Of a DNA stretch of 33,910 bases, positions 1-33,910 are shown piece by piece. A program made the position numbers and the translations under genes. The first letter of the stretch is position 1. Each line of letters starts with the position of its first letter. The stretch lies in the NCBI GenBank assembly GCA_021813725.1, contig JAKAJN010000006.1, positions 26,880 to 60,789 on the forward strand, given 5' to 3'. The notes under the pieces were generated by a model, which saw only the letters and a program-made list of their open reading frames with translations, was not told where the DNA came from and made no database searches. This DNA comes from a bacterium. Its GTDB lineage: Bacteria; Gemmatimonadota; Gemmatimonadetes; Gemmatimonadales; Gemmatimonadaceae.

Positions 1-1
1 C

Positions 2-391
2 TTCGCTGCATGGCTCCTGTGGCGTCGCACGAGGGTACTTGGCTGCGCAATCGCCCCAACTTGGGACTGCGGGTACGCGGCGCCGTCGGCGCGCATGCAG
101 TATACGGCCGGCTCATTTGCCGGCATCGTCACTGAATGGTTTGCCTTCATACTGCGCCCGGAGACTCACGCCGAGCGGCCCACGACCTTGATGCCGCCCG
201 CCGCCAGTCACACCACACACACGCCCGAGACGGTGCTCGACCGGATCGTCGAGCCGATCAGCACGCTCGTCCTGCAGGGAGCGGTGGCGGCGCGACGGTT
301 GCAGCATGGCCGCGTACACGCGTATCTCGCGTACCTTCTGATCGGCGTCGCGCTGCTCTCGGCTGTGGTGCTGGGGGGCGGCCGGTCGTGA
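2..391 (+). CDS. HyfB/NuoL-like antiporter-type membrane subunit, C-terminal part only
   Basis: The frame is open from the window edge to a TGA at 389-391, so only the last ~129 residues are seen. They match, almost motif for motif, the end of the complete HyfB-like protein at 1172-3121: both have WDCGY followed by a SARMQY/TARMQY block, then SFAGIVT, PETVL and ARRLQHG, and both end in a final hydrophobic helix. In this family (HyfB/HycC, related to NuoL and Mrp antiporter subunits) the protein is an ion-translocating subunit of a membrane-bound hydrogenase-type complex. The C-terminal piece would hold the lateral-helix end and last membrane segment. It is the first visible gene of the Ehr operon. 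It is cut by the window, not truncated biologically as far as can be seen. Confidence 0.85.
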   Translation, partial: FAAWLLWRRTRVLGCAIAPTWDCGYAAPSARMQYTAGSFAGIVTEWFAFILRPETHAERPTTLMPPAASHTTHTPETVLDRIVEPISTLVLQGAVAARRLQHGRVHAYLAYLLIGVALLSAVVLGGGRS

Positions 392-467
392 GCGTGGCGC
401 GCAAGAGCCGACGGTTGGTGCGCGGCGGGCGTGCTGCCCACTTGCACTCTCCACTCCGTGTGCCGTC

Positions 468-1175
468 ATGTTTCTGAATCTCGTCCAGATCGCCGAGTCC
501 TTTGGCGTGTCCGAGGGCGTCGTGGAAGGGTGGATTCGCGACGAGGGACTGCCGCACACGCGCGATCGCGGCCGGTTGCTGTTTGACCGTGCGCAGGTGG
601 CGCAGTGGGCGGCCAATCGCGGGTTGTCGTCGCAGGCCGGGTTCCTGGCGCCGGAGCATTCCGTCTTCGCCACCGGTATCCGCCTCGAGCCGTTGCTGCG
701 CACGGGTGGCATCTGGCGCGACGTGGCGCCGGAGGATGTGGGCAACGTGTTCGATCGGGTGGTGTCGGCGCTGCCACGCACCACGGCCTCCGTTCGCCAA
801 CTACTGGCGCAACGTCTGCGTGCCCCCGGCGGTGTCACACCGGCGCCGGTGGGGGGCGGTTTTGCCGTGCCGCACCCGAGCGCACGGATTGCGCTGGGCC
901 GCGATGCCGGCACCGTAGCGCTCGTCTTTCTGCGCGATCACTTCGCGATGCCCGAGCCGCCCGCTGACGGCGTGCCGGTGACGCGGCTGTTCTTCTTCGT
1001 TGCGCCTTCGCCGCGCGCGCACCTCGACCTGCTCGGTCGGCTCGGGCGGTTGCTGCGCAGTGGACCGTCGCGTGACGCACTGACCGAGGGCGCGACCGAC
1101 GAGGAGATCTTTCGCGTGATGGCCGCGCTGGACGAGGAACTCGCCGGCGTGGCGACCAAGGGGCCAACGCCGTGA
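468..1175 (+). CDS. Helix-turn-helix / PTS EIIA-like fusion protein in the Ehr operon
   Basis: This 235-residue protein has two parts. Residues ~3-50 look like an excisionase/MerR-type helix-turn-helix (LVQIAESFGVSEGVVEGWIR, then a GRLLFDRAQVAQW wing). Residues ~75-230 resemble a PTS EIIA type-2 (fructose/Ntr) domain. The phospho-histidine motif GGGFAVPHPSAR is present with His136 in the expected place, so phosphorylation is plausible. The gene sits between two HyfB-like genes. It starts 76 nt after the first, and its TGA overlaps the GTG start of the second by 4 nt (GTGA, 1172-1175), so it is translated with the complex. I infer a regulator or phosphorylation-dependent sensor tied to the complex. 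No other PTS gene is adjacent, and the DNA target is unknown. The fold assignments are good; the role is speculative. Confidence 0.75.
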   Translation: MFLNLVQIAESFGVSEGVVEGWIRDEGLPHTRDRGRLLFDRAQVAQWAANRGLSSQAGFLAPEHSVFATGIRLEPLLRTGGIWRDVAPEDVGNVFDRVVSALPRTTASVRQLLAQRLRAPGGVTPAPVGGGFAVPHPSARIALGRDAGTVALVFLRDHFAMPEPPADGVPVTRLFFFVAPSPRAHLDLLGRLGRLLRSGPSRDALTEGATDEEIFRVMAALDEELAGVATKGPTP

Positions 1176-3121
1176 GGGCCGGACCGTGGCTCGTGCTCGC
1201 ACTGGCGGCACTCACGCTTTCGGCGGTGGCGGGTCGCCGCTGGCCGCGCACGTGGCTGGTGCTCATCGTGGCCGGAGGTGCCGCGGCAGCGGCGGCGTCG
1301 GTGCTCGTGCTGTCCGGCGCGCCAGGTTGGGAGTGGCGCGGTGCGTTCCGCATTGGCGGTGAAGCGCTGCACCTGCGCCTCGACGCGCTGAGCGCGGTGT
1401 TCCTCGCACTCGTGGGCGTGCTCGGCGGCGCCGGGGCGGTGTACGCCCACGGCTACTGGTCCGACGCACAGTACCCCGCTTCGGCGCCGCGTGGGCGAGC
1501 GTGGTGGAGCGTGCTGGTGCTCAGCATGACGCTGGTGCTGACGCTCTCCAACGGCTTGCACTTTCTGGTGGCGTGGGAGTCGTTCGCCATCGCGGCGTTC
1601 TTCCTGATCACGCTCGATGGCGGAGCGCGGGCCGTGCGATCGGCGGGCTGGCTGTACCTCGCTGCGTCGCACGCGGGCACGCTGGCGCTGTTTGCGTTCT
1701 TCGCGCTGCTGTCCGCACGTACGGGGAGCTGGGACTTGGGGCCGATGAACGCTCAGGCCGCGCTGGCGCCGCTCTTCTGGCTGGCGTTGTTCGGATTCGG
1801 GGTGAAGGCGGGGCTGTTCCCGCTGCACGTGTGGCTGCCGTCGGCGCACGCCAACGCGCCGAGCCACGTGTCGGCCATCATGTCGGGCGCGGCGATCAAG
1901 ATGGGCGTCTATGGCATCCTGCGCTTTAGCGGTTGGTTGCCGGTGCCAAACGCGGCGGGCTGGGTGGTGATCGGCTTCGGCGCGGTGAGCGCGCTGCTTG
2001 GTATCGCGTTCGCGTTCGCGCAGGGGGACCTCAAGCGGCTGCTGGCGTATTGCTCGGTGGAAAACGTGGGAATCATCCTCGTGGGCGTGGGCGGGGCGAT
2101 GCTCGCGAGCACCGCGGGCGATGCGGTGTGGGGCCGCTTGCTGCTGGCTGGCGCGCTGCTGCACGTGTGGAATCACGGACTGTTCAAGGGCCTGCTGTTC
2201 ATGGGGGCGGGCTCAGTGCTGCACGCCACCGGCACGCGCGAGCTGAGCCGGCTGGGCGGCCTCTGGCGTCGCCTGCCGTGGACGAGCCTGATGTTCGCCG
2301 TCGGAGTGCTGGCCGTCGCCGGATTGCCGCCCTTGAACGGATTCGTGAGTGAGTGGCTGGTCTATCTTGGGCTGTTCGATGCAGTGACGAGTCGCGGGCC
2401 GTCCGCGTGGGCCGCGATTTTCGCGGCGCTCCTGCTCGGCACCGCGGGCGCACTGGCGTTGGCGAGTTTCGTGAAGGTGGGTGCCACGGTCTTCCTGGGC
2501 GCGCCGCGCGGACCTGCCGCGGCGAAGGCGCACGAAAGTGGGCGCGCGATGCTGGCACCGATGGGCGCGCTGGCCGCCCTCTGTGTGACGCTGGGCCTGG
2601 CGCCGACGCTGGCGTGGCCGGCGATTGCGCGAGGCGTGGCGGCCTGGCATCCGGCATGGCCGGCAACCGCGGCGCCACTCGCGCTGCAAGCCATCGGCGG
2701 GGCCCAGCTCGCGCTGGCGACGTTGTTGATCGCGGGCGCCATCGTCGCGTGGCATCAGTGGCGCGGGAAGCTGGCGCGTCGCGCCCTCACGTGGGACTGT
2801 GGCTACGCCGTGCCGACGGCCCGCATGCAATACTCGAGTGCGTCGTTCGCTGGCATCGTGACCGGCTGGTTCCGCTGGATCCTGTGGCCGCGGCTCGCTC
2901 TGCGCCGTCCACGCGGGCTCCTGCCCGCGCGTGCGCTCCGGTTGGAGCGGATCCCCGAGACCGTGCTCGAGCTGGTGATCGCTCCGGTGGGTGCGCTGTT
3001 CCTGCAGACGGCCAGCGGTGCGCGCCGCCTGCAGCACGGAAGCCTGCAGGCGTACATCCTCTATGTCGTGGTGGCTCTGGCGGCCCTGGGCGCGATGGTG
3101 CTCGAGGCGGGTGCGCGATGA
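1172..3121 (+). CDS. hyfB: HyfB/NuoL-like proton-conducting membrane subunit
   Basis: This is a 649-residue, very hydrophobic protein of the NuoL/HyfB/Mrp antiporter-like family. Visible family marks are a core lysine helix followed by FPLHVWLPSAHANAPSHVSA (around residues 213-235), the AAIKMGVYG helix, a half-channel helix with NHGLFKGLLFM, and PPLNGFVSEW. These correspond to the ion-pathway lysines and histidines of complex I antiporter subunits. The C-terminal ~100 residues repeat the tail of the gene ending at 391. The GTG start at 1172 overlaps the previous stop (GTGA), and the stop overlaps the next start (ATGA, 3118-3121). Its role would be ion translocation coupled to electron transfer in the soluble arm encoded downstream. 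HyfB/HycC is the closest family; Mrp-type MrpA/MrpD is a less likely alternative given the neighbours. Confidence 0.9.
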   Translation: MRAGPWLVLALAALTLSAVAGRRWPRTWLVLIVAGGAAAAAASVLVLSGAPGWEWRGAFRIGGEALHLRLDALSAVFLALVGVLGGAGAVYAHGYWSDAQYPASAPRGRAWWSVLVLSMTLVLTLSNGLHFLVAWESFAIAAFFLITLDGGARAVRSAGWLYLAASHAGTLALFAFFALLSARTGSWDLGPMNAQAALAPLFWLALFGFGVKAGLFPLHVWLPSAHANAPSHVSAIMSGAAIKMGVYGILRFSGWLPVPNAAGWVVIGFGAVSALLGIAFAFAQGDLKRLLAYCSVENVGIILVGVGGAMLASTAGDAVWGRLLLAGALLHVWNHGLFKGLLFMGAGSVLHATGTRELSRLGGLWRRLPWTSLMFAVGVLAVAGLPPLNGFVSEWLVYLGLFDAVTSRGPSAWAAIFAALLLGTAGALALASFVKVGATVFLGAPRGPAAAKAHESGRAMLAPMGALAALCVTLGLAPTLAWPAIARGVAAWHPAWPATAAPLALQAIGGAQLALATLLIAGAIVAWHQWRGKLARRALTWDCGYAVPTARMQYSSASFAGIVTGWFRWILWPRLALRRPRGLLPARALRLERIPETVLELVIAPVGALFLQTASGARRLQHGSLQAYILYVVVALAALGAMVLEAGAR

Positions 3122-4023
3122 TGATCGTCCTTGGGTTCGTCCTGCGACTTGCACTCTGGTTGCTGCTCGCCCCGCTCCTGCCTGGCCTCATCAACAAGGT
3201 GAAGGCGTGGGTGGCGGGACGGCGCGGGCCGCCCGTGCTGCAGCTCTACTACGACCTCGCGCGACTCTGGCACAAGCAGGTGGTGATGAGTACGCTGGCG
3301 TCTCCGGCGTTCATCATCGGGCCGGCAGTCGCGTGGGTGGCCGTGCTGGCCGCGACGCTGCTCGTGCCGCTCGGGCCGGCCGGCGCGACGCTCAGCTTCC
3401 GCGGTGACGTGATCCTGATGCTGTATCTCCTGGCGCTCGCGCGGTTCGCGACCACCTGGGCCGCCATGGAAACCGGTTCGGCGTTCGAGGGAATGGGAGC
3501 GGCGCGCGAGGTGAGTTTTGCCGTGCTCGCCGAGGCGGCGATGATTGCGGCGATGCTGACACTGGCGGTGCAGACGGGAAGCGTGTCGCTCGCTACGATG
3601 CTGGCGCCGTCGGTCGGGACGAGTGCGGTGCTGCTCGCGGCGGGACTGTTCACGGTGCTGCTCGTCGAGAACTGCCGCGTACCGTTCGATGATCCGGCCA
3701 CGCACCTCGAGTTGACGATGATCCACGAGGTGATGGTGCTCGATCACAGCGGCCCGCCGCTGGCGGCCATCCTGCACGGCGCCTCGCTCAAGCTGCTGCT
3801 CTTCGCCGTGCTGCTCACGCAGGCGGTGCTGCCGATGGGCACGTATTCCCCGGCGGTGGCGGCCGCCGTGCTGCTGACGGGCGTGCTCGTGGTAACAGTG
3901 GGCGTCGGGGCAGTGGAGTCGCTGATGGCGCGATTCTCGTTCCGGCGAGTGCCGTTGCTGCTCACGACCGCCGTGCTCCTGTGCGTCTTCGCCCTGCTCG
4001 TGGCGTGGCAGGGGGCCGCCTGA
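3118..4023 (+). CDS. hyfC: HyfC/NuoH-like membrane anchor subunit
   Basis: This 301-residue integral membrane protein belongs to the respiratory-chain NADH dehydrogenase subunit 1 / HycD-HyfC family. Near the N-terminus is the loop GPPVLQLYYDLARLWHK. The diagnostic acidic loop ENCRVPFDDPATHLELTMIH follows about two thirds along; in this family it links quinone- or cluster-proximal chemistry to the ion pathway. The start is the ATG at 3118, whose ATGA overlaps the previous stop; a second ATG directly follows at 3121. The same frame stays open upstream inside hyfB, but that stretch is arginine-rich shadow sequence and not part of the protein. The gene anchors the soluble arm to the membrane arm. 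Confidence 0.92.
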   Translation: MMIVLGFVLRLALWLLLAPLLPGLINKVKAWVAGRRGPPVLQLYYDLARLWHKQVVMSTLASPAFIIGPAVAWVAVLAATLLVPLGPAGATLSFRGDVILMLYLLALARFATTWAAMETGSAFEGMGAAREVSFAVLAEAAMIAAMLTLAVQTGSVSLATMLAPSVGTSAVLLAAGLFTVLLVENCRVPFDDPATHLELTMIHEVMVLDHSGPPLAAILHGASLKLLLFAVLLTQAVLPMGTYSPAVAAAVLLTGVLVVTVGVGAVESLMARFSFRRVPLLLTTAVLLCVFALLVAWQGAA

Positions 4024-4661
4024 TGCGCGACCTGAACCTTCTCATCGGGTTGGCGATGGGGCTGAACCTCGTCGCGCTCGGGAGCAGCCGCCTGCCGTCC
4101 ATCATTCGCGCCACGGCGCTGCAGGGAGTGCTACTGGGCATCATGCCGCTGGTGCTCGAGCACGACATCGGCTGGCAGGTAGTTGCGGTGGCGGTTGCCA
4201 CCGCTCTCGGCAAGGGCGTGGTGATTCCCGGGCTCCTGCAGCGGGCGATGCGCGCGGCGCACATCGAGCGCGAGATCGAGCCGTTCATCGGCTTCGTGCC
4301 GTCGCTCCTGCTTGGCGCGCTGGGCACCATCGCGGCGCTCGCCGTGGCGCGATCGCTGCCGCTGCTGCCCGAGCACGCCAAGTCGCTACTCGTCCCCGGC
4401 GCCCTCGCGTCCATGCTCACCGGGTTCGTCCTGCTCATCGGCCGCGTGAAGGCCATCTCGCAGGTCTGCGGCTACCTGATCTTCGAGAACGGCATCTACC
4501 TCTTCGGCCTTCTCCTCATCGGCTCGACGCCCCTGCTGGTGGAAGCCGGGGTGCTCCTTGACCTGACCGTGGGCATCTTCGTCATCGGCATCATCGTGGA
4601 CCGCATCCAGCGGGCCTTCGATTCGCTCGACACCCGCAAGCTGACGGTGCTGCGCGAATGA
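4023..4661 (+). CDS. hyfE: HyfE/NuoK-like membrane subunit
   Basis: This 212-residue hydrophobic protein resembles HyfE, the extended NuoK-like subunit of group 4 hydrogenase complexes. It has alternating membrane helices, the motif YLIFENGIYLFGLLLIG (around residues 153-169) with an intramembrane glutamate, and a typical amphipathic end (IVDRIQRAFDSLDTRKLTVL). The ATG at 4023 shares one base with the preceding stop (TGATG), and the end overlaps the next start by 4 nt. In complex I and its relatives this subunit carries membrane-embedded glutamates of the ion path. HyfE is a better fit than short NuoK/MrpC because of the length and the ENGIYL motif. Confidence 0.88.
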   Translation: MRDLNLLIGLAMGLNLVALGSSRLPSIIRATALQGVLLGIMPLVLEHDIGWQVVAVAVATALGKGVVIPGLLQRAMRAAHIEREIEPFIGFVPSLLLGALGTIAALAVARSLPLLPEHAKSLLVPGALASMLTGFVLLIGRVKAISQVCGYLIFENGIYLFGLLLIGSTPLLVEAGVLLDLTVGIFVIGIIVDRIQRAFDSLDTRKLTVLRE

Positions 4662-6100
4662 GGGCGCTCCTGCTGATCATCGTGCCGCTGGCCGGCGCGC
4701 TCGTCGCCGCCCTGTGGCGGAGCGACCGCAGTCGGCCGTGGCTGCTGCCCGCCGTTGGCACCGTGCACCTGGCGCTGTCGATCTGGCTGCTTGCGCAGCC
4801 GCCGGTGGTTGCGCCGGCGGCGTGGATGGGATTCGATCCGGTGGCGCGCGCCGTGCTGCCGCTGGTGTCGCTGCTGTTCTTTGCCTGTTCGATCTACGCC
4901 GTCGCCTACCTGCGCCTGCGACACGAACGCGGCAACCGCGTGTTTGTGGCGACGCTGCTTGCGGTCATTGGCCTGCTCAGCGCCGGACACCAGGCGCGGC
5001 ACCTCGGCGTGCTGTGGATCGCCACCGAGGCCGTGACACTGGCGGCCGTGCCGCTGCTGCATTTCAATGGCACGCCGCGAGCGTTTGAGGCGACGTGGAA
5101 GTACCTGCTGGTCGGCGGCACCGGCATTGCGCTCTCCCTACTGGGTTCGTTCTGCCTGGGCTATGCGTCGATGCACGGCGGTGGGAGCGGCGACCTCACG
5201 TTCGTGGCGCTCGCCGCGCAAGGCGCCGCGTTGTCGCGGCCGTGGGTGCTCATCGCCTGGGTTCTGCTGCTCGCGGGATACGGCACCAAGATGGGGCTGG
5301 CGCCGATGCACACCTGGAAGCCCGACGCGTACGGCGAGGCGCCGGGCATCGTCGGCGCCCTGCTGGCCGGTGGCGTCACGACGGTGGCGTTCACCGCACT
5401 CCTGCGCGTTCGTGCCGTGGTGGGAGCCGCAGGGGAGGGCGCAACGGCGGACCGAACGTTGCTGGCCATCGGGCTCTTTTCCATGGGCGTCGCCGCCCTC
5501 TTCCTGCTCGGCACGCGCAACTTCAAGCGCATGCTTGCCTACTCGAGCGTTGAGCACATGGGGATCTTGAGCATCGCGGCGTCGCTCGGGCCGGTCGGCG
5601 TCTTCGCCGCGCTGTTTCACGTGTGGAGCAACGGACTCACCAAGGGCGCCCTGTTCCTGAGCTCGGCCAACATCCGGCGCGCGGCGAACTCGGCGTCGAT
5701 CGACGAAGTGCGTGGCATGGCCGCGCTGACCCCGCGCTCGGCGATGATCTTCGTCGCCGGGTTGTTCGCCGTCACGGCGTCGCCGCCGTTCGGACCATTC
5801 TTCAGCGAACTGCTCGTGGTGCGCGCGGCGCTCGGGGCGGGGCACTACCTTGCCGTGCTCCTGTTCCTGGCATGCTTGCTGCTGGCGTTCTTCGGCTTGA
5901 GCCGCGTGGTGTTCGCGGTGGTGGATGGACGGCCGCGGCCCGCCACGGTGGCGAGCAGCCGACGGTTCGTCGAAACTGCCGGCGCCCTGTTGCCGCCCGC
6001 GCTCCTGCTGGGACTTTCCCTGTGGCTCGGACTCTTCACGCCGGACGCGCTGCGGGAGTCGTGGACCGCGGCGGCCGCCCAACTGTTCCCGGCCCCATGA
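4658..6100 (+). CDS. hyfF: HyfF/NuoN-like antiporter-type membrane subunit
   Basis: This 480-residue protein is another antiporter-like subunit, distinct from the HyfB-like ones. Characteristic stretches are YGTKMGLAPMHTWKPDAYGE (around residues 208-227), where HyfF has HTWKPDA, then SSVEHMGILS, HVWSNGLTKGALFL and SPPFGPFFSEL. The lysines in the TKMG and LTKG helices match the ion-path lysines of the family. The start codon overlaps the upstream stop (ATGA, 4658-4661), and the end overlaps the large-subunit start the same way. With the two HyfB-like proteins, this gives three antiporter-type subunits in one operon, one of which is only partly visible. Confidence 0.9.
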   Translation: MRALLLIIVPLAGALVAALWRSDRSRPWLLPAVGTVHLALSIWLLAQPPVVAPAAWMGFDPVARAVLPLVSLLFFACSIYAVAYLRLRHERGNRVFVATLLAVIGLLSAGHQARHLGVLWIATEAVTLAAVPLLHFNGTPRAFEATWKYLLVGGTGIALSLLGSFCLGYASMHGGGSGDLTFVALAAQGAALSRPWVLIAWVLLLAGYGTKMGLAPMHTWKPDAYGEAPGIVGALLAGGVTTVAFTALLRVRAVVGAAGEGATADRTLLAIGLFSMGVAALFLLGTRNFKRMLAYSSVEHMGILSIAASLGPVGVFAALFHVWSNGLTKGALFLSSANIRRAANSASIDEVRGMAALTPRSAMIFVAGLFAVTASPPFGPFFSELLVVRAALGAGHYLAVLLFLACLLLAFFGLSRVVFAVVDGRPRPATVASSRRFVETAGALLPPALLLGLSLWLGLFTPDALRESWTAAAAQLFPAP

Positions 6101-7584
6101 GCGGCGCCACCCTTCTTGCGCTGCTGCCCAACGCGACGTCGCTGCCGTGGCGTGACATTCCCGCGTGGCCGGCCTCGGAGTTCGTGCAGGTGACGGCGGC
6201 CGCGCTCGCCCGCGGAGCACGGCTCTGCAGCTGGTTCGCCGTGCCCGAGGAATCGGGTGACGCCGTGCAGCTCGTGGCCGTGCTGGCCTTCGATGCCGAC
6301 AATACGCTGGCGGTTGGGCGCAGCACCCCGGTGCGCGGGTCGTATCCCGCGCTCACCGTGCTGCACCCGCAGGCACATCTCTTCGAGCGCGAGGTGTGGG
6401 AGACGCACGGCCTGACTCCCGAGGGCCACCCGTGGCTCAAGCCCGTGCGTGCCTCGGCGGGAGAAGCCCCGGCGAATGCGCCGTTCTTCACGGTTGAGGG
6501 CGGCGAGATTCACGAGGTGGCCGTGGGACCCGTGCACGCGGGGATCATCGAACCCGGACATTTCCGGTTCCAGTGCGCGGGCGAGGAGGTGATCCATCTT
6601 GAGATCGCCCTCGGCTACCAGCACCGCGGGATCGAGCGGGCGCTGGCCGGAGGACCGCATCGGCGTACCCTGCGGCAGGTCGAGACGATCGCGGGTGACA
6701 CCACGGTGGCGCACGCCACCGCCTACGCGTCGGTGCTGGAGGCGCTGGGGAGCGGTGAGGCACCGCTGCGGGGGCAATGGCTGCGCGCCATCGGGCTCGA
6801 ACTCGAGCGGCTCGCGAATCACACCGGCGACCTCGGCGCACTGGCCGGCGACGTGGCCTTCATTCCCACCGCCGCTGCCTGTGGCAAGCTGCGCGGCGAT
6901 TTCCTGAACGTGACGGCCGCGCTCTGCGGCAACCGCTTTGGACGCGGCCTCGTGCGGCCGTTCGCCGAGGGCCCCGACGTCTCGGGCGCGCTCGTGCAGC
7001 AGGTGCTCGGCAACCTGACGCGCGCCCTCGCGGACGTCGAGCAGGCGATCGCGTGGCTGTGGGACTCGGCGTCGGTGCGGGCCCGTTTCGAGAATGTCGG
7101 CACCGTGCACCGGGCCCAGGCCGAGGAGATCGGGATGGTGGGCCCCGCCGCGCGGGCCTGCGGGCTGGTGCGCGATGTGCGATACGACCATCCGGCGGGC
7201 TGGCACCGGTTTGCTCAGGCGCCGGTGGCCGTCTGGCCGGGCGGCGACGTCTTCGCGCGGGCTCGCGTGCGTTCGCTCGAAATCCAGCGCTCAGGCGATT
7301 TCCTGCGCGAACAGCTTGTCGCGGCGCCCGAGTCTGGCCCGGCAGACGATTCGCCCGCCAGCACGGGCGACACCTTGGCCGTGGCGTTGGTGGAGGGGTG
7401 GCGGGGTGAGGTGTGCCACGTGGCCGTGACCGACGCCGCCGGGCGGTTCCGGCGGTACAAGATCACGGACCCGTCGTTCCACAACTGGTCGGGGCTTGCG
7501 TTGGCCCTGCGCGGCAATGCCATCTCCGATTTCCCGATCTGCAACAAGAGTTTCAGCCTGTCGTACTGCGGTTTCGATCTCTAA
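6097..7584 (+). CDS. Ehr large subunit: NuoC-NuoD/HycE-like fusion without Ni-Fe ligands
   Basis: This 495-residue protein has a NuoC (30 kDa)-like N-terminal domain with the signature FEREVWETHGLTPEGHP, joined to a NuoD/HycE-like large-subunit domain from about residue 140 (VGPVHAGIIEPGHFRF, then YQHRGIE). In active group 4 hydrogenases the first ligand motif is RVCGICxxAH. Here the aligned residues are ETIAGDTTVAH, with Ala199 and Thr202 in place of the cysteines. The second motif (DPCxxC) is replaced by SLSYCGFDL at the very C-terminus, with Ser489 and Gly492 at the ligand positions and one out-of-register Cys491. The protein therefore cannot hold the standard Ni-Fe centre. It also ends right after this motif, without the extra tail of HycE. 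ATG 6097 overlaps the hyfF stop. Homologues are called Ehr (energy-converting hydrogenase-related). The substrate is unknown. Confidence 0.9.
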   Translation: MSGATLLALLPNATSLPWRDIPAWPASEFVQVTAAALARGARLCSWFAVPEESGDAVQLVAVLAFDADNTLAVGRSTPVRGSYPALTVLHPQAHLFEREVWETHGLTPEGHPWLKPVRASAGEAPANAPFFTVEGGEIHEVAVGPVHAGIIEPGHFRFQCAGEEVIHLEIALGYQHRGIERALAGGPHRRTLRQVETIAGDTTVAHATAYASVLEALGSGEAPLRGQWLRAIGLELERLANHTGDLGALAGDVAFIPTAAACGKLRGDFLNVTAALCGNRFGRGLVRPFAEGPDVSGALVQQVLGNLTRALADVEQAIAWLWDSASVRARFENVGTVHRAQAEEIGMVGPAARACGLVRDVRYDHPAGWHRFAQAPVAVWPGGDVFARARVRSLEIQRSGDFLREQLVAAPESGPADDSPASTGDTLAVALVEGWRGEVCHVAVTDAAGRFRRYKITDPSFHNWSGLALALRGNAISDFPICNKSFSLSYCGFDL

Positions 7585-7599
7585 ATCCGGGCGCTCCCC

Positions 7600-8445
7600 A
7601 TGTTTGTCGTCGACACCCTGTTGCACCGATTGAAGCGCGGCTGCGAGACCATGGCGTATCCCGACGGGCCCGCGCCGGCGCTCCCGGACCGCCACGGTGG
7701 CGCGTTGCGCGTGGAAAGTGCGCGGTGCGCCGCGGGGTGCGATGCCTGCATCGGCGTCTGTCCCACGGAGGCGATCACGCGCGTGAGTGGCCAGTCAGTC
7801 GCGCTTGACTTGGGCCGGTGCGTCTTCTGTGCCGCGTGCGTGACGGAATGTCCGACGGGAGCCATCACCCAGACCGGCGACCATCGCATGGCGGCGCGGC
7901 GACGCCAGGACTTGGTACTCGGCGCCCCGAATCACGCCGAAGTGCGGCTCGCCGGAGAGCTCGACGCGACCCTGCGACGGCTTTTTGGCCGGTCGTTGCG
8001 TCTGCGTCAGGTGAGCGCCGGCGGCTGCAACGCGTGCGAAGCCGACACCAATGTGCTGGGGACGATCGGCTGGGATCTCGGTCGATTCGGCATCCAGTTC
8101 GTGGCGTCCCCGCGCCATGCTGATGGCCTGCTGATTACCGGACCCGTCTCGCGCAACATGCAGCTGGCGCTCCGAAAGACCTGGGACGCGGTGCCCGAGC
8201 CGAAGATTGTGATCGCGGTCGGGGCCTGTGCCGTTTCGGGCGGGCTGTTTGCCGACCATCCGGAGGTGCATCCGGGGGCCGAGGCGGTGCTCCCGGTGGA
8301 CCTGCACATCCCTGGATGCCCGCCGCACCCGCTGACCATTCTCGACGGGTTGCTGCGCCTTCTGGGGCGCCTGGATGAGCGGCGGTTGCCGCCGGTCGCC
8401 GGCCGCTCCGAACGGGCCAACGGTAGTTTGCCCGACGCCGTTTAG
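7600..8445 (+). CDS. Ehr small subunit: 2x[4Fe-4S] ferredoxin fused to NuoB/HycG-like domain
   Basis: This 281-residue protein fuses two parts that are separate genes in E. coli Hyc/Hyf. Residues ~40-90 are a two-cluster ferredoxin with cysteines 43, 47, 50, 54 and 74, 77, 80, 84 (each group ending in CP). Residues ~130-265 are a NuoB/HycG-like small subunit that keeps the ligands of the proximal cluster: Cys143 and Cys146 (GGCNACEAD), Cys210 (VGACAVSGG) and Cys240 (PGCPPHP). All twelve expected iron-sulfur ligands are therefore present, in contrast to the large subunit. It follows the large subunit after a 15-nt gap and is the last gene of the operon. A role in electron entry from a soluble ferredoxin-like donor is inferred. 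Confidence 0.92.
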   Translation: MFVVDTLLHRLKRGCETMAYPDGPAPALPDRHGGALRVESARCAAGCDACIGVCPTEAITRVSGQSVALDLGRCVFCAACVTECPTGAITQTGDHRMAARRRQDLVLGAPNHAEVRLAGELDATLRRLFGRSLRLRQVSAGGCNACEADTNVLGTIGWDLGRFGIQFVASPRHADGLLITGPVSRNMQLALRKTWDAVPEPKIVIAVGACAVSGGLFADHPEVHPGAEAVLPVDLHIPGCPPHPLTILDGLLRLLGRLDERRLPPVAGRSERANGSLPDAV

Positions 8446-8481
8446 GGGAAAAGCGAATCCCCGATTGGCCAGAACGGGTGA

Positions 8482-8487
8482 TAGAAT
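8482..8487 (+). promoter_or_regulatory. Candidate -10 element for ald
   Basis: TAGAAT matches five of six bases of the sigma-70 -10 consensus and lies about 40 nt before the ald ATG, in the short gap after the Ehr operon. I see no convincing -35 at 16-18 nt spacing; a TTGGCC at 8465-8470 is too close. Confidence 0.3.
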
Positions 8488-8529
8488 TAGGCGTTGTTCT
8501 TCCCTGAACATTCAACTTGCGATCAGACC

Positions 8530-9642
8530 ATGCGCATCGGCATTCCGAAGGAAATCAAGACCAACGAGAACCGCGTTTCCTGCGTCCCGGCTGGCGTGGA
8601 AGCGCTCGTGTCGGCAGGCCACACCGTCTACGTCGAGAAGTCGGCGGGCGAGGGGAGCGGATTCAGCGACGAGCAGTATGTCGCGGTCGGCGCCAAGATC
8701 CTCAACACGGCGGACGAGGTGTGGAAGGAAGCCGAGATGATCATCAAGGTGAAGGAACCGATCGCCCCCGAGTGGCCGCGCATGCGGAAGGGGCAGACGA
8801 TCTTCACGTACTTCCACTTTGCCGCGGACGAGAAGCTGACCAAGGCGCACATTGACTCGGGCGCGACCTGCATCGCGTACGAGACGGTGGAGATGGCCAA
8901 CGGCGACCTGCCGCTGCTGATCCCGATGTCGGAAGTCGCCGGACGGATGGCGGTGCAGGAAGGCGCGAAGTACCTCGAGAAGCTCTACGGCGGGCTGGGC
9001 CTGCTGCTCGGCGGCGTGCCGGGCGTGGCGCCGGCGCACGTGGTGGTCCTCGGCGGCGGCATCGTGGGCATCAACGCGGCGAAGATGGCGGCGGGCATGG
9101 GCGCCAAGGTCACGATCCTCGACCTCTCGCTGCCGCGCCTGCGCTACCTGAGCGACGTGATGCCGGCGAACGTGACGCTGATCCACAGCAACCGCCACAA
9201 CATCCTCGAGCAGATCTCCACGGCCGACCTGGTGGTCGGCGGCGTGCTGATCCCGGGCGCCAAGGCGCCGAAGCTCATCCGCAAGGAAGACCTCAAGCTG
9301 ATGAAGAAGGGCTCGGTGATCGTTGACGTGGCCATCGACCAGGGCGGTTGCGTGGAGACGATCCATGCCACGACGCACGAAAACCCGGTGTACGTGGTGG
9401 ATGACGTGATCCACTACGGCGTGGCCAACATGCCGGGCGGCGTGCCGCGCACCTCGACGCTGGCGCTGACGAATGCGACGCTCCCGTACGCCCTCAAGCT
9501 GGCGAACAAGGGGTGGAAGCAGGCGCTCAAGGACGACCCGGCGCTCCTGAAGGGACTCAACGTTGTGGACGGCAAGGTCACGTACAAGGGCGTCGCCGAG
9601 GCGTTCGGCATCGAGTACCATGCGCCGGAGAAGTTTGTCTAG
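8530..9642 (+). CDS. ald: Alanine dehydrogenase
   Basis: This 370-residue protein matches the usual length for alanine dehydrogenase, the NAD-dependent enzyme that interconverts L-alanine and pyruvate plus ammonia. It begins [20 protein letters not shown], the typical AlaDH/PNT N-terminus. The nucleotide-binding loop [21 protein letters not shown] lies around residues 170-190. [13 protein letters not shown] and [16 protein letters not shown] follow as family signatures. I chose the ATG at 8530 because the family begins MRIGIPKE; an in-frame TTG at 8494 would add 12 unrelated residues. It stands alone between the Ehr operon and a strong terminator. It could help balance NADH, pyruvate and ammonia, but no link to Ehr is shown by sequence. 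Confidence 0.96.
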
Positions 9643-9673
9643 GCGAGACAAGCGAGCGACAAGAGAGAGACAG

Positions 9674-9713
9674 CAGAGGGTCCGGCGCTCGTGCCGGGCC
9701 CTCTGGTTGTTTT
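9674..9713 (+). terminator. Rho-independent terminator after ald
   Basis: A 13-bp stem (CAGAGGGTCCGGC with GCCGGGCCCTCTG, one G-U pair) with a 6-nt loop at 9687-9692 is followed by GTTGTTTT. It begins 31 nt after the ald stop. This is the clearest intrinsic terminator in the window. Confidence 0.88.
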
Positions 9714-9797
9714 GGGTGGGGTTGGGGCAGACGGGGCGCGGCGGACGCGCGGCGCTGGGACTCGACGCGCTCGCGTGCCTTGTCAGACGCACCCGCC

Positions 9798-9851
9798 TTG
9801 TCGCTTCTTGACGCGGCGCCTAACTTTCCTCGCATCCGCCGCCTTTATAGT
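9798..9851 (+). promoter_or_regulatory. Candidate promoter region for the mre operon
   Basis: The 256-nt gap before mreB holds two -10-like hexamers. TATAGT at 9846-9851 matches five of six consensus bases and would give a leader of about 40 nt, but it has only a weak -35. TAACTT at 9821-9826 has TTGTCG at 9798-9803 with 17-nt spacing. Either or both could drive mreB. Nothing else is recognised in the gap besides the ald terminator. Confidence 0.4.
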
Positions 9852-9898
9852 TGTCCGCCCCCAGCCGACCGCGCGCTGCCGCGATCGCGTGAGCTTCG

Positions 9899-10942
9899 AT
9901 GCGCTGGAATCTTCCGTTCTTCAAGTCTGGCTCCCTGTTTCCGGCGAACGCGATTGCCGTTGACCTCGGCACGGCGAACACGCTCGTCTATGTGAAGGGC
10001 GAAGGCATCGTCCTCAACGAGCCGTCCGTCGTGGCGATGGATCGCGAGACGAAGAAGATCAAGGGCGTGGGACTCGAGGCGAAGCGCATGCTCGGGCGCA
10101 CGCCGGAGGGGATCACGGCGGTGCGGCCGATGAAGGACGGCGTCATCGCCGACTTCGACGTCACCGAGAAGATGCTGCGCTACTTCCTCGAGTTGATCAT
10201 CGAGAAGCACGTCTTTCGTGTGAAGCCGCGCGTGATCGTGTGCGTGCCGTCGGGCATCACCGAGGTGGAGAAGCGCGCCGTGCGCGATTCGGCGCTTGGC
10301 GCGGGCGCCAAGGAAGTGTTCATGGTGGCCGAGCCGATGGCGGCGGCGATTGGTGTCGGCCTGCCGGTGGAGACGCCGACGGGGAACATGGTGATTGACA
10401 TCGGCGGCGGCACGACGGAAATCGCGGTCATCGCATTGAGCGGCATCGTGAGCGATACGTCCATCCGCACTGGCGGCGATGAGATTGACACGAGCATCGT
10501 GCAATTCATGCGCTCGTCGTACAACCTGCTGATCGGCGAACCGACCGCGGAGATGATCAAGATCCAGGTGGGTTCGGCGGCACCGATGGGCGAGGAACGC
10601 GAGATGGAAGTGAAGGGGCGCGACCTCGTATCCGGCATTCCGAAGACCGTGCGCGTGCACAGCGCCGAGATTCGCGACGCGATGCAGCAGCCGATCCAGC
10701 AGATCGTGGACGCGGTGCGGCGCGCGCTGGAGATCACGCCTCCCGAACTGGCCAGCGACATCGTGGACCGCGGCATCGTGATGACCGGCGGCGGCGCGCT
10801 GATCCGTGGCCTCGACGTGCTCCTCACACAGGAGACGGGGCTGCCGATCCACGTTGACGAGGACCCGCTGACGTGCGTGGTGCGCGGCACGGGGCGCATC
10901 CTCGACGACGAAGAGAAGTACTGGTCGGTCCTCTCCACCTGA
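9899..10942 (+). CDS. mreB: Rod shape-determining protein MreB
   Basis: This 347-residue bacterial actin organises sidewall peptidoglycan synthesis as membrane-bound filaments. The phosphate-1 loop AVDLGTANTLVYVKGEGIV is near residues 20-38, the phosphate-2 region DIGGGTTEIAVIALSGIV is in the middle, and the adenosine-binding MTGGGALIRG is near residue 300. The N-terminus MRWNLPFFKSG precedes the actin fold. The length is normal. It opens the operon mreB-mreC-mreD-mrdA-rodA. mreC follows after only 6 nt. Confidence 0.98.
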   Translation: MRWNLPFFKSGSLFPANAIAVDLGTANTLVYVKGEGIVLNEPSVVAMDRETKKIKGVGLEAKRMLGRTPEGITAVRPMKDGVIADFDVTEKMLRYFLELIIEKHVFRVKPRVIVCVPSGITEVEKRAVRDSALGAGAKEVFMVAEPMAAAIGVGLPVETPTGNMVIDIGGGTTEIAVIALSGIVSDTSIRTGGDEIDTSIVQFMRSSYNLLIGEPTAEMIKIQVGSAAPMGEEREMEVKGRDLVSGIPKTVRVHSAEIRDAMQQPIQQIVDAVRRALEITPPELASDIVDRGIVMTGGGALIRGLDVLLTQETGLPIHVDEDPLTCVVRGTGRILDDEEKYWSVLST

Positions 10943-10948
10943 CGGACA

Positions 10949-11944
10949 GTGCCGCGTCCGGCACGCAGCTCCTCCCGCGCGGACCAGGCGATGCTCGTCG
11001 CCTGCGTGCTGCTCTCGCTGGCCGCCCTCGTGCTGCCGTCATCGCTCCGCTCGGCCATCGCCGGTGGCCTGCGCGGCACCGTGGTGGTGCCGCTGGCCGC
11101 CCTGCAGGAACGCGCCGAAGTGTCGCGGCGGGCGGTGCTGGCGTACGATGCCTCGGTGCGCGTGGCCGACAGCGTGCGCCTGCAGGCGACGCAGGCCGAG
11201 TCCGCCGCGCTCGAGAACGAGCGCCTGCGCCGCCTGCTTGGCCTCGGGGCGGCGCTGCGCTGGGGCTTCGTCCCCGCCGAGGCGCTGCACGGACGTGGGC
11301 TTGGCGACGATTACACGATGACGCTCAGCGTTGGCCGCAATGAGGGCGTGGAGCCGTTCAGTGCCGTCGTGGCGCCGGACGGCCTGGTGGGGATGATCGA
11401 GCGCACGGACGCGCGGTCGAGCGTGGCGATCGTCTGGCCGCATCCCGACTTCCGGGTGAGTGCGATGTCCGCCGACGGGTCGGTGTTCGGCATCGTCTAT
11501 CCGCACCTCGGCGCTGGCGCCACGCGGTTCCTGCTCGAGTTGCGCGGTGTGGCCTTTCGCAGTGCCCTGCGCCCGGGCACGCTCATCGTGAGCGCCGGCC
11601 TCGGCGGGGTCTACCCGCGCGGCATCCCTGTTGGCACCGTACTGCGCGAGATCAGCACCACCGAGGGATGGGCGCGCAGCTACCTGCTGCGCCCGGCGGT
11701 GCGCCCGGCCGATGCGCTCACGGTGATGGTGGTGCAGCCGCGGCGAGCCAAGGAAGGCATCGCGTCGGCCTGGCAGACGGCGGTGGACAGTGCGCTGAAG
11801 ACCGTCATCTCGGCGGGCGATTCGCTGGCGCGGCGTCGCGCCGACTCGCTCGCCACCGCGGAGCGTCAGCGGCTCGACTCGTTGCAGGCGCTCAAGCCAC
11901 GCCCCGATTCGGCGACGGCGATGCCGAGGCCGCCCGAGCGATGA
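10949..11944 (+). CDS. mreC: Rod shape-determining protein MreC
   Basis: This 331-residue protein has one N-terminal membrane segment (about residues 15-32), a coiled-coil-like stretch (about 50-95, rich in Ala, Glu and Arg), and a periplasmic beta domain including GRNEGVEPFSAVVAPDGLVG and GLGGVYPRGIPVGTV, both typical of MreC. MreC bridges MreB to PBP2 and activates wall synthesis. The last ~55 residues form a charged, repetitive tail (SLARRRADSLA and similar) beyond the usual fold. The GTG start is 6 nt after mreB, and the end overlaps mreD by ATGA. Confidence 0.93.
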   Translation: MPRPARSSSRADQAMLVACVLLSLAALVLPSSLRSAIAGGLRGTVVVPLAALQERAEVSRRAVLAYDASVRVADSVRLQATQAESAALENERLRRLLGLGAALRWGFVPAEALHGRGLGDDYTMTLSVGRNEGVEPFSAVVAPDGLVGMIERTDARSSVAIVWPHPDFRVSAMSADGSVFGIVYPHLGAGATRFLLELRGVAFRSALRPGTLIVSAGLGGVYPRGIPVGTVLREISTTEGWARSYLLRPAVRPADALTVMVVQPRRAKEGIASAWQTAVDSALKTVISAGDSLARRRADSLATAERQRLDSLQALKPRPDSATAMPRPPER

Positions 11945-12429
11945 ACGTCGCCCGCGGCCTCTGGTTTGCCTTGCTGGTGGCGGCACTCGTCGTGCTGCAC
12001 TACACGCTGCGCCCCGTGCTCGATTGGCGCGCCTCGGTGGATTTCCTCGCCATCGCCGTGCTCCTCGTTGCCGTGCGCGCGCGACCGGGCGTTGCGACGC
12101 TCGTCGGATTTGCCATCGGCCTGACGTCGGACGCGCTGATTCCGGCCGCGTTTGGCGCGGGCGCGCTGGCCTTCAGCCTGGTCGCGTACGCGGCTTCATC
12201 GCTGAAGGCGGCTTTCTTCGCCGACAACGTGGCGCTCAACGCGGTATTCGTCTTCCTTGGCAAGTGGGTCGCGGACTTGATCTTCCTCGCCGCGGAGCAC
12301 CGGCTGGGAGGCAGCGATTTTCTGGCGCAGGCGCTGTTGTGGTCGCCGCTGTCCGCCGCGGTGACGGCCGCCGTCGGTCTCCTCGTGTTCATGGCGGCGC
12401 GTCCCGTGATGGGGACGCCGCGGGGATGA
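11941..12429 (+). CDS. mreD: Rod shape-determining protein MreD
   Basis: This 162-residue, strongly hydrophobic protein has about five to six membrane segments and sits between mreC and mrdA, which is the position of mreD in the standard order. Features such as GFAIGLTSDALIPAAFGAGAL fit MreD, where a conserved loop of this kind (GLxxD) recurs. The ATG at 11941 overlaps the mreC stop by 4 nt, and its own stop overlaps mrdA by 4 nt. It would act as the small integral membrane component of the elongasome. The identification rests on topology and context as much as on motifs. Confidence 0.87.
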   Translation: MNVARGLWFALLVAALVVLHYTLRPVLDWRASVDFLAIAVLLVAVRARPGVATLVGFAIGLTSDALIPAAFGAGALAFSLVAYAASSLKAAFFADNVALNAVFVFLGKWVADLIFLAAEHRLGGSDFLAQALLWSPLSAAVTAAVGLLVFMAARPVMGTPRG

Positions 12430-14204
12430 GCTTCCATCCGAACGAGATGCAGCGTCGCGGGCGGCTGGCCTCTGCCGTCGCGTTTCTCGCGTTTGTCTTC
12501 CTCGTGGGTTCGTTCTTCCGCACGCAGGTGCTGCAGCACGCGCAGTATGTGCTGCAGTCGGAGGAGAACCGGCTGCGCGAGGTGCCGCTCCCCGCGCCGC
12601 GCGGTGTCATCTACGACCGAACCGGCCAAATCATCGCCGAGAACCTGCCCGGCTATTCGGTGTCGCTGCTCGCGCCGGGCGTCGACTCCTTGCGCGCCGC
12701 ACTGCGGCGTTTGTCGGGGACGATCCCGCTCTCACCGGAGCAGATGAACCAGGCGGTGCGCCGTTTTCGGCGCGCGCCCAACCGGCCGGCCGTGATCTTC
12801 CCGGACGCCTCATTCGACGTGGTGTCGGTGCTCGAGGAGCATCGCGTCGAATTCCCCGGGCTCATCATCCAGAGTTCGCCCAAGCGGTACTACCCCGACG
12901 GTCCCGCGATGGCCGCCTTCGTCGGCTACACAGGCGAGGTCAACGAAAGCGAACTGGCCAGCCCGGCGTTCGCGGGCTACAAGGCCGGCCAACAGGTGGG
13001 GAAGGACGGATTGGAGCGGCAGTACGAACCGCGGCTGCGCGGTCGAGAGGGGACGCGCTTCGTCGAGGTGGACGCGCGCGGCCGCGTCGTGCGCGAGGCC
13101 GGTGCGCGACAGGACCTGTTGCCGCAGGCGGCGCCGCCGCTCTACACCAACATTGACCTCGACCTGCAGAAGTACGTCGTGGCGCTCTTCGGCGATTCGC
13201 TCATTGGCGGCGTCGTGGCGCTCGAACCGAAGAGCGGGGCGGTGCTGGCCCTGCACTCGGCGCCGACGTTCGATCCCAACCGCTTCATCGGCGGCATTCC
13301 CGCCGACTACTGGCGCGCGCTCAACGATGACGGACGCCGGCCGCTCTACAACAAGGCCATCAAGGGGGCATACGCACCCGGCTCCACGTGGAAGCTGGCG
13401 ACGGCGGTGATGGCGATCGAGCAGGGGGTCGCCACCCTCGACGATCGCATGCCCGTGGCGTGCACCGGCGGGTACCAGTACGGCAACCGGCGCTTCAAGT
13501 GCTGGGACAAGAAGGGACACGGCAGTGTGACGCTCGCGCAGGCCATCGAGTTGTCGTGCGATGTCTACTTCTATCAACTCGGACTGAAAATCGGCCTGTC
13601 GCGGTTGGTGGCGGGGGGCGTGCAGATGCTCGCGCGCGAGCGTACCGGCATCGATTTGCCGGCGGAGACGCGCTCGACCTTTCCCACCGCCCCGGCCACG
13701 GAGTACTACAACCGGCGCTTCGGGCCGCGCGGGTGGAGCAACGCCGTGTCGCTCAACCTCGCCATTGGGCAGGGCGAGAACGCGCAGACAGTGGTGAACA
13801 TGGCGCGCTTCTACACTGCGCTGGCGACCGACGGCGCAGCCGCGCAGCCGCGCCTGCTCCGCGGAGCAGGGGAACGCACGCCGATGTTCCAGCTGACGGC
13901 AGAGCAGATGGATGGTGTGAAGAAGGCGCTGGCGGGCGTCGTGCAGCGCGGCACGGCGGCCGCGTCGCAGATCCGCGGCGTGATGCTGGCGGGGAAGACC
14001 GGCACGGCGCAGAACGCGCACGATCCGCTGCGCGACCACGCCTGGTTCGTCGGCTTCGCCCCGGCCAACGACGCCAAGATCGTCGTCGCCGTGATGCTCG
14101 AGTTCGGCGGGCACGGTACGCGCGCCGCGCGCATCGCGTCGAAGATCATCGAGCACTACCTCAAGGTGCAGACGACGCAGACGCTGAACACGGAGGGCGA
14201 TTGA
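12426..14204 (+). CDS. mrdA: Penicillin-binding protein 2 (elongasome transpeptidase)
   Basis: This 592-residue class B PBP cross-links peptidoglycan during elongation. A single membrane anchor lies at about residues 14-32, followed by the dimerisation/pedestal region with APRGVIYDRTGQIIAENLPG. The transpeptidase motifs are intact: the SxxK serine at Ser320 (GSTWK), Ser377 in SCD, and KTGT at 524-527. The start is ATG 12426, overlapping the mreD stop; an upstream open stretch in the same frame belongs to shadow sequence inside mreD. The stop overlaps the TTG start of rodA. The partner glycosyltransferase is RodA, encoded next. Confidence 0.96.
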   Translation: MSFHPNEMQRRGRLASAVAFLAFVFLVGSFFRTQVLQHAQYVLQSEENRLREVPLPAPRGVIYDRTGQIIAENLPGYSVSLLAPGVDSLRAALRRLSGTIPLSPEQMNQAVRRFRRAPNRPAVIFPDASFDVVSVLEEHRVEFPGLIIQSSPKRYYPDGPAMAAFVGYTGEVNESELASPAFAGYKAGQQVGKDGLERQYEPRLRGREGTRFVEVDARGRVVREAGARQDLLPQAAPPLYTNIDLDLQKYVVALFGDSLIGGVVALEPKSGAVLALHSAPTFDPNRFIGGIPADYWRALNDDGRRPLYNKAIKGAYAPGSTWKLATAVMAIEQGVATLDDRMPVACTGGYQYGNRRFKCWDKKGHGSVTLAQAIELSCDVYFYQLGLKIGLSRLVAGGVQMLARERTGIDLPAETRSTFPTAPATEYYNRRFGPRGWSNAVSLNLAIGQGENAQTVVNMARFYTALATDGAAAQPRLLRGAGERTPMFQLTAEQMDGVKKALAGVVQRGTAAASQIRGVMLAGKTGTAQNAHDPLRDHAWFVGFAPANDAKIVVAVMLEFGGHGTRAARIASKIIEHYLKVQTTQTLNTEGD

Positions 14205-15454
14205 GCGCGCCGCGCCGCCGCATCGCCGACCCGATGCTCGTCGCGATTGCCCTCGCATTGTCGCTCTTCGGCATCGCGATGGTCTACAGTGCCGGGCAGA
14301 CTGATGTGCCCACGGTGGTGGCGAAACTGTATCGCCAGCAGATCGCCTGGTTTGTCATCGGCCTTGGCGCGGCGTACGCCGTGAGCCGCGCCTCCGTGCG
14401 GTTTCTCGACTGGGTCACGGTGCCGGCGTATGCGGCCTCGGTCTTCCTGCTGTTCCTGCTTCTCTTCGTCGGCGCGGGCGCCGGCACGGCGGCAAGCACC
14501 AAGAGCTGGCTTGCCATTGGCGGCGTGCGCCTCGGCCAGCCGTCGGAGCTGGCCAAGATCGCGGTGGTGCTGATGCTGGCGCGGGTGCTCGCCGCCCGTC
14601 GTGAGGCGCCGCGCTCGCTGCTCGACCTGTGGCAGCCGGCCCTCGCGGTCTTCGTGCCGTGGGCGCTCATCATGCGCCAGCCCGACCTGGGCACCGGCAT
14701 TGTCTTCGTCGGGATCTTCTTCGCAATGCTCTTCTGGGCGGGCGCGTCGTGGCAGCTGCTGGTGCTCGTCGCGAGTCCGGTGGTCAGCCTGATCCTGGCG
14801 TTCAGCACGGGGCTGTGGGGGGCGTGGTTCCTCGTGCTCATTGCCCTCGTGCTCTGGTACAAGCCGTACCTCGTCGAGGGTGTCGCCGTTGTCCTCGCGA
14901 ACGTCGTCACCGGCGTCGTCGCACCGGTCCTCTGGGACCGACTCAACCCGTACCAGCAGAAACGCCTGCTGGTCTTCCTCGATCCGAGCACCGACCCGCA
15001 GGCGTCGGGTTATCACGTGATCCAGTCGCAGGTGGCGATCGGGTCCGGTGGATGGCTGGGGAAGGGATTCACTCTGGGGACGCAGAAGCGGCTGGCGTTC
15101 CTCCCCGCCCAGCACACCGATTTCATCTTTCCCGTCGTCGGGGAGGAACTGGGATTCCTGGGAGTGACCATCGCACTGTCGCTCTTCCTGTTCCTGCTGC
15201 TGCGCAGCGTGCGCATCGCCGCGCGATCGCCTGACCCGTTTCCGAGCCTCGTCGCCTTTGGCCTCGCCTCCGCCTGGTTCGTGCACATCCTCGTGAATGT
15301 CGGGATGACGCTCAACCTGATGCCGATCACCGGCATTCCGCTGCCGTTCTTCAGCTACGGCGGCTCGTTCATGCTGATGTGCTGGCTGTCGGTGGGCATG
15401 CTGACACGCATCTCGAGCGAGGGGCGGGGACCCGCGGACATGCTGGTCATTTGA
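14201..15454 (+). CDS. rodA: Peptidoglycan glycosyltransferase RodA
   Basis: This 417-residue SEDS-family polytopic membrane enzyme polymerises lipid II with PBP2. Family signatures are GYHVIQSQVAIGSGGWLGKG, LPAQHTDFIFPVVGEELGF and the C-terminal PLPFFSYGGS. The start is most likely TTG at 14201, forming a TTGA overlap with the mrdA stop and giving MSAPRRRIADPML; an in-frame ATG at 14234 would shorten it by 11 residues and is the alternative. No gene begins in the 66 nt before accD. Confidence 0.95.
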   Translation: MSAPRRRIADPMLVAIALALSLFGIAMVYSAGQTDVPTVVAKLYRQQIAWFVIGLGAAYAVSRASVRFLDWVTVPAYAASVFLLFLLLFVGAGAGTAASTKSWLAIGGVRLGQPSELAKIAVVLMLARVLAARREAPRSLLDLWQPALAVFVPWALIMRQPDLGTGIVFVGIFFAMLFWAGASWQLLVLVASPVVSLILAFSTGLWGAWFLVLIALVLWYKPYLVEGVAVVLANVVTGVVAPVLWDRLNPYQQKRLLVFLDPSTDPQASGYHVIQSQVAIGSGGWLGKGFTLGTQKRLAFLPAQHTDFIFPVVGEELGFLGVTIALSLFLFLLLRSVRIAARSPDPFPSLVAFGLASAWFVHILVNVGMTLNLMPITGIPLPFFSYGGSFMLMCWLSVGMLTRISSEGRGPADMLVI

Positions 15455-15494
15455 GGGCTGAGGCGCATCCCCCTCCTCGCTCCTTGCAACTCCC

Positions 15495-15510
15495 TGTGAT
15501 CTGCATCACT
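15495..15510 (+). promoter_or_regulatory. CRP/FNR-like palindrome before accD
   Basis: TGTGA, six bases, then TCACT closely matches the CRP half-site pattern TGTGA-N6-TCACA. It ends 10 nt before the accD ATG, a position suited to repression or to blocking ribosome access. A chance match is possible; no CRP-family gene is in the window. Confidence 0.3.
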
Positions 15511-15520
15511 TTTCGAGACT

Positions 15521-16384
<864 letters not shown>

Positions 16385-16400
16385 CGACGGTCGCGGCACC

Positions 16401-17687
16401 GTGGCCAGCAGCCCGAAGACGTACCACGACGCGCTCGATTTCCTCTACGCGCGGACGACCGGAAAGTGGAAACTGGGCCTCGAGCGTGTCGAGGCGCTGC
16501 TTCACGCACTCGGCGAGCCGCAGCGATCGTTGCGCTCGCTGCACGTGGCCGGCACCAATGGCAAGGGAAGCGTGTGCGCGACGCTCGACGCCGTGCTCCA
16601 GGCACGCGGACTCCGCGTCGCGCGCTACACATCGCCGCACCTCGTGGATTTCCCCGAACGCTTCCTCGTCAACAACCGGCCGGTAGCCAGCGATCGCATC
16701 GTGGACTGGGTGTCACGGTGGACGCCGGAGGTGGAACGACTTGGGGCGACGTTCTTCGAGGCCACCACCGCGATGGCGTTTCAGTTCTTCCGTGAGGACG
16801 CCGTGGACGTGGCGGTGATCGAGACCGGGCTGGGCGGACGTCTCGACGCCACCAACGTAATCCGGCCGCTCGTCGCCGGCGTGACGAACATCCAGATCGA
16901 CCACGTGGAGTACCTCGGCGCCACCCGTGAAGAGATCGCCTTTGAGAAGGCCGGGATCTTCAAGGCCGGTGTTCCCGCGATCGTCGGCGAACCCGAACTT
17001 GGGATTCGCGAACTGCTGCTGACGCATGCGCGCAGCCACGGTGCGTCGCCCGTGCATGCCGTGTTCGGCGAGTCGGCCATCGAGGATGTGGTGGTGACGG
17101 CGGACGGCACGCGATTCAACCTGCGACGGGAGCACGGGGTAACCACGGTGCGCACGCCGCTGGTCGGCCGGCACCAGGCCCACAACGCCGCCGTGGCGCT
17201 GGCGATGCTCGACGCCCTGCCCGACGACCTTCGGCCCGACGCGGCCACCGTGGAGCAGGGCCTGCGCACGGTAAGCCTGCCCGGTCGTTTTCAGCGCGTC
17301 GGCAAGCATGTGTTTGACGTGGCGCACAATCCCGACGGCTCGCGCGTGCTCGCCCAGACCCTGGCCGAGACGAAGATGCCGCGTCCGGTGGCGGCCGTCT
17401 TCAGCGTGCTGAACGACAAGAACTGGGCGCTGATGATGAGCGTGCTCGCGCCGCATGTGGACCTGTTCATCCTCACCAACACGCCGACCGCGCCGGCGAG
17501 CCGCGCCTGGAACATCGCAGAGGTGATGGCCTACGCGCGGGGTAACGGGTGGGCCGCGGAGGTGGTGCGCGACTTCGATCGGGCGCTGGTGCGTGCGGCG
17601 GAGGAGGGCTCGACCGTCGTGGTCACGGGGAGTTTCCACACCGTGGGCGACGCGATGCTGCGGTTGAACGTGTCGCCGACGCCGTAA
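16401..17687 (+). CDS. folC: Folylpolyglutamate synthase / dihydrofolate synthase
   Basis: This 428-residue Mur-ligase-family enzyme adds glutamate to folates, and possibly to dihydropteroate. The ATP-binding loop VAGTNGKGSVCATLD is near residues 48-62, followed by YTSPHLVDFPERF. The ligase core includes VIETGLGGRLDATNV and the magnesium/substrate loop GLPGRFQ-like stretch LPGRFQRVGKHVFDVAHNPDG. The start is GTG at 16401, 16 nt after accD. Whether it also has dihydrofolate synthase activity cannot be told from sequence alone. Confidence 0.95.
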   Translation: MASSPKTYHDALDFLYARTTGKWKLGLERVEALLHALGEPQRSLRSLHVAGTNGKGSVCATLDAVLQARGLRVARYTSPHLVDFPERFLVNNRPVASDRIVDWVSRWTPEVERLGATFFEATTAMAFQFFREDAVDVAVIETGLGGRLDATNVIRPLVAGVTNIQIDHVEYLGATREEIAFEKAGIFKAGVPAIVGEPELGIRELLLTHARSHGASPVHAVFGESAIEDVVVTADGTRFNLRREHGVTTVRTPLVGRHQAHNAAVALAMLDALPDDLRPDAATVEQGLRTVSLPGRFQRVGKHVFDVAHNPDGSRVLAQTLAETKMPRPVAAVFSVLNDKNWALMMSVLAPHVDLFILTNTPTAPASRAWNIAEVMAYARGNGWAAEVVRDFDRALVRAAEEGSTVVVTGSFHTVGDAMLRLNVSPTP

Positions 17688-17692
17688 GGAAA

Positions 17693-17719
17693 AGGGGCCC
17701 AAGCAGTTGCCGGGCCCCT
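17693..17719. terminator. GC hairpin between folC and hisS
   Basis: An 8-bp perfect inverted repeat (AGGGGCCC and GGGCCCCT) with an 11-nt loop lies just after the folC stop. There is no T tract, so termination is uncertain. Its right arm overlaps the candidate -35 of hisS. Confidence 0.4.
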
Positions 17720-17736
17720 GCGTGGCCGGGTAATTT
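17707..17736 (+). promoter_or_regulatory. Candidate hisS promoter, possibly leaderless
   Basis: TTGCCG at 17707-17712, an 18-nt spacer and TAATTT at 17731-17736 form a plausible sigma-70 promoter. The -10 ends only 6 nt before the hisS ATG, which would place the transcript start at or next to the start codon. Confidence 0.4.
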
Positions 17737-17742
17737 GTATGG

Positions 17743-19101
17743 ATGGCACAAAAGGGCCCTCTCCCCGGCTTCCGCGACTTCTATCCCGAGGACCTCGCAC
17801 GGCGGACGGCGATCTTCCGCGCGTGGCGGTCGGTCGCGCGCCGGTACTCGTTTGTCGAGTACGATGGACCGCCGCTCGAGCCGCTGGACCTGTATACCGC
17901 GAAGAGTGGCGACGAGATCGTCGGCCAGCTCTACAGTTTTGAAGACAAGGGCGGGCGCGCCGTCTCGCTGCGTCCCGAGATGACGCCCACCTTCGCCCGC
18001 ATGGTCGCGGCGCGTGCCAATGCGCTCCCGAAGCCGGTGCGCTGGTTCTCCGTGCCCCAACTGTTCCGCTACGAGCGTGCTCAGCGCGGGCGTCTGCGCG
18101 AGCATTTCCAGTTGAACGTGGACATCGTCGGCGAGCCGAGCGAGCTGGCCGACGCGGAACTGCTCTGCGTGGCGATTGACATCATGCGCGAACTGGGGCT
18201 CGGCCCCAACGAGGTGCGCGCACGCGTGAGCGACCGGCGCCTGCTCAATGCGCTGCTGACCGCCATCGGGGTCGGCGACGCGCAGCTCGCCGCGGTGTAC
18301 GGTGTGCTCGACAAGATCGAACGCCAGCCGCGCGAGATTTCGCGCGAGAAGCTCGAAGGCGCCGGCCTGGTGCCCAACCAGATCGAGCGCGTGCTCGCGC
18401 TCCCCGACATCGGCTCGATGGACGACCTCGACCGCGATTTCGGCCACGTCGAGTCGGCGAAGCCGGCGATCGCACAGTTCGGGCGCTACCTGAGCCACCT
18501 GCATGCGCTGGGGGTCGAGGCCTGGGTGGACGTGGACCTATCCATCGTGCGCGGTCTCGCGTACTACACGGGCACCGTGTTCGAGCTGTTTGACGCCAAG
18601 GGCGAACTTCGGGCCATCTGCGGCGGCGGGCGCTACGACAACCTGCTCGGCCAGCTCGGCGGGGTGGACCTGCCGGCGCTCGGCTTCGGCATGGGCGACG
18701 TGGTGCTGGGCGAGCTGCTCAAGGCGCACGGACTGCTTGGCGACGCGATGGGTGCGGGGCCGGACTTCTGGGTGGTCAGCACGGAGCAGAGTCCGCCGTC
18801 GGCGGTGCTGCGCGCTGCCGCCACGCTGCGCCGCATGGGGTACGCCGCGGAATACGTGCTGAACGCGGAGAAACTGCGCACGCAGAAGTCGTCGGCACAG
18901 ATCAAGGCGGCCGAGCGCGCGGGCGCTGCCTGGCTGATGGTGGTGCGCGACGAGACGCATGCCGAAGTGCGCGCCCTGTCGCGCGCCCCGGGCGACGAGG
19001 CACGCGACGGCGTGGAAGTGCTGCTGCATGACCTGATGGACCCCGAGCGCGGATTCGCCGCGCTCGCGGAGGCGGGCGTTCCCGCCCCCCGCGAAGACTG
19101 A
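17743..19101 (+). CDS. hisS: Histidyl-tRNA synthetase
   Basis: This 452-residue class II synthetase charges tRNA-His. Near the N-terminus are GFRDFYPEDLARR and SLRPEMTPTFARMV (motif 1/2 region). The histidine-binding signatures RGLAYYTGTVFE and CGGGRYDNLL lie near residues 268-305, and a C-terminal anticodon-binding domain follows from about residue 340. The start is the second of two nearby ATGs (17743); the first, at 17739, is out of frame. The RNA-binding and catalytic motifs look intact. It is 11 nt upstream of proS, so two synthetase genes share a transcript. Confidence 0.96.
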   Translation: MAQKGPLPGFRDFYPEDLARRTAIFRAWRSVARRYSFVEYDGPPLEPLDLYTAKSGDEIVGQLYSFEDKGGRAVSLRPEMTPTFARMVAARANALPKPVRWFSVPQLFRYERAQRGRLREHFQLNVDIVGEPSELADAELLCVAIDIMRELGLGPNEVRARVSDRRLLNALLTAIGVGDAQLAAVYGVLDKIERQPREISREKLEGAGLVPNQIERVLALPDIGSMDDLDRDFGHVESAKPAIAQFGRYLSHLHALGVEAWVDVDLSIVRGLAYYTGTVFELFDAKGELRAICGGGRYDNLLGQLGGVDLPALGFGMGDVVLGELLKAHGLLGDAMGAGPDFWVVSTEQSPPSAVLRAAATLRRMGYAAEYVLNAEKLRTQKSSAQIKAAERAGAAWLMVVRDETHAEVRALSRAPGDEARDGVEVLLHDLMDPERGFAALAEAGVPAPRED

Positions 19102-19112
19102 CCCAACGACCG

Positions 19113-20585
19113 ATGGCCGACGACAAGAAGCTGACGACCCGCGCCGAGGATTTCAGCGCGTGGTACAACGAACTGGTGCTCCGCGCCGAGCTTGCCGACT
19201 ACTCCCCCGTGAAGGGCTCGATGGTCATTCGCCCGAATGGCTACGGCATCTGGGAGCGGATGCAGCGCGCGCTCGACGACATGTTCAAGGCGACGGGTCA
19301 CCAGAATGCGTACTTCCCGCTCTTCATCCCCGAGAGCTTCCTGCACAAGGAGGCGGAGCACGTCGAGGGGTTCGCGCCCGAGTGTGCCGTGGTGACGCAC
19401 GGCGGCGGCAAGAAGCTGGAGGAACCGCTGGTCGTCCGGCCGACGTCGGAGACGATCATCTACTACATGTTCGCCAAGTGGACGCAGTCGTACCGCGACC
19501 TGCCGATCCTGATCAACCAGTGGGCGAACGTGGTGCGCTGGGAGATGCGCACGCGCCTCTTCCTGCGCACGCTCGAGTTCCTCTGGCAGGAGGGGCACAC
19601 CGCGCACGTCACGCACGACGAGGCGGAGGTCGAGACGCGGAAGATCCTGGCGATCTACCGCCGGTTCGCCGAGGAATGGATGGCGATGCCCGTGCTCACG
19701 GGGCTCAAGACGCACAGCGAGAAGTTCGCCGGCGCCCTGCGCACGTACAGCATCGAGGCGATGATGCAGGACAACAAGGCCCTGCAGGCGGGCACGTCGC
19801 ACAATCTTGGCCAGAACTTCGCCAAGGCCTTCGAGCTGCAGTTTCAGGATGAAAGCGGACAGATGGCCCATGCGTGGAACACGTCGTGGGGCGTCAGCAC
19901 GCGGCTCGTGGGCGGCCTCGTGATGACGCACGGCGACGACAATGGCCTGCGTGTTCCGCCCCGCCTGGCGCCCATTGAGATCGTCATCGTGCCGATCTGG
20001 AAGAACGAGGAGGAGAAGGCCCGCCTCACGGCGGCGGCACTCAAGGTGCAGGACGACCTCACGGCGTGGACCGGGCGCGGCGCCACGGACCGCCTGCGCG
20101 TGCACGTGGACGCGCGTGACGGCATGCGTTCGGGCGCCAAGTATTACGAGTGGGAGCTGCGCGGCGTGCCGCTGCGCTTCGAGCTGGGTCCGAAGGATCT
20201 CGAGAAGCAGGCGGTCTTCGCCGCGCGTCGCGACACACGCGAGAAGCAGAGCCTGGCATTCGACGGGCTTCCCGCGACCGCGGCCGCGCTGCTCGACAGG
20301 ATCCAGAACGACATGTTCCAGGCCGCGCTGGCGCGTCGGGAAGCCAACAGCGTGCGCGGCGGCATCAGCTATGCGCAGTTCAAGGAGCTGATGGAAGGGG
20401 CGGGCGCCTTCGTGTACGCGGGCTGGTGCGGCGAGGCGTCGTGCGAAGCGAAGGTCAAGGAGGAGACGAAGGCCACGATTCGGTGCCTGCCGGACGCCGA
20501 GTTCTGCTCCTCCGAGGCGCCGACGACGTGCCTCTGCTGCGGCAAGCCGTCGCAGGTCGAGGCTGTGTGGGCGCGGGCATACTAG
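19113..20585 (+). CDS. proS: Prolyl-tRNA synthetase, archaeal/eukaryal type
   Basis: This 490-residue protein is the short, archaeal/eukaryal-like ProRS rather than the ~570-residue bacterial type with an editing insertion. It starts with DFSAWYNELVLRAELADYSPVKG, has VVRPTSETIIYYMF and RWEMRTRLFLRTLEFLWQEG (class II motif 2), and GTSHNLGQNFAKAF (ATP/proline pocket). The C-terminal zinc-binding domain has clustered cysteines (GWCGEASC, RCLP, EFC, CLCCGK), and the protein ends in Tyr, as is typical of this type. The end overlaps the inferred lysA start by 19 nt. Confidence 0.96.
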   Translation: MADDKKLTTRAEDFSAWYNELVLRAELADYSPVKGSMVIRPNGYGIWERMQRALDDMFKATGHQNAYFPLFIPESFLHKEAEHVEGFAPECAVVTHGGGKKLEEPLVVRPTSETIIYYMFAKWTQSYRDLPILINQWANVVRWEMRTRLFLRTLEFLWQEGHTAHVTHDEAEVETRKILAIYRRFAEEWMAMPVLTGLKTHSEKFAGALRTYSIEAMMQDNKALQAGTSHNLGQNFAKAFELQFQDESGQMAHAWNTSWGVSTRLVGGLVMTHGDDNGLRVPPRLAPIEIVIVPIWKNEEEKARLTAAALKVQDDLTAWTGRGATDRLRVHVDARDGMRSGAKYYEWELRGVPLRFELGPKDLEKQAVFAARRDTREKQSLAFDGLPATAAALLDRIQNDMFQAALARREANSVRGGISYAQFKELMEGAGAFVYAGWCGEASCEAKVKEETKATIRCLPDAEFCSSEAPTTCLCCGKPSQVEAVWARAY

Positions 20586-21847
20586 CGCGTCCGTTCGAGC
20601 GGCGCCACGGGACCCTGCACTGCGAGGGGGTCCCGTTGGAAGGCATTGCCGAGGTGGTGGGGACGCCCGCGTACCTCTACAGCACAGCAGCGCTGCGTGA
20701 GCGCTATCGCGCGCTCGACGCCGCGCTCGCCGGTGTGCCGCATCGCATCCACTACTCCTTGAAGGCCAACAGCAGTCGCGGGCTGCTGCAGGTGCTGCGC
20801 GCGGAGGGATGCCGCGCCGACGTGGTTTCGGGCGGCGAGCTGCTGCGTGCGCTCCGCGCCGGTTTTCCCGCCGAGCATGTCATCTACGGTGGGGTGGGGA
20901 AGCGGCGCGACGAGATTCGCGCCGCGCTCGAGGCGGGGATCCTCCTGCTGAACGTCGAGTCGGCGGCCGAACTGGCGATCGTCGAGGAGGAGGCGCGTGC
21001 CCTGGGTCGGCGGGCGCGCATCGCGCTTCGCGTGAATCCGGAAGTGCACGTTGCCAATGCGCACGAGTTCATCGCGACCGGCTCGCGCGGCCACAAGTTC
21101 GGCATTCCGTGGGGCGACGTGCCGGACGTCGCCTCGCGCGCCCTGACGTCGCCGCATCTCGAGCTGGCGGGACTCGACATGCACGTGGGGTCGCAGCTCA
21201 CGTCGCTTGCGCCCTACCAGGACGGCGTGCGGCGACTGACGGAGCTGGCGCGCGCCCTGATGGCCCGCGGCGCGCCGCTGCAGTTCTTTGATGCCGGCGG
21301 CGGCTTGCCGGCGCGCTACGACGCGGAGGAGGCGCCGGACCTCGCGCTGTTTGCGGGGATTGTCGTGCCGGCGGTGCGCGCCCTCGGCCTGGAATTGATC
21401 GTCGAACCCGGGCGGTTTGTCGTGGCCGAGTCGGGCGCGCTGCTCACGCGCGTGCTGTATCGGAAGCCGAGCGGCGGCACCGATTTCGTGATTTGCGATG
21501 CCGGCATGTCGGAACTGCTGCGGCCGTCGCATTACGACGCGTACCACCGCATCGAAGCGGTGCGGCCCCGGGGCGACACGTCCACGGTGGACGTGGTGGG
21601 GCCGATCTGCGAGACAGGCGACTTTCTGGCGCGTGACCGGCAGATGGACGATGCACAGCCGGGTGACCTGCTGGCGGTCCACACGGCAGGGGCGTACGGT
21701 TACGTGATGGCGCTGACGTACAACTCGCGCCCGCGGGCCCCGGAGGTCTTGGTGGACGGAACTCGGTGGGCAGTCATTACCCGCCGCGAATCGCTGGATG
21801 ACCTGGTCCGGCTCGAAGCCGAGACCGTTGAATGGGTGGAGGGGTGA
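20567..21847 (+). CDS. lysA: Diaminopimelate decarboxylase
   Basis: This PLP enzyme of about 426 residues converts meso-diaminopimelate to L-lysine. The Schiff-base lysine is Lys66 in HYSLKANSS. Downstream are HKFGIP, GLDMHVGSQLTS, DAGGGLPARY (phosphate-binding), EPGRFVVAESG and CETGDFLARDR with the cysteine from the partner active site. The N-terminal extent is uncertain. GTG 20567, inside the end of proS, gives a normal length and is my choice, because later in-frame candidates (such as a TTG near 20636) would remove the start of the decarboxylase fold. The stop overlaps the next ATG by one base. Confidence 0.93.
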   Translation: MGAGILARPFERRHGTLHCEGVPLEGIAEVVGTPAYLYSTAALRERYRALDAALAGVPHRIHYSLKANSSRGLLQVLRAEGCRADVVSGGELLRALRAGFPAEHVIYGGVGKRRDEIRAALEAGILLLNVESAAELAIVEEEARALGRRARIALRVNPEVHVANAHEFIATGSRGHKFGIPWGDVPDVASRALTSPHLELAGLDMHVGSQLTSLAPYQDGVRRLTELARALMARGAPLQFFDAGGGLPARYDAEEAPDLALFAGIVVPAVRALGLELIVEPGRFVVAESGALLTRVLYRKPSGGTDFVICDAGMSELLRPSHYDAYHRIEAVRPRGDTSTVDVVGPICETGDFLARDRQMDDAQPGDLLAVHTAGAYGYVMALTYNSRPRAPEVLVDGTRWAVITRRESLDDLVRLEAETVEWVEG

Positions 21848-22356
21848 TGCGCATTGGGCTGATCAGCGACACCCACGATCGCGTGCCGGCCGTCGCGGCG
21901 TTGCTGCGCGAGTTTCAGAGCCGGTCGGTGGAGATGGTGCTGCACGCCGGCGATTTCTGCTCGCCGTTTGCGCTGCAGCCGTTTCTCGAGCAAGGCGCGC
22001 CGATGGTCGGTGTCTTCGGGCGCAACGACGGCGACCGTGAGGGGCTGCGGTCGACGGCGGCGCAGTGTCTGGCGTGCGAGCTGTTCGAGGCGCCGCACTC
22101 GACGCAGATCGGTGACCACAAGATCCTGCTTGTGCATGACCTCGCGGACGTGTCGGAACGCTCCATGATGTCGCACGCCCTCGTGGTTCACGGGCACGAG
22201 CACAAGCAGGAGATGAAATCGAGGGGCGACACCTTGATCGTCAATCCCGGCGAAGCGTGCGGGTGGGTGCACGGCGCTCCGTGCGCGGCGATCATCGACC
22301 TCGACTCGAAGCACGTGGAGTTCGTGAAGCTGGATGGGGCGGAGTGGAAGTTCTGA
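21847..22356 (+). CDS. YfcE/MJ0936-type metallophosphoesterase
   Basis: This 169-residue protein belongs to the small calcineurin-like phosphodiesterase family YfcE/MJ0936. The metal-binding motifs are all visible: ISDTHD (Asp8, His10), HAGDF (Asp36), GRNDGD (Asn60), VHD, and HGHEHKQE near residue 120, followed by VNPGEACG. The ATG at 21847 shares its A with the lysA stop (TGATG); an open upstream stretch beginning MGGG is less likely. The family hydrolyses phosphodiesters in vitro, and the cellular substrate is generally unknown. Its place between lysA and guaA does not reveal one. Confidence 0.88.
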   Translation: MRIGLISDTHDRVPAVAALLREFQSRSVEMVLHAGDFCSPFALQPFLEQGAPMVGVFGRNDGDREGLRSTAAQCLACELFEAPHSTQIGDHKILLVHDLADVSERSMMSHALVVHGHEHKQEMKSRGDTLIVNPGEACGWVHGAPCAAIIDLDSKHVEFVKLDGAEWKF

Positions 22357-22437
22357 ACGGCGGAGCGGCACCGCGCCGCACCCAGAAAGACCGCATACCA
22401 CTGAGACTGAAACGGCCAGCGTGCCTGAGGACAGGGC

Positions 22438-23976
22438 GTGTCGCGCATTCTGATTCTTGACTGTGGATCGCAGTTCACGCAGCTCATCGCGCGCCGCGTG
22501 CGCGAGGCACACGTCTACTGCGAGATCCACCCGCCGACACGATCCCTCGAGTGGATCCGCGCGTGGCAGCCCTCCGGCATCATCCTGTCGGGCGGTCCGA
22601 GTTCGGTGACCGACGACGGCGCGCCGACCTTTGAGCCCGGCATTCTCGACATCGCCCCGCTGCTCGGCGTCTGCTATGGCATGCAGTGGATTGCCCACGC
22701 CGAGGGCGGCGCCGTGGTGGGCGGCGGCGGGCGCGAGTACGGCCGTGCCGAGGTGCAGGTGGTTGAGCCGGCCGGACTGTTCGCCGGATTCGACGCCGGC
22801 GAGAAGTCCACGGTCTGGATGAGTCACGGTGACCACGTCGAGGCGCCACCTCCGGGCTACGTGGTCACGGCAAGGAGCAATCGCGTGATCGCCGGCTTCC
22901 GCCACGAGTCCAAGCCGGTGCATGCCGTGCAGTTTCACTCCGAAGTGGCGCACACCGTCCGCGGCGCCGAGATCATTCAGAACTTCCTCTTCGGCATCTG
23001 CGACTGCGCGCCCGACTGGACGCCGGGACACTTCATCGACATCGAGGTGGCCAAGATCCGCGCGCTGGTTGGTGACCGGCATGTGATCTGCGGTCTCTCC
23101 GGCGGCGTGGATTCCTCGGTGGCGGCTGCCCTGGTGCACAAGGCGATTGGCGATCAGCTCACCTGCATTTTCGTGGACACCGGGCTCCTGCGCCTGCACG
23201 AGCGCGAACAGGTGGAACGCACGATGGGGCGGCACCTGGGGATCCGGTTGGTGACGGTGCGTGCCGAGGAGCGCTTTCTTACCGCGCTGGCGGGAGTCGG
23301 CGAGCCGGAGCAGAAGCGCCGGATCATCGGCCACACCTTCATCGATGTCTTCGAGGACGCGGCCGCGCGCGAAGGGAAGGGAGCGGCATTCCTGGTGCAG
23401 GGCACGCTCTATCCCGACGTCATCGAGTCGGTGAGCGCCAAGGGCGGCCCGAGTGCCACCATCAAGACGCACCACAACGTCGGCGGCCTCAAACCCGACA
23501 TGAAGTTCCAACTCATCGAGCCGCTCCGGGAACTGTTCAAGGACGAAGTGCGCAATGTGGGGCGCGAACTCGGCCTGCCCGAGGAGATGGTGGGGCGGCA
23601 TCCGTTCCCGGGGCCGGGCCTCGCCATTCGCGTGCTCGGTGCCGTCGACCAGTCGAGTCTCGACACGCTGCGTCAAGCCGACGCGATCTACCTCGAGGAA
23701 ATTCGTGCGGCCGGACTGTACGACACCATCTGGCAGGCGTTCGCCGTCTACCTTCCGGTGCGATCGGTCGGCGTGATGGGCGACGGCCGCACGTACGAAA
23801 ACGTGGTCGCGCTGCGCGCCGTCACGAGCACCGACGGCATGACGGCCGACTGGTTCGCCTTTCCGCCCGACGTGCTCGGACGCATGTCGAGCCGCATCAT
23901 CAACGAGGTCAAGGGCGTCAATCGCGTCGTCTACGACATCAGTTCCAAGCCGCCCGCCACGATCGAGTGGGAGTAG
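22438..23976 (+). CDS. guaA: GMP synthase (glutamine-hydrolysing)
   Basis: This 512-residue enzyme makes GMP from XMP, ATP and glutamine. The class I amidotransferase domain has [17 protein letters not shown], the nucleophile Cys79 in GVCYGMQ, and [10 protein letters not shown] with the catalytic His and Glu partner. The ATP-pyrophosphatase domain has the P-loop [12 protein letters not shown], and the C-terminal dimerisation domain ends in [13 protein letters not shown], the almost invariant GuaA terminus. The start is GTG 22438, with a purine-rich GAGGACAGGGC just upstream as ribosome-binding site. Confidence 0.98.
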
Positions 23977-24029
23977 CGTCTACCGCGGGCTGACGCCGCG
24001 CGGCCGTCACCACGAGGCGATGCGACGCG

Positions 24030-25223
24030 TCAGCTCGCGAAGAGCTTCTTGCGTCGGCGCTCCCAGTCCGCCTGCCACTCCGGAATCTGCTCGGCGGGCA
24101 TCGGCGCCCCGATGTAGTAGCCCTGCGCCATCTCGCACTTGCTGGTGCGCAGGTTGACCCAGTCGGCGGCGTCTTCCACCCCCTCGGCGACCGTGCGCAT
24201 GCCCAGCTGGCGCGCCAGGTCGATGCTCGAGTTCACGATGGCGCTGAGGACGGTGTTGCTGCCTGCACCGTGCACGAACGACCGGTCCACCTTCACCGAG
24301 TTGAACGGCAGGTCGCGCAGGTTGGCGAGCGACGACGAGCCGATGCCGAAGTTGTCGATGGCCATCGTGATGCGACGCAGGCGGAAGCGGCTGAGCGCCG
24401 CGAGCGCGGCATCGGGGTCCTGGGCGTATCGCTGCTCACTGACTTCGAGCACCAGGTCGGTCGGGGCGAGTCCGCTGCGCTCGAGCTCGGTGAAGACGTA
24501 ATCGGCGAGTTCCGCGCGCGTGAGGTCGCTCATCGTGACGTTCACGGCGACGAATGCTGCCGTGCCCTGGTCATGCCAGTGCCGGCCCTGCGTCACCGCG
24601 GCGTGGAGCATCAGGCGCGTGATGTCGCGAATGAGCCCGCGCTCCTCGGCGACGGTCACGAACTGGCCCGGCAGCACGAGGCCGTCGCGCGGATGCTGCC
24701 AGCGCACGAGCGTCTCCGCCCCGGCCAGCGTGCCGGTGTGAAGGTTCACGATCGGCTGGAAGTGCGCGACCAGCTCGTTGTGCAGGATCGCGCCAGCGAT
24801 TTCCTCCGCTGGGTACAGCCGCGGCGCAGCGGTCGTCGACGTCGGCGCATGCCAGCGTTCGAGCACGATGCGCAGCTCCGTCGGCCAGACCGGCTTGGGG
24901 ACCGACCCGACGATCGTGAGGTCGCGGGACGCCGCGAAACGGGCCGCCGTCTCGACGAGCCGTTCGTCTTCGCCGCTGACCAGCACCACCGGAATCCGGT
25001 TGCGCCGCTCCGCCAGGAGTTCCAGGAAGGCGATGCCGTCCACGCCCGGCATGTTGAGGTCGAGCAGGATCAGCCCGATCGAGCGGCTCGGTGTGTTGAG
25101 CGCATTCAGAGCCGCGGCGGCGGAGGTGCAGCCCAGGAGCTGCTTGTAGCCGAGGCCGTTGAGCGTCCGAGCGAGCAGCTTTAGTTGCAGCGGATCGTCG
25201 TCGAGGAGCAGGATTTCGGTCAC
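24030..25223 (-). CDS. Response regulator with EAL domain (c-di-GMP phosphodiesterase-like)
   Basis: The protein is 397 residues from a GTG at 25223, chosen because TEILLLDDDPLQ starts the receiver domain directly and AGGA lies 7 nt upstream; the frame runs further up to 25340 with basic, low-quality sequence. The receiver (residues ~1-125) keeps the acidic DDD cluster, the phospho-acceptor in LILLDLNMPG, the Ser of VLVSGED and the Lys of VPKPV. The EAL domain (about 145-390) retains NVTMSDL, LEVSEQ, VKVDRSFV, AEGVED and QGYYIGAPMP. The EAL motif itself reads ETL, and the usual DDFGTG reads DNFGIG, so one acidic active-site residue is replaced by Asn. Phosphodiesterase activity may be weak or lost. 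It is convergent with guaA. Confidence 0.92.
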   Translation of the reverse strand: MTEILLLDDDPLQLKLLARTLNGLGYKQLLGCTSAAAALNALNTPSRSIGLILLDLNMPGVDGIAFLELLAERRNRIPVVLVSGEDERLVETAARFAASRDLTIVGSVPKPVWPTELRIVLERWHAPTSTTAAPRLYPAEEIAGAILHNELVAHFQPIVNLHTGTLAGAETLVRWQHPRDGLVLPGQFVTVAEERGLIRDITRLMLHAAVTQGRHWHDQGTAAFVAVNVTMSDLTRAELADYVFTELERSGLAPTDLVLEVSEQRYAQDPDAALAALSRFRLRRITMAIDNFGIGSSSLANLRDLPFNSVKVDRSFVHGAGSNTVLSAIVNSSIDLARQLGMRTVAEGVEDAADWVNLRTSKCEMAQGYYIGAPMPAEQIPEWQADWERRRKKLFAS

Positions 25224-25374
25224 CGGATCATCCTGGTAGGCGCGGCGGGAGCGGCGCGCCGACCTGCGCGACGCGCTGTGCGACGCGCCAGCGGCGCGCG
25301 CGCTCGACGTAAGCATAGCGCACCTGACGTGGCTTCGCATCTGTCCGTCGTCCCCGCGAACGCACGCCCGGTGT

Positions 25375-25380
25375 TATTCT
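25375..25380 (+). promoter_or_regulatory. Candidate -10 element for the MATE gene
   Basis: TATTCT lies 9 nt before the ATG at 25390. No clear -35 is visible. The following GAGGG could serve as a short ribosome-binding site, so a leaderless or nearly leaderless transcript is only one reading. Confidence 0.35.
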
Positions 25381-25389
25381 GAGGGCCGG

Positions 25390-26763
25390 ATGAACCCCCA
25401 CTCGCTGTCCTGGCCCACCCGCGCCGAGTTGCGCGAGATGCTCGGCATTGCCGCGCCGGTCGTTTTCGTGCAGGTCGGCCTGCAGCTGATGGGGCTGGTG
25501 GATACGCTGATGGTGGGACGCATCTCCGCGGATGCGCTCGGCGGCGTGGCGCTCGGCAACTTCTACTTCTTCAATATCGCCATCTTCGGCATGGGGACGC
25601 TGATGGCGCTGGATCCCGTGGTCTCCCAGGCCGTCGGAGCCGGAGACGAGGGGGCCGTGCGCCGCGGGATCCAGCGCGGCGTCCTGTTGTCGCTGCTGGT
25701 GAGCACCCTCGTCGCGGCGTGCTTTCTAGCTAGTGGACCGGCGTTTCGCCTCTTGCAACAGCCGCCGGAGGTCGTGCCGCTGGCGCACGCCTACGTGCAG
25801 ATCAGCACCGCGGGTCTGCCCTCGTTCTTCGCCTTCGTCGTGCTCCGCCAGTCGCTGCAGGCGATGCTCAGCATTCGTCCGGTGCTGGTCGCCGTGCTCG
25901 TCGCCAACGTCGCCAACATCGCCCTCAATTGGGTGCTGATCTTCGGGCACCTCGGTGCGCCGCCACTGGGCGTCGTGGGCTCCGCCTGGTCCACCGCCAT
26001 TGCGCGCTGGGTGATGCTGGCCACGCTGCTCTGGGTCGGGTGGCCCGAGTTGCGCGGGCACCTCACGACATCGTGGCGTGAGGCGCTGCGCTGGCGGCCG
26101 TTGTGGAACACCGTGCGTCTCGGCGCGCCGATTGGGTTCCAGTGGTTCTTCGAGGCGGGCGCCTTCGCGCTGGCGACGTTGATGTTTGGCTGGCTCGGCA
26201 CCGTACCGCTCGCCGGCCACGAGGTGGCGCTGAGCCTGGCCTCGCTGACGTTCATGGTGCCCGTGGGCTTCTCGGTTGCCGCGGCGGCCCTCGTGGGGCA
26301 GGCGGTGGGGCGCGGTGACATGCCTTCGGCGCGTCGACACGCGGCGGGCGCCTGGGTGCTTGGTGTTGGCTTCATGGCCTTCAGCGGGCTGATGATGCTG
26401 CTGTTCCCGGGGGTGATCGCCGCGTGGTTTACCGCCGATCACGCGGTGATTTCCATCGCGGCCGGCCTGATTGCCATCGCCGGAGTCTTTCAGGTCTTCG
26501 ACGGCACGCAAGCCGTCGCGAGCGGGCTCGCGCGCGGAACGGGCGACACGAAGGTGCCGATGCTCCTGCACCTGTTCGGCTTCTGGGGACTCGGCGTACC
26601 GCTGGCCGCCGTGCTGGGTTTTCGCACACCGCTGGCGGGAAAGGGGATCTGGTGGGGACTGACCCTCGGACTCGTCGTCGCTGCGGTGCTGCAAGCCTGG
26701 CGCGTACAGCACCGGCTGAGGCAGGACGTCGCCCGCGTGGTCGTCGAGCATCCGCACGGCTAG
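25390..26763 (+). CDS. MATE-family multidrug/cation efflux transporter (NorM-like)
   Basis: This 457-residue protein has about twelve hydrophobic segments arranged as two similar halves. The N-terminal helix region contains LGIAAPVVFVQVGLQLMGLVD followed by TLMVGRISADALGGVALGN, a classic MATE start. The second half repeats the pattern (LGAPIGFQWFFEAGAFALAT, then GHEVALSLASLTFMVPVGFS). The family exports cationic drugs or metabolites in exchange for Na+ or H+; the substrate cannot be told here. It is divergent from the REC-EAL gene with 166 nt between them. Confidence 0.94.
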   Translation: MNPHSLSWPTRAELREMLGIAAPVVFVQVGLQLMGLVDTLMVGRISADALGGVALGNFYFFNIAIFGMGTLMALDPVVSQAVGAGDEGAVRRGIQRGVLLSLLVSTLVAACFLASGPAFRLLQQPPEVVPLAHAYVQISTAGLPSFFAFVVLRQSLQAMLSIRPVLVAVLVANVANIALNWVLIFGHLGAPPLGVVGSAWSTAIARWVMLATLLWVGWPELRGHLTTSWREALRWRPLWNTVRLGAPIGFQWFFEAGAFALATLMFGWLGTVPLAGHEVALSLASLTFMVPVGFSVAAAALVGQAVGRGDMPSARRHAAGAWVLGVGFMAFSGLMMLLFPGVIAAWFTADHAVISIAAGLIAIAGVFQVFDGTQAVASGLARGTGDTKVPMLLHLFGFWGLGVPLAAVLGFRTPLAGKGIWWGLTLGLVVAAVLQAWRVQHRLRQDVARVVVEHPHG

Positions 26764-26770
26764 AGATGCA

Positions 26771-26803
26771 CGCAGGCGGCGAGCATCGTGCGCGCCGCCT
26801 GCG
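26771..26803. terminator. Hairpin between convergent MATE and EIIA genes
   Basis: An 11-bp perfect inverted repeat (CGCAGGCGGCG and CGCCGCCTGCG) with an 11-nt loop lies 8 nt after the MATE stop and 25 nt from the end of the opposing gene. There is no T tract on either side. A bidirectional terminator is the likely role. Confidence 0.55.
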
Positions 26804-26827
26804 ACTGCCCATTCAACCGCGTGGGGG

Positions 26828-27280
26828 TTAGATCCCCTTCTCGTCGAGCAGCTTCATGAACTGGGACGGCTCGCTGAGCGAGAGCAGGCGCTCGGGGAGG
26901 TCGGGTTCCTTGGAGAACTGCGCAATCTTCCCGAGCACGGGGAGATACTGGTTGGAGACTTCCAGCGGAGGCGCGACGATCAGAAAGAAGAAATGCACCG
27001 GCTGGCCGTCCATCGCCTTGAAGTCGATGCCCTCCTTCTTGCGCCCGAAGGCGACGCGCAGCTTGCTGACCACGAGCGAACGGCAGTGGGGAATCGCGAT
27101 ACCCCGGCCTATGCCGGTGGAGCCGAGATTCTCGCGGCGCTTGAGCATCTTGAACAGCATCTGCTCGTTCTTCTCGTCGAGGCCGAGCAGGCCGATCAGC
27201 TCTTTCAGTACGTCATCCTTGGTGGCGCCGGCCAGATTGAGTTGGACGGCATCTTCGGAAAAGAACTCACGCAGTTCCAT
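26828..27280 (-). CDS. ptsN: PTS EIIA domain protein (PtsN/EIIANtr-like)
   Basis: This 150-residue single-domain protein has the usual length of EIIANtr. It starts MELREFFSEDAVQLNL, and the phospho-histidine is His65 in GRGIAIPHCRS. The family's FFFLIVAPP stretch follows, then QYLPVLGKIAQFSKEPDL. EIIANtr relays phosphate from EINtr/NPr to control nitrogen, potassium and stress functions; those partners and rpoN are not in the window. The ATG at 27280 is supported by a well-placed upstream promoter. A much longer open frame reaches 28939 on this strand, but that part is antisense to dus and is not coding. This is the second EIIA domain in the window, after the one at 468-1175. Confidence 0.93.
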   Translation of the reverse strand: MELREFFSEDAVQLNLAGATKDDVLKELIGLLGLDEKNEQMLFKMLKRRENLGSTGIGRGIAIPHCRSLVVSKLRVAFGRKKEGIDFKAMDGQPVHFFFLIVAPPLEVSNQYLPVLGKIAQFSKEPDLPERLLSLSEPSQFMKLLDEKGI

Positions 27281-27320
27281 GCAGGGCCCCGGAAGCGCTG
27301 AATTGGTCGTTGATTTGCCG

Positions 27321-27349
27321 AAGCTAACTCCGCGCGCGAGTGAAGTCAA
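27321..27349 (-). promoter_or_regulatory. Sigma-70-type promoter for ptsN
   Basis: On the minus strand, TTGACT (27349-27344) matches five of six -35 bases and is followed after exactly 17 nt by TAGCTT (27326-27321). Transcription would start near 27314, leaving a leader of about 34 nt. Confidence 0.6.
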
Positions 27350-27358
27350 ATCGTGTTG

Positions 27359-27387
27359 TTGCACGGACTTGGCCTTCCAATTAGGTT
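27359..27387 (+). promoter_or_regulatory. Candidate dus promoter, possibly leaderless
   Basis: TTGCAC (27359-27364), a 17-nt spacer and TAGGTT (27382-27387) lie just before the preferred GTG start at 27395, which would then be at or near the transcript start. The same AGG could instead act as a ribosome-binding site. Confidence 0.35.
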
Positions 27388-27394
27388 GATCAGA

Positions 27395-28447
27395 GTGCCT
27401 CGTTTTCCCTTTCAGGTATCCGCGGACGTCCCTGTCTTCCTGGCACCGATGGCCGGGGTGTCGGAGTCGCCATTCCGGCGCCTCTGCCGCCGCTTTGGCG
27501 CGGATGTGGTGGTCACCGAGTTTCTTTCGGCTGAAGGGATACGGCGCGAGAACCGCTCGACGCTCGGCAAGCTGCGATTTGGAGAGGACGAACGCCCGAT
27601 CGGCGTGCAGATCTTCGGTGCGGAACCGCCGGCGATGGGTGAGGCGGCGCGTCTTGTCACCGAGCTGTTCGAGCCGGACTACATCGACATCAACTTCGGC
27701 TGCCCGGTCAAGAAGGTGGTGCGCCGCAATGGCGGCTCCGGGTGTTTGCGCGACCTCGACCTCGTGCAGCAGGTGATCCGGGCGGTGGCGGCGGGCACGC
27801 ACCTGCCCGTGACCGTGAAGATTCGCAGCGGATGGAACGAGGACATGCGCGACCCGGTGGGGATTGCACTGCGCTGTCAGGATGCAGGCGCCCGCATGCT
27901 GGCGCTGCATGCGCGGTCGCGCACGCAGATGTACACGGGCTCGGCCAATTGGGATGAGATCGCGCGTGTGGCGCAGGCGCTGGAGATTCCGGTCATCGGC
28001 AACGGCGACGTCAAGACGTCGGCCGATGCACTCCGGATGTGGCGGCACACCGGATGTGCCGGCGTGATGATCGGACGCGGGGCGTTCGGTCAGCCGTGGA
28101 TCTTCCGCGAGGCGCGGGCGCTCATCGACGGCACGCCGGTGCCCGAGGCGCCCGACGTGCCCGGCCGGTTCCAGGCGGCGCTCGAGCATGCGCGCATGGT
28201 GCAGGAGTACGAGCACGATCCGGCCGGCGCCGCCATCGAGTTCCGCAAGCACCTCGGCTGGTATGTGCGCGGGTTGCACAACTCGGCGGCGCTGCGCAAG
28301 AAGCTCCACGCCGTCGAGTCGTTCGGTGAGGTCGAGGGGATCTTTCAGGAGTATCTCGCCACCGATTGGGCGGCGCACCACGGCGCGGACGGGACGACGC
28401 GTGATGCCGCCGCGCCACCGCACGCGATTGTGGATCCGGCCGCGTGA
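27395..28447 (+). CDS. dusB: tRNA-dihydrouridine synthase (DusB-like)
   Basis: This FMN enzyme of about 350 residues reduces uridines in the tRNA D-loop. Signatures are FLAPMAGVSESPFRRLCRRF, GVQIFGAEPPAM, and DINFGCPVKKVVRR with the catalytic cysteine. TVKIRSGWN, LHARSRTQMYTG, VIGNGDVKT and VMIGRGAFGQPWIF follow. The start is uncertain: GTG 27395 gives VPRFPFQVSADVPVFLAPMA, close to the usual family N-terminus, while the frame is open to 27353 with 14 more residues that do not look conserved. The stop overlaps the larB start region. DusB is the best subgroup guess; DusA or DusC are less likely. Confidence 0.92.
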   Translation: MPRFPFQVSADVPVFLAPMAGVSESPFRRLCRRFGADVVVTEFLSAEGIRRENRSTLGKLRFGEDERPIGVQIFGAEPPAMGEAARLVTELFEPDYIDINFGCPVKKVVRRNGGSGCLRDLDLVQQVIRAVAAGTHLPVTVKIRSGWNEDMRDPVGIALRCQDAGARMLALHARSRTQMYTGSANWDEIARVAQALEIPVIGNGDVKTSADALRMWRHTGCAGVMIGRGAFGQPWIFREARALIDGTPVPEAPDVPGRFQAALEHARMVQEYEHDPAGAAIEFRKHLGWYVRGLHNSAALRKKLHAVESFGEVEGIFQEYLATDWAAHHGADGTTRDAAAPPHAIVDPAA

Positions 28448-29199
28448 TGCGCGACCGCGTGCGCGCCGTGCTGGCCGACGTGGCCGCGGGGCGACGCTCT
28501 GTGGACGACGCGCTTGCCCAGCTCGATGCGGCGCCCGTGGAGGACCTGTCGTTCGCCCAGATTGACCACCACCGCGCCCTGCGGCAGGGCTATCCCGAGG
28601 TGGTGTTCGGCGAGGGAAAGACGGCCGATCAGGCGCTGCAGATCTGCTCGCGCCTCGCGGCGCACGGCGACGGTTTTCTGGTGACGCGCGCGGACGAGGC
28701 CATGCGCGCCGCGTTTTCGGCCGCGTACCCGGCGGCCGAAGTCGACGCGCTGGGCCGTACCGTGATGCTGCGTCGCGCCGAGGCGCCAGCGCCGCGCGAG
28801 AGCGGCGCGCTCGTGGTGACCGCTGGCACCGGCGACCTTCCGGTGGCACAGGAGTGCATCGTGACTCTCCGCGCCTTCGGCCACGCATCGACGCGCGTGG
28901 CAGACGTCGGAGTGGCCGGCATTCATCGGGTGCTGGCACGGCAGGAGTCGCTGCGGGCCGCGCGCGTCATCATCGTGGTCGCCGGCATGGACGGGGCGTT
29001 GCCATCGGTCATCGGCGGCCTCGTGCGCGTGCCGGTGATCGCGGTGCCGACCAGCGTGGGGTATGGCGCGAGTTTCCAGGGTCTCGCGGCGCTGCTCACC
29101 ATGCTGAACTCGTGCGCGGCCGGGGTGGTGGTGTGCAACATCGACAATGGGTTCGGGGCGGCGGTGGCGGCGGCGCGCGTCCTCGAACTCGGCGCATAG
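28447..29199 (+). CDS. larB: Nickel pincer cofactor biosynthesis protein LarB
   Basis: This 250-residue protein has a LarB-specific N-terminal half (around residues 15-60, including DHHRALRQGYPEVVFGEGKT) and a PurE/AIR-carboxylase-like C-terminal half (VVTAGTGDLPVAQE, VVAGMDGALPSVIGGL, VPTSVGYGASFQGLAAL, VVVCNIDNGFGAA). LarB carboxylates and hydrolyses nicotinic acid adenine dinucleotide, the first step of the nickel-pincer nucleotide of lactate racemase and relatives. No larA, larC or larE is nearby. ATG 28447 shares a base with the dus stop; a GTG at 28444 is an equally close alternative. Confidence 0.9.
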   Translation: MRDRVRAVLADVAAGRRSVDDALAQLDAAPVEDLSFAQIDHHRALRQGYPEVVFGEGKTADQALQICSRLAAHGDGFLVTRADEAMRAAFSAAYPAAEVDALGRTVMLRRAEAPAPRESGALVVTAGTGDLPVAQECIVTLRAFGHASTRVADVGVAGIHRVLARQESLRAARVIIVVAGMDGALPSVIGGLVRVPVIAVPTSVGYGASFQGLAALLTMLNSCAAGVVVCNIDNGFGAAVAAARVLELGA

Positions 29200-29202
29200 C
29201 GC

Positions 29203-30807
29203 GTGGTCGCAACATTTGCTCTCGTCGCGGTCGGCATCGCGATCGGTGCGCTGGCCGGCTGGCGGTTCAGCGCGCGCCGAACGCCGCCAGCGCCGCCGCC
29301 GCCCCGGGTGTCGGCGCCGCCTCGCCCCACGCTGAATCCGCTGCAGGTGCTGCGCGGCGAAGACCTCGTGGCGCTGGCCGAGCGTGATGCGCGGGAACTC
29401 GCGGAGGAGTTGCGTCCGTACCTTGAGGACGTCGCACGACAGCACGGCGCGAGTGAAGTCACGCTCTGGCGCCGTCCGCGTGCTGACGTGCCGGCGCTGG
29501 AGATTGCCGCGTGGACGGGCGCCGGCGAGCCGCCGGATGGCGCGGTGTGGGGAACGGCAGCGGAGCGCGCCCTGGTGAGTTGGTCGGCGACGGAGCAGAT
29601 GGTCGGGTTCGAGCGGCGTGATGGTGAACCCCGCATTGCCATCTGCCCCGTTCGGTTCGCCTCGGGTGAGCCGACGGGGGCGATCGTGCTCTCGGCGACC
29701 GATCGATTCCGCACCGAGCGCGATGGGCTGCGCGACTGGCTGCCGCGGCACGCCGCGCAGGTGGGACGGCTCGCCAGCCTGTTTTCGACGCGCAATGAGG
29801 TGGCGCGGCAGAGCCGGTTCACGCGCGCGCTGTTGCGCATTGCGCGCGACCTGCAGCGCACGCACGAGCCCGAGGCGCTCGAACACGAACTCTGCACGTA
29901 TGCCGTCGAGGTCACCGGCGCCGAGTTCGCCGTGCTGCTGCGGTGGGACGCCACCACGCGGACGGGCCGCGTGGCGGCCGCTACGGACGGCGCGCCCGTA
30001 CTGCTTCGCGACGGCCCGGTGACCGAGGGTTCGGTGGCTGGTGCGTGCTGCGTGGAGGGCACGGCGTCGTTCTGGGAGGACGCGCGCTATCTCGCGGAGC
30101 GTGGCGGCCTGCTGCGCGATGACGATGCCGGGGTTGTCACCGGCGCCATGGCGGTGCTGCCGATGCTGCGCGGCACCGAGGCCGTCGGCGCCCTCATGAT
30201 CGGCGCCGCGCGTTCGGGCGTGCTGCGCGCGCTCGAAATCCGAAATGGCAGTGTGCTCGCCGCGCTGGCGGTGAACGCGCTCGAGGCGGCGTGGGAACTG
30301 GCCGATGCGAGCCGCCGTTCGCGCACCGATCCGCTGACGGGGCTGTGGAACCGCCGGCACTTCGACGAGCAGTTGGACCGCATTCTCGCCGAAACCGACC
30401 GCTTCGGCGGCTCCTGCGCGCTCGTGATTTGCGATCTCGACCACTTCAAGCGCGTCAACGACACGTACGGGCATGATGCCGGCGACGCGGTCCTGCGGCA
30501 GGCGTCGAAGCTCCTGCACGATGGGGTGCGCACCGTCGACGTCTGCGCACGGCTCGGCGGCGAAGAGCTCGCGCTGCTGCTGCCGCAGACCGCGCCGGAT
30601 GGCGCAATGGAGCTGGCGGAGCGACTGCGCGAGCGTATCGCGTCGCACGTCGTCGAACACGCCGGCATCACGATTCGCGTGACCGTGAGCATGGGCGTGG
30701 CGAGCTACACGGCCGGGAGCGTGGGGAAGGCCACGCTGTTCAAGCGGGCCGACGAGCGGTTGTACGAAGCGAAAGCCGGCGGCAGGAACAGAGTCGTCGC
30801 TGAGTAG
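29203..30807 (+). CDS. Membrane-anchored GAF-GGDEF diguanylate cyclase
   Basis: The protein has 534 residues. The N-terminus (about 1-22) is a hydrophobic anchor. A weakly GAF-like region covers ~50-195, a clearer GAF domain ~205-365, and the GGDEF domain ~368-534 (DPLTGLWNRRHFDEQL, ICDLDHFKRVNDTYGHDAGD). The catalytic signature is GGEEL at 452-456, a variant of GGEEF, with the metal-binding Asp in ICDLDHFK kept. An inhibitory I-site RTVD (443-446) sits five residues before it, as in product-inhibited cyclases. GTG 29203 follows larB by 3 nt. It would make c-di-GMP in response to a GAF ligand. Activity is likely but unproven because of the F-to-L change. Confidence 0.93.
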   Translation: MVATFALVAVGIAIGALAGWRFSARRTPPAPPPPRVSAPPRPTLNPLQVLRGEDLVALAERDARELAEELRPYLEDVARQHGASEVTLWRRPRADVPALEIAAWTGAGEPPDGAVWGTAAERALVSWSATEQMVGFERRDGEPRIAICPVRFASGEPTGAIVLSATDRFRTERDGLRDWLPRHAAQVGRLASLFSTRNEVARQSRFTRALLRIARDLQRTHEPEALEHELCTYAVEVTGAEFAVLLRWDATTRTGRVAAATDGAPVLLRDGPVTEGSVAGACCVEGTASFWEDARYLAERGGLLRDDDAGVVTGAMAVLPMLRGTEAVGALMIGAARSGVLRALEIRNGSVLAALAVNALEAAWELADASRRSRTDPLTGLWNRRHFDEQLDRILAETDRFGGSCALVICDLDHFKRVNDTYGHDAGDAVLRQASKLLHDGVRTVDVCARLGGEELALLLPQTAPDGAMELAERLRERIASHVVEHAGITIRVTVSMGVASYTAGSVGKATLFKRADERLYEAKAGGRNRVVAE

Positions 30808-30955
30808 CGATGCAGGCTCAGGAGTCCGGAATGCGAGTGCGGATCCCGGATGCAGACGGTGACCGGCGATTGGCGTCAAGTCGCCAAATGTCATCGTAAG
30901 TCATTATCCCGCATCGGAATCCGGATTCCCTATCCTCCGTCGGTGGGGATGCCAC

Positions 30956-30961
30956 TATATT
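30956..30961 (+). promoter_or_regulatory. Candidate -10 element for ssrA
   Basis: TATATT lies 13 nt before the mature 5' end of tmRNA, consistent with a short leader removed by RNase P. No strong -35 is seen. The rest of the 167-nt gap after the GGDEF gene holds only a 6-bp hairpin (TTGGCG and CGCCAA, 30870-30887) and nothing else recognised. Confidence 0.4.
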
Positions 30962-30974
30962 TCACAGGTTAGTC

Positions 30975-31334
30975 GGGGGCGACCTGGTTTCGATTGTGTA
31001 GGTGGCTCTGTGGCTGCGTGCCGAGGTCCTCGGGTTCCTCGTAAAACCGCCTGGGAAACGTTAACTGCGAACAACAACTTCGCTCTTGCTGCGTAAAGCT
31101 TAGGCTTTACCCCAGCAGTGCCTGGTGGGAAGCCCTCCCGGGGCGGCTCGTCAGGTATCGCAAATCCGGGATAGCGATGCCGTACGTCCTCGACGGCGTT
31201 GCGAAACTCTAGAGGGCTCATCCGTCGGTCGGGCGCTCACCACCCAGCCGCCGGAAACATCAATCGGTGAGCTACGCACGTAGACGCTGTGGATGATCCT
31301 GTGCAAGACGAGGGTTCGACTCCCTCCGCCTCCA
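30975..31334 (+). ncRNA. ssrA: Transfer-messenger RNA (tmRNA), one-piece
   Basis: tmRNA rescues stalled ribosomes and tags the unfinished protein for proteolysis. The 5' end GGGGGCG pairs perfectly (with one G-U) with CGCCTCC at 31327-31333, forming the acceptor stem; this keeps the G3-U70 pair that marks it for alanyl-tRNA synthetase. GACCTGGTTTCGA at the 5' end and the T-arm GAGGGTTCGACTCCCTC near the 3' end are classic. The tag frame is inside at 31067-31096. The discriminator is A31334, and the next bases are TCA, so the CCA end is not encoded and must be added. The order of the halves is the normal, unpermuted one. Confidence 0.96.
31067..31096 (+). other. tmRNA proteolysis-tag reading frame
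   Basis: The resume codon is GCG (Ala), giving the tag ANNNFALAA followed by TAA, with the ALAA end recognised by ClpXP-type proteases. A preceding AACGTTAACT is compatible with the usual upstream resume signal. Confidence 0.9.
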
Positions 31335-31352
31335 TCATGTCGAGTTCGCACG

Positions 31353-31387
31353 TCAGCGGCGCCGTTGCGGTGCCGCTGATGTCGTTT
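31353..31387 (+). terminator. Rho-independent terminator of ssrA
   Basis: A 12-bp stem (TCAGCGGCGCCG with CGGTGCCGCTGA, one G-U pair) closed by a TTG loop is followed by TGTCGTTT. It begins 18 nt after the tmRNA end. Confidence 0.75.
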
Positions 31388-31400
31388 GGGCGACTGGCGA

Positions 31401-31429
31401 TTGCCGCACGCGACGGCGTCTGACATTAT
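31401..31429 (+). promoter_or_regulatory. Candidate promoter for the deaminase gene
   Basis: TTGCCG, a 17-nt spacer and CATTAT lie about 30 nt before the ATG at 31460. The matches are four of six bases each. Confidence 0.35.
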
Positions 31430-31459
31430 TCCCGCCGACATTCTCGTGGGTTCATCATC

Positions 31460-31891
31460 ATGAGTCGTAAGGCGCTCAAGGACGAAGTCTTCCTCCGCAT
31501 GGCCGGCGAGCTCAGCCGGCTCGGGACGTGCTGCCGCCTGAAGGTGGGGGCCGTGCTGCTGCGCCCCGACGGCGGCATTGCGTCGGCGGGATTCAACGGC
31601 GCCCTTCCGGGAATGCCGCACTGCACGCCGGAGTCGTGCAAGCCGGGGCAGCGGTGTCTGCACACCAGTCACGCCGAGGAGAATGCGCTCGGCTTCTGCG
31701 ACGGGCACGTTGCCGTGGCCTACGTCACACACGAGCCGTGCCTGGCCTGCACGCGTGCACTTGTGCGTCGCGGCGTGCGCCGGGTGGTGTTCCAGCATCC
31801 GTACACAAGCATCGCGCCGCAGGAAGCCGAGGAGCGACGCTCCATCCTGGAGCACTTCGGCGTGGCGTGGGAGCGGCTGGAACTGGCCTGA
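31460..31891 (+). CDS. dCMP deaminase / ComEB-like cytidine deaminase
   Basis: This 143-residue protein belongs to the deoxycytidylate deaminase family, which makes dUMP from dCMP for thymidylate synthesis. The zinc-binding motif is complete: HAE (71-73, the glutamate being the proton shuttle) and PCLAC with Cys94 and Cys97. The upstream block GFNGALPGMPHCTP, with extra cysteines at 55, 60 and 66, is typical of dCMP deaminase/ComEB proteins. It stands alone after ssrA. The late-competence annotation in Bacillus is historical and need not apply here. Confidence 0.9.
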   Translation: MSRKALKDEVFLRMAGELSRLGTCCRLKVGAVLLRPDGGIASAGFNGALPGMPHCTPESCKPGQRCLHTSHAEENALGFCDGHVAVAYVTHEPCLACTRALVRRGVRRVVFQHPYTSIAPQEAEERRSILEHFGVAWERLELA

Positions 31892-31933
31892 CGGTCGACG
31901 GAAGATGCGGCGCGAGGAACGGACGCGCAGCGG

Positions 31934-32563
31934 TCAGCGTCGGTGGCCGAACTCCGCATAGTAGCGCTCGATCTTGCGCACGTAGCCGAGCGTCTCCCGA
32001 TAGCGCCAGCGCGGGACCTGCGGCGCCACCTGCTCGATGTGCGCCCACTCCGCGGCACTGCCAACCACGTCCTGTGCCGTGGACTGCGCCCGCTTGATGG
32101 TGCCTTCACCCGCGTTGTAGCTGCCAAACATGAACGCCGGCCGTTCGCGCTCGCTGATGGAGGCGCTCCAGAGCTTCCAGAGATAGCGGTCGTGCATGAT
32201 GCCGGCGGCGATGTTCCACTCCGGGTCATTGATGGCGCCGAAGTCGGGGCGGCGGGAGGCGATGGCCGCGTAGGTGGTCGGCATCAGCTGCATCACGCCA
32301 CGCGCGCCGACGTAGCTGGTGGCGTTCGGGTCGAGCCCGCTCTCCGCCATCCCTTGCGCCTTGAAGTAGCGCCAGTCGAAGCCCGGGCCGAAGTAGCGCT
32401 TGGTGTAACGCCGGAAGGTATCGTCGTAGCGGCTGGCGTTGCGCTCGCTGAGCCGCCGCGCGGCGGCGGCCGGTCGGGCGCTCGAGGGGCGATCCGGCGG
32501 TGTCGTCGTCGACTGCGCGATGAGCGTCGATGCCAGCAGGGCGATCGCGAGCGCGGCGCGCAT
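31934..32563 (-). CDS. Secreted lytic transglycosylase (SLT family)
   Basis: The protein has 209 residues. A signal peptide covers about residues 1-17 (MRAALAIALLASTLIAQ), with a proline/serine-rich linker after it. The goose-lysozyme/SLT-like catalytic domain spans about 60-200. The catalytic Glu is Glu74 in KAQGMAESGLDPNA, followed by GARGVMQLMPTT and FMFGSYNAGEGTI, all family marks. It cleaves peptidoglycan to anhydro-muropeptides. It is closest to MltF/SLT single-domain enzymes. It is downstream of the DUF350 gene (5 nt apart), probably in one transcript. Confidence 0.93.
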   Translation of the reverse strand: MRAALAIALLASTLIAQSTTTPPDRPSSARPAAAARRLSERNASRYDDTFRRYTKRYFGPGFDWRYFKAQGMAESGLDPNATSYVGARGVMQLMPTTYAAIASRRPDFGAINDPEWNIAAGIMHDRYLWKLWSASISERERPAFMFGSYNAGEGTIKRAQSTAQDVVGSAAEWAHIEQVAPQVPRWRYRETLGYVRKIERYYAEFGHRR

Positions 32564-32568
32564 CGGCG

Positions 32569-32772
32569 TCAGTTGAGCGCGTTGCCGACGATCAGGGCAA
32601 TCGAGATGAACAGGGACGCGACAAAGATGGCCACGGCGACATTCCCCTTTCTCAGTTCGGCCGGGAAGTCCACCTGCGGCGTCAGTCGATCAATGACGCG
32701 GTAGCTCACGAACATCAGCACGACGCCGGCAATGGCGTAGAGCAGGTTGAGGGCGATGATGTCGAACTGCAC
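32569..32772 (-). CDS. DUF350 small membrane protein
   Basis: This 67-residue protein has two hydrophobic segments (about 8-28 and 46-64), separated by a short loop containing DRLTPQVDFPAELRKGNVAV. That pattern is the DUF350 half-unit. Longer family members carry two copies; this one has a single copy. The function of the family is not established. It is co-oriented with the lytic transglycosylase gene downstream, 5 nt away, which suggests an envelope role by association only. Confidence 0.85.
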   Translation of the reverse strand: MQFDIIALNLLYAIAGVVLMFVSYRVIDRLTPQVDFPAELRKGNVAVAIFVASLFISIALIVGNALN

Positions 32773-32799
32773 GGCGACGCTCCGGGATTGGCGTGCCGG

Positions 32800-32828
32800 A
32801 TTGTAGCACCGGCCGGCTCCGGCCGGAA
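32800..32828 (-). promoter_or_regulatory. Candidate promoter for DUF350-transglycosylase pair
   Basis: On the minus strand, the extended -10 TGCTACAAT (TACAAT at 32805-32800, five of six bases) lies 27 nt before the ATG. A weak TTCCGG stands 17 nt further up (32828-32823), overlapping a CCGGCCGG palindrome. Confidence 0.45.
32809..32826. repeat. Twin CCGGCCGG palindrome
   Basis: Two copies of the self-complementary CCGGCCGG are separated by CT. They lie in the divergent gap between the DUF350 gene and the BNR-repeat gene. The pair can fold into a hairpin or act as a symmetric protein site. The function is unknown. Confidence 0.5.
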
Positions 32829-32971
32829 TGCCTGCGGGCTCGTTGCCGCCCCGGTGGCGCGGACGCGGCTAGTTGCCGTCGCGTGGTCAAGCGGTCAACG
32901 TTGTCCAGTGAAGCCGCGTCAGTGATGCGGTGCGTTCCACTCGACTCGCCCGTCGCGGGCAAGGATCAGGC

Positions 32972-33910
32972 ATGAGGCCACTTCGTCGACTTCCACTGCT
33001 CGCGGTGACGTTCGGTGCCGCGTTGACCGTCACGGCGGCGGCGCGCACGCCGCAAGAAGGCGCCGCGCACCCATCGGCGGTGGAACCCGAGTCCGCGCTC
33101 TTTGCCTCGCTCACGTGGCGGAACGTCGGCCCCGATCGCGGCGGCCGGTCCATCGCCGTGAGCGGCGTGCGCGGCCGACCCAACGAGGCGTACTTCGGTG
33201 CGGTCGGTGGCGGACTGTGGAAGACCGCCGACGGCGGCGAGACGTGGGCGCCGGTCACCGATGGCCAGGTGCGCTCGGCGTCGGTGGGCGCCGTCGCCGT
33301 CTCGGAGTCGAATCCCGACGAGGTCTTCATCGGGATGGGCGAGACGTGCATCCGTGGCAACATCATGGCCGGCGATGGCGTGTACAAGTCGACGGACGCC
33401 GGCAAGAGCTGGAAGCACGTCGGCTTCGAACGCAGCGAGAATATCGCGAAGATCCGCATCCACCCCACCAATCCGGACATCATCTGGGTGGCGGCGTTCG
33501 GCAAGCACTCGGCGCCGAACCCCGAGCGCGGCGTGTACAAGAGCACCGACGGCGGGACCACGTGGCGCCGCGTGCTCTTCCGCAACGACTCGACCGGGGC
33601 GATCGACCTGAGCGTCGATCGCACCAATCCCAACGTGCTGTACGCTTCGCTGTGGCAGGCGTACCGCACGGAGTACACCATGTCGTCCGGCGGGGCGGGG
33701 AGCGGCCTGTTCAAAAGCACCGATGGCGGTGAGACGTGGACCGAGATCACGCGGAACCCCGGCCTGCCGGCCGGGATGATCGGACGCATCGGCGTGGCAG
33801 TCTCGCCGGCGAACGCGGGGCGGGTATACGCCCTGGTGGAGAACACCAACGGCGGCCTGTTCACGTCCGACGATGCTGGCGCGACGTGGACACGCACCAC
33901 GGACAGCCGC
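32972..33910 (+). CDS. Secreted BNR/sortilin-like beta-propeller protein, 5' part
   Basis: The first 313 residues of a larger protein are seen; the frame is open to the window edge. It begins MRPLRRLPLLAVTFGAALTV, a likely signal peptide, with cleavage probably near residue 25. The mature part has repeated Asp-box/BNR-like units: LWKTADGGETWAPV, VYKSTDAGKSWKHV, VYKSTDGGTTWRRV, LFKSTDGGETWTEI and LFTSDDAGATWTRT. This matches the VPS10/sortilin-type or WD40/YVTN/BNR-like exoproteins often labelled glycosyl hydrolase, for which enzymatic activity is not shown. ATG 32972 is the only start that gives a good signal peptide. Confidence 0.9.
   Translation, partial: MRPLRRLPLLAVTFGAALTVTAAARTPQEGAAHPSAVEPESALFASLTWRNVGPDRGGRSIAVSGVRGRPNEAYFGAVGGGLWKTADGGETWAPVTDGQVRSASVGAVAVSESNPDEVFIGMGETCIRGNIMAGDGVYKSTDAGKSWKHVGFERSENIAKIRIHPTNPDIIWVAAFGKHSAPNPERGVYKSTDGGTTWRRVLFRNDSTGAIDLSVDRTNPNVLYASLWQAYRTEYTMSSGGAGSGLFKSTDGGETWTEITRNPGLPAGMIGRIGVAVSPANAGRVYALVENTNGGLFTSDDAGATWTRTTDSR

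Follow-up and report, generated by a model that had tools for sequence, protein, structure and literature searches.

A new member of the Ehr family in a Gemmatimonadaceae bacterium, with a hydrogenase-like large subunit that lacks the Ni-Fe ligands

What might a complex built like a membrane-bound hydrogenase do when its large subunit has no cysteine at the positions that should hold the Ni-Fe centre? The question is raised by a stretch of 33,910 nucleotides from a bacterium of the family Gemmatimonadaceae (GenBank assembly GCA_021813725.1, contig JAKAJN010000006.1, positions 26,880 to 60,789; the whole stretch is called the window here), which encodes such a subunit, EhrL, among genes for membrane and iron-sulfur proteins (Table 1). 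A first-pass annotation had seen in it a candidate for an undescribed energy-conserving system. The locus belongs instead to a family that already has a name, the Ehr (Ech-hydrogenase-related) complexes first described in Geobacter, and encodes a new member of it. This member combines antiporter-like subunits with an iron-sulfur subunit that has 12 cluster cysteines, and an HTH-EIIA gene accompanies them. That Ehr proteins lack the Ni-Fe ligands has been published, and the accessible parts of those papers assign no function (PMC10284858, PMC6349859, PMC7304191, PMC10432482), in agreement with the annotation's remark that the role of these complexes is largely undefined. Ehr function is still reported as unknown in the literature, and one recent paper terms the Geobacter complex nonfunctional.

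The window contains NuoL-like, NuoH-like, HyfE-like, HyfF-like, EhrL and EhrS genes, as expected for an Ehr operon. The window takes in only the end of the first NuoL-like gene, the larger part of which precedes it on contig C204; locus L047 overlaps the window start. The HyfE-like subunit, for which no Pfam match was found, probably starts at the ATG at 4023, and the alanine dehydrogenase gene probably lies outside the complex; after the operon of the nearest relative, L035, the alanine dehydrogenase match is only 29% identical. Between the window and L035, dN/dS ranges from 0.095 to 0.18 in six operon genes. Wherever a locus is long enough to judge, membrane-arm genes almost always stand alongside EhrL; L102 (order R-L-S-B-B) is an exception. 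The HTH-EIIA gene adjoins the operon in 50 of the 70 assessable loci (17 of 87 were too short upstream to judge), and its product in the window has both conserved histidines, H136 (present in 51 of 53 sequences) and H185 (49 of 53). Of 262 ORFs downstream and 191 upstream, we scanned 46, all of them downstream, on the plus strand and chosen for lying close to the end of an operon; among the 25 of 78 Pfam families listed, none occurred in more than two of the 46 as a conserved partner, and the same scan revealed no conserved electron-donor gene adjoining the operon.

Table 1. Features of the Ehr locus, in positions of the window.
Feature	Positions	Strand	Support
HyfB/NuoL-like antiporter subunit, copy 1, C-terminal end	1..391	+	tblastn of HyfB on L047; frame is that of ORF 95..391
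Regulator-like protein, HTH_17 and PtsN-type PTS_EIIA_2	468..1175	+	Pfam HTH_17 2.9e-6, PTS_EIIA_2 1.1e-6
HyfB/NuoL-like antiporter subunit, copy 2	1172..3121	+	Pfam Proton_antipo_M 6.7e-44
HyfC/NuoH-like membrane anchor	3118..4023	+	Pfam NADHdh 3.1e-27
HyfE-like membrane subunit	3981..4661	+	NCBIfam hydrogenase 4 membrane subunit, E 1.8e-20, 73.8 bits (below the cut-off of 136)
HyfF/NuoN-like antiporter subunit	4658..6100	+	Pfam Proton_antipo_M 1.2e-41; NCBIfam hydrogenase 4 subunit F, below cut-off
EhrL, hydrogenase-large-subunit/NuoCD-like, without Ni-Fe ligands	6097..7584	+	alignments, conservation, Foldseek
Codon of E152 (proton donor), equivalent of MbhL E21 and HycE E193	6550..6552	+	88/88 EhrL
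A199-G200-D201-T202, replacing CGxC (motif 1)	6691..6702	+	phmmer, EhrL alignment, sister comparison
S487-L488-S489-Y490-C491-G492, replacing DPCxxC (motif 2)	7555..7572	+	count, EhrL alignment, sister comparison
EhrS, 2x[4Fe-4S] ferredoxin domain fused to NuoB/HycG-like domain	7600..8445	+	Pfam Fer4, Oxidored_q6 8.3e-27
Alanine dehydrogenase	8494..9642	+	Pfam AlaDh_PNT

EhrL has 495 residues; its ATG at 6097 gives a 4-base overlap with the stop of the preceding HyfF/NuoN-like gene, the reading frame is open upstream as far as 5623, and the protein stops where HycE continues into a C-terminal extension. In phmmer alignments with E. coli HycE (7z0s_E, E 5e-32) and P. furiosus MbhL (6cfw_L, E 8e-29), residues 199 and 202 face the first cysteine pair; the printed alignments end just short of the second pair, so that 489 and 492 were assigned by simple count. 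The four ligand positions are occupied by A199, T202, S489 and G492, as the first-pass annotation had proposed. This register is secure because an independent check, against the four-cysteine homologue L134 from the same bacterial family, matches without gaps (AERICGVCSVAH and NKSFELCYSC in L134, VETIAGDTTVAH and NKSFSLSYCG in the window). Foldseek returned 7z0s_E as the best structural match (TMq 0.85) and also matched complex I NuoCD; the pocket loops 145-151 and 482-495 have low confidence in the model. W435 occupies the place of a hydrogenase proline, beside a conserved arginine.

To describe the family we used 88 EhrL sequences, made up of the window, seven relatives and 80 loci, which ranked highest among at least 555 matches in GTDB contigs to two peptide patterns; remote Ehr members lie outside this sample, since the patterns were derived from the family itself and only the best 80 were taken. 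Position 199 is Ala in 82, Ser in five and Cys in one, and position 202 is Thr in 74, Ser in 10, Ala in two, and Val and Gly in one each, while 489 is Ser and 492 is Gly in all 88 aligned sequences. Cysteine is thus missing from all four sites in 87 of 88, row L081 being the sole exception. The surrounding HRGIE and VGPVHAG motifs are partly common to complex I in the phmmer alignments, and for that reason are no hydrogenase marker on their own. The substitutions, near-invariant across the 88, are no accident, and with a dN/dS of 0.11 for EhrL against the 86%-identical L035 the change is not decay, as the annotation had argued. The alignments support the view that the Ni-Fe site has been abolished in EhrL and that its loss is a conserved trait.

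It is conceivable that a hydrogenase or some other metal site persists with substitute ligands, and we consider this extremely unlikely. Two cysteines near motif 2, neither at a ligand position, are common (C482 in 85 of 88, C491 in 79 of 88), but C491 is Ala in the other nine and C482 is Asn in three. The search for conserved substitutes at 199, 202, 489 and 492, as the annotation had suggested, came out negative for metal ligands, Ala, Thr, Ser and Gly being poor ones. A new metal site formed by the semi-conserved C160, C262, C277 and C491 was also considered and rejected: C262, C277 and C491 disappear in the same rows, in part with C160, and most of these rows fall outside one well-supported EhrL clade; moreover, C262 and C277 could not share a site, as they are 15 residues apart on a single helix of the model, about 22 Å by helical rise. 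W435, in place of the proline next to the conserved arginine, likewise speaks against a rebuilt site. Group 4 hydrogenases depend on HypCD for inserting Fe(CN)2CO. Among 200 genomes of the order (27 with Ehr, 173 without), HypD matches were somewhat commoner with Ehr (15/27 versus 49/173, p 0.007 in a test that ignores shared ancestry), and one is present in the window's own genome; yet no HypD match was found in 12 of the 27.

In quick trees that also held two NuoD and four hydrogenase rows, 33 hand-chosen EhrL rows formed a clade of their own, to the exclusion of both NuoD and the group 4 hydrogenases (SH-aLRT 99 and 100); the structure work took in 54 rows. The Geobacteraceae loci L071 and L098 fall in this clade; rows of Geomonas limicola and Geobacter argillaceus lie inside it. 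The Geobacter complex has the same subunit types, EhrA (NuoL-like), EhrC (HyfE-like), EhrL and EhrS (PMC8691401, PMC7894505), and the same loss of Ni-Fe cysteines. The window differs from it in having two NuoL-like genes that flank the HTH-EIIA gene, and it falls in a well-supported subclade with Verrucomicrobiota, one Planctomycetota and Desulfomicrobium. Four-cysteine forms also exist. L134 shares with the window the B-C-E-F-L-S order, the HAGIIEPGHFRF and NKSF motifs and the missing C-terminal extension, but it keeps CGVC and CYSC and has Pro where the window has Trp, at an identity of about 36%. In L136, from the same bacterial family, CGTC is visible and the sequence ends before motif 2. 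EhrL of Desulfotomaculum ruminis is, by its description in the accessible part of PMC3569383, a four-cysteine Ehr-type hydrogenase.

Compared with E. coli formate hydrogenlyase (HycE/HycG/HycD/HycC, a group 4 [NiFe] enzyme), EhrL lacks the two CxxC motifs that bind Ni-Fe in that group, with all four cysteines gone, Asp529 replaced by Asn or Ser, Pro by Trp, and the C-terminal extension absent. It nevertheless has the equivalents of HycE E193, H284, E437, R395 and R478. The relay residues, which we mapped onto EhrL from the accessible parts of PMC11228991 and PMC9474812, are almost invariant: E152, H242, E395 and R436 in all 88 sequences, R353 in 87 and H206 in 86. Most pump residues of the membrane arm are conserved as well. 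Copy 2 of HyfB carries E136, K212, K243, K288, K339 and E394, of which K212, K288, K339 and E394 occur in 92 of 92 sequences, E136 in 91 and K243 in 89; lysines stand where E. coli HycC has lost them (K212 versus L208, K288 versus Q285, each in 92/92). The E-channel glutamates of HyfC are likewise retained (E139 and E204 in 83/83, E131 and E184 in 82/83), and His stands in place of the HycD E-channel glutamate E201 in 83/83.

The window EhrS has all 12 cluster cysteines, that is, ligand sets for three [4Fe-4S] clusters, and its proximal motif (C143-N-A-C146) has the C-x-x-C spacing of hydrogenases. The reading that we prefer, and to which we give about an even chance of being right, is that the window EhrL provides the active site of an Ehr complex which sits in the membrane, translocates ions and reduces a small acceptor other than H+ in the old Ni-Fe cavity. 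A low-potential carrier, with ferredoxin as the best guess, would deliver electrons to the pair of [4Fe-4S] clusters in the N-terminal part of EhrS, from which they would pass through the hydrogenase-type proximal cluster into the former Ni-Fe cavity. There the acceptor would be reduced, with protons supplied by E152, H206, and the path from H242, E395 and R353 to R436, and this redox step would power both the E-channel in HyfC and the antiporter-like subunits. We infer the ferredoxin donor, the pumping, the direction of electron flow and the openness of the cavity. Two kinds of match co-occurred with Ehr in the order, in tests that ignore shared ancestry: RnfC (14/27 versus 24/173, p 3e-5) and 2-oxoacid:ferredoxin oxidoreductase (16/27 versus 38/173, p 2e-4, at a threshold of E 1e-30 that admits other 2-oxoacid oxidoreductases, only 9 of 200 genomes exceeding the model's own cut-off). 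Nine of the 27 Ehr genomes had no match to HypD, RnfC or this oxidoreductase. This figure counts against the preferred reading, as do the higher frequency of HypD with Ehr, the His at the E201 position, the low-confidence pocket loops and the missing conserved donor gene beside the operon; the 12 of 27 Ehr genomes with no HypD match count for it. Oxygen respiration was dropped as a separating trait, COX1 being uninformative because it was found in 199 of the 200 genomes.

The first-pass annotation had described a full ion-pumping arm and iron-sulfur path. Both are present in the window, with its membrane arm and three ligand sets, but the path does not extend to the whole family. All 12 cysteines occur in 60 of 96 readable EhrS rows, window included; the count omits the frameshifted L049, sequences that were cut, had an inner stop or were shorter than 70% of the window's EhrS never entered it, and three later loci yielded no EhrS. 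The medial cluster is lost in 21 of the 96, with the distal cluster also gone in 17 of those; the distal cluster alone is lost in nine, and the proximal cluster in four that keep the remaining eight cysteines. Relatives without the medial or the proximal cluster could not use the proposed path. The EhrL pocket is kept in the five compared medial-loss rows and all four proximal-loss rows, the sole pocket changes in these medial-loss EhrL being Thr, Ser or Val at 202 and Ala at 491. An association of T202 or other pocket changes with proximal-cluster loss was rejected: of L057, L056, L078 and L037, which have unusual residues at 202, only L057 is a proximal-loss locus. Piecemeal cluster loss in EhrS beside a conserved EhrL pocket is both new and unexplained.

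These losses would also fit a different history, in which machines of the complex I type are giving up redox chemistry in Ehr: the Ni-Fe site would have been emptied first, and separate lineages would then have lost the distal cluster, the medial and distal clusters, or the proximal one, with pocket, proton relay and ion arm staying almost unchanged, so that the conserved core, pocket and ion arm, would act as a ligand- or conformation-gated translocator or sensor and not as a respiratory enzyme, the iron-sulfur wire being a remnant on its way out. We regard this as unlikely. Besides the cluster losses and the retained pockets, it draws on the membrane-arm genes found with EhrL in nearly all assessable loci and on the HTH-EIIA gene in 50 of 70. 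Against it, the wire is intact in the 60 rows with 12 cysteines, the nine rows without the distal set still have the medial one, and each residue of what is a redox site's proton relay persists in 86 to 88 of the 88 EhrL; the medial-loss group would also be accounted for by a separate donor protein that docks close to the proximal cluster. For such a history, we note that the four-cysteine sister survives in the same bacterial family and that a PtsN-like EIIA regulator often adjoins the operon.

All four proximal cysteines are present in 72 of 77 EhrS rows, which bears on a sulfane-sulfur reductase of the type of Pyrococcus MBS, with catalysis at an under-ligated proximal cluster. MBS is hydrogenase-derived: some of its Ni-Fe ligands are gone, the chamber it works in is the same one, and its proximal motif is three residues shorter with one cysteine unbound (accessible part of PMC7684303). 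The window EhrS, with its hydrogenase-type spacing, does not have this shortened motif with its one non-ligating cysteine. MBS also keeps two Ni-Fe cysteines and has no equivalent of E21, and Ehr is the opposite on both counts, with E152 in 88/88 and no cysteine at the four sites in 87/88. We hold an MBS-type reaction to be very unlikely.

Complex I has in common with Ehr the fold, the loss of all four Ni-Fe cysteines and the membrane-arm logic; at the proximal cluster the window EhrS has C-x-x-C and not adjacent cysteines as in NuoB. Ehr might be a ferredoxin:menaquinone oxidoreductase with an altered quinone site, a proposal we find quite improbable. The closest complex relatives reduce quinone, the EhrL fold matches NuoCD, and E21 of Mbh (E152 here) sits at the place of complex I His38 (accessible part of PMC11228991). 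However, counting along the alignment, the quinone-binding His38 and Tyr87 of T. thermophilus Nqo4 correspond to Ile or Val at 150 and Gly at 200, and where complex I and hydrogenases have the canopy Asp, EhrL has Asn or Ser. Searches covering 50 of the 80 loci, in genomes whose completeness is not stated, found menaquinone markers in 32 (PF02621 in 29, MenD above cut-off in three); the other 18 gave no PF02621 or MqnC match and no MenD above cut-off. Weak sub-cut-off MenD matches occurred in 29 of the 50, some within the 18. The isolate Rectinema subterraneum is among these 18.

A link to formate, in which a formate dehydrogenase passes electrons to the EhrL pocket, has been proposed for Riflemargulisbacteria and Saganbacteria (accessible part of PMC6349859), and Ehr subunits of Geobacter sulfurreducens are more abundant on formate (PMC7894505). 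A TGA-containing match to FdhA, scoring under the cut-off of the model, occurs in the genome of the window. In the order, however, FdhA matches are no commoner with Ehr than without (17/27 versus 113/173, p 0.83, at a threshold of E 1e-150 that leaves other molybdenum enzymes in and in a test that ignores shared ancestry), and no molybdopterin family appeared among the 25 of 78 families listed for the 46 downstream ORFs. This coupling seems to us to have very little probability.

Ehr genes occur in many bacterial phyla, and GTDB contigs contain at least 555 stretches that match. That the family as a whole is nonfunctional is argued against by a strongly selected pocket and by a hydrogenase-like proton relay kept around an empty site. 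The four-cysteine sister and the cysteine-free Ehr offer a before-and-after pair, which can be used together with the list of invariant pocket residues and the natural cluster-loss variants. EhrS variants that lack one or two clusters, in particular, could probe whether a pump of the complex I type depends on its electron wire.

EhrL, encoded in a window of 68% G+C from a 3.0 Mb genome that is 94% complete, is a NuoC/NuoD-like fusion with Pfam matches to Complex1_49kDa (3.4e-24) and Complex1_30kDa (5.9e-6). Its gene was absent from the PF00374 (Ni-Fe hydrogenase) profile-scan matches in its own genome, for which two other hydrogenases were reported. E. coli HycE and P. furiosus MbhL headed the matches to PDB sequences, and HycE was also the best structural match (TMq 0.85) to the AlphaFold2 model (mean pLDDT 88.9, pTM 0.92). 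Most of the closest named EhrL matches belonged to Verrucomicrobiota, with Opitutia accounting for several, and on this basis we regard the host as Opitutales-like.

Alignment placed A199 and T202 at the first Cys pair of HycE and MbhL, and counting along the alignment placed S489 and G492 at the second. We compared 88 EhrL sequences, comprising the window, seven relatives from the order, and 80 loci (the best 80 of at least 555 matches). Looking for substitutes at the four positions, we found that A, T, S and G dominated: position 199 was A in 82, S in five and C in one, position 202 was T in 74, S in 10, A in two, and V and G in one each, and S489 and G492 were invariant. A sister operon of the same family of bacteria (L134; genome G155, contig C236) has the order B-C-E-F-L-S, matching that of the window, and its EhrL homologue, 36% identical to that of the window, carries CGVC and CYSC at the places of the window's ligand motifs and has no C-terminal extension. 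A second homologue of this four-Cys type (L136, G114:C238) showed CGTC, with its C-terminal end lying off the contig. L134 grouped with Ehr rather than with HycE and three group-4 relatives (SH-aLRT 98), in a tree that carries a long-branch warning and holds the hydrogenase rows together poorly (support 37). The first-pass annotation had proposed that EhrL lacks the Ni-Fe ligand cysteines without having decayed, and both points are upheld: 87 of the 88 sequences lack Cys at every one of these positions and the sister fixes the register, while a dN/dS of 0.11 between the window and its nearest relative (L035) shows that EhrL of the window is under purifying selection. No HypD match was found in G155, which is 97% complete; a four-Cys enzyme in such a genome is odd.

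Features and their coordinates, within the window unless a contig is named
Feature	Location	Strand	Remark
EhrL	6097-7584	+	495 aa
EhrS	7600-8445	+	iron-sulfur subunit
HTH_17 + PtsN-like EIIA protein	468-1175		linked to Ehr operons in 50/70 assessable loci
mreB, mreC, penicillin-binding protein genes	9899-14204		downstream of alaDH gene
EhrL homologue of L134	G155:C236, 4832-6445		four-Cys sister
FDH-like gene containing TGA; CxxC-bearing Ni-Fe hydrogenase	G000:C128, ~51359-61080		within 10 kb of each other, in the window's genome

Residue equivalences were taken from sequence alignment to HycE and MbhL and from excerpts of PMC11228991 and PMC9474812; we infer that the HycE PDB chain numbering is offset by 12 from that of the paper. 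Residues whose equivalents serve the proton path in MbhL or HycE, according to the same excerpts, are retained: E152 (MbhL E21, HycE E193), H242 (H284), E395 (E437) and R436 (R320/R478) in all 88 EhrL, R353 (R395) and H441 (H325) in 87, and H206 (H75) in 86. D201, N483, K484, S485, Y490 and D494 were each invariant. The canopy Asp (D529) is replaced by N in 85 and S in three, and in 87 of 88 a W takes the place of the Pro preceding the catalytic Arg, a Pro that the four-Cys sister retains. At the places of the complex I quinone residues His38 and Tyr87, EhrL has I/V150 and G200, judged by sequence. Because Mbh E21 occupies the His38 place structurally (PMC11228991), E152 may substitute for His38. 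Overall, the proton relay to the pocket is kept, and neither the contacts to the metal nor those known for quinone remain.

The operon order is HyfB - HTH/EIIA - HyfB - HyfC - HyfE - HyfF - EhrL - EhrS, with Hyf names resting on NCBIfam hydrogenase-4 matches that score below the model cut-offs, and four junctions are 4-base overlaps. The HyfB pump residues are conserved, as are most HyfC E-channel residues; in HyfB, Lys occupies two positions that are Leu and Gln in HycC, and E-channel E201 of HycD is His in HyfC. The HTH-EIIA gene adjoins the operon in 50 of 87 loci, is absent from 20 with enough upstream sequence, and could not be assessed in 17. Its product has two conserved His (51/53 and 49/53), consistent with the PtsN phosphorylation pair, and the gene may tie Ehr to PTS-Ntr signalling. 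A Pfam scan of 46 selected downstream ORFs revealed no conserved partner gene, and the alaDH gene 3' of the window operon has no like form in the nearest relative.

By the ferredoxin fold, the EhrS ligand sets are presumably C43/47/50/84 (distal), C74/77/80/54 (medial) and C143/146/210/240 (proximal), an assignment supported by Cys losses that largely follow these sets. We examined 96 readable EhrS (77 rows minus one frameshifted, plus 20 more; one is from L134). The full Fe-S path to the pocket described earlier holds for the window, but not family-wide, since all 12 cluster Cys occur in only 60 of 96; two further rows are short of one distal Cys. The distal set was lost (0-2 Cys remaining) with at least three medial Cys retained in nine. 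The medial set was lost in 21 (L036, L038, L039, L127, L135 and 16 of L138-L154), usually with the distal set gone too, although four retain 3 or 4 distal Cys; the motif CLFSPEE recurs in the former ferredoxin domain of several. In four rows (L052, L053, L057, L072), each with C240W, two to four of the proximal Cys are gone and the eight N-terminal cluster Cys remain. On a quick EhrS tree that leaves 47 of its 93 inner branches open, distal loss needs five changes, medial loss one (support 89) and proximal loss two. Scanning six medial-loss loci for ferredoxin-like Cys motifs revealed none in four and one match each in L039 and L127, which look like chance. It is conceivable that Ehr is a decoupled, pocket-gated ion translocator whose Fe-S wire is a remnant: five medial-loss rows (L036, L038, L039, L041, L127) keep the listed EhrL pocket residues of the window except at 202 (T/S), 487 (S/N) and 491 (C/A), and in each of the four proximal-loss rows EhrL differs from the 90% consensus at one site at most (L057 has V202). 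We regard this as unlikely, and our preferred interpretation of the window remains a redox pump because the window is fully wired, as are 60 of the 96 EhrS.

Of 200 genomes from the order, 27 encode Ehr. In comparisons that ignore kinship, HypD matches were commoner with Ehr (15/27, leaving 12 without, vs 49/173; p 0.007), as were RnfC (14/27 vs 24/173) and OFOR matches (16/27 vs 38/173), and FdhA showed no enrichment (17/27 vs 113/173). Several genomes of the order, for example at G112:C15 and G118:C4, have OFOR-like genes no more than a few kb from RnfC. The TGA codon of the FDH-like gene in the window's genome is probably selenocysteine; the second hydrogenase of that genome is on contig C74. 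Among 50 other Ehr genomes of unstated completeness (L078-L127 of the 80 loci), 29 had PF02621, 30 MqnC matches and three MenD over the cut-off, and 18 had none of these; weak sub-cut-off matches to the MenD model (29/50) were scattered more or less randomly.

The suggestion of an undescribed system did not hold up, as Ehr complexes lacking Ni-Fe ligands are already named in excerpts of PMC6349859, PMC10284858, PMC7304191, PMC10432482 and PMC3569383, the last also reporting a four-Cys EhrL. Other excerpts report Ehr in verrucomicrobial methanotrophs (PMC6688271), call the Geobacter complex nonfunctional (PMC13194489), or state that the role of Geobacter Ehr was never investigated, its proteins rising on formate (PMC7894505; see also PMC8691401). 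The portions of open-licence literature covered, few of them specific to the subject, contain no mention of EhrS cluster loss or the HTH-EIIA link. The window system is a further member of the known Ehr family, to which this analysis adds the register proof from the four-Cys sister, the retained relay, the single-cluster losses across the family, and the partial separation of Ehr from HypD and menaquinone.
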